A DNA stretch of 64,000 bases from an uncultured Coriobacteriaceae bacterium (GTDB lineage: Bacteria > Actinomycetota > Coriobacteriia > Coriobacteriales > Atopobiaceae). Made by a program: the position numbers and the translations under genes. Below are positions 1 to 64,000 of the stretch, piece by piece. How positions within the stretch are numbered: the first letter of the stretch is position 1; the number at the start of each line of letters is the position of its first letter. The stretch lies in NCBI GenBank assembly GCA_902793465.1, contig CADBDT010000001.1, forward strand, positions 1 through 64,000, in the 5' to 3' direction. The notes beneath the pieces are model-generated. The model was not told the origin of the DNA, did not search any database, and was given only the letters and a program-made list of their open reading frames with translations.

Positions 1-98
1 GATACTCCCCATCGGGTACATCGCGAGCAGGGCTTTCGTTGGAGTGCGGCTCATCCGCGATGTACCCGTAGGGGAATATCCCCAATGTGCACAGCGCT
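1..98. repeat. P-family palindromic element, truncated by window edge
   Basis: The left arm carries CCCCATCGGGTACATCGCG and the right arm CGCGATGTACCCGTAGGGG, around a loop of about 30 nt. Similar elements occur near 23.1, 45.1, 57.7 and 59.6 kb. The outer right arm continues into AATGTGCACAGCGC; its partner would lie left of the window. There is no T-tract, so this is not a classic intrinsic terminator. Confidence 0.75.
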
Positions 99-112
99 AA
101 CATCATGGCGTT

Positions 113-162
113 GGGATGCTCCCCATCGGGTACATCGCGATGTACCCGATGGGGAGCATCCC
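113..162. repeat. P-family element, loopless perfect palindrome
   Basis: A 50-bp palindrome made of the two P-family inner arms (GGGATGCTCCCC / GGGTACATCGCG) joined with no loop. It lies just downstream of the convergent lipoprotein gene. It looks like a P element that has lost its roughly 30-nt loop. Confidence 0.75.
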
Positions 163-200
163 CTTGCGGCACCCCACACCGACACGAGCCCTCGGACGTC

Positions 201-698
201 TTAGTCTTCGACCTCTCGTGCGCCACGCATTACGATGTGGTTGGGGCTGTCCATAAAGGCCATGCCCTTGACGGACGTGAGGTGCGTCCATTTGGTCATT
301 TCCACGGGCTCGGCAAAGTACACGTCAATGCGCTTCATGCCGTCCGTCACCTTTATCTCTTCGATCGCATCCGGTTCCCGAGGTGCAGCGTCGTCCGAGC
401 TCTCGGGCATGTCGTCGGGGCCAATGAGCGTAAGCATGCTCTCCTTGCCGCTCGCGCTGCCCTTGGTAATCATGCCTGTTACCTGCATGACCACGCCCTT
501 GTCCCATTCGTCCTTGTGGGAGTCAAAGTAGCTGAAGGCGGAGTCTACCCAGCTGTCCACCACAGGAGTGGCCTTTGCTACCTCGTTGGGGTCCACCTGC
601 TTGTCTTCGAAGGTGTTGTTTCCGCCTGCGTTGCCGCAGCCGCACACTACGAGTGCCAACGCAACAACCAGCACTCCCAAAAGTCTCCTAAACCTCAT
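201..698 (-). CDS. Small secreted lipoprotein of unknown function
   Basis: The protein has 165 aa. The start at 698 is chosen because the strong ribosome site AGAGGAG lies 6 nt upstream and because a signal peptide begins directly there (MRFRRLLGVLVVALALVVCGC). Its hydrophobic core ends in a lipobox-like VCGC, so the mature protein is probably lipid-anchored at a Cys near residue 20. The mature part is acidic, with no motif I recognise. It includes VVMQVTGMITKGSASGKE and ends VMRGAREVED. That stretch faintly recalls tRNA_anti-like/OB-fold lipoproteins, but this is only an impression. The gene stands alone and points toward the palindromes at the left edge. Confidence 0.75.
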   Translation of the reverse strand: MRFRRLLGVLVVALALVVCGCGNAGGNNTFEDKQVDPNEVAKATPVVDSWVDSAFSYFDSHKDEWDKGVVMQVTGMITKGSASGKESMLTLIGPDDMPESSDDAAPREPDAIEEIKVTDGMKRIDVYFAEPVEMTKWTHLTSVKGMAFMDSPNHIVMRGAREVED

Positions 699-953
699 TG
701 CATGCTCCTCTCGTTTGCCGTAAGGATGTTGCGTATACAAACGCCTTTGGAACGAGGATACGGCATCTTTGCATCCGTTTGAGTCGCGTCTAACGCGAGC
801 GCATGCGAAGTTGAAGCAAGCGGGTTGACAGTTAGGGAATGACAAAAGCGTCACCTTGCCGAGGTGTCCCAAATAGCCAATATGTTAAAAGACAGGCAGT
901 AATAGCATCCTGAATGCATTCTTGACGCATAATGGCGCCCATCCGAAAGACCA

Positions 954-1011
954 CTGGGCGGGAGCCCAGCCGGGCGGGACGTGGCTACACAGGTGGTGTG
1001 GAGTCCCTGCC
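954..1011 (+). promoter_or_regulatory. Structured 5' leader ahead of the ABC importer genes
   Basis: Two stems are visible upstream of the first binding-protein gene. One is a compact hairpin at 954-969 (CTGGGC/GCCCAG). The other is nested: GGCGGGAC (973-980) pairs with GTCCCTGCC (1003-1011), enclosing CTACAC/GTGTGG. It resembles no riboswitch consensus I know. It could be an attenuator or an mRNA-stability element. Confidence 0.35.
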
Positions 1012-1037
1012 ATGCGAAAGAGAAGGGATATCTCGGT

Positions 1038-1937
1038 ATGACTAGGAACAAGAGAGTATGTCTTATAGGCGCATTTGCCTGCCTATGCGCGTTCGTGCTC
1101 GTTCTGGCGGGTTGCGGTGGCAGCGGTCAGTCCACGTCGTCTGCGAGCAGCTCGTCCTCTTCGGCCGCGTCCGAAACCGCCTGGTACTCCAGCGCCAAGG
1201 CGGACGCCAATGGCTTCAAGCTTGCGGAGGAGGGCACCCTTATTGGTGTGTCCGACATGGCCTATCCGCCGCTCGAGTCTGTGGTGGAGGGCAAGTCCGA
1301 CCAGTACGAGGGCTTTGAGATTGACCTTACCACCGAGGTGGCCAAGCGCTGCGGCCTTACCATGAAGTGGCTCAGCCCCATGAAGTTTGACACCATCATC
1401 CCGCTCATAAAGCAGGGTGGCAAGGCCGACGTGGGCGTGTCGTCCTTTACCATTAACGACGAGCGTAAGAAGGAGATTGACTTTACCGACTCCTACATCG
1501 ACTCCAACCAGGCAATCGTAATGAAGAAGGGCTCCGACAAGAAGGGTGCCTCCGACACCGAGACCATCGAGAAGCTCAACGCCAAGGGCATTACGGTATG
1601 CGTACAGCAGGGAACCACCGGCGAGGAGTGGGTGCGCGAGAACCTGCCCAATGCCGAGTGCAAGCCCCTCGACAATGCCATCGACTGCCTGCAAAACCTG
1701 CAGTCCGAAAAGTGCCAGGCCGTTGTGGCCGACCTGCCCTGCATGGCCTTCTACTGCAAAGAGTCCTTTACGGACATGGAGGTGGCTGTGCAGATTCCTA
1801 CCGGCGAGTCCTACGGCATCGTAGTCTCCAAAGAGAACCCCGAGCTCACCAAGGCCATGAACAAGGCCATCCAGGATATGAAGGCCGACGGCACCATAGA
1901 CCAGATTATGAACAAGTGGTTTGGCGGCAACATCTAA
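1038..1937 (+). CDS. Polar amino-acid ABC transporter substrate-binding lipoprotein
   Basis: A 299-aa extracytoplasmic solute-binding protein of family 3. The start at 1038 puts a signal peptide at the N-terminus with lipobox VLAGC near residue 24, followed by a Ser/Ala-rich linker. The body has family-3 landmarks: LIGVSDMAYPPLE, YEGFEIDLTTEVAKRCG, DVGVSSFTINDERKKEIDFT, CVQQGTTGEEWV and the C-terminal IMNKWFGGN. It would deliver a polar amino acid to the permease encoded downstream. A second, paralogous binding protein follows about 100 nt later, behind a strong hairpin at 1993-2017, so the two may be expressed at different levels. The ligand cannot be read from the sequence. Confidence 0.9.
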   Translation: MTRNKRVCLIGAFACLCAFVLVLAGCGGSGQSTSSASSSSSSAASETAWYSSAKADANGFKLAEEGTLIGVSDMAYPPLESVVEGKSDQYEGFEIDLTTEVAKRCGLTMKWLSPMKFDTIIPLIKQGGKADVGVSSFTINDERKKEIDFTDSYIDSNQAIVMKKGSDKKGASDTETIEKLNAKGITVCVQQGTTGEEWVRENLPNAECKPLDNAIDCLQNLQSEKCQAVVADLPCMAFYCKESFTDMEVAVQIPTGESYGIVVSKENPELTKAMNKAIQDMKADGTIDQIMNKWFGGNI

Positions 1938-1992
1938 AGACCGCAACGCTTCGGAGTAATCCGAGGTCGTAACTCCATATGGGTAATGCGTA

Positions 1993-2017
1993 GCCGGGGC
2001 GCAAGAGGCGCCCCGGC
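1993..2017 (+). terminator. GC-rich hairpin between the two binding-protein genes
   Basis: GCCGGGGCG and CGCCCCGGC form a 9-bp stem with a 7-nt loop, 24 nt before the next start codon. No U-run follows. It is more likely an mRNA-stabilising or partial-termination hairpin inside the operon than a full terminator. Confidence 0.5.
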
Positions 2018-2040
2018 ATGTCTAGTAGAAAGGGACAGCA

Positions 2041-2892
2041 ATGAAAAAGAGGGTTTCTATACTGGCTGCGGTCGCGTGTATGCTAGGTGTTGTGGCGCTG
2101 GTGCTTGCTGGTTGCGGTGGCGGTGCGAGCTCGGCCGCAAGCGCGTCTGCCGCGAGCACGTCTGCCTCCACGGCATCGGACGGTTCGTACAAGCTGGTAG
2201 AAAACGGAACGCTAACCTGCGTGTCCGAGATTGGCTTCCCGCCATTCGAGTACATGGAGGAAGGCTCCACCGAGCCTGTTGGCTTCGACATCGACGTTGC
2301 CAACGAGGTTGCCAAGCGCATGGGCCTTACCTGCAAGTTCCTGCCCAGCCAGAACTTCGACACGCTCCTTACCACCATTAGCGAGGGTTCCAAGGCCGAC
2401 ATTGCCATTGCTGGCATAACAATTCAGGCCGACCGCGCCAAGACGGTGGACTTTAGCGATCCCTACTACTCCTCCAACCAGGCTCTTATTGTAAAGAAGG
2501 GGAGCGGCGAGACGCTCGAGTCGCTTAACGCCACAGGAAAGACGGTTGCCTGCCAGCGCGGCACGACGGGCGACACGTGGATTAGCGAGAACCTGGCCAG
2601 CGCCGAGAAGAAGGCCCTGGACGACGTGGCAGCTGGTCTTGCGGGGGTCTCCACTGGTACCTACAGCGCGTACGTTATAGACCTTCCCGTGGCAGAGAAG
2701 CAGCTCAACGACTACAAGGACCTGGAGATAATCGAGAAGATTGCCACGGGCGAGGAGTACGGCATCGCCATTTCCAAGAATAATCCCGAGCTCGCAAAGG
2801 CAATCAACAAGGCTCTAGGCGAGATGAAGGCCGACGGCACCCTGGAAAAGCTCACCGCCAAGTGGCTGAGCGGCCAAGCGGCAAGTGCATAG
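2041..2892 (+). CDS. Second polar amino-acid ABC transporter binding lipoprotein
   Basis: A 283-aa family-3 solute-binding lipoprotein, paralogous to the preceding gene. The N-terminus is MKKRVSILAAVACMLGVVAL, with lipobox VLAGC and a Ser/Ala-rich tether. Characteristic segments are TCVSEIGFPPFEYMEE, PVGFDIDVANEVAKRMG, ADIAIAGITIQADRAKTVDF, ACQRGTTGDTW and EYGIAISKNNPELAKAINKAL. The ribosome site is AGAAAGGG upstream of ATG. The gene ends 10 nt before the permease start. Two binding proteins feeding one permease suggests a widened substrate range, or affinities tuned to different ligands (inference). Confidence 0.92.
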   Translation: MKKRVSILAAVACMLGVVALVLAGCGGGASSAASASAASTSASTASDGSYKLVENGTLTCVSEIGFPPFEYMEEGSTEPVGFDIDVANEVAKRMGLTCKFLPSQNFDTLLTTISEGSKADIAIAGITIQADRAKTVDFSDPYYSSNQALIVKKGSGETLESLNATGKTVACQRGTTGDTWISENLASAEKKALDDVAAGLAGVSTGTYSAYVIDLPVAEKQLNDYKDLEIIEKIATGEEYGIAISKNNPELAKAINKALGEMKADGTLEKLTAKWLSGQAASA

Positions 2893-2902
2893 GAGTACGC
2901 AC

Positions 2903-4306
2903 GTGAAACGCATATGTAAACGTATTTTGAGCGTCCTTCTGGTGGCATGCGCGCTGGTGCTGGCGGGTAGTCTTGTGGCTGCCCCTGCACAGGCACTTAC
3001 CACCGAGAAGGCCACGGCGCGTCCCAACGAGGACGGCGGCTCGGGCGTTATTGGTGGCATACCCACGCGCCTTACCTGGGAGGGCGTCGTTGAGCCGGGA
3101 GAGCAGATTGCCTCCGTTACGCTCATGCTTCCCGATACAGGAAAGTTTGACGACTCCACCACCAAGGTTACGGTCCTTGACGGACTCAACCGTACGCCCA
3201 TTGAGGGAAAGACAAACATTGCCGCCAACGTTCTTGGCGTAGAGCTCTCTGAGCCCGCCAAGGAGGGCTACAAGCTTCGTTTGGAGATAGAGGACACGGT
3301 GTTTCCTCCCGAAGGCGGCGACGTGGTGGTAAATGGCACCTATACAACTGCGGACGGCAGCACAAAAGACCTCGCTCCCTCCAAGCCCATATCCACCATT
3401 TCCAACACCTGGGTGCAGCAGGTAGTTACCTGGCTTGACCAACAGCCTTGGGTGCAGGCTTGGAACTCCAACCAGTTTTTGGGCATGTTCCTTAAGCCCC
3501 AGCTCATCGTAACGTCGCTCTTCTCGCTGTTCCCCGGTTGGCTCGTGTGCCTTGGCATCGTGATTGTTGCCTACCCGTTTGCCATCCTGCTTGGCCTGGT
3601 GTTTGCGCTTATGAAGCTAAGCAAGTTTAGGGTGCTGCGCGCCATTGCCGTGGTATACATTAACGTCTTGCGTGGAACCCCGCTGTTCCTGCAGATCTAC
3701 ATCATGTTCTTTGGTCTGCCCATGATGCACATAAACATTGACAACAACGTGCTGGGCGTAATAGTTATGGCCATAAACTCGTCGGCCTACCTTGCCGAGA
3801 TCTTCCGTGCCGGCATCGAGTCGATTCCCGTTGGTCAATACGAGGCGGCGGCGAGCTTGGGTATGGGTAGGCTCATGACCATGGTGCACATTATTCTGCC
3901 GCAGACCGTGCGCCGCGTTATTCCCACCGTTACCAGCGACTTTATTATGGCGTTCAAGGACACCTCGCTGCTTTCGTCGGTGGGCGTAATGGAGCTCATG
4001 ATGTTTGCAAAGAACCTTACCTCGGTTTCCGGCAACATGACCCCCTACGTTACGGCTGCCATCTTCTACCTCATTGTTACGCTGCCGCTCATCAAGGTGG
4101 TGTCGACTATCGAGAAGCGCATTGCACGCTCCGAGCGCGGCGCCGGCCCCAGGCCCAAGGCCAAGGCTGCGAATGACGAGCAGGTAGACGAGGAGACACC
4201 AGCGCAAGAGAACGGCGCCACCCCCGAGGCGTCGTTGGCGTCGGCGCTCAGCGCGCCGTTTAAGGCGGGCACGAGCGTGTTTGGAGGTGTGGCCGATGTT
4301 CGATAA
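2903..4306 (+). CDS. Amino-acid ABC permease with an extracytoplasmic N-terminal domain
   Basis: A 467-aa His/Glu/Gln/Arg/opine-family permease. The GTG at 2903 is chosen because TAGGAG sits 7 nt upstream and the signal-like segment begins there. Residues about 1-32 are a signal peptide or first membrane helix. Residues about 35-150 are a soluble beta-rich domain with no transport motif, probably exported. The permease core follows, with the EAA-type loop [21 protein letters not shown]. Family members are usually 210-250 aa, so the first half is an extension. The tail after the last helix is charged and Ala-rich. The gene overlaps the ATPase gene by 11 nt. Confidence 0.87.
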
Positions 4307-5177
4307 GGCAAAGGCACGGGTCGATGCCCGTCGCGAGGCAAGGCAGGTGCCGCCACCACTCGATCCAGAGCAGGCAGCCAAGGAGGCTCACGAGCGTGAC
4401 AAGGGCCTTACCAAGCATCACTTTGAGCCGCACGAGCATCCCTGCGTGCGCATAGAGCACCTTATGAAGACGTTCGACGGCGAAACGCAGGTTCTTACCG
4501 ACGTTAACCTTACTGTGTGGCCCGGCGAGGTGGTATGCGTGCTGGGACCCTCGGGTTCGGGCAAGTCCACCATGCTGCGCTGCATCAACCTCTTGGAAAC
4601 GCCTACGGCTGGCCACATTCTTATTGAGGACAAGGAGATAACGGGACATCTGCCAACCAAGGAGGTCAACAAGCTGCGTCAGAACCTGGGCATGGTGTTC
4701 CAGAGCTTCAACCTCTTTCCAAACCTCACTGCCAAGGGCAATGTAATGATTGGACAGACCAAGGTCCTAAAGAAGTCGAAGGAAGAGGCCGAAGCTGAGG
4801 CGCTAAAGCAGCTTGATGCCGTGGGACTTGGCGACCGCGCCGACTTTAAGCCGGCACAGCTCTCTGGCGGTCAGCAACAGCGTGTGGCCATTGCCCGCGC
4901 CGTGGCCATGCATCCCGACATCCTACTGTTTGACGAGCCCACCTCCGCGCTCGACCCCGAGCTCGTGCGTGGCGTCTTGGACGTTATGCGCGACTTGGCA
5001 GAAAACGGCGGCATGACCATGATCGTGGTAACGCACGAGATGGGCTTTGCTCGCGAGGTTGCCGACCGCGTGGTGTTTATGGAAGGCGGCGTTGTGGTTG
5101 AGCAGGGAACACCGGAGCAGGTGTTCGACAATCCCCAGCACAATCGCACGGCCGAGTTCCTGGGTAGCATAGGCTAG
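4296..5177 (+). CDS. Polar amino-acid ABC transporter ATP-binding protein (GlnQ type)
   Basis: A 293-aa ATPase that energises the importer. The start at 4296 has GGAGGT 7 nt upstream. About 45 charged residues precede the canonical domain, an unusually long N-terminus for this family. Visible motifs are Walker [11 protein letters not shown]-loop FQSFNLFPN, signature LSGGQQQR, Walker [15 protein letters not shown] and the switch histidine in VVTHEMGFA. It closes the operon SBP-SBP-permease-ATPase. The long hairpin at 5232-5386 lies immediately downstream. Confidence 0.93.
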
Positions 5178-5231
5178 GGAAGATCGGGACAACATATAGG
5201 GGATGCGTCTAGTGTTCATCGTGATATGAGG

Positions 5232-5386
5232 TGCACGTAGCCTGCCCCCAAAGAGAGGCCAAATCCTTTAGGCGCCATGGACAAGCGCCGTGCTCAGACA
5301 GTCCTCACTTCGTTGCGGAACTGCGCGCGGCTGCTTTCCATGGTGCCTTGCGGATTTGGCCTCTCTTTGGGGGCAGTCTACGTGCA
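5232..5386. repeat. H-family long hairpin after the importer operon
   Basis: Arms of about 50 bp pair almost perfectly (TGCACGTAG...CCCCCAAAGAGAGGCC with GGCCTCTCTTTGGGGG...CTACGTGCA). They enclose the family core, GCCGTGCTCAGACAGTCC and GCGGAACTGCGCGCGGC. The same core recurs at 8.1, 12.3, 42.5 and 47.8 kb and inside sufD with different arms. The rest of the 5178-5541 gap is AT-richer and presumably carries the promoter of the next gene; no convincing -35/-10 pair was found. Confidence 0.8.
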
Positions 5387-5541
5387 TAGTGTTTTTCGGA
5401 CGACCTGTTAGGGAAGTGTGACCCTTGCCATAACTCCAATAATATATGGGTTTTGGTTCTTCTTCGTTCGTTTTCCGCGCACTGTGGTAATATCTTTAGG
5501 ATTTTTCTGCGAATAACATAGGACTCGGGGGCATTACTTCC

Positions 5542-6216
5542 ATGCACCACAAGAACATCTTGCTTCTATCACGGTCGACCAGACATCACGAGCGCATGCG
5601 TGACCTTGCCCGTTCTCTGGATGTCTCCATTGCCCTGTCTTCTCCCGAGACCTTTTCTCAGGCTGTATCTTCTGGACGCGAGTTTGACCTCGTGATACTG
5701 GACATAGCCGGTTTGGACGAAGACACGGTAAATGCCGTTGACTCATACGTTGCCGACAACGGTTTTGTGCCCATCCTGTTTGTGGTGGACGAAGACAGGC
5801 TTGCTGGCCTGCGTATGCCGGTACAGGGTCGCAACGACTTTATTTTGTCGTCAGCTGGTTCGGCGGAGTTTGAGGTCCGCAGCAAGATGCTGCTGTGGCC
5901 GGGCGAAGAAAGTGCTCCCGCCGACATTGTTACCGTGGACAACATGGCCATAAATCTGGCCACCTACCAGGTGTACATAGACGGGGATCCAGTAGATCTT
6001 ACGCTTATGGAGTACTCGCTGCTGTCGTTTTTGGCAACGCACCCCTCGCGTGCGTATTCCAGGGAAACGCTGTTGCACCGCGTGTGGGGTTTCGAGTACT
6101 GCGGCGGCACGCGTACCGTGGACGTGCACATTCGTCGCGTGCGCTCCAAGGTTGGTCCGCAGGTTGCATCCCACATTGTTACGGTTCGCGGCGTGGGATA
6201 CCTCTTTAAGCTGTAG
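5542..6216 (+). CDS. Atypical OmpR-family response regulator, orphan
   Basis: A 224-aa transcription factor. Residues 1-115 form a receiver-like domain and residues about 128-224 a winged helix (LTLMEYSLLSFLATHP, RETLLHRVWGF, TVDVHIRRVRSKV, IVTVRGVGYLFKL). The receiver keeps the phosphorylatable-type Asp in LVILDIAG but lacks the acidic pair after beta-1 (it reads LLLSRSTRHH) and the conserved Lys near the end. It is therefore probably not controlled by ordinary phosphotransfer. No histidine kinase is adjacent. GlnR of actinobacteria has a similar degenerate receiver. The target genes are unknown. Confidence 0.8.
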   Translation: MHHKNILLLSRSTRHHERMRDLARSLDVSIALSSPETFSQAVSSGREFDLVILDIAGLDEDTVNAVDSYVADNGFVPILFVVDEDRLAGLRMPVQGRNDFILSSAGSAEFEVRSKMLLWPGEESAPADIVTVDNMAINLATYQVYIDGDPVDLTLMEYSLLSFLATHPSRAYSRETLLHRVWGFEYCGGTRTVDVHIRRVRSKVGPQVASHIVTVRGVGYLFKL

Positions 6217-6388
6217 GTTACTGCTAAAAACCGGACGGCGGAATTGTCTTCGGAGTATTTTCTCGCGACAATTGTTTTAAGAAAACCAGAAGTCTTGTTC
6301 TACAAGTGTGAATGTTTGGCGCGTGCGCAATGCGAGTGCGGCAGATGGGTACATTCACTAGGTAGCTTGTAAGAGAAAGGCAAGGGCT

Positions 6389-7999
6389 ATGTCTATCGAC
6401 AATAACGGCGGTCAGCCGCCTGTTCCCAGCAACGATATAAATCGGGGCCAAGCACCTCAAGGTAATCCTGCTCCCCAGCAGCCGACTCCCCAACAGCCTG
6501 CGCCTCAGCGACCTGCACCGCAGAGGCCAGCGCCACAGAGGCCAGCGCCAGAGAGGCCGTCGCCGCAGCGGCCTATGCCGCAGGGCACAGCTCCTCAGCC
6601 GCGGGTTCAGGTAAATGCCGACTATCAGCCGCAGGGGCAACCCGGACAGAGCCCCTACGCGTCGCAGCCGAGTGCCCCGCAGCAGGCACCTGCAACCAAA
6701 TCTGGTGGCGTGTGGAAGGGCGTTGTTGCCGGAGCCGTGGCAGGAGCGGTGGTTTCGCTTCTTGTGGTACTGGTGCTCATGCTTACGGGCGTTATTGGAG
6801 GCGGTCGACAGCAAATTAGTAGCGGCAGCGCCAGCAACCAAACAATTAACATTGCCACATCGGACGACGCTACGGTAGACGAGGCCGTAGCCGCCAAATG
6901 CCTTCCTTCGGTGGTGTCCATATACGTTCAAAGCAACGAAGGAACGGGAATTGGCTCGGGCGTAATCTTGGACAAAGACGGCAACATTATTACCAACTGG
7001 CATGTTGCTGGCGATGCCAAGTCCATATCCGTAACCATGGGAGGGCAGAGCTACGATGCCACGCTGGTTGGTGGCGACTCCTCGAGCGACATTGCCGTTA
7101 TAAAGGCCGACTTTAAGGGTGCAGAGGTAACGCCCATAGAGGTTGGCGACTCGTCTCAGCTCGTGGTGGGCGACTGGGTTATGACCTTGGGCAGTCCCTT
7201 GGGGCTGGATCAGTCTGCTTCGTCGGGTATCGTGAGCGCACTGTATCGCAACCAGCTTATGACAGGTGCAACGGGCAACACCATATACACCAACCTCATT
7301 CAGGTGGACGCGGCCATTAACGGTGGCAACTCCGGCGGCGCGCTGGTTAACGAAAAGGGCCAGCTGGTTGGCATAAACACGCTGTATGCAAACGGATCGG
7401 GCGTCGAATCGTTTTCGGGCATTGGATTTGCGATACCGGGCAACTATGCGGTAGAGATTGCCAACAAGACAATTAAGGGCGAAAAGATTACCCATGCCTA
7501 CATTGGCGTTTCGTGCAATACCGTAAACGCTCAAAACGCGCAGGCAAACCACCTGTCCGTAAACCAGGGCGCCTATATTGCAGAGGTTACCGAGGGAGGA
7601 CCCGCACAGCAGGCTGGCCTGCAAAAGGGCGACATCGTGACCAAGATTGGCGACCACGAGGTTACCTCTGCCGACGGGCTCATTCTTGCGGTGCGCTCGT
7701 ATGCGGTGGGCGACTCGGTGGACGTAACGTTTATGCGTGGCTCCAAGGAGCAGACCGTAAGCGTAAAGCTTGGCTCGGACGAAGAGCTCCAAAAGCAGCA
7801 GGAAGAGGCCAGCCGTCAGCAGCAGAACCAATACCAGCAACAGCTCGATGAATACGAGCAGTACTTTAACCAGCAGCAGAACCAGAATCAGAATATGAAC
7901 CAGAACCAAACATGGCCATGGGACTCCTACGAATTCCCCTGGGAGATGTGGAACTGGGACAACAACACCCAAGGCAATCCGGGGGTGTACACGAGGTAA
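6389..7999 (+). CDS. HtrA/DegP-type membrane-anchored serine protease with PDZ domain
   Basis: A 536-aa protein. Residues 1-108 are a cytoplasmic Pro/Gln-rich region with QRPAP repeats. A membrane helix spans about 111-138. The trypsin-like domain contains the catalytic triad His205 (TNWHVAG), Asp234 (SSDIAVIK) and Ser315 (NGGNSGGAL). A PDZ domain follows (AYIAEVTEGGPAQQAGLQ...). The C-terminus is a Gln/Asn-rich tail ending in aromatic residues. Family role: quality control of proteins outside the membrane, with the PDZ domain sensing misfolded substrates. It is a single-gene unit, followed by the H-family hairpin at 8015-8172. Confidence 0.93.
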   Translation: MSIDNNGGQPPVPSNDINRGQAPQGNPAPQQPTPQQPAPQRPAPQRPAPQRPAPERPSPQRPMPQGTAPQPRVQVNADYQPQGQPGQSPYASQPSAPQQAPATKSGGVWKGVVAGAVAGAVVSLLVVLVLMLTGVIGGGRQQISSGSASNQTINIATSDDATVDEAVAAKCLPSVVSIYVQSNEGTGIGSGVILDKDGNIITNWHVAGDAKSISVTMGGQSYDATLVGGDSSSDIAVIKADFKGAEVTPIEVGDSSQLVVGDWVMTLGSPLGLDQSASSGIVSALYRNQLMTGATGNTIYTNLIQVDAAINGGNSGGALVNEKGQLVGINTLYANGSGVESFSGIGFAIPGNYAVEIANKTIKGEKITHAYIGVSCNTVNAQNAQANHLSVNQGAYIAEVTEGGPAQQAGLQKGDIVTKIGDHEVTSADGLILAVRSYAVGDSVDVTFMRGSKEQTVSVKLGSDEELQKQQEEASRQQQNQYQQQLDEYEQYFNQQQNQNQNMNQNQTWPWDSYEFPWEMWNWDNNTQGNPGVYTR

Positions 8000-8014
8000 G
8001 TTTTACGACGAAGG

Positions 8015-8172
8015 CCCCAATTTGTCCTGCCCCTAAAGAGGCGTCGAATCCTTCCGGTGGCCCAAAAAGCGCCGTGCTCAAACAATCTTCGCATAGCTGC
8101 GGAACTGCGCGCGGCTGCTTTTTGGGCCGCCTCACGGATTCGACGCCTCTTTAGGGGCGGGACAAATTGGGG
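8015..8172. repeat. H-family long hairpin between htrA and sbcD
   Basis: Outer arms CCCCAATTTGTC/GACAAATTGGGG and inner arms CCCCTAAAGAGGCGTC/GACGCCTCTTTAGGGG enclose the core (GCCGTGCTCAAACAATC, GCGGAACTGCGCGCGGC). The arms are about 55 bp. The inner arm sequence is shared with the copy at 12.3 kb, so sbcDC lies between two close relatives. Confidence 0.8.
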
Positions 8173-8252
8173 ACAATCCCTTAGTTATGGTCCCCGATAC
8201 GGCATAATATGCTTACGAATCTACCTGCCAAACATCTATTGATTGGACATAA

Positions 8253-9434
8253 ATGCGGTTTGTTCATACATCAGACCTTCACCTGGGGCGCAAACTTGCG
8301 CAAATGTCGCTCGAACGCGACTGCGAATACCTGTTGGACCAGCTCATCGACCTCATTAAGCGGTCCGATTCCAAGGCTGTTGTTGTTGCGGGCGACGTAT
8401 ACGAGAGCCCGAATCCAACCGAGGCAGCGGTGCGCATGTGGGACCGCTTTATAACGCGTATGGCGGACCTCGGCGTTCCCGTGCTCGCGGTAAGCGGCAA
8501 CCACGACTCCGGCGCTCGGCTGGCGGTTGGCTCCGACCTCATAGCCAGGGCGGGAATCCACATTGCGGGCGAGCTGGACGACGTGCTAAAGCCCGTTGTT
8601 ATTGAGGGCGTAAACTTCTGGCTCGTGCCCTTTGTGCGCCCGGCGGATGTTCGCTCTTGGGCAACCAAGCAGGACTTGGACGCGGGGCTTGTAATCAACT
8701 ACGAAACCGCGCTTCGCCTCCTGCTGGATACGGTGCGCACCACCGAGGAGTTTGGCGCACGGCCCAACGTATGCGTGGCGCATCAGTTTGTAACGAACGC
8801 CGGCGTTACGCCAGAGCGCAGCGAGTCCGAGCATCTCTCTCTGGGCACTTTGGACAACGTGGACTACCGCGTGTTCGAGGGGTTTGACTATGTGGCGCTG
8901 GGCCATATTCATGGGCCTCAGCGCATAGGACGCGACGAGGTTCGCTATGCCGGAAGCCCCCTTAAGCTATCTGCCTCGGAGATTCGCCAAAACAAGTCGT
9001 TTGTTGTGGTTGGCATTAAGACGAGCGGAGGCAAGACGAGCGTAAAGTACAAGTTGGTGCCCGTGGAGCCCCTGCGCGACCTTCGCGAAGAAAAAGGCTC
9101 GGTAGACGAGCTTCTTAGGCGTGCGGGCATGGAGGACGAGCAAAAGCGCGAGGACTTTATACATGCCGTGGTTACCGACGACGATCCCATAGACGTTGTG
9201 GCGCGACTCAGGCGTGCATGGCCAAACCTGGAGCAGGTAACGTTCGACAACGCCATAACCCGCGCGGCAGGTGAGGTGCAGGTGAGCGAGGAAATAGACC
9301 TCGAGAAGGACGTGCTGGACCTGTTTGGCGAGTTCTTCCAAATGCAAACGGGCAAGCCGCTCGCAAAGGACGAGTCAGACTTGGTAAACGCCGCCTTCGA
9401 AAAGGTGCTCACGAAAGGCGGTGATGCCGAATGA
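8253..9434 (+). CDS. sbcD: SbcD subunit of the SbcCD DNA repair nuclease
   Basis: A 393-aa calcineurin-like phosphoesterase, the Mre11 homologue of bacteria. Metal-binding motifs are visible in order: DLHLGR (8-13), GDVYES (47-52), GNHDSG (82-87) and GHIHGPQ (near 216-222). With SbcC it forms an ATP-dependent exonuclease/endonuclease that opens DNA hairpins and clears blocked ends. The C-terminal capping region is of normal length. The stop codon overlaps the sbcC start by 4 nt (ATGA), which implies translational coupling. Confidence 0.95.
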   Translation: MRFVHTSDLHLGRKLAQMSLERDCEYLLDQLIDLIKRSDSKAVVVAGDVYESPNPTEAAVRMWDRFITRMADLGVPVLAVSGNHDSGARLAVGSDLIARAGIHIAGELDDVLKPVVIEGVNFWLVPFVRPADVRSWATKQDLDAGLVINYETALRLLLDTVRTTEEFGARPNVCVAHQFVTNAGVTPERSESEHLSLGTLDNVDYRVFEGFDYVALGHIHGPQRIGRDEVRYAGSPLKLSASEIRQNKSFVVVGIKTSGGKTSVKYKLVPVEPLRDLREEKGSVDELLRRAGMEDEQKREDFIHAVVTDDDPIDVVARLRRAWPNLEQVTFDNAITRAAGEVQVSEEIDLEKDVLDLFGEFFQMQTGKPLAKDESDLVNAAFEKVLTKGGDAE

Positions 9435-12250
9435 GGCCGCTTGAGCTCGAGATAACGGCATTCGGACCATATGCCGACCAAACAACCATAGACTTCTCTC
9501 GCTTTGGCGATCATGGCCTGTACCTCATATACGGAGACACGGGCTCGGGCAAGACCATGTTGTTCGACGCCATTGCCTACGCGCTGTTTGGTGAGTCTTC
9601 GGGATCGCGAGACGTGCGCACGCTTCGTAGCGACTACGCAAACGACGAAACTCCCACTCGGGTGTCGCTCACCTTTGAGCATGCGGGCAAAAACTACACC
9701 GTAACGCGCACGCCCCAGCAGGAGCTGGCACGGCGCCGCAGTGGTGGAAAGGACGCGTCCGACCTCGTGTCGCGCCAGGCTACGGCTGAGCTTACGAGGG
9801 GCGACGTTACGCTTGCGAGCAACGTGCGGCAGGTAAACGAGTACATAACGGACTTGCTTGGCCTGAGCTATGGGCAGTTTAGGCAGGTAACCATGATTGC
9901 CCAAGGTGCGTTTAGGGACCTGCTGTGCACCGACCCGGCCGATCGTGAGGTGGTGCTTCGCAAGATCTTTGGCACCGACGAGCTCGACAGGTTTGCCGAG
10001 GAACTCGTGGTGCGAGCACGCGATGCGCGCGAGCAGCTGGAGAAGACCCGTGGAGACTTTGACACATGCATAGCGCGTCTGGATCGCGGCATCGTTGAGG
10101 TGCACGACCCGCTTCAGCGCGTTTTGAGCAAAGATAATCCCTCGTTGGCGGCGCAGGAGTGCATCGATGCCGCAAACGGGATACTGGACCGTCAGCGCGA
10201 GGAAGTGAATGAGGCCAAGAAGGTTCGCGACGAGGCACGAGAGGCCACGGTGCAGGCACGCATGCGTTTGCGCGCTGCCGAGGAGGCAATGCAGGCGCTG
10301 GAGGCCACCGAGGAGGCAAAGCGCAAGCTGGTGCGTGCGGACGCGCACGTAAAGATATTCCAAAAGGCATTGGACGATGCGTCCGACCAATACAACAAAG
10401 AGCACGACCGTTTGGTGGCGCAGGAGGAGGAGCTCGCCAAGGCCCTGCCGCGCTACGACGAGCTTGAGCTGCGGCGACAGGCAGCGGCCGAAGCCGTAAA
10501 AAAGAGCGAAGAGCTTAATGCCCGCCGCGGTGACTTGGAGCAAAAGCGTGCGAACCTGGAGGCGTCTGTGGCGCATGCGCGTGTTGAGCTTAGCATTGCG
10601 CAGGACGTTACGGGACAACTGGAAAGGGCTCGTGCGGAGCTCTTGGACCTGGAGCGCAGGACAAAGCGTGCACAGGAAGTATCCGAAGACCTTGCAGGTC
10701 TCTCTCGCGAGCGTGCGGAGCTTTCGCGCCATGGTGCAGGCCTCGGTCGTGTACAGGAGGAGGTTGCCGCTGCCAGAAAACAGGCGGAAGAGTTGTTTGC
10801 GGCCCTTATTGCAGACGAGGCGTCGTTTGTGGCAACTTCTCTTGCCGATGGACGGCCTTGTCCCGTGTGCGGCTCGCTGGAACACCCCCAGCCAGCAACG
10901 CCCTCCAACATTGCGCCCGACCGCAATTCGCTTGTGGATGCACGCACGCGACAGCAAGAGGCGGAGGAGCGGCTTCGTAAGAGCCAAGACGCGTTCTTGA
11001 GTATGCAGTCCAAGATAAGCGAACATGCTCGTATTTGTCTGTCCAACGTGCGAGGTCTTGTGGGAGAGCTCGAAGCTGCCAAGGAAGACGAGGAGCGCTG
11101 GGCCATGGGGAGGCTTGCAGAGCTTCGTCAGAACCTTGGAGACAATCTGGTGGAGGTGCGCGAGCGCGAAAACGCGTTGCAGGGCAAGCTGACCGAGCTT
11201 GAGGAGCTGCGAAAACAGCTGCAAGAAGACGAAAAGACGCTTCTTGGCGTGCGCAAGGAGCTTGTGGAGCTTGCGGGTGCATGCGAGATGGCTGCGGCCG
11301 ACGTGGCGTCTGCGCAGGCGCTTGTGGACGAGACGAACGAGAGCCTAACGTACTCCTCTCGCGAGGAGGCAACTAAGCAGCGCGAGGCATATGCGAGCCA
11401 GCGCGTACAAGTTGAGACCGAGCTTGCGGCGGCCCGCTCTGCCTTTGAGGAAGCCCGCTCCGAGCAGGCTTCCGCCAAGTCGGTGCTAGAAGAGCGACGT
11501 GCTCGCTTGGAGCAGCTGGGCGTCCACGAAGGCGACAGCACGGCCAACACCAACAAAGAAAAGCGCGCGCTCATGGTTGCGCAGTCTTCGGAAAAGACGG
11601 CCGACAAGGCCGTACAGGCAGCTCAGGCGCGAGTGAGCGTAAACGAGAAGACCATCGAGGAGATGGTACAGATCGCGGGCATTCTTCCCGCTCACGAGCG
11701 CGCGGCGCAGGTGGCTGAGCGCGTGTCTCGCATTGCACGCGGCCAGGCCAGCGGTACCAACCGCATTTCGTTTGAGCGCTATGTGCTTGGCTTCTACTTT
11801 GACCAAATAGTAATCTGTGCGAATCGTCGTCTGTCCGTAATGTCGGCCGGCCATTATCAGCTCGTACGCAACTCCGAGGGCGAAAACCGTGGCAAGGGTG
11901 GCCTGTCGCTAGATGTTATAGACTACGCAACTGGTCGCCGCAGACCGGTATCGTCGCTTTCGGGCGGAGAGTCATTTGAGGCGTCGCTTTCGCTGGCACT
12001 GGGTCTTTCCGACTACGCGCAGCAGCGTGCGGGTGGCATGCATCTGGACACCGTGTTTATTGACGAGGGCTTTGGATCGCTTGACCCAGAGTCGCTGGAG
12101 CAGGTTATGCGCGTGCTGTCCGACCTGGCGTCGGGCGACTGCCTGGTTGCGATAATAAGCCATGTAGAAGAGCTCGAAAAGCGTATAGAGAATCGCATTG
12201 AGGTGCGGTCGAGTTCCGAGGGAAGCTCCGCGAAGGTCGTTACGCTGTAA
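9431..12250 (+). CDS. sbcC: SbcC subunit, SMC-like ATPase of SbcCD
   Basis: A 939-aa Rad50-type ATPase. The N-terminal P-loop is GDTGSGKTM (about 36-44). Long Glu/Arg/Ala-rich coiled coils are interrupted by the zinc hook CPVC (about 477-480). The C-terminal lobe has signature LSGGESFEASLSLALGL and Walker B TVFIDEGFGSLDPE. It joins SbcD as a clamp whose hook links two DNA-bound complexes. Its presence is notable because this window is full of long palindromes, the classic SbcCD substrate in E. coli. A long H-family hairpin follows 9 nt after the stop. Confidence 0.95.
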   Translation: MRPLELEITAFGPYADQTTIDFSRFGDHGLYLIYGDTGSGKTMLFDAIAYALFGESSGSRDVRTLRSDYANDETPTRVSLTFEHAGKNYTVTRTPQQELARRRSGGKDASDLVSRQATAELTRGDVTLASNVRQVNEYITDLLGLSYGQFRQVTMIAQGAFRDLLCTDPADREVVLRKIFGTDELDRFAEELVVRARDAREQLEKTRGDFDTCIARLDRGIVEVHDPLQRVLSKDNPSLAAQECIDAANGILDRQREEVNEAKKVRDEAREATVQARMRLRAAEEAMQALEATEEAKRKLVRADAHVKIFQKALDDASDQYNKEHDRLVAQEEELAKALPRYDELELRRQAAAEAVKKSEELNARRGDLEQKRANLEASVAHARVELSIAQDVTGQLERARAELLDLERRTKRAQEVSEDLAGLSRERAELSRHGAGLGRVQEEVAAARKQAEELFAALIADEASFVATSLADGRPCPVCGSLEHPQPATPSNIAPDRNSLVDARTRQQEAEERLRKSQDAFLSMQSKISEHARICLSNVRGLVGELEAAKEDEERWAMGRLAELRQNLGDNLVEVRERENALQGKLTELEELRKQLQEDEKTLLGVRKELVELAGACEMAAADVASAQALVDETNESLTYSSREEATKQREAYASQRVQVETELAAARSAFEEARSEQASAKSVLEERRARLEQLGVHEGDSTANTNKEKRALMVAQSSEKTADKAVQAAQARVSVNEKTIEEMVQIAGILPAHERAAQVAERVSRIARGQASGTNRISFERYVLGFYFDQIVICANRRLSVMSAGHYQLVRNSEGENRGKGGLSLDVIDYATGRRRPVSSLSGGESFEASLSLALGLSDYAQQRAGGMHLDTVFIDEGFGSLDPESLEQVMRVLSDLASGDCLVAIISHVEELEKRIENRIEVRSSSEGSSAKVVTL

Positions 12251-12258
12251 GCGGGGAT

Positions 12259-12422
12259 AGAACCACAAATAGCCTGCCCCTAAAGAGGCGTCAGCTCCTT
12301 CCGGCGGCCCAGAAAGCGCCGTGCTCAAACAGTCCTCGCATAGCTGCGGAACTGCGCGCGGCTGCTTTTTGGGCCGCCTCACGGATCTGACGCCTCTTTA
12401 GGGGCAGGCTATTTGTGGTTCT
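12259..12422. repeat. H-family long hairpin after sbcC
   Basis: AGAACCACAAATAGCC pairs with GGCTATTTGTGGTTCT on the outside. CCCCTAAAGAGGCGTC pairs with GACGCCTCTTTAGGGG inside. The core is GCCGTGCTCAAACAGTCC...GCGGAACTGCGCGCGGC. It lies between convergent genes and nearly touches the stop codon of the minus-strand gene. Confidence 0.8.
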
Positions 12423-12424
12423 GG

Positions 12425-13528
12425 TTAGTGGGTGGCACCGCGGGGTTTGGAGGCTATAACGGCGTTGCGATAGGTTGGATCGCCCGTTACCTCGCGGATT
12501 ACCTCTAGCTGCGGAGGAAACGATACGGGCGTCTGATCGTCTGCGAGCTCTATCTCCACCATTGCCTGGTCGTTCCAGCAGGGAAAGAGGTCAATCTCGA
12601 AGTACTGACTCTGGTAGGTAAGACAGTAGCGTGTCTTTGTAATTTGCCGCAGGTCGGGGTCGGCTTGCGCCAGCAGGGCGTCGTACTCTTGCGCAGAAAT
12701 GCGGCGTTGCGTGCGCATGAGCTTGCGATTGTTCACTATGCGCTTGTGCGTGTAGTAGTACATGCTGTGGTTGCCAGAGCTTCGCCTGCGTATGCGCGTT
12801 TCCTCGTTCGGCTTTGAGCGCAGATACGTCTGCTCTATCTCTACGCGGGTGCAGTTGGGTAGCGATTCGAGCCACTCTATGTTGGGATATCTAACCAAAA
12901 ACTTGCGCTCTATCTCGAAGGGGGAGGCGTCGCCCAGGAAGTAGGTAATCTCGTGCATAAGGCTGCGCATCTTGCCCTCGAAGTCCGAGCTGTTGTCTAT
13001 GACCCTAAAGTGGGGATGGCCAGTCCACGCGGCAATAAACTTGTCGTCGAGCGCCGCCGCTTCCTCTACCGATTCGTAGCGCGCTCCGTTGTTTTCCAGG
13101 CTGTAGAACTCCTCGGCGCCCTTTGCGGCAGTTACCAGGTGAAATACCGCGTCGTAGTTGTCGCGCAATTCGGTCTCGGTCGTTCCAAGGTCATTGAGTA
13201 CGTGCAAGAATTCCTCGTCGGTCATGTACGCCTTGTTGTCCAGCTGGCCACGGTCGCACACAATAACGATCTTCTCGTTTGCCATGGTTGCCGCGGCCTG
13301 CATGAACACGCGCTCCTTTTCCAGCTGCAACTGCATTTGACAGCGCTGGTAGTCCTCGTTGGTGCCACATGTCCAAGGAGCGACGCCGCCCGATATGAGC
13401 GAGGTGGCGGTTTCGGGCACAATGAGCACTGTGTAGCCCAGGTGCGACAGATCTCGTTGGATGCGGCTGAGCGCGGTGGTTTTGCCGCCACAAGGACCCC
13501 CGGTTACAACTATTTTGCGAATAGACAT
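12425..13528 (-). CDS. P-loop kinase-like domain fused to a CYTH domain
   Basis: A 367-aa protein counted from 13528, where GGGGGC precedes ATG; an alternative ATG 12 nt upstream has no ribosome site. Residues 1-195 form a P-loop NTPase resembling AAA_28/thymidylate-kinase-like proteins, with Walker A GGPCGGKTT (10-18) and IVIVCDRGQLDNKAYM (87-102). Residues about 204-360 form a CYTH triphosphate-tunnel domain opening with the metal-binding EIERK (205-209), followed by paired Arg/Lys strands (ETRIRRRSS). CYTH domains act on triphosphate groups. The physiological substrate of this fusion is unknown. The gene is single and convergent with sbcC. Confidence 0.8.
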   Translation of the reverse strand: MSIRKIVVTGGPCGGKTTALSRIQRDLSHLGYTVLIVPETATSLISGGVAPWTCGTNEDYQRCQMQLQLEKERVFMQAAATMANEKIVIVCDRGQLDNKAYMTDEEFLHVLNDLGTTETELRDNYDAVFHLVTAAKGAEEFYSLENNGARYESVEEAAALDDKFIAAWTGHPHFRVIDNSSDFEGKMRSLMHEITYFLGDASPFEIERKFLVRYPNIEWLESLPNCTRVEIEQTYLRSKPNEETRIRRRSSGNHSMYYYTHKRIVNNRKLMRTQRRISAQEYDALLAQADPDLRQITKTRYCLTYQSQYFEIDLFPCWNDQAMVEIELADDQTPVSFPPQLEVIREVTGDPTYRNAVIASKPRGATH

Positions 13529-13587
13529 GCGTGCCCCCATTTGTCCAAGGCGTCTTGCCTGCTTGCGTTACAACGGTACGGTCTGCG

Positions 13588-14430
13588 CTATTTGCTGGGC
13601 GTGGTCTTTGCGCTCTCCTTGCGTTGTTGCGTTGCCTTTTCCAGCTGGCCCACGTCCGCGTTGGACTTCTCGTCCTTGCGTGCCCAGGCTATGGCTTCCT
13701 TTATCTGCTCGTCTGTCATGTCCTTTGCTGCGATTGGCTGGAAAGAGAGGACCTTTTGCACGGTAACCCCGCCATCCTTGTTGGTGGCCTTTTTTGCAGA
13801 CACCTCAAAGTCGATGGGGTTGCTGGGTATTTTGTAGATGGTTCCGTCCGTGGCGATGGGGGAGCCAACCGCCTTTACCTGGTATTTGCCTTCCGGCAGC
13901 TCTATGTCTGCACCGCTGTAGGCAAGAAACACGGTTTCGTTTACGTCGTTGCCGTTTGCGTCCTGACCCGTTACCTCAACCGGTATGCGCGAGGAAGATT
14001 TGTCGTATTCCGAGGTAATGCTAATGGTAAAGGTTACGGGATACTTGGTGGACTTTATAAGGTTCGAAACGGAAACGGCGCCGCCTACAAAGATTGCGGT
14101 GCACGTTGCCATAAGGAGCGCCAGCACGGAGACGGTTACGATAACAACGGTGCGGACGGTCTTCTTGCTACTGGAAGAATCGCCAGACGGACCGGCGGAA
14201 CTGTTGGTGGTGTAGGCGCGGGAGTCGGAAGGCGTGGCGTTGCCAGGGTAGGGCACATGCGGGGCTCCGGTTTGCGCAGCACTGGGAGCTTGGAACGCGC
14301 GGCCTTCTCCTGGTACCGGAATCGTTTCCGTTGCTTGGTCGGTCTTCTGATTGCCGCCAAGGGGATGGCCACAGTGATTGCAAAAGCGCGCGCCGTTGGC
14401 AACCTGCTTGCCGCAATTCGGACAGTTCAT
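13588..14430 (-). CDS. Zinc-ribbon membrane protein of unknown function
   Basis: A 280-aa protein counted from 14430, where GGAGGGAACC precedes ATG. Residues 1-25 form a zinc ribbon with two CxxC pairs (CPNCGKQV...FCNHCGHPL). A low-complexity Pro/Ser linker follows, then one membrane helix (VVIVTVSVLALLMATCTAIF) near residues 110-132. The exported domain of about 150 residues is beta-rich. A cytoplasmic zinc ribbon, single helix and outer domain are common in actinobacterial and firmicute envelope proteins with no defined role. A soluble zinc-ribbon protein with a similar first 25 residues is encoded at 28102. Confidence 0.75.
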   Translation of the reverse strand: MNCPNCGKQVANGARFCNHCGHPLGGNQKTDQATETIPVPGEGRAFQAPSAAQTGAPHVPYPGNATPSDSRAYTTNSSAGPSGDSSSSKKTVRTVVIVTVSVLALLMATCTAIFVGGAVSVSNLIKSTKYPVTFTISITSEYDKSSSRIPVEVTGQDANGNDVNETVFLAYSGADIELPEGKYQVKAVGSPIATDGTIYKIPSNPIDFEVSAKKATNKDGGVTVQKVLSFQPIAAKDMTDEQIKEAIAWARKDEKSNADVGQLEKATQQRKESAKTTPSK

Positions 14431-14487
14431 GGTTCCCTCCAGGTTGTTGTGGTTGGGCATACGTGCAATCCTACCCCGCTCGCTGCG

Positions 14488-14553
14488 ACCTATCAAGGGG
14501 GAGTACCCCTCTTGATTGGCACCTATCAAGAGGGGTACTCCCCCTTGATAGGT
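14488..14553. repeat. Palindromic element with AAGGGGGAGTAC core
   Basis: ACCTATCAAGGGGGAGTACC pairs with its complement around a TGGCACCT-type centre; the stem is about 29 bp. It sits between divergent genes, just upstream of the aldo/keto reductase. The core recurs in the 44-bp palindrome at 38843-38886 with different flanks. It may contain or overlap promoters for the divergent pair. Confidence 0.7.
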
Positions 14554-14600
14554 GTACGATAACTACGAGGAAATACGACGGCCATGAGGCGGGGGGACAT

Positions 14601-15776
14601 ATGCAGTATCGCAACGATCGCAACGGGAAGCCCATATCGATACTCGGCTTTGGATGCATGCGTTTTGCGCATAAAGGTGGTGCAATTGATTATGACCAGG
14701 CAAAGGAACAGCTCTTGCATGCCAAGGAGCTTGGGGTCAACTACTTCGACACGGCCTATCTGTATCCGGGAAGCGAGGAGACGCTGGGTAGGGTGCTCGA
14801 GGAGGCCGGGTGTCGCGAGGAGGTTTGCATAGCCACCAAGCTGCCGCAATACCTCGTGCGCAAGGCTTCCGCCATCGATAAGTACTTTAACGAGGAGCTG
14901 CGTCGCCTGCGCACGGACTACGTGGACTACTACCTCATGCACATGGTTACCGACGTGCAGCAGTGGCACAACCTCTGTGCCTTGGGCATCGAGGACTGGA
15001 TTGTGCAAAAAAAGGCGAGCGGTGCCATTCGCAACATTGGGTTCTCGTTCCATGGGAGCACGGAGCTCTTTTTGGAGGTGCTCGAGGAATACGACTGGGA
15101 CTTCTGCCAGATTCAGTACAACTACCTAGATGAGAACACACAGGCTGGCAGGCGTGGTCTGGAGGCGGCCGCGGAGCGCGGGATTCCGGTGGTAATAATG
15201 GAGCCGCTGCGTGGTGGCAAACTGGTGGAACTGCCGCCCGCCGCGCGCGACGCGCTTGAGGACAGCGGACGTCCTTGGTCTGCGGCGGAGTGGGCTCTGC
15301 GTTGGCTGTGGGACCAGCCTGCCGTAACCTGTGTGCTCAGCGGCATGAACTCCATGCAGATGGTGGACGAGAACTGCCGCGTGGCAAGCGAGGTGCAAGA
15401 GGGCGAGTTCGGCGAAGAGGAGTTTGCCACTCTGGAGGGTGTAAAGGACGCTATTCGCAGCACACAGCGCGTGGGCTGCACGGGATGCGGCTACTGTATG
15501 CCGTGCCCCAAGGGCGTGGACATTCCCGCGCTGTTCCGCTGCTACAACCACATGTACACCGAAGGCAAGAACGCGGGCAGGCAGGAATACTGGCAAACGG
15601 TGTCGCTCCGCAAAGAGAAGGCCTTCGCAAAGCAGTGCATACAGTGTGGCAAGTGCGAGAGCCATTGTCCGCAGGGCATTGCCATTCGCGAGCAGATTCG
15701 CATTGCGGACCGCGAGCTGCGCCCGCTCCCGTGGCGCATTGCCGGCGACGTTGCCCGCAGCTTTGCCGTGAGGTAG
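14601..15776 (+). CDS. Aldo/keto reductase with C-terminal 4Fe-4S ferredoxin domain
   Basis: A 391-aa oxidoreductase. The ATG at 14601 begins MQYRNDRNGKPISILGFGCM, the typical start of this subfamily. Residues 1-280 form the aldo/keto reductase TIM barrel (NYFDTAYLYPGSEE, DYVDYYLMHMV). Near residue 292 comes CTGCGYCMPCPKGVDIP and near 345 CIQCGKCESHCPQGI, which should bind one or two 4Fe-4S clusters. Such proteins are common in anaerobes, and their substrates are mostly undefined. It is single, followed by 120 bp and the Wadjet operon. Confidence 0.88.
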   Translation: MQYRNDRNGKPISILGFGCMRFAHKGGAIDYDQAKEQLLHAKELGVNYFDTAYLYPGSEETLGRVLEEAGCREEVCIATKLPQYLVRKASAIDKYFNEELRRLRTDYVDYYLMHMVTDVQQWHNLCALGIEDWIVQKKASGAIRNIGFSFHGSTELFLEVLEEYDWDFCQIQYNYLDENTQAGRRGLEAAAERGIPVVIMEPLRGGKLVELPPAARDALEDSGRPWSAAEWALRWLWDQPAVTCVLSGMNSMQMVDENCRVASEVQEGEFGEEEFATLEGVKDAIRSTQRVGCTGCGYCMPCPKGVDIPALFRCYNHMYTEGKNAGRQEYWQTVSLRKEKAFAKQCIQCGKCESHCPQGIAIREQIRIADRELRPLPWRIAGDVARSFAVR

Positions 15777-15898
15777 CGGACGAATTGCAACGAAGGGGTG
15801 CCCCCTTTGGTTTTGTTGGGGGAAGTCTTCCCGTCGCGTGGTTAGTTGTTGTCCTGTGCGCGTGGTAGCATTGCCGTGTGCAATACGAGGGGGAGTAC

Positions 15899-17410
15899 AT
15901 GAGCAACATCGTATCGCAATACACGGAGCTGGATGCGACCTTTGCCGACGGCGCCATGCGCCTGCTGCGCAGCCCGTTTGCCCAAACGACCATAGCGCTG
16001 CTGCGCGAGGTGTTTGCCGACGGCTCCACGCATCTGGAATCGGAGGTGCTCTACGCGCGCATGGACGCCATGCTCGACGAGCTGGACTTTGCCGACTGCA
16101 AGATCTGGCGGCACACGGACGGCACGAAGCTCAGTGCGCGCGAGGTCGTTGGGGAGACGTGGGTCAAGGAGTACAAGCTGCTCGAGCGTCGCATTTTGCC
16201 AACGGGCGAGTCGGAGCACTCGCTGCGTCCCGAGGCGCTTGTCGTGCTGTCGTGTGCCGACGCCATTGGCAACAAGGCCATAACGTTGTCGAGCCCTCGC
16301 GTCGAGATGATCGTGGAGGCGCTCACGCGCTTGTCCACGGCGGTCAACCCCGACCCGCAGGCCCAGCGTCAGGACTTGGTGCAAAAGGTCGAGGAGGCCC
16401 AGCGGGCCTTGGACGACTTCGACAAGAAGGGTGGCAAGCTTCCCAAAGACCTCGATCCGGTGGCCATGTACAACAATGCGCTTGACCTCATGTCGTCTGT
16501 TCCTGCCGACATGAGCCGCATTGAGGAAATGATGTACGAGGAGCGGAACAACCTCATAGACTCGTTCCATGCAGACGACCGGCCAGGTGGCGAGCTTGTG
16601 GCCGAGTACCTGCATCGAAGCGACGAGCTCTTCTCGGGAACCGACTCCGGCCAGGTGTACAACGGAGCCATCCGCATGCTCTCCAACCGACGACTCAACG
16701 CTCAAATTAGCTCACGTGTGCGCATGATCTGTAGGTCCGAGGCATTGGAAAGCCTCGATCAACGCGATCGCATGGCCTTGGAGCGGTCGTGGAAGCACAT
16801 GGTAAACGGCATGCAGGGCGTGCTTAAGCTTCGCAGGTCCTGCTCGGAAACCGTTGCCAACGCCATTACGCAATACGACCACGAGGTGTATAGAGAGTAC
16901 ACGGCGCTTCTTAAGGAGCTGTACAGGACGGTTTTGGGCTGGAGCCTTACCCACACGCCGACTGTTCACAGTCCCATGGCCGACGCCCTCGACGAGGCAA
17001 AGGTCGCAACGCTTATGCACAAGCTGTCCACGCGACCGGCCAAGCAGCCACCTCCCGCGCTGTTTGAGGCCAATGCGGACGACCTGCCGCGAATTGACGT
17101 TGAGCGTCTTAAGTTCTTTGGCGGAGCGCGAACCCGCGAGGTCTTGGACGCCATAGAGGCCGTGCTGCCGGCAGGTGGAGCCATGAGGCTTTCCGAGGCG
17201 TTTGGGAAGATTGACGACTCGCTTAGGCGCGAGGTCGAGTTGGCGGGCCTTATGCGTTTTGCGCTCATGGCCGGCGCACCATTGGAGGATGCCCAGCGGG
17301 CCGAATATGTGTGTCTAAACATGGATGGGACCAAACGTGTTTGGCTTGCGCCCGACATGGTTGTGCGACGTGCCGTTGTGCAGGCCAGCAAGGAGGAATT
17401 CGATGTGTAA
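15899..17410 (+). CDS. jetA: Wadjet JetA, MukF-like kleisin (DUF3375)
   Basis: A 503-aa protein and the first gene of a type I Wadjet system. The ATG at 15899 is preferred over a GTG at 15878 because GAGGGGGA precedes it and the protein then opens MSNIVSQYTELDATF. An N-terminal winged-helix region (ATFADGAMRLLRSPFAQTTI) and a central helical region are visible, as expected of DUF3375. JetA is the kleisin bridging the JetC ATPase heads. Family role: the JetABC complex extrudes plasmid DNA, after which JetD cuts it. The gene overlaps jetB by 8 nt. Confidence 0.92.
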   Translation: MSNIVSQYTELDATFADGAMRLLRSPFAQTTIALLREVFADGSTHLESEVLYARMDAMLDELDFADCKIWRHTDGTKLSAREVVGETWVKEYKLLERRILPTGESEHSLRPEALVVLSCADAIGNKAITLSSPRVEMIVEALTRLSTAVNPDPQAQRQDLVQKVEEAQRALDDFDKKGGKLPKDLDPVAMYNNALDLMSSVPADMSRIEEMMYEERNNLIDSFHADDRPGGELVAEYLHRSDELFSGTDSGQVYNGAIRMLSNRRLNAQISSRVRMICRSEALESLDQRDRMALERSWKHMVNGMQGVLKLRRSCSETVANAITQYDHEVYREYTALLKELYRTVLGWSLTHTPTVHSPMADALDEAKVATLMHKLSTRPAKQPPPALFEANADDLPRIDVERLKFFGGARTREVLDAIEAVLPAGGAMRLSEAFGKIDDSLRREVELAGLMRFALMAGAPLEDAQRAEYVCLNMDGTKRVWLAPDMVVRRAVVQASKEEFDV

Positions 17411-18047
17411 CGAAGCGTCCGTATCTGCCGTGCAAGAAGTCGCAGATGCACCACGTATGGAGCTCTTTCCCGAAGACACCGGAACGTGTCCGCTTGGGGT
17501 CCGCCATGCCATTGCGGCGCTCATAAAGCGACGCTACATTTCTGCCGACGACGACAAGGTGGCTTGGGAGGGGCTCATGAGCGACCCGGACCTCGTAAGG
17601 AGTCGCTTGGCCGATGCCCTCCTGTTGCTAAAGATAAACACGCAGATTGGAATTGCGCTTGCCCAGCAGGTTGAGTTCGAGGACGACACCATTCCCTACA
17701 AGATAAAGTCCATAAACTACTTTAACAACGTGCAGTCGCTGCTTATGTGCCAGCTCGTTACCAAGTACTTTGCCTCCGTTACGTCGGGGCAGCTAACGGT
17801 ATGGATCGAGGAAGAGGAGATGTACGAGTACATGACGCGGCTCTTTGAGGACGCGCCGGACGTTGCGGCATCTCAAACAAATATGAAAAACGCAATTAGC
17901 TCCATGGTCCGCAATCGCTACCTTAGGGAGGTCGGAGACGGTCGGTACCAAATACTTCCCATTGTGGGGGTCGTGTACACCTTGGACGAGATTCGCTCCG
18001 TGCTCTCGCGGTACGTTATAGCCGAAGAGGGGGAGGGCAATGAGTAG
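17403..18047 (+). CDS. jetB: Wadjet JetB, MukE-like subunit (DUF4194)
   Basis: A 214-aa protein counted from the ATG at 17403, which has AGGAGG 6 nt upstream. The start lies inside the last codons of jetA, and the same 8-nt overlap recurs at jetB/jetC and jetC/jetD. The fold is MukE-like: mainly helical with winged-helix features (HAIAALIKRRYISADD; NAISSMVRNRYLREVGDGRYQILP). JetB binds the kleisin and DNA in the JetABC complex. Length and position match type I Wadjet. Confidence 0.9.
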   Translation: MCNEASVSAVQEVADAPRMELFPEDTGTCPLGVRHAIAALIKRRYISADDDKVAWEGLMSDPDLVRSRLADALLLLKINTQIGIALAQQVEFEDDTIPYKIKSINYFNNVQSLLMCQLVTKYFASVTSGQLTVWIEEEEMYEYMTRLFEDAPDVAASQTNMKNAISSMVRNRYLREVGDGRYQILPIVGVVYTLDEIRSVLSRYVIAEEGEGNE

Positions 18048-21000
18048 CGCGCAGATGCAAAACCTTCGCATTGGTATGCTGGAGGAGGCACAGTGGCAGC
18101 TTGCCTGCATGCAGCTGGTTAACTTCGGCCCCTTTGACGGATATCATGCATTTAGCTACAAAACAGGTTTTGACCATGCTCCCACCACCGTTGTTGCGGG
18201 CGATTCCGGAACAGGCAAGAGTACCCTTGAGGATGCGTTCTTCGAGGTAATGACGCGCAACGGCAGCTACAACACGGCCAGCAACGAAGGAGGTCGCGGC
18301 GGGAGCCTTGCGTCCGAGAAGCGCTCGCTTATTGGATACGTTCGCGGTAAGCTTGCCGACACGGAGGACGAGGATGGCAACCAGGTCGCACGCCTGTTGC
18401 GCGACGGATCGTGCAACAGGTGGAGTGCCGTCGTTCTTACCTTTGAGTCCGACGCGCAAACGGTGTTTACCGTGGCAAAGCTCTTCTGGATTGGCGCCGG
18501 CTATAACGCCAACGCAGACATCAAGCAGCTGCGCATTACCATGTACGCGCCGTTTGATCCCCACGTGCTCGAGCCAATTGCGGCACAGAACTTTACGGCC
18601 GATCGTCTGCGACGCCTTATCGGGAGCGACTTTAAGTCCTTCTCGCGGGTGGACGAGTTCCTAACCTACATCTACCAGGTGCTTAAGGTGGACGAATCTG
18701 GGCAGGGCAAGGACGTGTTCGACCTGCTTGGCAGGATTCGCAGCGGTGCGGGATTCCGCTCCATTGCAGAGCTCTTTAGGGAGCAGGTGCTGGACGTGCC
18801 TCAGACCTTCGAGCGTGCCGGGGAGGCCGTAAAGAGCTATCGCGAACATAGGGACGCCTACGACAAGATGCGCGACAAGCAGGAAAGGGTCGATGCGCTT
18901 GGCGAGGTACGCGCCACGAGCGAAGAGCACGCAAAGGCTCAGCAAGAGCTCGACGCACACGTAAGCGCCCTGAGCGACGAGGTGTTTGACTCGTGGGAGC
19001 ACGACGTTCACACAAGGCTGCTCTCCACGTACAACACGGAGCTGGAAGGCCGCCGCAGCGAGCTGGCGCGTTCGCTCGACTCGACCAACAAGGAACTCGA
19101 AGTCGCCACAAGCCAACGTGACGACTTGGACAACCAACTTCGGGCGTCTGGATTTACCGAGAAGCTCGCCGCCTTCGATGCGGCGGTAATGCGCGCGGAG
19201 GATCGTGCACGGTCATGTGCGGAGGCCCACGATGGCTGCGCGCGCGAGGTGGAGCCGTATTTTGGCACCATGCCGAGCACCGCCTTTGAGTTTGGAAACC
19301 TCATGCACCGTGTTCGCCAGTTTATGGACGGCTATAACAAGGCGCACGAAACCTTGTCGCAAAAGCATTCCGACGCGATTGCAAAGCGGGTGAAGATTGA
19401 TGAAGAAGCGGCGGAGTGTCGCAAAGACCTTGAGTATTACGAGCGCAACAAAAGCCGTATACCTCGCTGGTTGGGCGAGCCGCGCGAGGAGCTGGCCCAT
19501 GCGGCGGGCTTGTCTGCAAAAGAGCTACCGTTTGCGGCAGAGCTCATGGAGGTTACGGACGAGCGATGGCGCAGGGCAATCGAGTCGGTGTATGGCGGCT
19601 TTGCGCGCACGCTCCTGGTAGCCGAGGACGACTTTGAGCGGTTTAGCGCCGCCATCGACAAGCTCAAGCTGCGCAAGCGCATGACCTTTAGGCGTGTTCC
19701 GCAGGATGTTGCTTGCACGACCCAAAGCGGCAAGGGCATGCTGTCGCAAAAGATCGCGTTTGACGGCAGCTCGCCCTTTGTGGGTTGGCTTATGAACACC
19801 GTACGCGACGAGCATCACGATGCACTGTGTGTGGGCACGACCAAGCAGTTGGCGGGTCCAGGCCGCCGCGTAACCATAAACGGGCAGACGCGCGACGGCA
19901 ACCGTGGCGCCCATGGTCGCGACGCCGGCTCCGAGGGAATCATAGGCCTCGACAATTCGTCGAGGATCGAGGAGCTGCGCCAGAGGCTTGTGGACCTGCA
20001 GGGGCAGTGGACATCGGCGCATGACGCCGAGGTCCGCGTTGGCAAAGAGCTCCAGACCCTCGCGCAAAAGCAGGCTGCGGCGCAGCGCATCGAGCGCTAC
20101 GAGTTCGTGCAGGTGGACGTGGAGGGCGCGCGCAAGGACTTGCAGGCAAAGCAATACGACCGCCAGCTGTTCCTCGACGATAACGAGGACCTCAAGGACC
20201 TCGAGGCGCGCTTGGCAAGTGCCAACGCCTCCGTTACTCACCTTACCAAACAGGTGGGCGGAATCGAGTCGCGGCTGGACGAGGTGGAGGAACGCCTGGC
20301 CAACACTCGCGACCAGCTTGAGGATCTGCGCGGCTCTGCGACCTTCGACCAGGCAGTCCGTGCCTCTGCCGGCTATGCGCTGCTTGCGCAAGCGGGGGAG
20401 GAGCGCTTTGCGGGGCACAGCGTGGAGGATAACCTGCGGGGGTTCTTGGAAAACGTTAACCGAACGCGCATGGCGTTGGAGAGCGCGCGGCAAGAACTGG
20501 CAAACAAGGTAGAGGTGCTTACGCGGCGTATCGTGCGGCAGCTGGAGCGATATCTTGAGCGCTGGCCCGACGCGTTTCTTACGCCGACGCTCGAATGCCT
20601 TCCCGACTTTATGGCGCAGCTCCAGAAGTTCGAGCGCGAGGGATTCCACCTGCAAATGGATCCCTGGCGAGAGCACATGGTTGCGTGGATTAAGGAGGAC
20701 CTTATTCCTTTGGACGTGGCGTACAGGGACGCTCGCTCCGAAATCGACGACAAGCTCGAGCCCATTAACCAAATTTTGCAAACACTTCCGTTTGGGCGCG
20801 AACAGGGGCGGCTGCAAATCGTATGCAAGAGCGCAGACCCCAAGGCAGCCAGGGGCTTCTCGTCTTTGATGCGCGATCTTTTGGACTACGAGAACGACGA
20901 CTCGACGTTTGACGAGAAGGCATACCACAAGAAGGCAAAGCGCCTGATTGAAATGATAGACCCCACGGACACGCGGGCGGAGTCCACGCGCAGGCGCAAC

Positions 21001-21438
21001 GAGATTCTGGATCGCCGTCGCCACGTTACGCTTTCCGCGCGCGTGGTTGATGCCGACGACCCAACCAAGGTGCTTAGCACCATACGCACGCTTGCCAGCA
21101 AGTCGGGTGGCGAAGTGGCCGAGATCGTGGCCTTCATCCTTGGCGCGGCATTGCTGTACCGGCTTGGCCAGGACGGAACCTCCAAGCCCGGCTTTGCGCC
21201 CGTAATGCTGGACGAGGGCTTTATTAAGGCGGACTCGCGCTTTACGTCCCGCGCAATATCTGCATGGCAGGGGTTTGGCTTCCAGCTGATTATTGCCGTT
21301 CCGGAAGAGAAGTACCAGTCGGTTGTCTCCAAGGCAGAGCGCGTGCTCAACATTGTGGCGGATGCCAACCGCCGCTCGTACGTGAGCACGTTTGACTATG
21401 TGGACGCTGGCAAAGCTGCGGAGGATAGGCGTGGGTAA
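18040..21438 (+). CDS. jetC: Wadjet JetC, MukB-like SMC ATPase
   Basis: A 1132-aa SMC-type ATPase. Walker A is GDSGTGKST at about residues 54-62. Long coiled-coil arms surround a hinge-like region. The C-terminal head carries Walker B PVMLDEGFI at about residues 1054-1062, followed by SRFTSRAISAWQGFGFQLIIAVP. The head shows no canonical LSGG but a MukB-like SGGEVAEIVAFILGAAL. JetC is the loop-extruding motor that identifies small circular DNA. The gene overlaps jetB and jetD by 8 nt each. Confidence 0.93.
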   Translation: MSSAQMQNLRIGMLEEAQWQLACMQLVNFGPFDGYHAFSYKTGFDHAPTTVVAGDSGTGKSTLEDAFFEVMTRNGSYNTASNEGGRGGSLASEKRSLIGYVRGKLADTEDEDGNQVARLLRDGSCNRWSAVVLTFESDAQTVFTVAKLFWIGAGYNANADIKQLRITMYAPFDPHVLEPIAAQNFTADRLRRLIGSDFKSFSRVDEFLTYIYQVLKVDESGQGKDVFDLLGRIRSGAGFRSIAELFREQVLDVPQTFERAGEAVKSYREHRDAYDKMRDKQERVDALGEVRATSEEHAKAQQELDAHVSALSDEVFDSWEHDVHTRLLSTYNTELEGRRSELARSLDSTNKELEVATSQRDDLDNQLRASGFTEKLAAFDAAVMRAEDRARSCAEAHDGCAREVEPYFGTMPSTAFEFGNLMHRVRQFMDGYNKAHETLSQKHSDAIAKRVKIDEEAAECRKDLEYYERNKSRIPRWLGEPREELAHAAGLSAKELPFAAELMEVTDERWRRAIESVYGGFARTLLVAEDDFERFSAAIDKLKLRKRMTFRRVPQDVACTTQSGKGMLSQKIAFDGSSPFVGWLMNTVRDEHHDALCVGTTKQLAGPGRRVTINGQTRDGNRGAHGRDAGSEGIIGLDNSSRIEELRQRLVDLQGQWTSAHDAEVRVGKELQTLAQKQAAAQRIERYEFVQVDVEGARKDLQAKQYDRQLFLDDNEDLKDLEARLASANASVTHLTKQVGGIESRLDEVEERLANTRDQLEDLRGSATFDQAVRASAGYALLAQAGEERFAGHSVEDNLRGFLENVNRTRMALESARQELANKVEVLTRRIVRQLERYLERWPDAFLTPTLECLPDFMAQLQKFEREGFHLQMDPWREHMVAWIKEDLIPLDVAYRDARSEIDDKLEPINQILQTLPFGREQGRLQIVCKSADPKAARGFSSLMRDLLDYENDDSTFDEKAYHKKAKRLIEMIDPTDTRAESTRRRNEILDRRRHVTLSARVVDADDPTKVLSTIRTLASKSGGEVAEIVAFILGAALLYRLGQDGTSKPGFAPVMLDEGFIKADSRFTSRAISAWQGFGFQLIIAVPEEKYQSVVSKAERVLNIVADANRRSYVSTFDYVDAGKAAEDRRG

Positions 21439-22642
21439 AGCTGAAGGCGCGGCCAGACTCAAGTCGGTGGCAGAGCTCGAGCAGGCCTTGCGGCGCAGGT
21501 ACGAGCGTGTGTGGGCAAACGAGCTCGTGGCACCAGCTGGCGCTGGGTGGCCCTATGAGGTAAGGGTCGGGCGACCTTCCATGCGCGAGCTGGAGCAGGA
21601 CTTTGCTGCCTGGGATGCGCAGGCACAGTGCTTGCGCGAATGGGCCGAAGCTCGTGGCCTTACGTGCAAATTTGAGCAACGGCGCGTGGGACGGCGTGCG
21701 TACGGGTTCTTGTCTCACGTGTGCGCGCAGGACGTGCAGACGTTGGCGGCTGCGGTGGGGCGTCGGAATCACTTTGAGCACTATACCGCGCGTCTTGATG
21801 TGTTGCGTGCGCGGTTTGCGCAGGTGGACGAGGACGGCTTGCGTCGCGTGTTGGTGGACCTCAACAAGTACGATGCCACGGACGGGGACTTTGACCTGGT
21901 GTGTAGGGCCGCCGAGTGGTTTGCCTCGCACGAGGTTGGCAACATTACCGCACGTGAGGTGCCGCTGGAGGGGTTTCACGCCAAGTGGCTGGACGCGGCG
22001 TCGCATAGGAGCATGGTGTGCGTGTTGGCGGGAATCGAGAGGCTTGAGTTCAGAGAGCGTCCGCACGTGGTGCGGTTTAGGTACTTGGACCCCGACTATC
22101 TGGCGGCTGGAGGCCGCGTGCACGACTGCTGGGTGGAGGGCGACTGCGCGAAGCCGGCATACGAGCCGTCGGTGGTCGTTATATGCGAGAACCGCGACAG
22201 CGCCCTGTGGTTCAAGCCGCTTGAGGGTGGCGTTGCCATTCAAGGCGATGGCATGGCGGGCGCGGCCGTGGTGGGTCGCATAGAGTGGGTTGCTCGCGCG
22301 CCGTTGGTGCTGTACTGGGGCGACATCGACCGGCAGGGCTTCTCGATTCTTTCCAAATACCGCGAGAGTGGGCTCGACGTGCAGAGCCTGCTAATGGACG
22401 AGGCAACGTATCGTAGGTTCGAGCGCTTTGGAACGCACGTGGACAAGCGCGGGCATGCCATTCAGCCGTTTCTGCAGGCGTGCGAGCTGAGTGGTCTGCA
22501 TGCGGACGAGAACACCCTCTACCTGCAGCTGTGTGCGGAGGACTTAACGGGTCCGCGCCGCATAGAGCAGGAGCGCATTCCGCTGGACCTCGCGCAACGG
22601 ACAGCGCAGGCCGCGTTATCAAAAACGCAATCTGTACACTAG
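21431..22642 (+). CDS. jetD: Wadjet JetD, Toprim-fold plasmid nuclease, tail encoded by a repeat
   Basis: A 403-aa protein if translation starts at GTG 21431; this start preserves the operon-wide 8-nt overlap and has GGAGG upstream. Residues about 1-190 match the DNA-binding part (DUF3322) and residues 200-395 the Toprim-like part (DUF2220). Catalytic-type acids are Glu253 (VVVICENRD) and Asp298/Asp300 (LYWGDIDRQG). JetD nicks or cuts DNA trapped by JetABC. Residues 396-403 (LSKTQSVH) and the stop lie inside the MITE-like repeat starting at 22615, so the native C-terminus appears to have been replaced. Confidence 0.92.
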   Translation: MGKAEGAARLKSVAELEQALRRRYERVWANELVAPAGAGWPYEVRVGRPSMRELEQDFAAWDAQAQCLREWAEARGLTCKFEQRRVGRRAYGFLSHVCAQDVQTLAAAVGRRNHFEHYTARLDVLRARFAQVDEDGLRRVLVDLNKYDATDGDFDLVCRAAEWFASHEVGNITAREVPLEGFHAKWLDAASHRSMVCVLAGIERLEFRERPHVVRFRYLDPDYLAAGGRVHDCWVEGDCAKPAYEPSVVVICENRDSALWFKPLEGGVAIQGDGMAGAAVVGRIEWVARAPLVLYWGDIDRQGFSILSKYRESGLDVQSLLMDEATYRRFERFGTHVDKRGHAIQPFLQACELSGLHADENTLYLQLCAEDLTGPRRIEQERIPLDLAQRTAQAALSKTQSVH

Positions 22643-22741
22643 AGGTCTGGAAAAACGGCCTCTGTGCACATTGCGGGACTCGTAGCGTACACAGAGGCCG
22701 TTTTTCGCTCCGTCTAGTGTACACATTGCAATATTTATGTT
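22615..22741. mobile_element. MITE-like element M, copy A
   Basis: A 127-bp element beginning GTTATCAAAAACGCAA and ending GCAATATTTATGT. It has nested inverted repeats: outer TGTACACTAGA/TCTAGTGTACA and inner AAAACGGCCTCTGTG with its complement. Copy B at 28622-28747 is collinear and in the same orientation. A right-end fragment lies at 26384-26421. There is no coding capacity. The left end overlaps the last codons of jetD. Confidence 0.75.
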
Positions 22742-23106
22742 GAGTATCGGCTGACGACTAGTTTTTCGAAATGAAGGGAACGGGACTGAGTCCCCATTGC
22801 CGGGTGCCGACCTTGATCCGTGCTGTGTTAGCGGGCAATACGAGTCTTTTATGGGTTGTGTTTGCGGAAAGGAGTCAGTATGCATGAGCGCGATGTTTTG
22901 TCTCTTCTATGTTTCCGTTCGTCGCGGAGGAGGCACGCGGCAAGCATGTAGCCATGAGGCGTGATGAGGACGTTGACTGGGAAAGCCTGCTGCTGCAATA
23001 GGGGTAGAAATCGATTCGTGCTCCAGCCTCCCGCTGCATGCCATGGCGCCTCGGGCGCGTGCTACACTAGGGTGAACATGTGACACGGGGGAGGCTGTCC
23101 AAAAAG
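22742..23106. other. Gene-poor stretch between MITE copy A and the P element
   Basis: No convincing gene. AAAGGAG precedes an ATG at 22879 that opens a 22-codon frame (MHERDVLSLLCFRSSRRRHA...). A second frame of 15 codons follows (MRRDEDVDWESLLLQ). Both may be remnants of a decayed gene; I recognise neither. The remainder probably carries upstream signals for the gene at 23258. Confidence 0.4.
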
Positions 23107-23213
23107 GGTGCCGTCAGGGGATATTCCCCTACGGGTACATCGTGGATATGCTTACTCGTAAAGGAATGCCCTGCTCGCGATGTACCCGATGGGGAGTATC
23201 CCCTGACGGCACC
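23107..23213. repeat. P-family palindromic element
   Basis: Outer arms GGTGCCGTCA/TGACGGCACC are unique to this site. The inner arms are the P core (CCCCTACGGGTACATCG / CGCGATGTACCCGATGGGG), and the loop is about 30 nt. Reverse-complemented, the loop begins AGCAGGGC like the loops at positions 1 and 45142, so this copy is inverted relative to them. It lies 45 bp upstream of the next start codon. Confidence 0.8.
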
Positions 23214-23257
23214 CCATCCCATCGCGAGTTCTCGGACAGCCACGAAGGGGGACGCGC

Positions 23258-24955
23258 ATGGCACGCACCATAAGCATAGGGGCGCAGGGTTATGAGGACC
23301 TGCGCGCGAACGGGTACTTCTACGTGGACAAGACCGGCTTCGTGAGGGACTGGTGGCTCGGGGGCGACAGTGTAACGCTTGTGTGCCGCCCGCGCCGCTT
23401 CGGCAAGACCCTCAACCTGGACACGGTGCGCTGCTTCCTCTCCTCCGAGTTCGCCGGCCGCGGCGAGGAGCTCTTCGGCGGGCTCGACGTGTGGGCGGAC
23501 CCCGCCATGCGCGGGCTCCAGGGAACGGTGCCCGTGGTGGCGCTGAGCTTCGCGAAGGTGAAGGGCGCCACGCTCGACGAGACGCTCGCCGGGCTAAGGA
23601 GGATCATCCGCGTGGCCGTGGACGCCCATGACTACCTGCGCAGGTCGGATGTCCTCACCGAGGAAGACCGCGCCTTCCTCGCGCGTGTCTCCGATGACAT
23701 GCCCGCCGAGGTCGCTGTGGACGCGATAAACCAGCTCTGCTCCATGCTGCTTCGCCACCACGGCGTGGCGCCGGTGGTGCTGCTCGACGAGTACGACGCG
23801 CCGATGGAGTGCGCCTGGACGCACGGCTACTGGGATGGGGCGAGCTCGTTCTTGCGCCAGCTCATGAACGCGACGTTCAAGACCAATCCGGCCATTGGCC
23901 GCGGCCTGATTACCGGCGTCACGCGCGTTAGCCGCGAGTCTATATTCTCCGACCTCAACAACCTCGAGGTGGTCACGACGTCGACGCCCAAGTACCAGAC
24001 CTCCTTTGGCTTCACACAGGGGGAGGTGGACGCGGCACTGACGGAGTACGGGCTCGCCGCGAAGCACGACGCCGTGCGCGACTGGTACGACGGGTTCGTG
24101 TTCGACGGGCACGAGCACATCTACAACCCCTGGTCGGTGACCAAGTTCCTGGAGAGTGGGGGCTTCTTCGATGCCTGGTGGGCCAACACGAGCGGTAACG
24201 GGCTCGTGTCCGAGGTCGTGCGCCGCGGCGACGGGGACCTAAAGTCCGACTTCGAGGAGCTCATGCGTGGCGGGGAGGTGAGCAAGGTAATCGACGAGCA
24301 GGTGGTCTTCTCCGAGCTCCACACGCGCCCGAACGCCGTGTGGGCGCTTCTGCTGGCCGCGGGATACGTTACCAGCCCGGGGTCGGTGCCCGAGTTTGTG
24401 GCTACCACGCCGCGCCGCCTGCGCCTCACCAACAAGGAGGTGGAGCTCTGCTTCGACCGTATGGTGGAGGGCTGGTTCGGAGAGGCTGGGTCTGAGTACG
24501 ATCGCTTCTGCCGCGCCGTCCTCGCAGGCGATGCCGAGGCCATGGAGGACTACCTCTCTGAGGTTGTCCTCGCCTGTGCGTCGTCGTTCGACTCGGCGAC
24601 GCGGCCCAGCGAGCGTGGCGAGGCCGAGCGCTTCTACCACGGCTTGGTGCTGGGCATGCTCGTAAAGCTCCGCAGCCGTTGGTCGGTGGAGTCCAACCGC
24701 GAGAGCGGCTACGGCCGCTACGACGTGGCCCTCGTACCAACCGATGGTGCCGCCGGTACCGACCCTGCGGTCGTGATCGAGTTCAAGGTGTTCGACCCGC
24801 GCCGCGAGCAGACCCTTGCCGACACCGTCGAGCGCGCCCGGCAGCAGATAGAGGACAAGGCCTACGTCTCCGGGCTCGTGGAGCGCGGAATCGCGGCCGA
24901 GCGCATACGCACCTACGGCATTGCCTTCCGTGGCAAGGAGGTGCTGGTGGGGTAG
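23258..24955 (+). CDS. AAA-ATPase-like / PD-(D/E)XK nuclease superfamily protein
   Basis: A 565-aa protein opening SIGAQGYEDLRANGYFYVDKT, the hallmark of the AAA-ATPase-like (PF09820) family. A modified P-loop CRPRRFGKTLNL spans about 43-54, and Walker B-like VVLLDEYDAPM lies near 168-178. The C-terminal region has a PD-(D/E)XK-type core (YDVALVP...VVIEFKVFD, near 490-512). Such proteins are widespread, often multicopy, and have no settled function; mobile-element or defence roles have been proposed. Codons here are more strongly G/C-ending than in jetD or suf genes, consistent with recent acquisition. It has its own ribosome site and no operon partner. Confidence 0.85.
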   Translation: MARTISIGAQGYEDLRANGYFYVDKTGFVRDWWLGGDSVTLVCRPRRFGKTLNLDTVRCFLSSEFAGRGEELFGGLDVWADPAMRGLQGTVPVVALSFAKVKGATLDETLAGLRRIIRVAVDAHDYLRRSDVLTEEDRAFLARVSDDMPAEVAVDAINQLCSMLLRHHGVAPVVLLDEYDAPMECAWTHGYWDGASSFLRQLMNATFKTNPAIGRGLITGVTRVSRESIFSDLNNLEVVTTSTPKYQTSFGFTQGEVDAALTEYGLAAKHDAVRDWYDGFVFDGHEHIYNPWSVTKFLESGGFFDAWWANTSGNGLVSEVVRRGDGDLKSDFEELMRGGEVSKVIDEQVVFSELHTRPNAVWALLLAAGYVTSPGSVPEFVATTPRRLRLTNKEVELCFDRMVEGWFGEAGSEYDRFCRAVLAGDAEAMEDYLSEVVLACASSFDSATRPSERGEAERFYHGLVLGMLVKLRSRWSVESNRESGYGRYDVALVPTDGAAGTDPAVVIEFKVFDPRREQTLADTVERARQQIEDKAYVSGLVERGIAAERIRTYGIAFRGKEVLVG

Positions 24956-25066
24956 GGTATAACCCCGTTGGGCACGGCGCGGACGCAGGATGCGAATGGC
25001 AGCCAATTGGGACGATAGCTGGGGTGCGCTTCGCGCGTCCCGCGCATGCGGGCACGCGGGATGGGG

Positions 25067-25164
25067 TATACTTGTACGTGCCAGCAAAGCCCGCAGTTGG
25101 TTAACGGAGCACGGGCGGCGCCGGTTTATCTTACAAAGGGAGCCCGGTTGCCGCCGGGCTTTCC
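25067..25164 (+). ncRNA. Predicted small RNA, copy 1, convergent to the peptide gene
   Basis: A good -10 box TATACT lies at 25067-25072, and an intrinsic-terminator-like hairpin (AGCCCGG TTGCCG CCGGGCT then TTTCCCTT) ends near 25164. The predicted RNA is about 85-90 nt with no reading frame of note. It runs toward the 43-codon gene on the other strand, so the two transcripts would overlap at the terminator. Its 5' segment (ACGTGCCAGCAAAGCCCGC) nearly repeats the 5' leader of the peptide mRNA. A -35 box is not obvious. Confidence 0.5.
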
Positions 25165-25187
25165 CTTATGTATCCAACGTCATCCAT

Positions 25188-25319
25188 TCATTCGCGCTTA
25201 TGTTTCTTCCACCGTCTCCAGGCGGCCAGGGCGAGCCTGGCCAGCCGGTCGATCACGGTCGGCGAGTCGGCGGCAAGCGCCGAAAACGCCAGTGCAACAA
25301 GAATTTCCCAAATAGGCAT
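25188..25319 (-). CDS. 43-aa hydrophobic/basic peptide, candidate type I toxin, copy 1
   Basis: Reads MPIWEILVALAFSALAADSP then TVIDRLARLALAAWRRWKKHKRE: an N-terminal hydrophobic helix and a strongly basic amphipathic tail. The ribosome site is ideal (AAAGGAGGGCGAT-ATG). An extended -10 (TGCTAGAAT) lies upstream at 25378-25386. A second copy 598 bp away differs at only four residues. Size, composition and the convergent sRNA match the general plan of Fst/TxpA/Ldr-like type I toxins, but I recognise no specific family. Codons upstream of ATG stay open, yet without a ribosome site. Confidence 0.6.
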   Translation of the reverse strand: MPIWEILVALAFSALAADSPTVIDRLARLALAAWRRWKKHKRE

Positions 25320-25391
25320 ATCGCCCTCCTTTCGAAGGGCACCGCCCGCGCGCGGACTCTGCTGGCACGTGCGCGACATTCTAGCACGCCG

Positions 25392-25437
25392 AGTGAACTC
25401 GACGTTGAGTACGACACTATCGGTATCGGTACTTTGG
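25392..25437 (-). pseudogene. Remnant of the Xre gene 3' end in duplicate copy 1
   Basis: GAACTCGACGTTGAGT...CGGTATCGGTACT matches the last codons of the intact Xre gene (26031-26078) with several substitutions. A stretch of about 40 bp present after the copy 2 peptide promoter is missing here. It shows that the 600-bp duplication once included part or all of the Xre gene. Confidence 0.5.
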
Positions 25438-25500
25438 CCCCTGTTCTAACAAGATATGGACACATGGGGCAAAATGTAGGTTATACCCTACTTACCTAGC

Positions 25501-25587
25501 ATGAGGGTCTTCATAGACACAAACGTCCTTATATCAGCGGCGCTCTTCCCTGCGGGAGTTGCTGCAGCTGCTTGTCGGAACGTATGA
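25501..25587 (+). pseudogene. N-terminal relic of a PIN-domain (VapC-like) toxin gene
   Basis: ATG at 25501 opens MRVFIDTNVLISAALFPAG, a clear match to the first beta-alpha unit of PIN-domain toxins with the metal-binding Asp in FIDTNVL. The frame ends after 28 codons (AACRNV-stop), far short of the usual 130-150. No further PIN motifs are visible before the second sRNA promoter. Either a truncation or the insertion of the duplicated module removed the rest. Non-functional. Confidence 0.75.
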
Positions 25588-25666
25588 TTTGCGTTTTAGA
25601 TCAAGGATGCTTTTTCATCGTTTGACACCCCTACGTATCAAGTGTATGCGGGCGCGCGGGATGGGG

Positions 25667-25760
25667 TATACTTGTACGTGCCAGCAAAGCCCGCAGTCTG
25701 TTAACGTGTCACGGGCGGCGCTGGTTATTAATTATTGGGGACCCGGTTGCCGCCGGGTCT
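25667..25760 (+). ncRNA. Predicted small RNA, copy 2
   Basis: A duplicate of the 25067 sRNA at a spacing of exactly 600 bp. TATACT at 25667-25672 and the 5' segment ACGTGCCAGCAAAGCCCGC are conserved. The terminator stem changed from AGCCCGG/CCGGGCT to GACCCGG/CCGGGTC, a compensatory change that keeps pairing and supports function as RNA. The middle (ATTAATTATTGGG versus TTATCTTACAAAGGG) has diverged more. Confidence 0.5.
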
Positions 25761-25785
25761 TCCCATAACTACAGGCACCATCCAT

Positions 25786-25917
25786 TCATTCGCGCTTATG
25801 TTTCTTCCACCGTCTCCTGGCGGCCAGGAAGAGCCTGGCCAGCCGGTCGATCACGGTCGGTGAGTCGGCGGCAAGCGCCGATATCGCCAGTGCAACAAGA
25901 ATTTCCCAAATAGGCAT
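25786..25917 (-). CDS. 43-aa hydrophobic/basic peptide, candidate type I toxin, copy 2
   Basis: Paralogue of the peptide at 25188. It differs at F12I, A30F, W34R and otherwise only trivially, with the same AAAGGAGGGCGAT ribosome site and basic tail RRWKKHKRE. The upstream -10-like box reads TGCCAGAAT here, weaker than copy 1. The intact Xre gene lies 108 bp upstream on the same strand, so it may be co-transcribed. Substitutions are conservative (A to I/F in the hydrophobic part), suggesting selection to remain a membrane-active peptide. Experimental status unknown. Confidence 0.6.
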   Translation of the reverse strand: MPIWEILVALAISALAADSPTVIDRLARLFLAARRRWKKHKRE

Positions 25918-26025
25918 ATCGCCCTCCTTTCGAAGGGCGCCGCCCGCGCGCGGACTCTGCTGGCACGTGCGCGACATTCTGGCACGCTGGACGGGTGCGA
26001 GGGCATACGGTTGTGAGGGAGGTTC

Positions 26026-26316
26026 CTACCCGCCGAACTCGACGTCGACTGTGGGCTGCTCGTTCTCGGTGTCGGTACGGTGCTCGATGGCGTCGAAGTC
26101 CACCATGTCGCGCACGGACACACCGAGCCCCGCGGCGATGCGCTCCATCATCTCCAAGGTGGGACTCGCCTGGGCGGACTCTAGCTTGATGAGGTAGCGT
26201 CGGCTTACGCCGACCATGAGCGCGAACTTGCTCTTGGACAGCCCCTGCAGCTCGCGCAGGCGGCGAAGCTCGCAAGCGTAGATGTAGCGGTGAGAGGTGT
26301 AGTCGTGTGTGTCCAT
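26026..26316 (-). CDS. Xre-family transcriptional regulator
   Basis: A 96-aa protein with a helix-turn-helix of the Cro/CI type at about residues 16-70 (LRRLRELQGLSKSKFALMVG, VSRRYLIKLESAQASPTLEMM, ERIAAGLGVSVRDMVDF). The acidic tail of about 25 residues could contact a partner. The ribosome site is weak. A perfect 24-bp palindrome lies 30-53 bp upstream of the start codon and is the likely operator for autoregulation. It sits directly upstream of peptide copy 2 on the same strand, and was partly duplicated with it. Confidence 0.85.
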   Translation of the reverse strand: MDTHDYTSHRYIYACELRRLRELQGLSKSKFALMVGVSRRYLIKLESAQASPTLEMMERIAAGLGVSVRDMVDFDAIEHRTDTENEQPTVDVEFGG

Positions 26317-26345
26317 ACGGACAGACTATGGGTGCCTTTCACCTA

Positions 26346-26369
26346 ATATGCGCACTATAGTGCGCATAT
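26346..26369. promoter_or_regulatory. Perfect 24-bp palindrome, probable Xre operator
   Basis: Half-site ATATGCGCACTA followed exactly by its reverse complement. It is positioned upstream of the Xre gene where an autoregulatory operator would lie. It also recalls the CTAGTGCGCAC right end of the neighbouring MITE fragment, so an excision scar is an alternative explanation. Confidence 0.55.
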
Positions 26370-26383
26370 ACGGGGCCCATTCT

Positions 26384-26421
26384 CGCTGCGCCTAGTGCGC
26401 ACGTTACAATATTTATGTAGA
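26384..26421. mobile_element. MITE-like element M, right-end fragment
   Basis: CTCGCTGCGCCTAGTGCGCACGTTACAATATTTATGT aligns with the right end of copies A and B (TCGCTCCGTCTAGTG...AATATTTAT). The left two thirds are absent. It lies between the intact Xre gene and the Xre relic. Confidence 0.6.
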
Positions 26422-26458
26422 GTCCGACCCGCGACCGCTGTGCCGTACCCTGGATTCA

Positions 26459-26535
26459 CGGCTTACGCCGACCGTGAGCGCGAACTTGCTCATAGACAAC
26501 CCCTACAGCTCACACAGGCGGCTAAGCTCGCAGAT
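26459..26535 (-). pseudogene. Decayed fragment of an Xre gene
   Basis: About 74 bp match the helix-turn-helix-coding part of the intact Xre gene (26203-26276) with roughly 8 mismatches by eye. Neither a start nor the C-terminal part remains. Together with the remnant at 25392 it indicates at least three copies of this regulator module in the past. Confidence 0.65.
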
Positions 26536-26648
26536 GCAGGGGTAGCAGGAGTAGGTGTCCAGAAGAAACAAAACGTGTACATTGTTCACATAAAAAAACA
26601 AAAATCGTGTAATATAGATACAGTAATTACAGCAGTAAGGGACTTGCT
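26536..26648 (+). promoter_or_regulatory. AT-rich upstream region of the AAA_14 ATPase gene
   Basis: The stretch contains TTGTTCACAT, an A-rich run and TGTAATATAGATACAG, from which a promoter can be inferred, though box spacing is not ideal. AAGGG lies a few bases before the ATG at 26649. No other feature is seen. Confidence 0.3.
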
Positions 26649-28019
26649 ATGATGGATCGACGTATCGAAGCGGCAATTAGAACATGGGCGGCACAACCAG
26701 CAAACAGGCCATTGCTTGTGCGTGGGGCTCGGCGCGTGGGCAAGACTCACTCCGTCGAACGCGTGGGCAGGGAGGTTTCGGGCAATGCGTTCGTAAAGCT
26801 GGACTTCCAGACCGATCTCGAACTCGTCTCGCAGCTCTTCGAGGGCCCCACCGACGACGTTGACGGCATAGTCTCCCGCATTGGCGCATACAAGCGCGTA
26901 CGCCTTGAGCGCGAGAGCGCATTTATCATGCTCGATGAGGTCCAGCTTTGCGAGCGTGCGCTTAATTCGTTGCGGTTCTTCTCGGGATCCGGTTGGCGTG
27001 TCGCCGCGACAGGCAGCCAGCTTGGTGTGGACACTAGACGACGAAGGCTTCCCTTCCCAAGCGGCGTAGAGCAGCTAACCATGCATCCCATGGACTTTGG
27101 GGAATTCCTCTGGGCGATGGGGGAGGGCACGATGGCTGACGACATTCGCGCGCGATCGCACTCGCTTGAATGGTATCCAGCGCACCGCGAGGCACTTGCG
27201 CTCTTTCGTCTCTTCCAGGTGCTAGGGGGCATGCCCCTTGTGGTGAGGACCTACATCGAGACTGGTGACATCGACGAAGCCCGAGTCCAGCAGCGTGAGA
27301 TTGACATGACGTACACTGCGGACATGACCGACCCCGAAAACGGCATCAGCGGCACTGCTGCGCGTAAGGTATGGAGAAGCATTCCGGGGCAACTGTTGCG
27401 CGCTTCCACCAAGAAGTTTAAATACTCTGAGGTCGAACGAGGGGGTAGGCGCAGCAGGCTCCTAGAGCCCATCGAGTGGATGGCTGGTGCGGGCATTGTG
27501 CTCGTCAACGAACTCACGCAGGGTGTCGAGGCACCGCTCGTGCCCCACTCCGAGGATGACGGGAGCTTCTTCAAGGTCTATCTGGCCGACACGGGGCTTA
27601 TGTTCTACAAGCTACACGTGAACCCTGTGCAGTGGCTTGAGGCCGTGGACTCGGCAACGTTTCCGGTGTCGTCGGACGTCCGTGGCGCAATTGCGGAAAA
27701 CTCCGTGGCACAGGCGTTTGCTGCAAACGACTTGCAGGCATACTATTGGACGCCGCCTGCGTCGTGGGGAGGCAGGGGCGAGCTCGACTTCCTGCTGCAG
27801 GATGACCAGATGCAGGTGATTCCCGTGGAGGTAAAGTCGGCACGCAACGTGCGCGCGCGTACGCTCGCCACGTTTGTGAAGCGGGCGCAAAGCCCCTATG
27901 TAATCGTGCTGTCGGAGAACGATTTTTCGAAGGACGTAACCGAGGGCGGCGTTGAGCTCCGCCGCATCCCACTGTATGCCGCGCATTGTCTTGGCGAGGG
28001 ATTTGTGAAGGCGGAATAG
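26649..28019 (+). CDS. AAA_14 / DUF4143 family ATPase
   Basis: A 456-aa protein. Walker A is RGARRVGKTHS (25-35) and Walker B AFIMLDEVQL (near 92-101). ATGSQLGV follows at sensor 1, with a typical VEQLTMHPMDFGEFLWAMG stretch. The C-terminal third has DUF4143 features and a PD-(D/E)XK-like core (GELDFLLQDDQMQVIPVEVKSA). These ATPases are abundant in anaerobes and mobile regions; their function is unresolved. It stands alone with an AT-rich upstream region. Its location between two direct MITE copies suggests it is part of an acquired island. Confidence 0.87.
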   Translation: MMDRRIEAAIRTWAAQPANRPLLVRGARRVGKTHSVERVGREVSGNAFVKLDFQTDLELVSQLFEGPTDDVDGIVSRIGAYKRVRLERESAFIMLDEVQLCERALNSLRFFSGSGWRVAATGSQLGVDTRRRRLPFPSGVEQLTMHPMDFGEFLWAMGEGTMADDIRARSHSLEWYPAHREALALFRLFQVLGGMPLVVRTYIETGDIDEARVQQREIDMTYTADMTDPENGISGTAARKVWRSIPGQLLRASTKKFKYSEVERGGRRSRLLEPIEWMAGAGIVLVNELTQGVEAPLVPHSEDDGSFFKVYLADTGLMFYKLHVNPVQWLEAVDSATFPVSSDVRGAIAENSVAQAFAANDLQAYYWTPPASWGGRGELDFLLQDDQMQVIPVEVKSARNVRARTLATFVKRAQSPYVIVLSENDFSKDVTEGGVELRRIPLYAAHCLGEGFVKAE

Positions 28020-28101
28020 CGCCGTTAACCCGAAAGCAGAAGAGGCGAAAAGCTTTGCACTACACTTGGCTTGTACATGTCCTGTGGTGAGGTTGGTTAC
28101 T

Positions 28102-28575
28102 ATGTTTTGTATGCAGTGTGGCACGCAAGTTCAAGATGGCGTCAGGTTTTGTCATAGCTGCGGGGCGCCAATTGTGCCAGCGGCTGCCACGCAGCAGCGT
28201 CCCGCTCAGACGCTGTACCCGCAGCCACAACGCACCATCCAGCCACAGCCCATCCAGCCGGCTCCTGCTCCCGCCCCTTCCGGCGGTCTGCGTTGTCCGT
28301 CCTGTGGCGGAACTAACATAAACGTCCAGATCGTGGAACAGGGACAGATGACCACGAAGAAGGGCGTGGGTCTAGGTGGCCATGTAAACAACGCCGCCCG
28401 CGCCACCACGGCCGTAATGACGCTGGGCCTTTCGAACATCGTCTGGAAGAAGAGCAAGGGAACCAACAAGACGACCACGGTAAACGCGACTATGGGAGTC
28501 TGCCAAAGCTGTGGCAATACGTGGGTCATAAAGAAGGGGAAGTTTGGTTCTGCGCCGGGCAGTGTATTTAGATAG
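28102..28575 (+). CDS. Soluble double zinc-ribbon protein
   Basis: A 157-aa protein counted from the ATG at 28102. The N-terminal zinc ribbon (MFCMQCGTQVQDGVRFCHSC) closely parallels the membrane protein encoded at 14430-13588. A Pro/Gln-rich linker follows (residues about 30-65). The C-terminal part has a second split set of CxxC pairs (LRCPSCGGTN...GVCQSCGNTWVI). No membrane helix is evident, though VNNAARATTAVMTLGLSNIV is mildly hydrophobic. Function unknown. Confidence 0.75.
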   Translation: MFCMQCGTQVQDGVRFCHSCGAPIVPAAATQQRPAQTLYPQPQRTIQPQPIQPAPAPAPSGGLRCPSCGGTNINVQIVEQGQMTTKKGVGLGGHVNNAARATTAVMTLGLSNIVWKKSKGTNKTTTVNATMGVCQSCGNTWVIKKGKFGSAPGSVFR

Positions 28576-28621
28576 CGTAAAACCGCAGCAACGAACAGGC
28601 TCCGGCTTGCAACGGATTCGG

Positions 28622-28747
28622 GTTATCAAAAACGCAACGTGCACACTAGATGTCTGGAAAAAAGGCCTCTGTGCACACTGCGGGACCTGCAGTGTGCACA
28701 GAGGCTCATTTTCGCTCCGTCTAGTGCGCACGTTGTAATATTTATAT
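28622..28747. mobile_element. MITE-like element M, copy B
   Basis: Same orientation and length as copy A: GTTATCAAAAACGCAA at the left, GTAATATTTAT at the right, with outer repeat GTGCACACTAGA / TCTAGTGCGCAC and inner GGCCTCTGTGCACA. Differences from copy A in one arm are partly matched in the other. It marks the right boundary of the accessory island. Confidence 0.75.
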
Positions 28748-28810
28748 ATGACGGACAGTGTTGGTTCAAGTAACTGGCAAGATTGGTCAGCAGACGGCTG
28801 CGCCTGTGTC

Positions 28811-29218
28811 CTACAGCAAGTCCGCGAGGGTCTTTCCGTCGAGGTATTCCGAGGTAACCTTGCCTAGCTCGCGCCATACGGGCACGACCGAGCAGGTGTC
28901 CACGATGGGGCAAATGCGGTCGCGCGTGCAGTCCAGGCAGCCAACGGGCGCAAGCGATGCGCCCTCCGCCACGCGCAGGATCTGTCCCAGGGTGTATTCG
29001 CTCGGCTCGCGCGTAAGGCGATACCCGCCGCCCTTGCCGCGCTGGCTCTCCACGAAGCCCGCCTTGCTCATGAGCGAGATTACCTGCTCCAGGTACTTGC
29101 GCGAGATGTTCTGTCGCTTTGCCACGTCGCCGAGAGAAACCCAGCCACCTTGGTGCTTGGCAAGGTCGGCCATGGCGCGAAGCGCGTACTGACCCTTGGT
29201 GGAAAACATCCCTGCCAT
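28811..29218 (-). CDS. Rrf2-family Fe-S sensing repressor of the suf operon
   Basis: A 135-aa Rrf2/IscR-like winged-helix regulator (MFSTKGQYALRAMADLA; RKYLEQVISLM; GKGGGYRLTREPSEYTL). Four cysteines, C94, C97, C103 and C109, form the cluster-binding type region CLDCTRDRICPIVDTC. GGAG lies 6 nt before the ATG at 29218, and the gene starts 3 nt after sufU, so it closes the suf operon. By analogy with SufR/IscR it would repress when it holds an Fe-S cluster. The palindrome at 34394-34417 is the obvious target. Confidence 0.88.
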   Translation of the reverse strand: MAGMFSTKGQYALRAMADLAKHQGGWVSLGDVAKRQNISRKYLEQVISLMSKAGFVESQRGKGGGYRLTREPSEYTLGQILRVAEGASLAPVGCLDCTRDRICPIVDTCSVVPVWRELGKVTSEYLDGKTLADLL

Positions 29219-29221
29219 CGT

Positions 29222-29680
29222 CTACTCCGTGGTCGTGGCTTCGGCGGTGTTGTTCTTCAGCATCTCGGCTAGGGTGCGCCAGGCAAGCTGCGCGCACTTA
29301 ACGCGAGCGGGCATGTGGCTTACGTCCTTGAGCATGGCCGCCTCGTCGAGCTCCTCCTCCAGCTTGTCCTCGTCCTTCTCGTCGCCGGTAATCATGCCCT
29401 TAAACAGGTCGCAGAGCGCAAGAGCCTCCTCTGGCGTCTTTCCCACCATAAGGTCGCTCATCATGTCGGCCGACGCCATGGAGACGGCGCAACCGTGGCC
29501 GGTGTAGGCGGCCTCCTCTATGCGGCCGTCTGTGCCCAGGCGAATGGCAAGGTGCAGCTCGTCGCCGCACGAGGGGTTTACCCCGTCGTGCTCGTGCGTG
29601 GCACCTTCCAGCTCGTACTTGTAGTCGGGGTGCGACACGTGGTCCATAAACTGCGCGTTGTACAGGCTAGCGACTTCCAT
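29222..29680 (-). CDS. sufU: SufU-type Fe-S cluster assembly / sulfur transfer protein
   Basis: A 152-aa protein counted from the ATG at 29680, which has GGGGGATC upstream; a longer reading frame exists but overlaps sufS. The zinc/sulfur-handling residues of SufU are present: C38 and D40 (PSCGDELHL), C64 (GHGCAVSMAS) and C129 (ARVKCAQLAW). SufU accepts persulfide sulfur from SufS and passes it to the SufBCD scaffold. The gene overlaps the sufS end by 14 nt. Confidence 0.93.
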   Translation of the reverse strand: MEVASLYNAQFMDHVSHPDYKYELEGATHEHDGVNPSCGDELHLAIRLGTDGRIEEAAYTGHGCAVSMASADMMSDLMVGKTPEEALALCDLFKGMITGDEKDEDKLEEELDEAAMLKDVSHMPARVKCAQLAWRTLAEMLKNNTAEATTTE

Positions 29681-30944
29681 TGAAGATCCCCCAAACTTGG
29701 TCGAGGCCGTCTGCGAGGCGGTCGATGTCGGACTTGTCGTTGTAGAACGCAACGCTCGCGCGGCACGTGCTGTGCCAGCCGAGGTAGCTAAGGAGTGGCT
29801 GCGCGCAGTGGTGTCCGGCGCGAATGCAGATGCCCTGCATGTCCAGGATGGACGCCACGTCGTGCGGGTGGACCCCGGCAACGTCAAACGACACGGCGCC
29901 AATGTGGCGCTCGGGCTGGCTGGGGCCAACGATGGTTATGTAGTCCTTTTCCTGCAGCCGCTCGCACAGGTAGGCGGCCAGAAGGCGCTCGCGTTCCTCG
30001 ATCTTGTCCATACCCAACTGCTGCAGATAAGACAGGCAGGCGTCGGTGGCATACGAGCCGGCGGCGTCCTGCGTGCCGGCCTCGAACTTCTGCGGCACGG
30101 GCGACCACACGGCATCCGTCTCCGTTACGGAGTCGATCATCTCGCCGCCGGTTAGGAAGGGCGGCATAGCGTCGAGCAGCTCGGGCTTGCCCCACAGCAC
30201 GCCGATGCCCAGGGGACCGCCCATCTTGTGGGCGCTAAAGGCCAAAAAGTCGCAGCCGAGCTCGCGCACGTTAACGCTCACGTGAGGCACCGACTGCGCG
30301 CCGTCCGCAATGCAGAGCGCCCCGACCTCGTGCGCACGTGCGGCAATGGCGGCAACGTCGTTGGCGACGCCAAGCACGTTGGACACGTGCGTTACCGAGA
30401 CGATCTTCGCGTGCGGGCCTATCTTTGCCTCGATTTCGGCATTCGTTATGCAAAAGTCCTCGTCTGGGCGCAGGTACACCAGATTGGCGCCGGTGGCCGC
30501 GCACACCTGCTGCCATGGAATGAGGTTGGAGTGGTGCTCCATTATGGAGATAACAACGTCGTCACCAGGACCGAGCTCCACCACCTGCGGCAGCGTGCGC
30601 GCAAGCAGGTTGAGAGCCTCGCTGGCGTTGCGGGTAAACACGATGGCGTTCTTCTGCGGCTTGTCCGCGTCGTCCGTGGCGCCAATAAAGCTGGCAATGT
30701 GGGCGCGCGCAGCGTCGATGGCCTGCGTGGCCTCCACCGAAAGCCTGTACAGGCCACGCAGCGGATTGGCGTTCATGGTCTCGTAGAAGCTGCGCTGAGC
30801 GTCGAGGACCGCCGCAGGGCGCTGGGCCGTTGCGGCGCTGTCCAAAAACACCAGCTCTGGGTTGTTTGCGAGCAGGGGAAAGTCTGCCTTGTAGGGGTTC
30901 TGCTCTATCTGGCCAAGCTGGCTCGGGGTTGGCGTGGCTGCCAT
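29667..30944 (-). CDS. sufS: Cysteine desulfurase SufS
   Basis: A 425-aa PLP enzyme that converts cysteine to alanine and holds a persulfide. The PLP lysine is K240 in FLAFSAHKMGGPLGIGVLWG, and the catalytic cysteine C380 in CIRAGHHCAQPLL. EHHSNLIPWQQV and ADGAQSVPH supply other cofactor contacts. Class II (SufS-like) architecture. It lies between sufD (3-nt gap) and sufU. Confidence 0.95.
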   Translation of the reverse strand: MAATPTPSQLGQIEQNPYKADFPLLANNPELVFLDSAATAQRPAAVLDAQRSFYETMNANPLRGLYRLSVEATQAIDAARAHIASFIGATDDADKPQKNAIVFTRNASEALNLLARTLPQVVELGPGDDVVISIMEHHSNLIPWQQVCAATGANLVYLRPDEDFCITNAEIEAKIGPHAKIVSVTHVSNVLGVANDVAAIAARAHEVGALCIADGAQSVPHVSVNVRELGCDFLAFSAHKMGGPLGIGVLWGKPELLDAMPPFLTGGEMIDSVTETDAVWSPVPQKFEAGTQDAAGSYATDACLSYLQQLGMDKIEERERLLAAYLCERLQEKDYITIVGPSQPERHIGAVSFDVAGVHPHDVASILDMQGICIRAGHHCAQPLLSYLGWHSTCRASVAFYNDKSDIDRLADGLDQVWGIFNGSR

Positions 30945-30947
30945 ACT

Positions 30948-32150
30948 TTATGCCTCCTCGCCTGCTGGGGAGTCGAGTCCGAGTCCCTCCACGAGGTCGC
31001 GAGCAACCTCGGCACCCAGCACGCTCGTGGCGCGTGCCAGCACGGTGGCGCGGACCTCGGGCGTCGGGGCGGCTATTACGGCCTCGTCAAACAGGGCGCG
31101 CACGTAGAGCGCCTCCGCCTCTTCTTGCGTAAGACCGCGGTCCGCTAGGTAGCCAATCTGCTCGGGACCAACGGAGCCGATGGTTGCACCGTGGTTGCCG
31201 GCCACGTCGTCCTCGTCGCACAGGATTACGGGCATCGTCTTGTTTACGACGTCGTCCGAAAGCACGAGCACGTTTTCCAGCTCGGCTCCTTCCGATCCCG
31301 ACGAACCATGCACCAGGTCGATGGTGGCGCGAAGCGCCTTTCGTGCGCGACCGTCCAGCACGCCGGACTCGCGAATGTCCGTGCGTCCGTTGCGCCCGCG
31401 CATGCGCACCACGTGGTTTATGTCCAGGCGCTCGTCGTCGCGGCCAAGGTAGCGACACGTGAGCTCGAAGCGCGCATCCGCGCCGTCGAGCGAGCAGCAG
31501 AGGCCCGCGGCTGTTGTCGCGGCCCCCAGGAAGAACTGACGCACGTCCACGCGGGCGCGGGCGTCTGCCGTAATTCCCACCGACTCTATGTGCTGACGCT
31601 CGTCGTTCGCGCACACGAACTCCAGCACGTGCACACGTGCGTCGCGCTCGGCGATTATGCGGACAAGTGCTGCAGAGGTGCTGTGCTGGGTGCTCGCTGC
31701 GGACCCCTCGGTCTTGTCGGCGGACTCAGACAGTCCTCGCTTCGCTTTGCTCGCTGCGGAACTCGCCGGCGACAAGACCGAGCGCCCCGCAGCGAGCACC
31801 CCCTCGTTGTTGGTTGCGATTACAACCGTGGCCTCGGCGCCGGCACGGACCATAACGCCCGTGTCCATGCTGGTAACCACAATGGGCTCGGTGCGCTTCT
31901 GGCCCGCGCGAACCTCCACGTAGTGCGCGTCGGCCGACTGCGACTCCACCCAGTCGGTAACCTGTTGGCCCATGCCGCACTCCATGCCTTCGAAGAGGCG
32001 GGGGAGCGCGAAGTACACGTCACCCTTTCGCGAGGCAAACGGCACGGTAAGGGTTATATCGTTGGTGCGCAGGTAGTTCCAAGTTTGTGCAGGCGGGGTG
32101 TTTACGCGCTCAAGCGTTACAGAACCCGCTGCGGGTTTTGTATCGGCCAT
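30948..32150 (-). CDS. sufD: SufD scaffold subunit carrying an H-element insertion
   Basis: A 400-aa SufBD-family protein that pairs with SufB and SufC. The conserved C-terminal beta-helix is clear (LDGRARKALRATIDLVHGSSGSEGAELENVLVLSDD, split here as DLVHGSSGSEGA and VLVLSDD; also CDEDDVAGNHGATIGSVG). Residues about 117-154 are low-complexity (SPASSAASKAKRGLSESAD) and are encoded by an H-family hairpin at 31689-31800. The overall length is still within the family range. ATG overlaps the sufB stop by 1 nt (TAATG). Confidence 0.92.
   Translation of the reverse strand: MADTKPAAGSVTLERVNTPPAQTWNYLRTNDITLTVPFASRKGDVYFALPRLFEGMECGMGQQVTDWVESQSADAHYVEVRAGQKRTEPIVVTSMDTGVMVRAGAEATVVIATNNEGVLAAGRSVLSPASSAASKAKRGLSESADKTEGSAASTQHSTSAALVRIIAERDARVHVLEFVCANDERQHIESVGITADARARVDVRQFFLGAATTAAGLCCSLDGADARFELTCRYLGRDDERLDINHVVRMRGRNGRTDIRESGVLDGRARKALRATIDLVHGSSGSEGAELENVLVLSDDVVNKTMPVILCDEDDVAGNHGATIGSVGPEQIGYLADRGLTQEEAEALYVRALFDEAVIAAPTPEVRATVLARATSVLGAEVARDLVEGLGLDSPAGEEA
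31689..31800. repeat. H-family hairpin inside the sufD coding region
   Basis: Outer arms GGTGCTCGCTGCGG (31689-31702) and CCGCAGCGAGCACC (31787-31800) pair. Inner arms CTCGGTCTTGTCGGCGG and CGCCGGCGACAAGACCGAG pair around a core containing GACAGTCCTCGC and GCTGCGGAACTCGCC. This is the same core logic as the intergenic copies, but here it is translated as part of SufD without a stop codon. Confidence 0.7.
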
Positions 32151-33574
32151 TATCCGATTGCCCCTTCCATCTCGAGTTTAATGAGGTTGTTCATCTCTAC
32201 GGCGTACTCCAGCGGGAGCTCCTTGCTCACGGGGTTGGCGAATCCGCCTACCACCATGGTGCGCGCCTCTGCCTCGGAGCAGCCACGGCTCATGAGGTAG
32301 AGGATGGTGTCGTCGGAAATTCGTCCGATGGTTGCCTCGTGGCCCACGTTTGCCGTGGCGTTGCGCACGTCCATGGCGGGTATGGTGTCGGAGCGGCTAA
32401 TGTCGTCGAGCATGAGCGACTGGCAACTTACCGTCGCGCGTGCGTTTGCGGCCTTGCGTCCCACCACTACGGAGCTGCGGAAGGTATTGCAGCCGCCGTC
32501 CTTGCTTATGGACTTGGTGTCCACGCTGGCGGTGGTGTCTGCACCGTTGAGTATTACCTTGCAGCCCGTGTCCAGGTCCTGCGTGGCACCGGCAAAGGTG
32601 ATGCCGGTAAACTCGCACTGGCCGCGGTCGCCCTGCAGGATGGTGGTGGGGTAGAGGTAGCTCACATGGCTGCCAAAGCTGCCGCTTACCCATTCCATCT
32701 TGGCGTCCGCGCCCACGCGTGCGCGCTTGGTGTTGAGGTTGTACATGTTCTTGGACCAGTTCTCGATGGTCGAGTAGCGCAGGCGTGCGCCGTCCTTAAC
32801 AAACAGCTCCACCGCGCCCGCATGCAGGTTGGCCTCGTAGTACTTGGGTGCCGAGCAGCCCTCGATAAAGTGCAGGTCGGCGCCCTCTTCCACGATAATG
32901 AGCGTATGCTCGAACTGGCCCGCTCCCTCCGCGTTAAGACGGAAGTAGCTCTGCAGCGGATAGTCCACCGTAACGCCTGCCGGCACGTACACGAACGACC
33001 CGCCGCTCCACACGGCATAGTGGAGCGCTGCAAACTTGTGGTCCGCCGGTGGGATGAGCTTGCCGAAGTACTGGCGTACCACGGGCTCCCACTCGGGGTC
33101 GTGCAGGGCGTCCTCTATGGTGGTGTATACCACGCCGCTCTTGGCCACGTCCTCGCGCATGTTGTGATACACGATCTCGGAGTCGTATTGGGCGCCCACG
33201 CCGGCCAGGCTCTCGCGCTCGGCCTCGGGAATGCCCAGACGTTCGAAGGTGTTCTTTATGTCGTCGGGAACGTCGTCCCAGTTCTTGGCCTGGTTGGTGC
33301 GCGGGCTCACGTAGGTGGAGATGTGGTCCATGTCCAGCCCCGCGATGGAGGGTCCCCAGTTGGGGGCCATCTCCTTGGCATGGTAGGTGTCGAGCGCGGC
33401 CAGGCGCATGTTGAGCATCCACTCCGGCTCGTCCTTCTTCGCGCTAATGGCTCGTACGATCTCGGGCGTAAGGCCGTCGTCGTAGCGCTCGTAGCCCTCC
33501 TCGCTGTACGTAAAATCGTATAGCGAGCGGTCCACGTCGGCTACCTGGGAGCGCTTTTGTGTCCTCTCGCTCAC
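32150..33574 (-). CDS. sufB: SufB Fe-S scaffold subunit
   Basis: A 474-aa protein. The start is GTG at 33574, overlapping the sufC stop (GTGA). Conserved SufB stretches include YDFTYSEEGYERYDDGLTPE, GVVYTTIEDALHDPEW, GSFVYVPAGVTVDYPLQSYF, EGCSAPKYYEANLHAGAVE and CNTFRSSVVVGRKA. With SufC and SufD it builds nascent Fe-S clusters. It is the longest SufBD member here, and no residue expected in the family looks missing. Confidence 0.95.
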   Translation of the reverse strand: MSERTQKRSQVADVDRSLYDFTYSEEGYERYDDGLTPEIVRAISAKKDEPEWMLNMRLAALDTYHAKEMAPNWGPSIAGLDMDHISTYVSPRTNQAKNWDDVPDDIKNTFERLGIPEAERESLAGVGAQYDSEIVYHNMREDVAKSGVVYTTIEDALHDPEWEPVVRQYFGKLIPPADHKFAALHYAVWSGGSFVYVPAGVTVDYPLQSYFRLNAEGAGQFEHTLIIVEEGADLHFIEGCSAPKYYEANLHAGAVELFVKDGARLRYSTIENWSKNMYNLNTKRARVGADAKMEWVSGSFGSHVSYLYPTTILQGDRGQCEFTGITFAGATQDLDTGCKVILNGADTTASVDTKSISKDGGCNTFRSSVVVGRKAANARATVSCQSLMLDDISRSDTIPAMDVRNATANVGHEATIGRISDDTILYLMSRGCSEAEARTMVVGGFANPVSKELPLEYAVEMNNLIKLEMEGAIG

Positions 33575-34338
33575 GCGGCGCCTCCGTCCTCGCTTGCACG
33601 CTCAAACTGCACGAAGCCGTGCGCGTCAATGTCGTCTATAAGCGAGCCGGGGCCTTCCGCCACCAGGCGACCCTGTACCATTACGTGCGTGCGGTCCACG
33701 GTAAGGCGCTCAAGGATGCGCGTGTTGTGGGTAATTATAAGAAGCGCGCCGTCGCACTCGCTGCGATACGCCTCGATTCCGCGGCTTACCACGCTTAGGG
33801 CGTCCACGTCCAGGCCCGAGTCCGTCTCGTCCAGAATGGCCAGCTTGGGACGAAGCAGCAGGAGCTGGAGCATCTCGATCTTTTTCTTCTCGCCTCCGCT
33901 AAAGCCCACGTTGAGCTCGCGGGTAAGAAAAGAGCTGTCCATGTCCAGCTGTTCCGCTATCTCTCCTACGCGGTTGCGAAACTTGCGCGCCGTCATCTTG
34001 AGCTCGGGGCGCTTTTGGGTAATCGTGCGCAAATACGAGTAGAGCGGTACGCCGGGTACCTCCACGGGTGCCTGGTAGCTAAGGAATATTCCGGCAAGCG
34101 AGCGCTTGTCGGCTGCCTGATCCGTTATGTCTTCTCCGTCAAAGACAATACCGCCGCTTGTAACGTCGTACGTGGGATCGCCCATAATCACGCGACCCAG
34201 CGTGGACTTGCCCGCGCCGTTGGGACCCATGAGCACGTGCGTTTCCTTTGAGTCGAGCTCCATGCTCACGTCGTGCAGGATGGGCTTGTCCTCCGTCCCC
34301 GCACAAATGCCCTGTACGCTCAAAAGTTTGTGAGACAT
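33571..34338 (-). CDS. sufC: SufC ATPase of the SufBCD complex
   Basis: A 255-aa ABC-type ATPase. Walker A is GPNGAGKST. Family-specific FLSYQAPVEVPGV replaces the usual Q-loop context. The signature is FSGGEKKK and Walker B is LAILDETDSGLDVDAL. GGGAGAAATGCT precedes ATG. It is the first gene of sufCBDSU-rrf2, the order typical of gram-positive suf operons. No other Fe-S assembly genes are in the window. Confidence 0.95.
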   Translation of the reverse strand: MSHKLLSVQGICAGTEDKPILHDVSMELDSKETHVLMGPNGAGKSTLGRVIMGDPTYDVTSGGIVFDGEDITDQAADKRSLAGIFLSYQAPVEVPGVPLYSYLRTITQKRPELKMTARKFRNRVGEIAEQLDMDSSFLTRELNVGFSGGEKKKIEMLQLLLLRPKLAILDETDSGLDVDALSVVSRGIEAYRSECDGALLIITHNTRILERLTVDRTHVMVQGRLVAEGPGSLIDDIDAHGFVQFERASEDGGAA

Positions 34339-34393
34339 AGCATTTCTCCCTATGTTCGCGCCCGCCTTGTACGGGCGTCGTTCGTAACGTCCT

Positions 34394-34426
34394 AATTCAT
34401 AGTAATTACTAGGAATTAAAATGCAA
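34394..34426 (-). promoter_or_regulatory. suf operon promoter with overlapping palindromic operator
   Basis: On the minus strand TTGCAT (34426-34421) and TACTAT (34404-34399) are spaced by 16 bp and fit a sigma70-type promoter. The near-perfect 24-bp palindrome at 34394-34417 (half AATTCATAGTAA, two mismatched positions) covers the spacer and -10. Its position suits repression by the Rrf2 protein encoded at the end of this operon. Confidence 0.6.
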
Positions 34427-34527
34427 GCAGTAAGGAGGAAATTACCGAAATGGGATGCGTCATGGCCGGAGGGCGGCCCTCGCGTGTCTCATTGTCGCTC
34501 AGCGCTCACTGCGTTCGCTCGCTCGCT

Positions 34528-34833
34528 TTGCTCGCGATTCGCTTGCAAGAGACACGCAAGGGTCGGGCGCCTTCCGTTATGTAAACGCCAGCGGGCTGGA
34601 AATTGGTGCGCCTGCGGCGCGTCTTGCAGGGGCCGGGCTATTTCGCCCGCTTGGCGCTCACTGGCGTTTGCTCGCTCGCATTGCTCGCGATTCGCTTGCA
34701 AGAGACACGCAAGGGTCGGGCGCCTTCCGTTATGTAAACGCCAGCGGGCTGGAAATTGGTGCGCCTTCGGCGCGTCTTGCAGGGGCCGGGCTATTTCGCC
34801 CGCTCAGCGCTCACTGGCGTTCGCTTGCAGGAG
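34528..34833. repeat. Tandem duplication of a 153-bp unit
   Basis: Two adjacent copies (34528-34680, 34681-34833), both opening TTGCTCGCGATTCGCTTGCA, are nearly identical. The unit length is a multiple of 3, so frames stay open through both copies; however, there is no ribosome site and the composition is repeat-like, so I call this non-coding. Short GC-rich inverted repeats occur within each unit. Confidence 0.75.
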
Positions 34834-34878
34834 AGTCTGGGGGATGCAAGGCGCGTGTGGAATCTGCGTCGGGGCGGC

Positions 34879-35153
34879 CGTCCGAAAACCCATGGTGGTG
34901 GGCTTTCTGCCGGACTGGGACGGCGAAGGGCCCTTTCACTTCGAAACGGGGTGCAAGTGTTTGGAATTTTGGGCTCGATCGCCCGTACGGGCGATATGGC
35001 ACCCCACAAAGCAGCAGGTCAAAGGTACCGCGAATAGGACCCCGTAAAATCGGATACCCAAATTTCAAACACTTGGGTGGGTTTTCGAAGTGAAAGGTCC
35101 TCTCGCCGTCCCCGTCTGACCGTCCGCCCCGCACGCGCGAGTTTTCGGACGAT
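34879..35153. repeat. Large imperfect inverted repeat (about 110-bp arms)
   Basis: The left arm carries CGTCCGAAAAC, GGGACGGCGAAGG, CCTTTCACTTCGAAA and CAAGTGTTTGGAATT. The right arm carries their complements in reverse order (AATTTCAAACACTTG, TTTCGAAGTGAAAGG, CGCCGTCCCC, GTTTTCGGACG). A smaller hairpin, GATCGCCCGTACGGGCGAT, sits near the centre. Arms differ at many positions, so it is old or selected only for partial pairing. No gene. Confidence 0.7.
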
Positions 35154-35280
35154 CTGGGGGAAGGCGGTGTTTCGTTGACCAACCTTTTGCCGAGCTCTCG
35201 AAGCATCCTTCTGCTCATGCACGCACTCAACACAACTCCAGCGAGCGCCGTTTCCGGCTCTTTCCCCACTTCTTCTGGAT
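35154..35280. other. Non-coding spacer before the palindromic array
   Basis: No gene, ribosome site or clear hairpin is seen. It separates the large inverted repeat from the first array unit. Confidence 0.4.
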
Positions 35281-36221
35281 AAATGCACGTGGTTGCGTAC
35301 AGTAGCTGCCAACAACACGCAAAAAACGCCGTTTCGGCGGCGTGCGGCTCCGCAAATGCACGCGCATGCGTATAGCGCTGGCCGACTGCACGCATATGCG
35401 TGTGTTTCCACTGCGTGGCGCTTCCCAGATGCACGTGGCTGCGCGCAGTCCCGGCCCACTACACGCAACGAAGTGCATTACCTGAGCGCGTGGCCGGCCA
35501 GATGCACGTTGGTGCGGGTAGTGGCGGTCAACTATACGCAAATACGTGCAATTCACCCGGCTACCTAAATGCACGTGGTTGCGTATAGTCCGAGCGTCTG
35601 CACGCAATGGCATGCATTTCCTGAGCGCGTGGCCGACCAGATGCACGTGGGTGCGGGTAGTGGCGGTCAACTATACGCAAATACGTGCAATTATGCAGCG
35701 CCCAGCTATCTAAATGCACGTGGTTGCGTATAGTGCTGGCCGACTACACGCAATGGCGTGCGTTTCGAACCCGTCCAGCTCCCCAGATGCACGTGGCTGC
35801 GTATAGTCCCGAGCGTCTGCACGCAATGGCGTGCATTTCCTGAGCGCGTGGCCGGCCAGATGCATGCGGGTGCGTGTAGTCCCGAGCGTCTGCACGCAAT
35901 GGCGTGCGTTTCCACTGCGTGCCGCTTCCCAGATGCACGTGGCTGCGTGCAGTCCCGGTCCACTACACGCAACGAAGTGCATTACCTGAGCGCGTGGCCG
36001 GCCAGATGCACGTTGGTGCGGGTAGTGGCGGTCAACTATACGCAAATACGTGCAATTCCGCAATGGCGTGCGTTTCGAACCCGTCCAGCTCCCCAGATGC
36101 ACGTGGCTGCGTGTAGTCCCGAGCGTCTACACGCAACGACGTGCGTTTCCGCCGCGTTCGACAGCCCAAATGCACGCGGGTGCGTGTTAAGGCGTACAAC
36201 ATCACGCATACGCGTGCATTT
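35281..36221. repeat. Regular 73-bp array of 13 palindromic units (BIME-like)
   Basis: Each unit is a 23-nt half (consensus RATGCACGTGGYTGCG plus TRTAGT), an 8-nt loop, the inverted half and a spacer of about 19 nt. Unit starts: 35281, 35354, 35427, 35500, 35567, 35639, 35712, 35785, 35858, 35931, 36004, 36095, 36168. Ten of the twelve intervals are 73 or 72 bp; one is 67, and one is 91 because an extra half-unit is present. Spacers come from a small recurring set (for example CCTGAGCGCGTGGCCGGCC four times, counting one variant). No cas genes are nearby. The layout resembles REP/BIME clusters with alternating short and long linkers. Confidence 0.85.
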
Positions 36222-36274
36222 TGTCCGGTTTCCGATAGCCCGGCGCCGCGCGCCCGCCGTCCCCGCCGTACGCA

Positions 36275-37093
36275 CTACCGAATGAACTTCTCCCACACCT
36301 CGGCAAATATGCCGTCGTTGCAGCTCGACTCGGCTACGTAGTCGGAGGCGGCCACGGCATCGGGGGTGGCGTTGGATACGACGACGCCCAGACCGGCGGC
36401 CTCCAGCATGGCAATGTCGTTGGCGGAGTCTCCGCAGGCAATGGTCTGCTCCAGGGGCACGTCCAACAGCTCGGCAAGCGCCCTAAGGCCGGCGCCCTTG
36501 TCTACACCTGCGGGGTTGAACTCGTAGTAACGCCCGGACGAGAAGGTGGTGCAAAGCCCGTCTGCCAGCGCGGGGTCCATGGCAAGCGAGAGCTCGTGCA
36601 GCAGGTCCAGGTCCTCGTATACGTAGAGGCACTTGGACAGGGGCACGTCGCGCAGGAAGTCTATGCTCGTTCCCTCGAACACCGTTATGTCCATGTGGCC
36701 GTCCAAATAGGAGAGCTCGGAGTCGGTAAGGTTCCAGCCCCACACCTTGCCGTCCATCGTATATATGTGCATGCCAATCTCGCCGGCGTCGGCCGCATAG
36801 TCAAAGAGGGCCTGCACGCGGTCAAAACCTATGCGACTGCTAATTATGGGCTCGTTTTCTCCAACGCGGTTTATGCATCCGCCGTTGTACGAGATTACGT
36901 AGCTGTCCTCAAGGCATGCTGCGGGCAGATCGCGCAGGCTGCCCATAATGGAGCCGTAGGCGCGTCCCGACGCAGGCACAAACAGCACGCCCTTTTTGCG
37001 CATGGCTAGGATCGCTTCGACGTTTGCTTGCGGAACGCGATGGTCGCTTCCAAGAAAGGTCTCGTCCATGTCGGTTGCTACTATTCGATACAT
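36275..37093 (-). CDS. HAD-superfamily Cof-type phosphatase
   Basis: A 272-aa protein counted from the ATG at 37093, which has GCGGAGGACGC upstream. HAD motif I is ATDMDETFLG, motif II PASGRAYGSI, motif III Lys region GVDKGAGLRAL and motif IV CGDSANDIAMLEAAG, with the large C2-type cap characteristic of Cof/YbiV phosphatases acting on sugar or nucleotide phosphates. Substrate unknown. Single gene, divergent from the EIIA gene. Confidence 0.9.
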   Translation of the reverse strand: MYRIVATDMDETFLGSDHRVPQANVEAILAMRKKGVLFVPASGRAYGSIMGSLRDLPAACLEDSYVISYNGGCINRVGENEPIISSRIGFDRVQALFDYAADAGEIGMHIYTMDGKVWGWNLTDSELSYLDGHMDITVFEGTSIDFLRDVPLSKCLYVYEDLDLLHELSLAMDPALADGLCTTFSSGRYYEFNPAGVDKGAGLRALAELLDVPLEQTIACGDSANDIAMLEAAGLGVVVSNATPDAVAASDYVAESSCNDGIFAEVWEKFIR

Positions 37094-37184
37094 GCGTCCT
37101 CCGCTTCCGTCCACTCTTTGCAAAAATCGTATCACGGACGTGCTACCCTAATGACATTTCGAAACTACGTGGACGGGAGTTTCC

Positions 37185-37580
37185 ATGAAATACTTAATGC
37201 TCGTGAGTCATGCCACGCTCGCGGGAGGCTTGGAGGCAGCCCTCAACATGCTTTTGGGCCCGCGCGAGTACACGCTGCGTTGCGAGCTGCTTGAGGGCAT
37301 GGCGCCCCAGGAGTACGCCAACAAGGTAGAGCAAAAGCTTGCTCGTGTGGGAGAGCAGGACGAGGTGGTTGTTTTGGCAGACGTCCTGGGCGGCGCACCT
37401 CTTAAGACCGTGCTTGCCACCCTTGCGCAAAAGGGCTTGGAAGCAAGCGTAATTGCGTTTGGTGGTGCAAATCTTCCTATGGCCATTGCGGCCGTTATGG
37501 GCATAGACGACGGCCTTGCGCTGGACGTTATAGCCGATGCCGTGCTCGCCAACGGCGCACAGGCCGTGGCAAGGTACTAG
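37185..37580 (+). CDS. PTS mannose-family EIIA domain protein
   Basis: A 131-aa EIIA-Man fold protein. His9 in LMLVSHATLAGGL is the phosphorylation site expected for this family. The DVLGGAPLKTVLATLA and GANLPMA segments are also typical. No EIIB, EIIC or EIID genes flank it, so it may serve a PTS encoded elsewhere or play a regulatory role. The ribosome site ACGGGAG precedes ATG. The next gene is 56 bp downstream and could be co-transcribed. Confidence 0.85.
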   Translation: MKYLMLVSHATLAGGLEAALNMLLGPREYTLRCELLEGMAPQEYANKVEQKLARVGEQDEVVVLADVLGGAPLKTVLATLAQKGLEASVIAFGGANLPMAIAAVMGIDDGLALDVIADAVLANGAQAVARY

Positions 37581-37636
37581 AGGCTGGAGACCAAGACAAG
37601 CCATCTCGGCTTTTGTCTCGAATTGAGGAGAAGAAC

Positions 37637-38839
37637 ATGAACATTAAAAGCAAAATCGTAAAGGCACAGGCGCTCATATGCGCAACGGCGCTGGCGGTTA
37701 CGGCTGTGGGATGCAGCGCGCCAGACAACACAAGCAAACAAGCCGAGCAGGCAAGCGCTTCGGGGCAGCCCGTTAGTGCCCCTACAGCGCATGACCAAAC
37801 CGATCCGAAGGCGGACGGTCGCATAGACGTTACCAGCACAGGCGAGCAGACGGCCACCTTCCGCGGTCCCAAGTACATAGTAAGCGACGCCACTATTAGC
37901 CAGGGTACCGGCGAAGGCCTTAACGAGGGTCTGGGACTGCAGGAGATCTGCGTGGTAAACCAGCCCGAGGCATGGCAGGAGATAGATTCTTTGGGTTGGG
38001 ACCGAAACAGCATTTCGTACACCGGTATTACCATGCCGTGGGGAAAGGCCTCCTACCGCTACGAGTACGCCAACGAGGCGAGTGCGGTTGAGGGCGTGCA
38101 GGAGTGGAGCCGTACCGACGTAAACGCATACTTCGCGGGTCTTGGCGACGTAAAGGAGATCGAGGTAAACGGCCACAAAATCTCATACCTCTTTGACGAG
38201 GCGGCCGCAAACGCCGGTCTGGAGGACCTTGAGGCGGAGGCCATGGGCATAGAGCAGACGCCGGGACGCTCTGTTTCCGTATACACCTTCGAGCAGCGTG
38301 GCGACAAGTGCTCGTTCCTTACCAACGTCAACTGCACCATACAGGACGAGTCGACCACGCTCGACCCCGAAACGATTATTAAGGACGTGTACGCGCCTCT
38401 TACCTTTGCGAACAAGGACGAGAAGATAAACGCGGCGTCGTATTTGTCCGACGTAGAAATAACCAGCGCAAACAACGATCACAAGATTGTGCTTGCACGT
38501 AAGAAAGACGCGCTGGCGTCGTATTCCCAGCACTCCGTAACCATGATGGGCGACTCCCAGTCCGACTTCTTCTCGGCAATTAGTACCTACGACTACGCTC
38601 CCCAGGAAGCTGCCCCAGAAGATGCCGAAGAGCACACTTTGGGCGACCGGACCTTCCGGGTGGTTATAACCGAGACTCCGTGGTCGTACGGAGAGGAGTC
38701 TGGTGCGGATTACAAGATGGAGGCCTGGACCGACGTGGAGGGAGAAACCCTGCGCATAGAGGCCGCCAAGGGCGCAGAGGAAGACGTAGAAACAGTCCTC
38801 CAACGCGTAATGGACGGCCGAATAGTTTCGGCCTCATAA
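37637..38839 (+). CDS. Secreted lipoprotein of unknown function
   Basis: A 400-aa protein counted from the ATG at 37637 (GAGGAG 6 nt upstream). The signal peptide ends in lipobox TAVGC near residue 25, followed by a Thr/Ser/Gln-rich tether. The remainder, about 350 residues, seems to be two similar alpha/beta halves (the first around PWGKASYRYEYANEASAVEGVQEW, cited as PWGKASYRYEYANEAS; the second around ETPWSYGEESGADYKMEAW). I recognise no family. Downstream lies a 44-bp palindrome, then a long GC-rich hairpin. Confidence 0.75.
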   Translation: MNIKSKIVKAQALICATALAVTAVGCSAPDNTSKQAEQASASGQPVSAPTAHDQTDPKADGRIDVTSTGEQTATFRGPKYIVSDATISQGTGEGLNEGLGLQEICVVNQPEAWQEIDSLGWDRNSISYTGITMPWGKASYRYEYANEASAVEGVQEWSRTDVNAYFAGLGDVKEIEVNGHKISYLFDEAAANAGLEDLEAEAMGIEQTPGRSVSVYTFEQRGDKCSFLTNVNCTIQDESTTLDPETIIKDVYAPLTFANKDEKINAASYLSDVEITSANNDHKIVLARKKDALASYSQHSVTMMGDSQSDFFSAISTYDYAPQEAAPEDAEEHTLGDRTFRVVITETPWSYGEESGADYKMEAWTDVEGETLRIEAAKGAEEDVETVLQRVMDGRIVSAS

Positions 38840-38842
38840 GAA

Positions 38843-38886
38843 TCGCGATTCAATCAAGGGGGTACTCCCCCTTGATTGAATCGCGA
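38843..38886. repeat. 44-bp palindrome with AAGGGGGTAC core
   Basis: TCGCGATTCAATCAAGGGGG pairs perfectly with its complement, leaving four central bases (TACT). It begins 3 bp after the lipoprotein stop codon, so it could act as a transcription or RNA-processing terminator. It shares its core with the element at 14488-14553, but the flanking stem differs. Confidence 0.7.
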
Positions 38887-38928
38887 GCGAAGCGAGCACC
38901 AATTTCCTCCCCGCCGCGAATTCCACAC

Positions 38929-39121
38929 GCGCCCCGCCGCCCCGGACTCTCTCGCAAGCGAATCACGAGCGCAGGCCAGCCCCGCTCTCTCCCGCAGCGA
39001 ATCGCGAACGAAGCGAGCGAGCGAACGAAGCGAGCGCTGAGCATGCGGGAGAGAGCGGGGCTGGCCTGCGCGCTCAACGGTTGTTCAGCGTGCGGGAGAG
39101 TCCAGGGGCGGCGGGGCGCGC
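38929..39121. repeat. GC-rich long hairpin upstream of gatC
   Basis: CGCCCCGCCGCCCC with GGACTCTCTCGCA, and GCGCAGGCCAGCCCCGCTC on the left arm, pair with GAGCGGGGCTGGCCTGCGC, TGCGGGAGAGTCC and GGCGGCGGGGCG on the right. The centre contains GCGAACGAAGCGAGCGAGCG-like direct repeats. It ends about 30 bp before the gatC ribosome site, so it would lie in the gatCAB leader if transcription starts upstream. No coding potential. Confidence 0.65.
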
Positions 39122-39165
39122 ACTGCGGGTGCAAATCGCAAACTGTTCTAGCAAGGAGAAGCCCT

Positions 39166-39483
39166 ATGCCTTTATCGAAGGAAGACGTGCGGACAATAGC
39201 CGAATACGCGCGCATAGTCCTTACGGAGCAAGAGCTCGACGAAATGACGACGTACATGAACGACGCCGTGCGCATGCTGCAGCCCTTGCGGGAGTACGAC
39301 CTTGCTGGTGTGGAGCCTACCTTCCATCCCATTGGTAATCTCTCCAACGTAATGACAGACGACAAAGTAGATGCAAACGGCCGCGCACTGCATATAGACG
39401 AAGCGCTCAAAAACGCGGCGTCAACGCGCGACCGTGCTTTTCGCGTACCCTCCATTCTGGGGGAAGAGGGAGGCGACAGGTAG
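39166..39483 (+). CDS. gatC: Asp-tRNA(Asn)/Glu-tRNA(Gln) amidotransferase subunit C
   Basis: A 105-aa protein counted from the ATG at 39166 (AAGGAGAAG upstream). GatC features: LSKEDVRTIAEYARIVLTEQ, MLQPLREYDLAGVEPTFHP and a C-terminal FRVPSILGEE. GatC wraps around GatA and stabilises the complex. The stop overlaps the gatA GTG by 1 nt (TAGTG). Confidence 0.95.
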   Translation: MPLSKEDVRTIAEYARIVLTEQELDEMTTYMNDAVRMLQPLREYDLAGVEPTFHPIGNLSNVMTDDKVDANGRALHIDEALKNAASTRDRAFRVPSILGEEGGDR

Positions 39484-40994
39484 TGGAGCGTCTCGACTTG
39501 CTTTCGGCCTGGCAGATTCGTGCGGGAATCGAGGCGGGCGACTTTAGCGCGACCGAGGTGGCGCAGGCGTCGCTTGCGACCATACGGGAGCGCGAACCTC
39601 GCATACAAGCCTTCCTGCAAGTGTGCGACGACCTGGCGCTTAAGGCAGCCGCAGCAACCGATGCGCGCAGAGCGGCTGGCCAAAAGCTTGGGTCTCTTGC
39701 CGGCGTGCCTGTGGCGTTTAAGGACAACATGCATCTTGTGGGAAGCAGGACTACGTGCGCCTCCAAGATGCTGGAAAACTACGAGTCACCCTTTACCGCA
39801 ACATGCGTGCGGCGCATGTTGGACGCTGGGGCCACGCCTGTAGGAAAGACCAACATGGATGAGTTTGCCTTTGGCTCGTCCACGGAGTCGAGCGCGTTTT
39901 TTCCAACACACAACCCATGGGATGCCAATCGCGTTCCCGGCGGCTCGTCGGGCGGGAGCGCGGCTGCGGTTGCAGCCGGAGAGGTGGCCATCGCACTCGG
40001 CTCGGATACGGGAGGGTCTATTAGGCAGCCCGCGGCCTTTTGCGGCGTGGTTGGCCTCAAGCCTACGTATGGCTCCGTGAGTCGCTATGGCGTAGTGGCG
40101 TTTGGGTCGTCGCTCGACCAGGTGGGTCCTTTCGGTCGCTCCGTTGCCGATGTTGCCCTGGCAATGGACGCGCTCGTTGCGGGTGGGCGCGACAGGCTGG
40201 ATTCCACCTCGCAAAACGTGGACGTAGGCTTTGCGAATTGTTTGGAAGATCCCGTGGAGGGCATGCGTGTGGGAGTTATCCCCTCGCTTATGGAGCACAA
40301 GGGCTTGTCTGCAGAGATAAAAGAAGGGCTGGAAGCCGCACGTAAGGCGCTCAAGGGGCAAGGGGTGCGTATTGTTGAGGTAGGGCTTCCCAACATGGAC
40401 AGCGCCATAGCGGCCTACTATGCAATAGGTCCCTGCGAGGCGTTTAGCAACCTCGCGCGGTTTGACGGCGTGCGTTTTGGTTACCAGGAGCCTTCGTGCG
40501 AGACTTTGGCGCAGCAGACGGCGTTTTCGCGTGCGCATGGCTTTGGGGCGGAGGCAAAGCGCAGGCAGTTGCTGGGGGCGTATCTTTTGGCGTCTGGAGT
40601 GTACGACAAGTACTACTATCCTGCGCAGCAGGTTCGTACGCTTATTACCAGCGACTACGCTGCAGCGTTCAAGCGCTGCGATGCTCTGCTCCTGCCTGCG
40701 GCACCTACCACGGCGTGGCAGTTTGGTCACATGAGCGACCCCACGCAGATGTATGCGTCGGACCTCTTTACCATTTCCAACAACATTGCCGGCAATGGGG
40801 GAGTGTGCGTTCCCGCTGGGCTTGGCTCAAGCTCCGGGATGCCAGTTGCCGTTCAGCTGCAGGGTCCGCCGTTCGAGGACAAGAAGCTGCTGCAGGTGGC
40901 CCGTGCCGTAGAGCGCGGAATTGCGCATGCGGGCTTGTTTGAACCTAACACCGTTGCTCCAAGCTTCGTGGAGCGGGGAGGCGACGGTGCATGA
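39483..40994 (+). CDS. gatA: Amidotransferase subunit A (glutamine amidase)
   Basis: A 503-aa amidase-signature protein with GTG start at 39483. The catalytic Ser-cisSer-Lys triad fits K80 (VAFKDN), S155 (GGSSGGSAA) and S179 (GSDTGGSIRQPAAFCG). It releases ammonia from glutamine and channels it to GatB. The stop overlaps gatB ATG by 4 nt. Confidence 0.96.
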   Translation: MERLDLLSAWQIRAGIEAGDFSATEVAQASLATIREREPRIQAFLQVCDDLALKAAAATDARRAAGQKLGSLAGVPVAFKDNMHLVGSRTTCASKMLENYESPFTATCVRRMLDAGATPVGKTNMDEFAFGSSTESSAFFPTHNPWDANRVPGGSSGGSAAAVAAGEVAIALGSDTGGSIRQPAAFCGVVGLKPTYGSVSRYGVVAFGSSLDQVGPFGRSVADVALAMDALVAGGRDRLDSTSQNVDVGFANCLEDPVEGMRVGVIPSLMEHKGLSAEIKEGLEAARKALKGQGVRIVEVGLPNMDSAIAAYYAIGPCEAFSNLARFDGVRFGYQEPSCETLAQQTAFSRAHGFGAEAKRRQLLGAYLLASGVYDKYYYPAQQVRTLITSDYAAAFKRCDALLLPAAPTTAWQFGHMSDPTQMYASDLFTISNNIAGNGGVCVPAGLGSSSGMPVAVQLQGPPFEDKKLLQVARAVERGIAHAGLFEPNTVAPSFVERGGDGA

Positions 40995-42472
40995 AAAAGC
41001 TCAACGAGGTGCTACGCGACTGGGACGTAACAATAGGTTTGGAGGTTCATACCGCACTCACCACGCTCCAGACCAAGATGTTTTGCGATTGCAAGCTAAG
41101 TCACGACGATCCGCCCAACACCAACGTGTGTCCCGTGTGCCTGGGCATGCCGGGCGCGCTTCCCGTGCCAAACAAAAAGGCCATCGAATCCATAGTTATG
41201 GCTGGCCTGGCCACTAACTGCCAGATTATGCCGCGCTCGTATTTCTACCGTAAGCACTACTTTTATCCCGACATGTCCAAGAACTACCAGACTACGCAGG
41301 GGCCGGTGGCGTTTTGTATGCATGGGCACCTGGACCTCGAGGTGCCAGGACAAGGAGCGAACGGAGGCTACGTTACGCCCATCCGCATCCAGCGCATCCA
41401 TATGGAGGAGGATGCGGCAAAGATGGTGCACGTGGGTGGGCAAGAAGGCCGCATAGGCGGCTCCAGCGAAAGCCTGCTGGACTACAACCGCTGCGGGACG
41501 CCGCTCATAGAGCTCGTAACCGAGCCCGACATAAGGACGCCCGAGGAGGCGCGCCTCTTTATGGAAAAGCTGCGCCAGGTGTTCCTTGCGCTGGGAATAT
41601 CGGACTGCTCCATGGAAAAGGGCTCGATGCGCTGCGACGGCAACGTGAGCATCCGACGTCGCGGCACCACGCAGCTTGGCACCAAGACCGAGATGAAGAA
41701 CCTCAATTCCTTCAAGTCGCTTCATGATGCCCTTGCGTACGAGATCTGTCGCCAGGCCGAGGTGCTAGAGGCCGGTGGTGCCGTGCTACAAGAGACGCGT
41801 CACTGGGAGCCCAGCAAGCGGCGCACCGTGGTAATGCGTACAAAGGAGACGGCTGACGACTATCGCATGTATCCCGACCCCGACCTGGCACCGTTTGACC
41901 TCTCGGAAGAGTTCGTGCAAGCGTGCCGCGCACGTGTGCCGGAGCTGCCGGACGCCAAGCGCGACCGCTACATGGCAGAGCTCGGCATTAAGCGCAAGGA
42001 TGCAGACCAGATTGCAGGCAGTCCAGCTGCGGCATTGCTCTTCGAGGAGGCCGCGACAATGGCGCCCGAGTGCGCGGGCCTTGTTGCCAACGTGATGGTA
42101 AACCTGGCGCCTGCCGCAACGGCGATAACGGCGGCACAGGTGGCGGGCCTTGCGGAGTTGCTGCGCGACGATGCTATAACGTTTGCCCAGGCACGCGAGG
42201 TGCTCCAGATTGTGGACGGCACGGATGCCGACCCACGCGAGGTCGTGGACAAAAGGGGCATGCGCCAGATTACCGATGCGGACGCCCTTGCGACAACCGT
42301 GGACGAGGTGCTCCAACGATGTCCCAGCCAGGTCGCACAGTACAAAGAGGGCAGCAGGAAGGTGGTGGGCTTCCTGGTTGGCCAGTGCATGAAGGCCTCG
42401 CGCGGCACGGGCAATCCCAAGCTCTTTAACAAGCTGCTCGTGCAGCGGCTGGACGAGATGAACCGCGGATAG
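40991..42472 (+). CDS. gatB: Amidotransferase subunit B
   Basis: A 493-aa kinase/transamidase subunit that activates Glu or Asp on misacylated tRNA. Family landmarks include TIGLEVHTALTTLQTKMFC, VCPVCLGMPGALP, YFYPDMSKNYQTTQ, HMEEDAAKM, DYNRCGTPLIELVTEPD and the tRNA-binding C-terminal GatB/YqeY tail (SRKVVGFLVGQCMKASRG, cited in part). The last codons CGC-GGA-TAG are part of the stem of the following H hairpin. Confidence 0.96.
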   Translation: MKKLNEVLRDWDVTIGLEVHTALTTLQTKMFCDCKLSHDDPPNTNVCPVCLGMPGALPVPNKKAIESIVMAGLATNCQIMPRSYFYRKHYFYPDMSKNYQTTQGPVAFCMHGHLDLEVPGQGANGGYVTPIRIQRIHMEEDAAKMVHVGGQEGRIGGSSESLLDYNRCGTPLIELVTEPDIRTPEEARLFMEKLRQVFLALGISDCSMEKGSMRCDGNVSIRRRGTTQLGTKTEMKNLNSFKSLHDALAYEICRQAEVLEAGGAVLQETRHWEPSKRRTVVMRTKETADDYRMYPDPDLAPFDLSEEFVQACRARVPELPDAKRDRYMAELGIKRKDADQIAGSPAAALLFEEAATMAPECAGLVANVMVNLAPAATAITAAQVAGLAELLRDDAITFAQAREVLQIVDGTDADPREVVDKRGMRQITDADALATTVDEVLQRCPSQVAQYKEGSRKVVGFLVGQCMKASRGTGNPKLFNKLLVQRLDEMNRG

Positions 42473-42667
42473 CGGCCTCCCCCTGACTTGGGTGACGGGT
42501 CAATGCGTTGCGACTACGCGGAGGAGGCCGTGCTCAAACAGTCCTCGCGCGATTAGTTAGAACGAACCTTCTTGGTTACCTCGCGCTGCGGAACTGCGCG
42601 CGGCCTCGTTCCGCATAGCCGCTCCTATTGACCCATCGCCCGAATCAGGGGGAGGCCGCTATCCGCG
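42465..42667. repeat. H-family long hairpin between convergent genes, overlapping the gatB stop
   Basis: Outer arms CGCGGATAGCGGCCTCCCCC and GGGGGAGGCCGCTATCCGCG pair perfectly. Further inside, GACGGGTCAAT and ATTGACCCATCGCC pair. The core GCCGTGCTCAAACAGTCC...GCGGAACTGCGCGCGGC is conserved, but about 29 bp (GATTAGTTAGAACGAACC...) extend the loop. The gatB stop codon is within the left stem. Confidence 0.8.
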
Positions 42668-42676
42668 ACCCACCCG

Positions 42677-43894
42677 CTACGCGCGAGACGACTTCTCTGT
42701 GTTCATGGTCATGGACTGGAACCGCTTTGCCATAAACTCGTCGCCGTAGTTCTCGTTGCAGAACTGCACGATGGCCGAGGCACCTTTGTAGTCCATGGTG
42801 CCGTTCTGCCGCTCGTACCAGCAGTCGAAGGCGGCAAGTGTGAGCCCGCCGTTTATGAGCATGAGTACCGCGCATACCGTGGTAATGCTGTAGCGCCAGT
42901 TCCAGGGAATCAGGTTTACCGCCTTGAGCATAAGAGGCATTAGGAAGCGCACCCACACAAAGCCGAGGCATCCCCAAATGCAGAAGAACATAAAGTCAAC
43001 GCGGCCGTTAATGTTGAGGAACGTGCCGGAGTAGTCCCATGCCACAATGCCAAAGGCCGTCTCCAAAAACCAGCTCACAAAGTATTCGAAGGCAGAGCCA
43101 ATGAGGCCCGCTACCAAGAACACGACTATGGGGTTGCTCTTGTAGTAACGGTTGAGGGCAATGGTCATAAGCACTGCGCCAAAACCGTAGATGGGGCTAA
43201 AGGGGCCGTACAGCAGTCCGGCGCGGTCCTGATATACGCCGGGATCAACGACCGTCATATGCCAGATAATTTCCAGGACGAGGCCCACGACGCTGCAGAT
43301 CATAAACACCCAAAACAGGTTAAAGAAGTTGAGGGAAATATAGCCCTTGCCCGTGGCGTCGCGGCCAAGTGTCCCTTCCTCCTTGGCTTCCTTGTCTGCA
43401 AGCTTCTGCTCCTCGCGCTTCTCGTGGCGTTCCGCGCGCAGCGAGGGATCGGAGTAGACCTGGAGCGCAAACAGGATAACCATGTTTACTAACGGAGGAA
43501 TGAGGTCCACCTCTATGCCCCTAAGCATAAAGCGACAAAGGAGGTCAATGGCCTCAAGAACTATCATTATGTTACAGAGCGTGGCGGCCTTGTGGCGGTT
43601 GTTGCATAACAGGCGTATGCCAAGAATAAAGAACATAACGGCCAGCACTACCGAAACAACAACGAGCACAATGGCTATTACGAGGGTCGTAATGGATTCA
43701 TGGCCCTTGGACTCCAACTGCGATAGGTCGAGGCCCTTTTCTATAAGCGCAACAATCACAAACGCGGCAAGCACGACGGCAACTATTTGGATGACGCTGC
43801 TTATTATGCTCAGAACGCCATAGACCCGTATGAACCACGGATACTTGTCTGTTGTTTCGGCAGGGCTCTTCATGTGCTTTGGCTTTGAATCCAT
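42677..43894 (-). CDS. Multispanning membrane protein with CmpB-type C-terminal domain
   Basis: A 405-aa protein counted from the ATG at 43894 (AGGAAAGG upstream). The N-terminal half has about four membrane helices, then a charged loop (AERHEKREEQKLADKEAKEE). The C-terminal half, starting near FNLFWVFMICSVVGLVLEII, has GLLYGPFSPIYGFGAVLM and FLVAGLIGSAFEY, diagnostic of the ABC_trans_CmpB / YesL-like 'putative ABC transporter type IV' family, whose role is unknown. The short cytoplasmic tail ends EKSSRA. The downstream TerB-like gene (minus strand) lies upstream in transcription, about 50 nt away, so the two could form an operon. Confidence 0.75.
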   Translation of the reverse strand: MDSKPKHMKSPAETTDKYPWFIRVYGVLSIISSVIQIVAVVLAAFVIVALIEKGLDLSQLESKGHESITTLVIAIVLVVVSVVLAVMFFILGIRLLCNNRHKAATLCNIMIVLEAIDLLCRFMLRGIEVDLIPPLVNMVILFALQVYSDPSLRAERHEKREEQKLADKEAKEEGTLGRDATGKGYISLNFFNLFWVFMICSVVGLVLEIIWHMTVVDPGVYQDRAGLLYGPFSPIYGFGAVLMTIALNRYYKSNPIVVFLVAGLIGSAFEYFVSWFLETAFGIVAWDYSGTFLNINGRVDFMFFCIWGCLGFVWVRFLMPLMLKAVNLIPWNWRYSITTVCAVLMLINGGLTLAAFDCWYERQNGTMDYKGASAIVQFCNENYGDEFMAKRFQSMTMNTEKSSRA

Positions 43895-43945
43895 GTGCGC
43901 AGCCTTTCCTCGTAAGCCTGTTTGTGGTCGACGCCTGTCCAAGCG

Positions 43946-44410
43946 CTATGTAAGTGCCTCGCGCAGCGACGCTATGAGCATGCGCTCGCTCTTTTCGGCC
44001 ACGCCGTCGCTCAACGAGACGATTCGGCATGCCTCCAAAATGAGGTTGCGATAAGACTCCGCCATGTTGGGGTCGATTTTTTGCAATAGCGTAAGGGCGT
44101 CGTCGGAATCCTCGTTAAGGTACGCCTGCAGCGTTGGCTTGGCCGACTGGTACATGTCGCTAAGCTCGCGCGGCGTGTACTGCGTGCCAAACAGGGCGTT
44201 GAGCACTTCGGCCTCGGGACGCTCAAAAACGCCGTCCACCGACATTACCTGCAGAATTGCGCCAAATACGTCGGACTCAAAATACACCGCTGCTGGTCCG
44301 AGCTCGTCTGTGTTCCAACGACCCGACTCCTCAAGCTTGTCGCACTCGTCTAAAAACTCCTGGTAGCTCTTGGAAAAGTTTTCCAAAGCGATCTCTGCCC
44401 GTGTGTTCAT
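43946..44410 (-). CDS. Putative TerB-like helical protein
   Basis: A 154-aa protein counted from the ATG at 44410, with AAAGGAGCAGCC directly upstream. It is all-helical. ESDVFGAILQVMSVDGVFERPEAEVLNALFG is the segment most like TerB (an acidic metal-binding helix pair), and ACRIVSLSDGVAEKSERMLI repeats the theme. TerB proteins act in envelope stress and tellurite resistance. The assignment is by pattern only. It precedes the CmpB-like membrane gene on the same strand. Confidence 0.6.
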   Translation of the reverse strand: MNTRAEIALENFSKSYQEFLDECDKLEESGRWNTDELGPAAVYFESDVFGAILQVMSVDGVFERPEAEVLNALFGTQYTPRELSDMYQSAKPTLQAYLNEDSDDALTLLQKIDPNMAESYRNLILEACRIVSLSDGVAEKSERMLIASLREALT

Positions 44411-44441
44411 GGCTGCTCCTTTCGTCATATGGCCACATTAT

Positions 44442-44473
44442 ACGGGCGCCCCCTGCTCAAAGGAGGCGCCCGT
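44442..44473 (-). terminator. Hairpin after the toxin-antitoxin pair
   Basis: ACGGGCGCC and GGCGCCCGT form a 9-bp stem with a 14-nt loop, between the relE-like stop and the TerB-like gene. No T-run follows, so termination would need help. It also overlaps the promoter zone of the TerB-like gene. Confidence 0.45.
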
Positions 44474-44519
44474 CGCTATTCGGCATTGCCTGCTATGTTC
44501 TCGGTCTTTCAGAAGCTTC

Positions 44520-44831
44520 CTACACGTGGCGCAAATAGTCCTGCGAGCCATGCATAACATTGGTGATAACTACCTCGTTCGTGGCATCGCTAACCAGATA
44601 GAGAACAACGTACGACTCTACGGTTGCCTTCCTGTAGCCTCGTTTGGCTAGAAGCCGATCCCTTATGGGCTCGTGTGCATATGGGAAGGTAGAGAGCGTC
44701 CGAACGAGGGAGTCCATTCCGTCCAAGAGCTTCGATGCTGCCGCACGTGATCCAAGCGTTGTAGCAAGGTACGAAACCACCACGTCCAGGTCGTGCTCTG
44801 CGTCTGGTGTCCAAACAACGCTATAGTCCAT
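44520..44831 (-). CDS. RelE/ParE-family toxin
   Basis: A 103-aa protein with ParE/RelE fold features: VVWTPDAEHDLDVVVSYLATT, FPYAHEPIRDRLLAKRGYRKATVESYVVLYLV (RGYRK and SYVVLY segments), ending VVITNVMHGSQDYLRHV. RelE-type members cut mRNA on the ribosome and ParE-type inhibit gyrase; the sequence does not decide between them. It overlaps the antitoxin gene by 11 nt, antitoxin first, as is usual. Confidence 0.87.
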   Translation of the reverse strand: MDYSVVWTPDAEHDLDVVVSYLATTLGSRAAASKLLDGMDSLVRTLSTFPYAHEPIRDRLLAKRGYRKATVESYVVLYLVSDATNEVVITNVMHGSQDYLRHV

Positions 44832-45087
44832 AGCGGTCCCTCATAGCGGCAATTCCCGCCATGGCATCGGTTGCGGCTCCCTCGCGCCATTGTCTTTCGC
44901 TGTGGTCTACAGCCTGGCGGAGTTGTTCGCGCTCGGAGCAAGCGTTAAGCCTCTCCATGTCCTCGGGTTTTACGAGCCAGAAAGCAGGACGGCCATTCTT
45001 GGTAACCAGTACGGGTTCCGACGCCTCTTGGCATATTGTGGCTACGTTACTGGTGTTCTTGAGGTCCGTTACGGGAATGGAAATCAT
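44821..45087 (-). CDS. Phd/YefM-family antitoxin
   Basis: An 88-aa antitoxin. The N-terminal Phd DNA-binding half is clear (MISIPVTDLKNTSNVATIC; EPVLVTKNGRPAFWLV). The C-terminal half (REQLRQAVDHSERQWREGAA) would wrap the toxin. AAAGGAGCG precedes ATG. The pair probably represses its own promoter in the 45088-45140 interval. Confidence 0.88.
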   Translation of the reverse strand: MISIPVTDLKNTSNVATICQEASEPVLVTKNGRPAFWLVKPEDMERLNACSEREQLRQAVDHSERQWREGAATDAMAGIAAMRDRYGL

Positions 45088-45141
45088 AATAACGCTCCTT
45101 TCTCTGGCCTAATTATACCCAAAATAAAGTATACGTAAGCG

Positions 45142-45249
45142 CCGTGCCGTTTGGGGATACTCCCCATCGGGTACATCGCGAGCAGGCCGATTCTTTACGA
45201 GCGGGATAACCCGCGATGTACCCGTAGGGGAATGTCCCAAACGGCACGG
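45142..45249. repeat. P-family palindromic element
   Basis: Outer arms CCGTGCCGTTTGGG/CCCAAACGGCACGG are specific to this site. The inner P arms CCCCATCGGGTACATCGCG / CGCGATGTACCCGTAGGGG flank a 31-nt loop beginning AGCAGGCC. It lies between divergent transcription units (Phd/RelE left, copper ATPase right), in the likely promoter zone of both. Confidence 0.8.
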
Positions 45250-45331
45250 CATTGGTGCGGGGTGTGAACATTGGATTGGTGGGTATACTACTGTCCGTAA
45301 AACTTCTTGCGAGGTAACGGAGGCACAGCTA

Positions 45332-47611
45332 ATGGAAACAGAACGCATTGCCATAGAGGGCATGCACTGCGCCAACTGCTCGGCGCTCATCCAAAAGATG
45401 GTGCGGCGCATGGAGGGCGTGCAGGAGTGCGACGTAAACCTCGCTGCAAACAACGGTACCGTAACGTATGACTCCAGCGTTACCGGCATGCCGCAAATAA
45501 TCCAGACCATCGTGGACTTGGGCTATGGGGCAACGGTCATTCCCAAGGAAAACCGTGCTGCCTTCGACCAGGAGCGCCGCCAGCGGGAGGAGGCGCAGCG
45601 CAAGCATGATATGCGGCTGTTCGTAATGTCGTTGGTGCTCACCATCCTTGTTATGGTGGTGTGCATGACGCCTTTGGGCATGACGCTTACCATGCCGCTG
45701 GCAAACGCGGTGTTTGGCCCGGGACACACGCACGAGCAAATGATGCTCGTAATGAACGTGGTATGTATGGTGCTCACCATTCCCATACAGTTTGTGGCGG
45801 GACTGCGGTTCTACCGTGGGGCATGGGGTGCGCTTAAGGCGGGCTCTGCCAACATGGACACGCTCGTGGCGGTTGGCACCACCATTGCGTTTGTCTACTC
45901 CCTGTACGTAACGTTTTCGCCCACGACGGCCGGAACCATGGCGCCGTTTGAGACAAGCGCCATGCTCATTACCTTTGTGCAACTGGGAAAGATGCTAGAG
46001 GCGCGTGCAAAGGGACGCGCTGGTGCCGCAGTAGAGGAGCTTATGAGCCTTGCGCCCAAGATTGCGCACGTACGCCGCAACGGTACGGTGGAGGACGTTC
46101 CCACCGACGAACTGCGCGTGGGCGACGTGGTGGAGGTAAGGCCTGGCGAGAAGATCCCCGTGGACGGCGTGGTGGTGGAGGGCTCGAGCTCGGTGGACGA
46201 GTCCATGCTCACCGGCGAGCCCATGCCGCAGGAAAAGCGTGCTGGCAGCGAGGTTACGGGTGCCACCATAAACGGCAATGGCGCGTTTGTGGTCCGGGCC
46301 ACAAAGGTAGGCGCAGAGTCCACGCTCAGCCGCATAGTGGACATGGTGGAAAAGGCACAGGGCTCGCGCCCGCAGATCCAGCAGCTGGCCGACCGCATTG
46401 CCGCGGTGTTTGTGCCGGCAATCCTTTTGGTAGGGCTCGCTACGTTTCTTGCATGGCTTGCCTATGCAGCCGCCACGGGCGGCGTAAGCGCGGCGTCCTT
46501 CGAAAAGGCGCTTATGTCTGGGGTTTCGGTTATTGTGGTGGCGTGTCCCTGCGCGTTGGGCCTTGCGACGCCCACGGCCGTTATGGTGGGTACCGGCAAG
46601 GGTGCGGAGCAGGGAATCCTTATTAAGGACGGAGACGCGCTGCAACGTGCGGGCAAGATTCAAAAAGTCGTCTTCGACAAGACCGGCACCATTACGCAGG
46701 GAATGCCCATGGTGGTGGGCGTTGCATGTGGCAGCGAGGCCAGCGAGGAGGACGTGGTGCGCTTTGCCGCGGCGCTCGAGAGGGGAAGCGAGCATCCGCT
46801 GGCGCGAGCGATTCTTATGTATGCGTCCGAAAAAGACGTTGCGGTGCCGCAGAACATGGTGAGCGACTTTAAGGCCGTGGCAGGTAAGGGCGTTACGGGC
46901 CGCGTTGACGGCGAGCTCTTTGGCTTTGGTAACGAGCTGCTGGTACAAGAGATGTGCGGCACTGGCCTTCCTAGCTGGTGCAAGGAGTTCTCGCAGACGG
47001 GTGCAGGCGCTCACGCTACCACCATGTATCTTGTATTTGCCTCGTTTGGCGTTGCGGGTGCCATAGCCGCCGCCGACTCGCCCAAGCCAACCTCCGCCGA
47101 GGGCGTGCGGGCTCTACAGGATATGGGCTGCGACGTATACCTGCTAACGGGTGATGCCCGTGCGGCTGCAGAAAATGTGGCGGCAGAGGTGGGTATACCT
47201 GCGAACAACGTGATGGCCGAGGTGTTGCCCGACCAGAAGGCCGCCCGCGTGGCCGAGCTCCTGGATCCTGGCCACGAGAAGCTTGTTGCCATGGTGGGGG
47301 ACGGCATTAACGACACGCCCGCCCTTGCCACGGCCGACATAGGCATTGCCATGAGTGCGGGCTCCGACGCTGCTCTGGAGGTTGGCCAGGTGGTGCTCAT
47401 GCACGACGACGTTCGCGACGTGGCGCGCTCCATTGCCCTTAGCAAGGTAACCATGCGCAAGATTCGCCAGAACTTCGCATGGGCCTTGGGCTACAACCTG
47501 CTGCTCGTGCCGCTTGCGGCCTTTGGCATCCTTCCGCCAGAGCTGAGCTCGGCCTGCATGGCGCTTTCCAGCGTAAGCGTGGTTACGAACTCGCTGTTGC
47601 TGCGGGTGTAG
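45332..47611 (+). CDS. copA: Copper-type P1B ATPase (heavy-metal exporter)
   Basis: A 759-aa protein. The N-terminal heavy-metal domain has CxxC (C13, C16: GMHCANC). About eight membrane helices include the metal-selecting CPC motif near residue 403 ([14 protein letters not shown]). Other motifs: phosphatase TGE (MLTGEPMP), phosphorylated Asp in DKTGT near 449, HP motif (SEHPLARA) and [10 protein letters not shown] near 656. CPC plus the C-terminal helix sequence suggests Cu(I) export; silver is possible. It is monocistronic, with GGAGGCACAGCT before ATG. No adjacent CopZ or CsoR is seen. Confidence 0.92.
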
Positions 47612-47684
47612 CCCACAGGTCCTTACGAAAACCCATGTCGTGCGCATGTCATTCCTTCACAAGGAGGGATATCGGAAAAGGGGT

Positions 47685-47911
47685 GCACGCAGGCCTGCCC
47701 CCAAACAAAGGCCGAAACCTCCCGGCGCCATGGAAAGCAGCCGCGCGCAGTTCCGCAGCGCAGCGAGGGGCAACCAAAAAGGTTGGGGGCACTAAACTCG
47801 CGCGAGGAGCGGAGCGACCGCGTGTGCCGTCTTCGCGAGGACTGTTTGAGCACGGCGCTTGTCCATGGCGCCGGGAGGTTTCGGCCTTTGTTTGGGGGCA
47901 GGCCTGCGTGC
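47685..47911. repeat. H-family long hairpin after the copper ATPase
   Basis: The largest copy. GCACGCAGGCCTGCCCCC, AAACAAAGGCCGAAACCTCC and CGGCGCCATGGA pair with TCCATGGCGCCG, GGAGGTTTCGGCCTTTGTTT and GGGGGCAGGCCTGCGTGC. The core is inverted relative to the other copies (GCCGCGCGCAGTTCCGC ... GAGGACTGTTTGAGCACGGC), and about 60 extra bases fill the loop. No gene; the rest of the gap up to 48026 holds the promoter listed next. Confidence 0.8.
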
Positions 47912-47997
47912 ACGCATCCCCACTACGGGTTCCTAGGTGCTCTGTCTAGACTGAGCCATCGACAAAGCAGACGCGCCTTCTTTTAAGAAGTCTTGTG

Positions 47998-48026
47998 TTG
48001 CCATTGTCCAGCGCTAACGATATAAT
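47998..48026 (+). promoter_or_regulatory. Sigma70-type promoter of the signalling operon
   Basis: TTGCCA (47998-48003), a 17-bp spacer and a consensus TATAAT (48021-48026). The best promoter in the window by match; 51 nt before the hybrid kinase start. Confidence 0.75.
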
Positions 48027-48076
48027 ATAAAAGTATATGTTTTGTGCGATTGAGCGGCACGACTGAGGAAAAGGGG

Positions 48077-49573
48077 ATGGCATCTATGCTGGATTTAGCA
48101 ATACGTGCCATGGTCTTTTTGGGCAGCCTGCTCATGGTCTACAACATCTACTGCTTTGTAAAATTTGCCCGATACGTAAACGATCGTGGCAATTGGGAAG
48201 AGGGCAAGGCATCCCTTTACGTTCCCATTGTCCTGCTTGTTCTGTTTCTTATTGGGTATCTGATAATTGGCATATTTGGGGATCCCACAATCGTAATGGC
48301 AGGCGTTCTGTTTGGTGGCAGCATCTTTGTGTTTGCCATGTATCACCTGCTTAGTCGCACGACTCAGCGAATTTCGGAGGCCGAGCACCTGAAGGCCGAA
48401 CTCGTTGCGGCAGAAAAGAGCAACGAGGCAAAGTCGGTGTTCCTGGCAAGTATGAGCCACGAAATGCGCACGCCGCTCAACGTTATTTTGGGAATAAGCG
48501 GCGTTGAGCTCAAGGATTCCAGCCATGCCGAGCGAACGCACGCACAGTTTAAAAAGATTGACCAAAGCGCGCGGCACCTCTTGGACCTCATAAACAACGT
48601 GCTGGACATGAACGCCATAGAGTCGGGCGAGCTTGTTACCAAGAGCGAGGAGTTTTCGCTAAAGAGCACGATTGACCAGATAGATATTCTTAGTAGCGCT
48701 CTATGCGAAGAAAAGGGCCTCGACTTTAAGGCCACTGTGGGCGAGGACGTGCCTGCCTGGTGTGTGGGCGACAAGATGAACATAAAGCAGGTGCTCCTAA
48801 GCATGCTGGAAAATGCCGTAAAGTACACCGATGCTCCGGGATCGGTGCGGCTGGACGCCAATGCCACGCCAATCGATAACGACCACAAGCTGGTGGAATT
48901 CAAGGTATCCGACACAGGCGTGGGCATAGACGAGGAGTTCCTTCCCAGGCTGTTCGAGGCGTTTGGTCGGGAGGACGCGAGCTCCACGACCCGATATGGT
49001 GGCAGCGGGCTTAGTCTGGCAATTGCCAAGGCGACCGTGGAGATGATGGGCGGCACCATTGGGGTGGACAGCAAGAAGGGGGAGGGTTCGACCTTTACCG
49101 TGCGTATTCCCTTGGAGGTCGTGCAGGAACCCGGGCCGGTGGAGGAACCTGCGCAGGAGGATGATTCCAACGATACCCTAGAGGGCAAGCGCATCCTTAT
49201 AGTGGAGGACATCGACGAGAACGCCGAGATCGTCGAAGACCTTCTGGACCTGGAGGGCGCGGTGTGCGAGCGCGCGGAAAACGGCCAGATGGCGGTGGAT
49301 ATGTTCTCGAAGGCCCAACCAAAATACTACGATGCCATTCTTATGGACATCCGCATGCCCGTAATGGACGGCTTTGAGGCCACAAGGCAAATTCGCAAGC
49401 TGGACCATCCGGATGCCCAGAGCGTGCCAATTGTGGCGCTTACGGCCAACGCATTCGATAGTGACGTTCGCGAGGCGCTCGACGCCGGTATGGATGCCCA
49501 CCTAGCCAAACCGACCGACGTCGATTTGCTCTACTCAACGCTGCTACAACGTATTAAACTATCTAAGCAGTAG
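48077..49573 (+). CDS. Membrane hybrid histidine kinase with receiver domain
   Basis: A 498-aa protein counted from the ATG at 48077 (GAGGAAAAGGGG upstream). It has three N-terminal membrane helices and almost no external sensor loop. The HisKA His lies near residue 128 ([16 protein letters not shown]). HATPase motifs are N (ENAVKYTD), G1 (DTGVGIDEE) and G2 (GGSGLSLAI). The C-terminal receiver has Asp near 423 ([13 protein letters not shown]) and Lys in HLAKP. It would pass phosphate through its own receiver to an Hpt protein, which is encoded two genes downstream. First gene of an operon of four; intergenic gaps are 19, 4 and 41 nt. Confidence 0.9.
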
Positions 49574-49592
49574 AGGAAGATAAGGCTCGCAT

Positions 49593-51287
49593 ATGATTCA
49601 ATCCGAACAACTAAAGCGAACCCGGCTCGTCTTGGTGGTGGACGACTTCGAGATCAATCGTGACGTTCTTGGCATGATTCTGGAGAACGACTACGACGTC
49701 CTGTTTGCCGAGAACGGCCAAGAGGCGCTGGACCTCATGTACGAGCATGCGCAGGACCTCTCCATCGTCCTGCTCGACCTCATGATGCCGGTCATGACTG
49801 GCTTTGAGGTTCTGGAACGCGTGCGCAAGGACGAGGAGCTTAGCTCCATCCCCATAATCGTGCTCACTGCAGAAAAGAGCGCGGAGCTCGAGGCGTTGCA
49901 GCTGGGTGCGGCGGACTTCATTACGAAGCCCTTCGACATGCACGAGATAATCCACGTGCGTGTGAGTCGCATCATCGAGCTCAGCGAGGGCCGGCAGCTT
50001 ATATCCGCCGCAGAGCACGACCGCATCTCCATGCTCTACACCCGCAACTTCTTCTTCGAGTATGCGCAACGAATTGCCACGTATCACCCAGAGTTCCACA
50101 TGGACGCCGTTGTGCTTGACGTGGAGCAGTTCCATACCATAAACGCCCTCAACGGCCGCGACTTTGGCGACGAGGTGCTTGCTCGCATTGGCAAGGAGAT
50201 AAGCGACTTCCTTGGCGGGGCCAACGGCATTGCGTGTCGCTTCGAGGCCGACAGGTTCCAGATCTATTGTCTGCCCCAAAAAGACTACGGCGCGCTGCTC
50301 GCTCGCTTCCAGTCGGGCGTGAACAAGATCTCGACCAGTGTGAACATTCACTTGCGCATGGGCGTTAACCGCTGGACGGAAGGCTTGGACCCGGTTGCCA
50401 TGTTCGACAGGGCAAATGCCGCCTGCAACATGGTGCGAGGCAACTTCCAGCGTCCTCTTATGATCTACGACGACGAGATGCGCAGGCGCGAGATGCTTAA
50501 CCAGCGGCTGCTCAACGACCTGCAAACCGCGGTGGACGAGAGGCAGTTTGTCGTTTATTACCAGCCAAAATACGACGTGCAGTGCAACCCCCCACGGCTC
50601 AGTAGCGCCGAGGCGCTCGTGCGGTGGGTGCATCCGGAGCTCGGGTTCATTTCTCCAGGCGACTTCGTTCCCCTGTTCGAGGGTAACGGGCTCATTAGCG
50701 TCGTGGACAACTTTGTGTGGCGCGAGGCGGCGCATCAGGCTGCCACATGGCAGGAGAAGTACGGGCTTTGCCTGCCCATATCCGTAAACCTGTCGCGCTC
50801 GGACCTGTTTGACCCTAAGCTGGAAGACACGTTTTGCTCGCTCATGGAACAGAACTCCCTGGATCAGCAGTGCCTTAAGCTGGAGGTTACCGAGTCCGCA
50901 TACACCGACAACGCCCAGCAGATGCTTGCCGTTATCAACCGTTTGCGCGAGCTTGGCTTCGAAATAGAGATGGACGACTTTGGGAGCGGATACTCGTCGT
51001 TAAACATGCTGTCCGACATGCCCATAGACGTTCTAAAGATGGACATGAAGTTTGTGCGCAACATAGAAAAGAGCGAGACGGATCGCAGGCTCGTTGCGCT
51101 CATTCTGGATATCGCACGTTACCTTGGCGTTCGCGTAGTTGCCGAGGGCGTGGAGACCGAAGGTCAGCTAGACTTGCTAAGAAGCGGCGGGTGTGACCTC
51201 GTGCAAGGCTTTTACTTCTCGCGGCCGCTGCCGCCAGAGGAGTTTGAGGAACTAATAAAGCGGGAACTTGCTATAGATAGGAGCTAG
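49593..51287 (+). CDS. Response regulator with degenerate GGDEF and intact EAL domain
   Basis: A 564-aa protein. The receiver (residues 8-125) has Asp near 63 (SIVLLDLMMPVMTG) and Lys in FITKPFD. Residues about 150-290 are GGDEF-like, but the signature reads FEADRFQIY, so cyclase activity is unlikely. The EAL domain (about 305-555) has SAEALVRWVHP, SVNLSRSDLF, LEVTESAYTD, DDFGSGYSSLN, LKMDMKF and VAEGVETEGQ, consistent with an active c-di-GMP phosphodiesterase. It probably lowers c-di-GMP when phosphorylated by the neighbouring kinases. Confidence 0.9.
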   Translation: MIQSEQLKRTRLVLVVDDFEINRDVLGMILENDYDVLFAENGQEALDLMYEHAQDLSIVLLDLMMPVMTGFEVLERVRKDEELSSIPIIVLTAEKSAELEALQLGAADFITKPFDMHEIIHVRVSRIIELSEGRQLISAAEHDRISMLYTRNFFFEYAQRIATYHPEFHMDAVVLDVEQFHTINALNGRDFGDEVLARIGKEISDFLGGANGIACRFEADRFQIYCLPQKDYGALLARFQSGVNKISTSVNIHLRMGVNRWTEGLDPVAMFDRANAACNMVRGNFQRPLMIYDDEMRRREMLNQRLLNDLQTAVDERQFVVYYQPKYDVQCNPPRLSSAEALVRWVHPELGFISPGDFVPLFEGNGLISVVDNFVWREAAHQAATWQEKYGLCLPISVNLSRSDLFDPKLEDTFCSLMEQNSLDQQCLKLEVTESAYTDNAQQMLAVINRLRELGFEIEMDDFGSGYSSLNMLSDMPIDVLKMDMKFVRNIEKSETDRRLVALILDIARYLGVRVVAEGVETEGQLDLLRSGGCDLVQGFYFSRPLPPEEFEELIKRELAIDRS

Positions 51288-51291
51288 AAAA

Positions 51292-51660
51292 ATGACACTA
51301 CAGGAGCTGTACCAGAACATAGGGGGAAGCTACGAGCAGGCACTTCGCGTGCTTAGGATGGATCGTTTGCTGGACAAGCACATTCGCAAGCTTCCAAACA
51401 ACGGGGTTATAGACAGGCTCGTGGATGCAGGGAAGAAGATGGACCCCACCGAGCTGTTTGAGAGCGCCCATGCGGCAAAGGGAGTCTGCGGCAACCTGGG
51501 TCTTACGAAGATTGCGGACCTTGCCTCGCAGGTTGCGGAGGAGTTCCGCCCTGGCAACGAGCGCAAGATGAGCGACGACGAGGTAAAGCAGATTCTTGCG
51601 AGGGTCGACGAGCTCAACAAGAAGACGGTTGAGGGAATTCGCCAGTACGAGAACTCGTAA
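51292..51660 (+). CDS. Hpt phosphotransfer protein
   Basis: A 122-aa helical protein with the Hpt phosphoacceptor His near residue 60 in LFESAHAAKGVCGNLGL. The LKG-type pocket is conserved as HAAKGVCGN. It lies 4 nt after the EAL gene and would shuttle phosphate between the receivers of the two hybrid kinases and the EAL regulator. The flanking helices (KILARVDELNKKTVEGI-like) have the usual four-helix bundle length. Confidence 0.88.
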   Translation: MTLQELYQNIGGSYEQALRVLRMDRLLDKHIRKLPNNGVIDRLVDAGKKMDPTELFESAHAAKGVCGNLGLTKIADLASQVAEEFRPGNERKMSDDEVKQILARVDELNKKTVEGIRQYENS

Positions 51661-51701
51661 GGAGTACTTGTAAGGGTTAGCGATTGAAAGGCATAGTGAC
51701 C

Positions 51702-54700
51702 ATGAGCGAGGTGCCTCTTAACACCAAGGGCAGCAAAGCTACGCCCTACCTTTCGGCTTTGGGTGCTTGGGCGTTGGCGTTTGGGTGCGCCGTTGGCTGG
51801 GGCTCCTTCGTAATGCCTGGGAACACGTTCCTGCCGGTTGCTGGTCCCATTGGCACTGCGCTCGGAATCGTCCTGGGAGGGGTGGTGATGCTCATTCTGG
51901 GTGTCAACTACCACTTCCTTATGAATCGCTGCCCCGACGGTGGCGGCACCTACACATATACCAAGGAGACCTTTGGGTACGACCAGGGTTTTTTGAGCGC
52001 GTGGTTTCTCATTCTTACCTACGGAGCAATAATCTGGGCAAACGCAACCGCGTTGCCGCTTATTGCGAGGACGCTCTTTGGCGGTGCCTTCCAGTTTGGG
52101 TTTCACTACGAGATAGCGGGCTTCCACGTGTATATGGGCGAGGTCCTGCTGGCCATGGCATCGCTGGTGGTTGGTGCCTTGGTGTGCATGCGTCGAAGGC
52201 TTGCGGAACGCGTGCAAATAGTGGCCGCCTTCGTGCTGTTGGTGGGCGTCGTGGTCTGCTTTGCCGCGGCGTTTGGCGCACATGCGGTCGCGGAGCCCTT
52301 CGTACCGGCTTTCGCGCCCGACCATAGTGCCGTGGCGGGCACGCTTACCATCTTTGCCCTAACGCCATGGGCATATGTGGGTTTCGAGTCCATATGCCAC
52401 TCGGCAGCGGAAGCGCGCTTTAACCTCAAGCACACCCTTGCGGTTTTCGTTGGTGCCATTGTGGCTGCTGCCGTTGCGTATTCGTTGCTTGCTCTGCTGG
52501 CGACGACTGCCGTTCCCGAGGGCTGCTCGACTTGGGTGGACTATGTGGCCAACCTGGACGGCTTTGAGGGACTGCAGTCCCAACCAACGTTCTATGCCGC
52601 CTCGGTGGGTCTTGGCAACACCGGAGCGTTGCTTCTGGGTCTTGCCGCACTGTGCGGCATTATTACCGGACTCGTGGGCAACTACGTGGCGCTTAGCCGT
52701 CTGCTGCGTGCGCTTACCAAGGACGGCATGCTGCCGCAATGGATTGGCGAGCTGGACTCCAACGCCGTGCCGCGCAAGGCCATCCTGTGCATTCTGGGTG
52801 TGTCGCTGTTGTTGCCGCTCTTTGGTCGCACGGCCATAAGCTGGATCGTGGACGTGACCACCGTGGGAGCCACCATAGCATACGTGTATGCCTCGGCCTC
52901 GGCATACAAATGTGCGCGTAAGGCCAACAACCGCCTCGTGGTGGTTACCGGAGCGCTGGGACTTGTTGCCTCGTTCCTGTTTGCGGTCGAGTTTCTCGTT
53001 CCCAACATAACGTCGGTAAAGACGCTTGCGACCGAGTCGTACCTTATCCTTGCGGCCTGGGGCATCCTTGGCTTCCTTTGCTTCCGACGCATTCTTAAGC
53101 ACGACACGCATGGCAGGTTTGGCCGCTCCATCGTGGCCTGGGTGGTACTTCTTGGGCTTATCATCTTTACCTCGAGCGTCTGGATGCGCCAATCTACCGA
53201 GAACGTCTTGGAGTCAACTGCGCCGGCCATTCGCGATTACGTGGTTTCCAACAACGGTCCGGGCGTGGAAGGCTTTGTGGAAAACCTGCTTGGCGGTGTG
53301 AACAACGTGCTCCTTGCGAGCATTCTTATCCAGGTGACCCTTATTGTTGCCGCGCTGCTCTTCCTCTTCGACATCTATAGGATCATGCAGCGCCGCGAGC
53401 GGCAGCTGGAGGTCGAGAAGGTCCTGGCAGAGGAGAGCAGCCGTGCGAAGACGAGCTTCCTCTCCAACATGAGCCACGAGATTCGCACGCCCATGAACGC
53501 CATTATTGGCCTGGACAACATAGCGCTGCGCGACCCGGACTTATCGCCGCGTACGCGCGAGCATCTGGAAAAGATCGGCGCGAGCGCGCAGCACCTGCTG
53601 GGGCTCATAAACGACATCTTGGACATGAGCCGTATCGAGTCGGGCCGCATGGTGCTAAAGGACGAGGAGTTCTCGTTCCGCGAGTTCTTGGATCAGATAA
53701 ACATTATTATTAACGGCCAGTGCGTGGACAAGGGCCTGCACTACGAGTGCAACATAGTGGGCCATGTGTGCGACTACTACCGCGGCGACGACATGAAGCT
53801 AAAGCAGGTGCTCATAAACATACTGGGCAACTCGGTGAAGTTTACCAACGCGCCTGGCAGTGTGACGCTTACGGTGGAGCAGATGGCGCACTTTGAGGGC
53901 ATGTGCACCATGCGCTTTGTTATGCAGGACACAGGCGTGGGAATGGACGAGGAGTTTATTCCCAAGCTGTTTGAGGCCTTCTCGCAGGAGGATGCGACCA
54001 CCACGAACCGCTATGGAGGCAGCGGTCTGGGAATGGCCATTACCAAGAACTTCGTGGAGATGATGAACGGCGAGATAGACGTCCAGAGCACCAAGGGCGT
54101 CGGCTCCACGTTTACGGTTACGGTAACGCTCAAGTCCTCCAGCCGCAGCGCGAGCGAGACGGACGGGCTGACGCTTCCCAGCAACCTGACTGCCCTTGTC
54201 GTGGACGACGACGAGATTGCGTGCGAGCACGCGCAACTGGTGCTCAGGGCAATTGGGGTGGAGGCAAAGACCACCGTAAGCCCGCTCGAGGCACAGAGCA
54301 TGCTGCGCGAGGCATACGATAGCGGCAAGCCCTACAACCTGCTGTTTACCGACTACAAGATGCCAGAGATGAACGGCCTTGAGCTCGTGCGTTCGCTGCG
54401 CAGCTTCGACGGGGGAGAGACTTCCGTAATTATGCTCACGGGATACAACTGGGACATAATCGACGAGGAGGCCAAGGCCGACGGTGTGGACGGAATTGTT
54501 GCCAAGCCGCTGTTTACCGACAGCCTTACCAAGACTGTGCATTCCGTGCTCCTAAAGAGGGGTGGCTTGGAACACGTCGAGGAAGAAGCCGCGATGGCGG
54601 AACCGGAGATCAGCATACTGGAGGGCTGCACCATCCTTATGGCAGAGGACGTGGAGCAGAACGCCGAGATTCTGGAAGACCTTCTGGACCTGGAGGGCAT

Positions 54701-55019
54701 GATAGCCGAGCATGCGGTAAACGGTCAGCGCGCGGTGGAGATGTTTAGCCAGAGTCCCGAGGGCCACTACGACGCGATCCTTATGGATGTGCGCATGCCC
54801 GTGATGGACGGCCTTACGGCCACGCGCGAGATACGCGCGCTGGAGCGCGCCGATGCGCGCACCGTGCCCATTATTGCCATGACGGCCAACGTGTTTGACG
54901 AGGACGTGCAAAACTCGTTGCAGGCCGGCATGAACGCGCACCTGTCCAAACCCGTGGAGCCCGAGCATCTGTACGACACTATGGCGCGCCTTATAGCCGA
55001 GGCACGACAGGGAGAGTAG
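51702..55019 (+). CDS. Amino-acid permease fused to a histidine kinase with two receivers
   Basis: A 1105-aa protein counted from the ATG at 51702. Residues about 20-470 form an APC-superfamily permease with 12 or so helices (ALGAWALAFGCAVGWGSFVM; NRCPDGGGTYTYTKETFGY, cited in part). An extra helix pair follows around an external loop (about 490-560). HisKA His is near 590 (FLSNMSHEIRTPMNAI). The ATPase core has NILGNSVKFTN, DTGVGMDEEF and GGSGLGMAI. Receiver 1 has Asp near 882 (LLFTDYKMPEMNG). Receiver 2 has Asp near 1027 (AILMDVRMPVMDG) and Lys in HLSKP. It probably couples transport or binding of an amino acid to the phosphorelay (inference). Confidence 0.9.
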   Translation: MSEVPLNTKGSKATPYLSALGAWALAFGCAVGWGSFVMPGNTFLPVAGPIGTALGIVLGGVVMLILGVNYHFLMNRCPDGGGTYTYTKETFGYDQGFLSAWFLILTYGAIIWANATALPLIARTLFGGAFQFGFHYEIAGFHVYMGEVLLAMASLVVGALVCMRRRLAERVQIVAAFVLLVGVVVCFAAAFGAHAVAEPFVPAFAPDHSAVAGTLTIFALTPWAYVGFESICHSAAEARFNLKHTLAVFVGAIVAAAVAYSLLALLATTAVPEGCSTWVDYVANLDGFEGLQSQPTFYAASVGLGNTGALLLGLAALCGIITGLVGNYVALSRLLRALTKDGMLPQWIGELDSNAVPRKAILCILGVSLLLPLFGRTAISWIVDVTTVGATIAYVYASASAYKCARKANNRLVVVTGALGLVASFLFAVEFLVPNITSVKTLATESYLILAAWGILGFLCFRRILKHDTHGRFGRSIVAWVVLLGLIIFTSSVWMRQSTENVLESTAPAIRDYVVSNNGPGVEGFVENLLGGVNNVLLASILIQVTLIVAALLFLFDIYRIMQRRERQLEVEKVLAEESSRAKTSFLSNMSHEIRTPMNAIIGLDNIALRDPDLSPRTREHLEKIGASAQHLLGLINDILDMSRIESGRMVLKDEEFSFREFLDQINIIINGQCVDKGLHYECNIVGHVCDYYRGDDMKLKQVLINILGNSVKFTNAPGSVTLTVEQMAHFEGMCTMRFVMQDTGVGMDEEFIPKLFEAFSQEDATTTNRYGGSGLGMAITKNFVEMMNGEIDVQSTKGVGSTFTVTVTLKSSSRSASETDGLTLPSNLTALVVDDDEIACEHAQLVLRAIGVEAKTTVSPLEAQSMLREAYDSGKPYNLLFTDYKMPEMNGLELVRSLRSFDGGETSVIMLTGYNWDIIDEEAKADGVDGIVAKPLFTDSLTKTVHSVLLKRGGLEHVEEEAAMAEPEISILEGCTILMAEDVEQNAEILEDLLDLEGMIAEHAVNGQRAVEMFSQSPEGHYDAILMDVRMPVMDGLTATREIRALERADARTVPIIAMTANVFDEDVQNSLQAGMNAHLSKPVEPEHLYDTMARLIAEARQGE

Positions 55020-55048
55020 GGAGTCTGCCGAAAACTCGTGTCGGGGTG

Positions 55049-55126
55049 GTGTGCCGCTTGGGGATACTCCCCCTGCGGTACATTGCTCTCAATGTACCGC
55101 AGGGGGAGTATCCCCAAGCGGCACAC
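55049..55126. repeat. P-like palindrome with short loop
   Basis: GTGTGCCGCTTGGGGATACT and its complement, then CCCCCTGCGGTACATTG / CAATGTACCGCAGGGGG around a CTCT-type loop. It shares GGGGATACTCCCC with the P family, but the inner motif reads GCGGTACATT instead of TCGGGTACATCG. It begins 30 bp after the kinase-fusion stop, so it may end that operon. Confidence 0.7.
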
Positions 55127-55242
55127 CGTCATCGGGCAATCTGAGGGAAGCGCCCCAAAGAAACTCTATTGCAAAAAGACTACGATAGAGCTCTAACCTG
55201 TGGTACGCTTTTTCGGCACGCAGAATACACAGGAGAACTCAC

Positions 55243-56811
55243 ATGGCGATTATCAGAAACGATCGGTCTAACCGACGCGCAGCGGAACCCGCGGAAGAGA
55301 CGGTTGCCGAAGAGGAAGAGATCGACTACAGCTGGCATCCCTCGGAGGACGAGTTTACGTCTCCCATAACCGCGGAGCAGTGGGCTGAGCTTTTGGGGGA
55401 CGAGGACTTTTGCGAGACGGATGCCGCAAAGGCGGTTCGCTGCCTGTACGACTATGGCGAGCCGGCAACGTTTCAGCAGCTGAGCATTCGCTATCGTGGC
55501 ACCATGGGTCGGTATCGCCGCTGGTTGAGCGATGCGGCAAAGGCCGCGGGCGAGCGCTATGGCGTTGAAGCCCCGCAAAAGGACCAGTTTGGGATGGATG
55601 AGTGGTGGCCGCTGCTGTATAGGTCGCGTGCCACGGGAAAGCCCGGCGCAAACGTTTTCGAGATGCAGCTGCGTCCCGAGGTGGAGGATGCGTACGAGCT
55701 TATAGTCGAGCAGGAAAAGCAGGCAAAGCGTGCCGAGAACGCACGGCAGCTCCAGCGTATCGAGCAGTTGGAACGAGCCCGTCGCGAGGAGCGCGAGAAG
55801 CGTGCCGCCAAGGCAGCAGAAGCCGCGGCGGCACAGGCACAGGCCGAGGCTGAGGCCAAGGCGCAAGCCCAGGCCAAGGTTCAGGCCCAAGTTGAGATCC
55901 AGGCCAGGGCAGCCACGCAAGCCGAGCAAGAGGGGCAGCCCTCGGTAATGGAAACGCTCTTCTCGGAGTCAAAGGGCGCTTCTGGACGAGATGGCAATGT
56001 TGTTTCGGGGCTCGCGCCCGACATGGACTATACGTTTGGCGCGCCTGCGTCCAACCGGCCCAAGGAAGCGCAGGAGGAGCAGGGCAATGTAGAGACGTCC
56101 TTTCCACGGCTCAACGAGTTCCTTTCCACGATGGGCGCAGACGAGGCCAAAGGCGGATTCCGCTTTGTGTCTGGCGATGCCACAACAGCACAGATTCCCT
56201 TCGACATTACGGGTCCGGTGGACTACGCGCTGCGCTATGCCGACCGCCTGCGCAACGTTATTGCGCTCATGCGCGAGGGCAACCCGGGCGTAACTGCCGC
56301 AGCCGTCGCGCGCGAGGCGGGTGACAAGAGCGTCGAGCATCTGCAGTCTGTCCTCAACGGGCAAAAGATTCCCGATTTCGAATATCTGGACGCACTGCGA
56401 AACCGTCTGTTCGTAAACCACGAGTATCTGGAGGCAATAGACGGAACGGAGTCGTCTGTCCCTGCTTTCTGCACGTATCAGGAGCTAGGAGAGCTGCAGA
56501 GCGTGCCTGCCGACCTAAGCGGCACCGAGGTACCCTGCCAGATTGCCTATGTGGTGGACGACTCTCCCAACCGTCGAACGGGCGTAATCCTGCGCTTCTC
56601 GGCGCTGCGCTGTGCGCTCCTAACGCGTCATCCGGTTAACGCCGAGGCAACGAGGGGCGAAAATCAGCAGCTCAATGCCTTTGTGCGTATGGTGGACGAG
56701 CTCGATTCCTTTGCTCGTTCGGCAAGGATCTCTCGAACGAGCCATCAGATAAGCGCCGAGAGCTGGGACAAGCTTGCCAGCGGTGCCATTTGGCCGGGCT
56801 CCCTGCTCTAG
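55243..56811 (+). CDS. Unknown protein: ScoMcrA-head-like domain, coiled coil, HTH-like C-terminus
   Basis: A 522-aa protein. Residues about 30-145 (SPITAEQWAELLGDEDFCET, GEPATFQQLSIRYRGTMGRY, WWPLLYRSRATGK, FEMQLRPEVEDAYE) look like the N-terminal 'head' domain seen in ScoMcrA-type restriction enzymes and related proteins. Residues about 150-225 are an Ala/Gln/Glu coiled coil. Residues about 325-395 (RLRNVIALMREGNPGVTAAA, EHLQSVLNGQKIPDFEYLDAL) have helix-turn-helix character. No nuclease motif is visible. A DNA-associated role is plausible but not shown. It stands in front of a HAD gene, 27 nt apart. Confidence 0.6.
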   Translation: MAIIRNDRSNRRAAEPAEETVAEEEEIDYSWHPSEDEFTSPITAEQWAELLGDEDFCETDAAKAVRCLYDYGEPATFQQLSIRYRGTMGRYRRWLSDAAKAAGERYGVEAPQKDQFGMDEWWPLLYRSRATGKPGANVFEMQLRPEVEDAYELIVEQEKQAKRAENARQLQRIEQLERARREEREKRAAKAAEAAAAQAQAEAEAKAQAQAKVQAQVEIQARAATQAEQEGQPSVMETLFSESKGASGRDGNVVSGLAPDMDYTFGAPASNRPKEAQEEQGNVETSFPRLNEFLSTMGADEAKGGFRFVSGDATTAQIPFDITGPVDYALRYADRLRNVIALMREGNPGVTAAAVAREAGDKSVEHLQSVLNGQKIPDFEYLDALRNRLFVNHEYLEAIDGTESSVPAFCTYQELGELQSVPADLSGTEVPCQIAYVVDDSPNRRTGVILRFSALRCALLTRHPVNAEATRGENQQLNAFVRMVDELDSFARSARISRTSHQISAESWDKLASGAIWPGSLL

Positions 56812-56838
56812 GTCTGGGCTCCAGAAGGTTTCAGAAAC

Positions 56839-57642
56839 ATGGCGGGCATGAAGAGCATTGCTTTCCTAGACCTGGACGGCACGTTTTGGCAGTGGGGAAA
56901 CGTGCCGGAGTCTGCTGGTCGTGCCGTTGCTCGGGCACAGCAGAACGGGCACGTGGTTATGTGCAACACGGGACGCGCATATAGCGAGGTGGACGGTCTT
57001 GAGCCCTACGGACTCAACGGCGGTTGCTTTGCAGCTGGCGCCGACGTGCGTGTGGACGGCATGCAGCTTGTGGATGAACGCATGGACGAGCGGACTTCTC
57101 GTTGCCTGGTCGAACTGTTTTGCAAATGGGGGCTCAACTTTAGCCTGGAGGGCCGCCATCGCACGTTCGCGCACTTCGACGACGAGGAGGCCTTTTGGAA
57201 AAAGGCGGACGAGCGCGACTTGTCCCTGCGCGACTTCTTTAACAAGCAGGGGCGCGTGGAGAACATGGGTTCCGGCGACTATGCCCAGGTTTACAAGTTC
57301 TGCGTGTTCGATGCGACCCTTTCGCAAGAGCAGCAGGCAGAGCTCCCGGATGGTCTGGTGTTTACCGACTTCGTGTTTGCCGGCGAGATTACCAAAGGGC
57401 ACATAAACAAGGCTACGGCCATGGAGACGGTCCGTTCCCACATGCAAAAGAAGACCGGCGAGCCGTGGCGCACCATTGCCTTTGGCGACTCCGACAACGA
57501 CATCCCCATGCTTCGTGCCGCCGACGTTGGGGTCTGCATGGGCAACGGCAACCAAAACGCCAAGGATGCGGCGGACTACATTACGTCGGCCGTCGACGAC
57601 GACGGTCTGCTGCATGCGTTCGAGCACCTTGGCTTGGTCTAG
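56839..57642 (+). CDS. HAD-superfamily Cof-type hydrolase
   Basis: A 267-aa protein. Motif I FLDLDGTFWQ, motif II MCNTGRAYSEV, motif III Lys in ITKGHINKATAM, motif IV FGDSDNDIPMLRAADVGVCMGNG. A C2-type cap lies between. Probable phosphatase of a small sugar or cofactor phosphate. The start could also be the ATG at 56848; ribosome sites do not decide. Confidence 0.87.
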   Translation: MAGMKSIAFLDLDGTFWQWGNVPESAGRAVARAQQNGHVVMCNTGRAYSEVDGLEPYGLNGGCFAAGADVRVDGMQLVDERMDERTSRCLVELFCKWGLNFSLEGRHRTFAHFDDEEAFWKKADERDLSLRDFFNKQGRVENMGSGDYAQVYKFCVFDATLSQEQQAELPDGLVFTDFVFAGEITKGHINKATAMETVRSHMQKKTGEPWRTIAFGDSDNDIPMLRAADVGVCMGNGNQNAKDAADYITSAVDDDGLLHAFEHLGLV

Positions 57643-57709
57643 GAGAGATCCTGCAACACCCACATAGTGTGCGGAAGCGCCGTGCTACTTGGGAGCACGC
57701 GACGGAGGG

Positions 57710-57817
57710 CTGTGCACAGAGGGGATACTCCCCATCGGGTACATCGCGAGAAGGTCAACCAGTCAAAGGAAGACTATCCGCGATGTACCCGTAGGGGAAT
57801 ATCCCCTCTGTGCACAG
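57710..57817. repeat. P-family palindromic element
   Basis: Outer arms CTGTGCACAGAGGGGATA / TATCCCCTCTGTGCACAG pair. The inner arms CCCCATCGGGTACATCGCG and CGCGATGTACCCGTAGGGG are the P core, and the loop is 30 nt (AGAAGGTCAACCAGTC...). It lies between the HAD gene and the surface-protein gene, both on the plus strand. Confidence 0.8.
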
Positions 57818-57921
57818 CGTTAAGGGACAGTCCCCAATTTGTGGTCAACCAGGTCCCCCCATGCGGAGTAAGATGAGATTGTCGTAGCAAGCAGCTGGTT
57901 CAACGTAGGGGAGGATCAATC

Positions 57922-59067
57922 ATGTCCAAACGAATAAGAGGAACCACGTATTGCAAAAGGGTGGCCGCGTGCGCTATGTCGGTGCTTGTGGCGGGGAGCA
58001 TGTGCTTCCCTTCGCTTGCGTTTGCGGCTGTGAAGATCGACGACACCGAGCTTGTGCAGGGTGACAACCAGGTTGGCGGTGGTACCGCGACGCTTGGCGA
58101 CTCGACTCTCGACATGGCTAACGTAAAGGCGAATAACTTTTCGACGGACGAAGACCTAACTATAAACTACAACGGCGGCAACGACATCGAGAACACAGAG
58201 GTTACTGGCTCCGCAACGGTGGAGATGAACTTCTCTGGCGAAAACAAGGTGGAGGACATCGTTGCAAAGGACGACTCCAACCTAACCATAAATGCCGATG
58301 GCCACAACGAATTCGAAGAGGCTACGGCACGCGACAACTCCAACCTGACCATTAACGTTACGGGCGAGAACGACTTCGAGGAGATTCGAGGCTACGAAAA
58401 CGCGAACGTAACCATCCAAGGTACCGACTGCCAGAAGAAGGACACCATAAACGTCGGTGACGACGAGGCTCACTCCAGCATCCGAACAGAGAACGGGAAC
58501 CTGAACATCGACCACGTTACCGTTAACCTAAAGGGCAAGGAGATGAACGTTGGATCCACGAAGGGCAACGTGGACATCGACACCTCCAAGCTCGCCAAGG
58601 ACGGCGACAACGAGTACACGCGCATCCACGCGGGCGGCAAGATGCGCATAAACGAGTCGGTAGTGGACATTACGGGCACCATTAGCTCCATCGACCGGAT
58701 GACCATCGACCACTCCGACGTAAAGGCCAAGGCGCCGGACGCAAAGAAGCACGACGACGGCCCCTTCCGCATTTGGTCCAAGGCCGGCATCGACCTCATC
58801 GACGAGGAGAACGGCGAGGTTAAGGAAGGCATACTCTTTGGGGAGAACATCTTCTACGTGGATACCGACGACGGCGATGACGTAGACCTCAAGGCCGACG
58901 GCGAGCCCGCCTACTACAAGTGCGCCAACGACGATGACGACGAGAACGCCCACAAGAAGCTTGCCAAGACGGCAGATCCTGGCTCTTCGTGGGTTGCGCT
59001 GTGCGGCGTTGGCACGAGCATTCTTGCGGCGGGATACGTCTTCCGTCGCAGGAGCAAGGCCTGCTAG
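57922..59067 (+). CDS. Repetitive secreted surface protein with a sortase-like C-terminal tail
   Basis: A 381-aa protein. A signal peptide of about 35 residues ends SLAFA-A. Residues about 60-190 hold tandem units of about 21-22 residues with the pattern SNLTIN-x-x-G-x-N-x-FEE, suggesting a parallel beta-helix. The acidic middle part is followed by LAKTADPG, a hydrophobic stretch (SSWVALCGVGTSILAAGYVF) and a positive tail RRRSKAC, the layout of a sortase signal with the motif altered from LPxTG. Probably cell-wall-attached. The ribosome site GGGGAGG precedes ATG. Low GC at third positions relative to neighbours is not evident. Confidence 0.75.
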   Translation: MSKRIRGTTYCKRVAACAMSVLVAGSMCFPSLAFAAVKIDDTELVQGDNQVGGGTATLGDSTLDMANVKANNFSTDEDLTINYNGGNDIENTEVTGSATVEMNFSGENKVEDIVAKDDSNLTINADGHNEFEEATARDNSNLTINVTGENDFEEIRGYENANVTIQGTDCQKKDTINVGDDEAHSSIRTENGNLNIDHVTVNLKGKEMNVGSTKGNVDIDTSKLAKDGDNEYTRIHAGGKMRINESVVDITGTISSIDRMTIDHSDVKAKAPDAKKHDDGPFRIWSKAGIDLIDEENGEVKEGILFGENIFYVDTDDGDDVDLKADGEPAYYKCANDDDDENAHKKLAKTADPGSSWVALCGVGTSILAAGYVFRRRSKAC

Positions 59068-59092
59068 CAGATAGGCAGAAGCGAATTTGCGG

Positions 59093-59130
59093 AAACGCGC
59101 CTGGTGTTCATTCGCGAACGCCAGGCGCGT
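59093..59130. terminator. Bidirectional terminator between convergent genes
   Basis: ACGCGCCTGG pairs with CCAGGCGCGT, with GTTC/GAAC continuing the stem around a short loop. It is followed by CCTTCTC on the plus strand. It serves the surface-protein gene and overlaps the last codons of the minus-strand membrane protein. Confidence 0.6.
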
Positions 59131-59473
59131 CCTTCTCATTCGCCCTTCGTACTAGCTCGTCGTACTGGGCGTAGAGCTCCTGCGTGCCGTTTTCCAGGTG
59201 ATAGTAGTGCACGATGTAGGGCACAAGCAGAACGAGGAGTAGCAGCGAAAGCACCGCGGTAAAGAGCTGAGGAACAAGTACGGTTGCCACCGCGCTCACA
59301 AGCTCCATGAGCGCAAAGGCAAGCGTTACCAGCAGGTGGATGAGCCGCTCGTGCTGGAAGAACGATATCTGCACCAGGTGCTCGCGCCGTACCGCATCCC
59401 AGTCGACATCAGGATCGTTCGCATCGAGCAAAGCCCGAATCCTATCGCGATACGCCTTCAGTCGCTTCCACAT
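59108..59473 (-). CDS. Small membrane protein with two helices
   Basis: A 121-aa protein. The charged N-terminus (MWKRLKAYRDRIRALL), helices at about residues 43-65 and 68-92, and a cytoplasmic charged tail are visible. No motif recognised; DUF-type small integral membrane protein. GGGG lies upstream of ATG. It is convergent with the surface-protein gene. Confidence 0.6.
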   Translation of the reverse strand: MWKRLKAYRDRIRALLDANDPDVDWDAVRREHLVQISFFQHERLIHLLVTLAFALMELVSAVATVLVPQLFTAVLSLLLLVLLVPYIVHYYHLENGTQELYAQYDELVRRANEKDAPGVRE

Positions 59474-59523
59474 AGCCTACCCCTTCTTATCGCTTGTGAA
59501 AAGCATATCAGTTTTTTGAGGTA

Positions 59524-59562
59524 CTCCTAGGGGATACTTCCTCGCAGGTACATCGCGGATTG
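59524..59562. repeat. Partial P-family arm
   Basis: CCTAGGGGATACTTCC and GCAGGTACATCGCGGAT are a decayed left arm of a P element, lacking the right arm. It is directly followed by a full copy, so it may be a leftover of tandem insertion. A very short upstream ATG track of the neighbouring small gene is not involved. Confidence 0.5.
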
Positions 59563-59670
59563 GGGTGCACATTGGGGATACTCCCCTACGGGTACATCGC
59601 GAATAGGGCTTCCGTTGGTGTCTGGCTCATCCGCGATGTACCCGATGGGGAGTATCCCCAATGTGCACCC
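59563..59670. repeat. P-family palindromic element
   Basis: Outer arms GGGTGCACATTGGGGATACT / AGTATCCCCAATGTGCACCC pair perfectly. The P core reads CCCCTACGGGTACATCGCG with CGCGATGTACCCGATGGGG. The 30-nt loop (AATAGGGCTTCCGTTGG...) closely matches that of the element at position 1. Confidence 0.8.
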
Positions 59671-59756
59671 AAAACCTTTCCAAAAAGCGCGAAGCGCACA
59701 AATTTAGCACCTGTCCAGCGCAACATCGAGAGAAGGCCCCGGTTTTATCCCACAGC

Positions 59757-59800
59757 GAGTTCTGCAGCGAAGCGAGGACTGTTTGAGCTGAGCACAAAGA
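59757..59800. repeat. Solitary H-family core without long arms
   Basis: GCGAGTTCTGCAGCGAAGCG then AGGACTGTTTGAGC matches the inverted H core (GCAGTTCCGC...GAGGACTGTTTGAGCAC), but no pairing arms surround it. It could be a decayed or an early-stage copy. Nothing else is seen in 59671-59824. Confidence 0.5.
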
Positions 59801-59824
59801 CCAGGCGGGTGCTCGGGTCGCAAG

Positions 59825-61378
59825 TTACGATATGTTCTGGAAGGTCCACCCGTGCTGGTTCCAGGCGTGGTGCTCGCCGGTGAGCGTGGAGGTAACGGCC
59901 AGGTTCTTGATGTCGATTGGGAACCAACGCGTGGTCATGGTTGCCTCGCCGCCATTGACGAAGATCTCTACGCAGGAGGTATCCACCATAATGCGTACGC
60001 TCTCCACCTTGTCAGCCGAAAGTGCGGTTAGCGGCAGGCGACGGACGGAGCGGAAGCGACCGGCGTGGCTGTGGAACACGAGCTCGGCGTCGTGCTCGTT
60101 AATTACGAACTCGAGGTCGCCGTTAAGCATAATGTGGCCAGTGCCCTCGATGTTGTCTACGGTAATGTCGCCGATGCCGTTTAGGCGGACGCCCTTGGCG
60201 CCTACCATGCTGAACTTGTCGTAGGTGGAGGAGCCCATGTAGCCGGTGGCACCGTCTGCGGCTTCCGCGGTCCATTCGACCTCGTCCTCGCGCAGCGTGT
60301 CCATTTCGGCCACGGGCCACTGGCAAATGCGTCCTGCGTCGTTGAGCGTAAGCTCGCGTGGCATGGTAAGGGAGTGCGCCCACTCGGGGGTGGTGGGAAC
60401 GTCGTACTCGAACTCCATGTCGGCGACGCCAGCCCATGCCATAAGGATCTTGCGGCCGTTCTCGTCCTCGAACACCTGGCAGGCGTAGAAGTCGAAGCCG
60501 TAGTCCAGCTCAATAAAGGTGTCGCGATCCACGCAGGCAAAGGGCTTCTGTGCGTCCTGCTTGCCCGAATCCTGGGACAGAAGGTCGATTACCTTGCCGT
60601 CGATAGGGAAGTAGCCGGAGTTGTGGATGGTCTGGAACTTGTACTGCTGCTTGGGGATGCCCTGCGGACACACGAACAGGAACTCTTTGTCGCCAAACTT
60701 TGCGACGCTGGGGCACTCCCACATGTAGCCAAACGGGTTCTCGTCGTCCTTGTTGGTGGCAGAGCCCGCCATCTCCCACTTAATGCCGTCGTCGGAGCTG
60801 TACAAAAGTGCGCAGCCATGGCTCTCTACGGTGCGGCAACCAAGGAGCATCCACCATTTGCCATCCTGTTTCCATACCTTGGGGTCGCGCACGTGGTTGG
60901 AGGCGTATGCGGGATACTGGTCGTTGCACAGCACGGGACGCTTTTCGCCCAGGGATATGTGGCACTTGTCGCCCTCGTCCTTGCACACCACCAGCGTCTC
61001 GTTTGCCTTGCGGCCCTTAAAGTCGTAGTCGAAGCCGGCCGCCTTGCCACCGGGCTCAAGCTCGTTGCCCGTGTAGTACAGCCACAGCTCGTCGCCGTTT
61101 ACGATGCCGGAGCCAGAATACGAGCCGTTCTTGTCCGTTTGGACGCTGGGCATAATGGCGCCGCCGTGCCAGTACCAGGTAAGCAGGTCGGGGCTCGACC
61201 AGTGGCCCCATCCATGTCCGGCCTCGCGTGGCCAGCGCGGCTCGTACTGATGAAATATGTGATAAACGCCCTTAAAATGCGAGAGGCCGTTGGGATCGGT
61301 TATGTTTCCAGACGGGCACTGCAGGTGATACCGCATGCGCCAGTTGTGGTGCTGGTCGAGCTTAACAAGCATTGTCAT
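59825..61378 (-). CDS. GH32 beta-fructofuranosidase / fructan hydrolase
   Basis: A 517-aa glycoside hydrolase family 32 protein. The nucleophile Asp28 lies in NITDPNGLSHFKG (usually WMNDPNG). The RDP motif is at 164-166 (HVRDPKVW) and the acid/base Glu221 in WECPSVAKF. A C-terminal beta-sandwich is present (RFRSVRRLPL; DTSCVEIFVNGGEATMT). It has no signal peptide, so it should act inside the cell on sucrose, sucrose-6-phosphate or imported fructo-oligosaccharides. No transporter or regulator adjoins. AGGAAGGGG precedes ATG. Confidence 0.9.
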   Translation of the reverse strand: MTMLVKLDQHHNWRMRYHLQCPSGNITDPNGLSHFKGVYHIFHQYEPRWPREAGHGWGHWSSPDLLTWYWHGGAIMPSVQTDKNGSYSGSGIVNGDELWLYYTGNELEPGGKAAGFDYDFKGRKANETLVVCKDEGDKCHISLGEKRPVLCNDQYPAYASNHVRDPKVWKQDGKWWMLLGCRTVESHGCALLYSSDDGIKWEMAGSATNKDDENPFGYMWECPSVAKFGDKEFLFVCPQGIPKQQYKFQTIHNSGYFPIDGKVIDLLSQDSGKQDAQKPFACVDRDTFIELDYGFDFYACQVFEDENGRKILMAWAGVADMEFEYDVPTTPEWAHSLTMPRELTLNDAGRICQWPVAEMDTLREDEVEWTAEAADGATGYMGSSTYDKFSMVGAKGVRLNGIGDITVDNIEGTGHIMLNGDLEFVINEHDAELVFHSHAGRFRSVRRLPLTALSADKVESVRIMVDTSCVEIFVNGGEATMTTRWFPIDIKNLAVTSTLTGEHHAWNQHGWTFQNIS

Positions 61379-61531
61379 AAAAAACCCCTTCCTCTAAACG
61401 TGCAGGCAGAACGCCTGTGAGAACGATTCCATAATAGAAGGGTTTAATGAGGGAAATGCTATACGAGGGATTTTTATCTGCAAAGGCCCGCTATGCTTCG
61501 GCGGCTGGCCGAAGGGAAATTAAACGTTGCC

Positions 61532-62899
61532 CTAGCTCTCGGGCGTATAGAAGGTGTAGCGATTACGTCCGCCTTCCTTGGACTGGTAGAGGGCCTTGTC
61601 GGCAGCGTTGTACAGGCTTAGGTCTCCGTGAACGTCGTCGCTGCATGCAATGCCAACAGAGAGGGTAATTTGGGGCAGATTGTCGGAGGTGTTTTGCAGA
61701 TCGGCAGAAATGTCGGATATCTTCTGAGTTATTATGTGATGCCTGATGCCTTCCATGGCCGTCATTACTACGGCAAACTCGTCGCCACCTATGCGGCAGG
61801 CGTAATCCGAGGTCCTAAAGTGGTTTACCAGCGAGAAGGCCACCTTTCGTAGCACCAGGTCGCCAACTTCGTGGCCGTAGTTGTCGTTTATGTTCTTAAA
61901 CAGGTCCACGTCTATGAGCAGCAGCACCAAGTGCTCCTCGCCAGACTCCAGGAGCCTGTTGTAAAAGCCGCGGTTCATGAGGCCAGTTAGCGGATCCGTT
62001 TCGGCCTCACGCTTGAGCATGGCCTCCTTGCGGCGATTCTCTGCGTACATGATGTTGTACGAATCCACCATGTTGCGCAGCTCTATTGCACCCAGGCTGT
62101 CCAGCGGCATGTTTTGTCGAATGCGCTCGGCGTGAATCTTAAGAGGGCGCACCACAAGCAGGTAGTTAAGAACGACTGTAAACAGAATGATACCCACGAG
62201 GGCAAAGACGATAATCCTAAAATTTGCGAGCAGAGAGTTTAATAGTTTTTCCGAGCTCTGCTTGCTCGCCTCAAGGCTGGAAAGAAGTTCCTTTGTGCAC
62301 GAGTCTGCGTTTTCCTGAATAGATCGCTTGGTCGACTCGTAGTCCTCGCCAGCCACAATCTGCTCGGCTCGCGCCAGCTTTTGAGCGTCGGTAAGCATCG
62401 CGTCGTTGCCCAAACGAATACTTTCTAGCTCGGCAGGCATCGGGTCCAGGTGCGTTGCCTCCGCGGCAAGCCTCATTGCATAGAGCTCGTGGCTGCCCAG
62501 CTTGGTGCTGGACTCGTACGCTTCGGATAATTCGAGGTAAGCAGCGTCGCTGGTTACGAGTTTTCGCAGTGTTTCGAGTGACTCTTCGCGCGTCCTCGTT
62601 TGCGCGTACTCGCGAATGTATTCGTCCAAATACTCCTGCTGCCCCGTTATCACATACATGCGTGCGCAGGAGGTTAGATGATCGGATGCTCCTGTGAGCT
62701 CGGCGGTAGCGTTTGCACAGCTCTCGTAGTTCTGGTGGACCTCTTCCAATGCCGTGTGTTCGAACATTATGCGTGTTGCCGTTGCGGCGGCAACAATGGA
62801 GAGCACGATGGCAACAACGAGCGCACAGGTGTTTATAACCTGCAGGCTTACGGAGCGTCTGCCCTTTTTGCTCGTAATATCGCTTGTTTTTGCATCCAT
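61532..62899 (-). CDS. Membrane diguanylate cyclase with extracytoplasmic helical sensor
   Basis: A 455-aa protein counted from the ATG at 62899; upstream frame codons have no ribosome site. Helix 1 (about 18-42) and helix 2 (about 232-255) bracket a helical outer domain of about 190 residues. A short HAMP-like segment precedes the GGDEF domain: DPLTGLMNRGFYNRLL, LLIDVDLFKNINDNYGHEVGD, and the intact active site RIGGDEFAVV. An RxxD inhibitory site is not evident before GGDEF. It likely makes c-di-GMP, opposing the EAL protein encoded at 49593. Confidence 0.9.
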   Translation of the reverse strand: MDAKTSDITSKKGRRSVSLQVINTCALVVAIVLSIVAAATATRIMFEHTALEEVHQNYESCANATAELTGASDHLTSCARMYVITGQQEYLDEYIREYAQTRTREESLETLRKLVTSDAAYLELSEAYESSTKLGSHELYAMRLAAEATHLDPMPAELESIRLGNDAMLTDAQKLARAEQIVAGEDYESTKRSIQENADSCTKELLSSLEASKQSSEKLLNSLLANFRIIVFALVGIILFTVVLNYLLVVRPLKIHAERIRQNMPLDSLGAIELRNMVDSYNIMYAENRRKEAMLKREAETDPLTGLMNRGFYNRLLESGEEHLVLLLIDVDLFKNINDNYGHEVGDLVLRKVAFSLVNHFRTSDYACRIGGDEFAVVMTAMEGIRHHIITQKISDISADLQNTSDNLPQITLSVGIACSDDVHGDLSLYNAADKALYQSKEGGRNRYTFYTPES

Positions 62900-63119
62900 G
62901 CGCAAAACCCCGTCGATGCCTGCATGACCCATCACGGTATAAATACTACTTAATTCCAATACGGATAGGCCAAATCTAACCGCGAGGGGTCGCAAATAGC
63001 CCATGAAACAGGCAATATTTAGGGAGGTATACAATGCGGCATAGCGAGTCGTTCGTTCGTATTTCGTATACGGTACTTGATACAATTCTTGTGACGAACA
63101 TGCATGTATTGGCCCAAGG

Positions 63120-63467
63120 ATGGTGATGCGCATGGAATCCATAGGATGCGGCCAGCGCAGTGGATCAACGTTTTTTAGCAACACGGAATGTGCGTACTTT
63201 CCGTGTCACAAAGGCGTTGATGAACGCGAGTTTAATTGCCTGTTTTGCTACTGCCCGCTGTACGTCTTGGGCCCGCGCTGCGGAGGGGACTATCGGTATA
63301 CCAAAGCGGGAACGAAGGACTGTACGCTCTGCACGCGGCTCCATGAAGGAGATGCTGGTGCGACCTTGGTAAAGGAGCGCTTTGCGGAGTTGGCAGACCT
63401 TGCGCGCGAGGACGTTGGCCCTGTGTGCGGGGATGCGCAGGACGCGTGCGGGGACGGTCGCCAATGA
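63120..63467 (+). CDS. Cysteine-rich small-domain protein linked to cobalamin genes
   Basis: A 115-aa protein. FFSNTECAYFPCH, NCLFCYCPLY and DCTLCTRLH form the cysteine cluster of the Cys-rich small domain (PF04071 type) found beside cobalamin biosynthesis genes. It probably binds metal or a cluster; no mechanism is settled. Several in-frame ATGs (63120, 63126, 63132) are possible starts. The stop overlaps the cobU ATG by 4 nt, implying coupling. Confidence 0.75.
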   Translation: MVMRMESIGCGQRSGSTFFSNTECAYFPCHKGVDEREFNCLFCYCPLYVLGPRCGGDYRYTKAGTKDCTLCTRLHEGDAGATLVKERFAELADLAREDVGPVCGDAQDACGDGRQ

Positions 63468-64000
63468 GGGTGCTCGTAATTGGCGGCGCTGGTAGCGGCA
63501 AGTCAGCCTTTGCAGAGAAGCTTGCCTGTGGCCTGAGCGAAAGTCGTACGTACGTGGCAACCATGGCGCGCAAGGGTCGCGAGGCGCGCGAGCGCATAGA
63601 GCGGCATCGGCAGCAACGCGCGCATTTGGGGTTCCGCACGGTCGAGTGTGCGGACGGTAGCTTGGAGGCTGGATTGCGCGCGGCGGACAAGACTGGCGTG
63701 GTGCTGCTGGACGACTTGGGAAACCTGCTGGCAAACGCGCTGTTCTCGTTGGACGGGAGCATGGCCAAGCCCCAAGCGGTGCAGGATTGCCTGCTGCGGG
63801 AGGTCGTGGCGCTTTGCTCGGGCTATTCGCATGCGGTTGTAGTGGGAAACCTGGTGGGCAGCGAGGGGTTGTTGGCAGACGAATACACCCTTGCATGGGT
63901 GCGATCCATGGGCGCGCTATGCTGCGGTCTTGCACAGGAGTTCGATGCGGTGGTAGAGGTTGTTGCCGGCGTTCCGTGCGTGGTTAAGGGTGATATAGCA
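63464..64000 (+). CDS. cobU: CobU-like adenosylcobinamide kinase/guanylyltransferase (runs off window)
   Basis: 179 codons are visible, open to the window end. The P-loop is GGAGSGKSAFAEKLA. YVATMARKGREARERIERHR holds the His expected for guanylylation. TGVVLLDDLGNLLANALF corresponds to VLLDCLTLWLSN in CobU. It would phosphorylate adenosylcobinamide and attach GMP, a late cobalamin-assembly step. The sequence is divergent, so the symbol is tentative. The true C-terminus lies beyond the window. Confidence 0.75.
   Translation, partial: MRVLVIGGAGSGKSAFAEKLACGLSESRTYVATMARKGREARERIERHRQQRAHLGFRTVECADGSLEAGLRAADKTGVVLLDDLGNLLANALFSLDGSMAKPQAVQDCLLREVVALCSGYSHAVVVGNLVGSEGLLADEYTLAWVRSMGALCCGLAQEFDAVVEVVAGVPCVVKGDIA

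Follow-up and report, generated by a model that had tools for sequence, protein, structure and literature searches.

The sufD gene of an uncultured Coriobacteriaceae bacterium carries an in-frame palindrome that belongs to a dispersed family of repeats, here called H, and comparisons within and between genomes show that the arms of these palindromes are kept complementary while their sequence changes. The history that we favour, at a probability of roughly 60%, is that an H palindrome inserted once in sufD, was tolerated in a permissive loop of the protein and has had its arms held complementary by templated correction at the DNA level. The evidence for movement and for template switching comes from sequence comparison, and neither event was observed directly. 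Coordinates given without a contig refer to the window, the whole 64,000-nucleotide stretch of DNA that was analysed.

The sufD hairpin comprises 112 bases and is tipped by the H core; a mismatched collar separates its outer from its inner arms (Table 1). As sense-strand RNA it folds at −76.4 kcal/mol, compared with −48.6 ± 4.0 kcal/mol for 200 dinucleotide shuffles, none of which folded as well (z −6.95); the opposite strand folds with a z of −6.3. The layout of outer arms, inner arms and core that the sequence-only reading had described was recovered at the same positions, with z about −7.

Table 1. The sufD hairpin, its host gene and the other H elements of the window
Feature	Position	Strand	Remarks
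sufD (400 aa), host gene	30948..32150	minus	From the ORF list; SUFBD_core PF01458, E 1.6e-45; matches E. coli SufD 1vh4/5awf
H hairpin element, predicted to be translated as SufD residues 117-154	31689..31800	minus	Fold z -6.95; missing from most congeners
Outer arm (right arm in sufD sense)	31689..31702		From the sequence; sister species carry homologous sequence; arm zone identical to four relatives at 23-24/36 nt, p<=0.0005
Outer arm (left arm in sufD sense)	31787..31800		Without counterpart in relatives; follows derived bases of the right arm
Inner arm, pairs with 31764-31782	31707..31723		From the fold
Inner arm, pairs with 31707-31723	31764..31782		From the fold
H core	31725..31763	plus	CTCAGACAGTCCTCGC (31725-31740), loop (31741-31755), GCGGAACT (31756-31763); exact or near-exact core at ~98 loci of this genome and in other phyla
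Other H element	5232..5386	plus	
Other H element	8015..8172	plus	
Other H element	12259..12422	plus	
Other H element, longer loop	42494..42640	plus	
Other H element, 78-nt loop	47683..47913	minus	
H core with decayed arms	59757..59806	minus	Orthologous to elements in G005 and G007

The host gene sits in the order sufC-sufB-sufD-sufS-sufU, which runs from 34338 down to 29222. Its reading frame is open across the hairpin, as had been claimed: the element supplies codons 117-154 with zero stops, and relative to the SufD of the related genome G003 the insert adds 37 codons to an intact ORF. The SUFBD_core domain is also intact, with residues 146-352 corresponding to profile positions 26-231 (E 1.6e-45). 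The insert had been expected where the N-terminal helical part meets the beta-helix; on solved SufD structures its site is instead an early turn of the beta-helix, near E. coli SufD residues 185-197 and about 25 residues inside the SufBD core. This loop is hypervariable, and in an alignment of 30 SufD sequences its length varies between a strand ending ATVV and TSAALVR. A single-sequence AlphaFold model of SufD reached a pLDDT of 37 and was set aside. The insert is probably translated in the cell and would be neutral for SufD; the hypervariability of the loop and a frame left open may explain why the protein tolerated it.

The H core recurs throughout the genome. At one mismatch or fewer, CTCARACAGTCCTCGC has 113 matches in this genome, compared with 0 for a reversed control pattern. 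We recovered 98 distinct copies, 87 of them with arms that score as paired (median 54 nt). Each consists of a constant apical core (CTCARACAG, a variable inner hairpin and GAACT[C/G]) borne on locus-specific arms of 20-70 bp. In relatives the inner hairpin is seen to vary as well, and the constant parts are CTCARACAG plus GAACT or AACT; a generalised core pattern ending AACTSGC undercounts the copies. Complementarity of the arms within a locus is ~0.93 at 30-60 nt from the core, whereas identity between loci is 0.44-0.62 and near random beyond 50 nt.

The 101 related genomes carry between 0 and 113 copies each, as is expected of a selfish repeat. Exact cores occur in isolates of other Coriobacteriia (Ellagibacter, Olsenella, Gordonibacter, Enorma and Collinsella) and in metagenome-assembled genomes of Bdellovibrionota, Omnitrophota, Hydrogenedentota, Planctomycetes and others, where the arms are different in each and some are AT-rich. 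No description of the H core was found in the open-access literature, and genus searches around G093 and G089 yielded no close pairs with shared loci. Core searches in phage, plasmid and E. coli sequences gave nothing beyond short, incomplete matches. One of these, a 19-nt hairpin found on IncN plasmids of enterobacteria (for example, NZ_CP026205.1 48266-48284, L288), has the sequence AGTCCTCGCTTCGCTGCGG and resembles the H core in its inner part.

Fold-back chimeras occur as a known artefact, and this genome is a 68-contig draft; like most of its relatives, it looks like a draft or metagenome assembly. That the palindromes are chimeric fold-back sequence created by assembly or amplification is nevertheless highly improbable, given that the same architecture is present in isolate genomes, including those of Ellagibacter, Olsenella and Gordonibacter, and that other species have decayed or remnant versions at this site in sufD.

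Placement was judged from a codon-usage gene call, with 92 copies classified. H copies are intergenic and close to the 3′ ends of genes (median distance 27 nt, compared with 136 nt to starts), and convergent gaps hold 29 of the 92. Coding sequence makes up ~84% of the window, so H strongly avoids coding sites, and sufD is the exception: it is the one gene, clearly coding, that has any of the 98 copies well inside it. A hypF-like ORF (L011, G000:C4 about 81061-82530) has a copy at its 3′ end that is read through as a C-terminal tail of ~50 residues, and a third coding-overlap call among the 98 is weak. Hairpins with H or variant cores also lie 3′ of a probable type II topoisomerase B-subunit gene in this genome (L289, G000:C11 about 105313-105546) and in G005, G001, G002 and G006 (L277 and L291-L293); the arms of these are unrelated to one another, apart from those of G001 and G002, which are a close pair.

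Other repeats share the window. A second hairpin family, with GATACTCCCC..GGTACATCGCGA arms and differing loops, occupies positions 1-92, 113-197, 23118-23237, 45154-45247, 55061-55149, 57722-57815 and 59531-59693, and one of its copies adjoins the H with decayed arms at 59787. At 34497-34543 and 38996-39042 and at L303 and L308, in similar 3′-end sites, locus-specific arms bear a further core type, GCTCAGCG..TTCGC with GCGAATCGCC; one locus of this type is orthologous to an H locus. Positions 35270-36190 hold 13 tandem units of ~73 nt each with a common ATGCACGTGG..TGCG motif, and 34511-34816 is a near-perfect 153-nt tandem duplication.

Relatives show that the sufD segment is absent or variable, as the sequence-only reading had anticipated. 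Across 30 SufD sequences and a nucleotide comparison, the insert is absent from G003, G004, G006, G008-G015 and other genera; conservation of the same residues in the SufD of distant genera was looked for and not found. The element is intact in this genome, and G005 and G048 carry a decayed copy in the same orientation. G001 and G002 retain 21 nt of it, a remnant that a deletion between GCGAG repeats explains. The sufD copy of G007 has an intact core in reverse orientation, different arms and a different encoded peptide. In a SufB+SufD tree all carriers of the insert or its remnant (this genome, G005, G048, G001, G002 and G007) form one clade with support of 0.98, and G003 falls outside it. 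One insertion would be the simplest history, with the G007 state needing either an inversion or a second insertion.

The state of G007 is also what lends most weight to a history in which the loop is a hot spot that H elements with ready-made arms entered separately, in the lineages of this genome, G005 and G001 and in G007, with no conversion. The G007 core is near-identical to the reverse complement of the core described here despite host flanks that are much more diverged, its arms and orientation differ, and orthologous loci at gene 3′ ends repeatedly hold hairpins with unrelated arms. We consider recurrent insertion rather unlikely, as the carriers are a single supported clade, the 60-nt stretch that follows the core aligns without gaps and is homologous in this genome, G048, G005, G001 and G002, and the left arm tracks lineage-specific changes of the right arm. 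Comparison of the right-arm zone with the insert-free G006 or G003 gave no significant homology, so that this zone could be either host sequence or ancestral insert. One clean empty site was found for H, at L275 relative to G001, and it comes from an element with long shared arms. The proposal that the element moves or forms in coding DNA thus holds for the insertion of an H-family element in coding sequence; the case is better read as a single ancestral insertion, with the arms rewritten afterwards, and insertions of this sort into coding DNA are exceptional (1 of 98 copies).

The two arms in sufD have different relationships to the sister sequences. The right-arm zone matches all four of G048, G005, G001 and G002 (p<=0.0005), whereas the left arm matches none (p 0.12-0.75); although it is without homology to the sisters, the left arm pairs with the right. 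Ten bases of the right arm are derived in this genome, and the left arm matches 9 of them, an agreement that would not be expected of arms evolving separately. The same pattern holds genome-wide in 45 copies that share one inner arm and provide 1080 pair cells: 709 are consensus, 260 are changed on both sides and paired, 83 are changed on one side and 28 are changed and unpaired, a ratio of both-sided to one-sided changes of ~3:1. A rule of polarity, by which the host-derived arm would always lie on the CTCA side, was suggested by two cases and was dropped, as the G007 arms could not be polarised.

Pairing could also be kept by selection on a functional RNA, with a transcript hairpin that stabilises, terminates or attenuates mRNA and, in sufD, tunes SufD relative to SufB. 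Consistent with this are the very stable fold, the proximity of copies to gene 3′ ends and an orthologous pair in G001 and G002, which has a common core, 4 compensated pairs and 8 one-sided changes that give G-U pairs; these intermediates leave some room for RNA-level selection. The mismatches left in the arms point the other way. G-U and A-C mismatches number 27 and 24, or 20 and 22 in transcript orientation, and because there is no G-U excess in either count, they argue for DNA correction rather than RNA selection. Element orientation in tandem genes is random (26 compared with 21), copies per genome vary from none to more than a hundred among congeners, and a search of the window against Rfam 15 gave no match at gathering score. 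No T-tract lies 3′ of the sufD hairpin and the other H copies inspected likewise have no T-run, which sets them apart from intrinsic terminators. Taken with these points, we judge an RNA function to be an improbable explanation of the pairing.

H resembles the Rickettsia palindromic elements (RPEs) yet is not one of them, and the known families all fail to fit. RPEs are multi-copy elements of ~100-150 bp that occur in frame in unrelated conserved proteins, where the extra peptide is tolerated (PMC10969869, summarising Ogata et al.). The H element in sufD is likewise a palindromic repeat in frame in a conserved ORF. However, RPEs belong to another phylum and have another sequence, fall into families with a conserved encoded peptide and are often within ORFs. 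In contrast, H is nearly always intergenic, its arms are locus-specific beyond the core and inner arm, so that copies are not homologous over their full length, and the sufD copies in both orientations (that of G007 being reversed) encode different peptides. H works like an RPE in being a palindrome that a protein tolerates, and its arms evolve like those of a quasipalindrome; it lacks defining features of RPEs and REPs.

REPs and REPINs are also high-copy extragenic palindromes, associated with TnpA-REP (RAYT); REPs measure 20-40 bp and have a GTAG or CGTC foot tag (PMC3733652, PMC8266576). They share with H a patchy distribution between related genomes and known intragenic cases, but H is 110-160 nt long and its feet are different at every locus, with no GTAG or CGTC tag. 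Genes for Y1_Tnp/RAYT are commoner in H-rich genomes (23/26 compared with 33/75; p 7e-5 overall and 0.0013 outside the genus, uncorrected for phylogeny). No H was adjacent to the RAYT genes examined and the H-rich G011 and G093 have no Y1_Tnp match, and we do not claim these enzymes as the mobiliser of H. In MITEs, derivatives of DDE transposons, terminal inverted repeats are conserved and the target is duplicated; the termini of H are not conserved, and the single empty site (L275/G001) would fit a duplication of 4-5 bp. Repetitive and double hairpin elements of mitochondria (PMC2800124) are also dispersed hairpin repeats, sometimes inside genes; those of sponges have conserved stems and variable loops, the reverse of H, and are organellar and unrelated in sequence.

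The evolution of the arms has closer parallels. Template switching at quasipalindromes, by which imperfect arms become more nearly perfect in E. coli, is the established process of this kind (PMC7202029), and in H, changes in one arm are similarly reproduced in the other, both in sufD and genome-wide. For the coding palindromes of Nematomorpha mitochondria, conversion has been proposed (PMC6649704); there, and on our reading in H, arms would be kept complementary even in coding DNA by conversion and not by function. Neither system has a constant repeated core, whereas H combines a repeated core with rewriting of the arms.

Under the single-insertion history with templated correction, one H copy would have entered the sufD loop in frame in the common ancestor of this genome, G005/G048, G001/G002 and G007, a placement supported by the tree distribution. 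The hairpin would extrude during replication, and polymerase would copy one arm from the other by template switching, which we infer to be the cause of the coordinated change. The arms would then drift together, and neighbouring host sequence could be drawn into the palindrome. In sister lineages the element may have decayed (G005/G048), collapsed to a short remnant (G001/G002) or been inverted or re-inserted (G007). New copies may spread by transposition based on single-stranded DNA hairpins, with the enzyme provided in trans. More tentatively, the H core could be a mobile seed that crosses phyla and turns any flank at its landing site into a palindrome; the element would bring the core alone, with one flank copied inverted onto the other side after insertion and locus-specific arms grown from host DNA, coding sequence included.

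In the sufD case a selfish palindrome would have been built into a conserved protein outside the Rickettsiales, in an instance that can be placed on a species tree. There the reading frame and the sister sequences let the changed arm be identified inside a coding gene. A repeat that unites a constant core, common to distant phyla, with arms made at each locus would be of a distinct kind, and could serve as a natural assay for template switching in bacteria.
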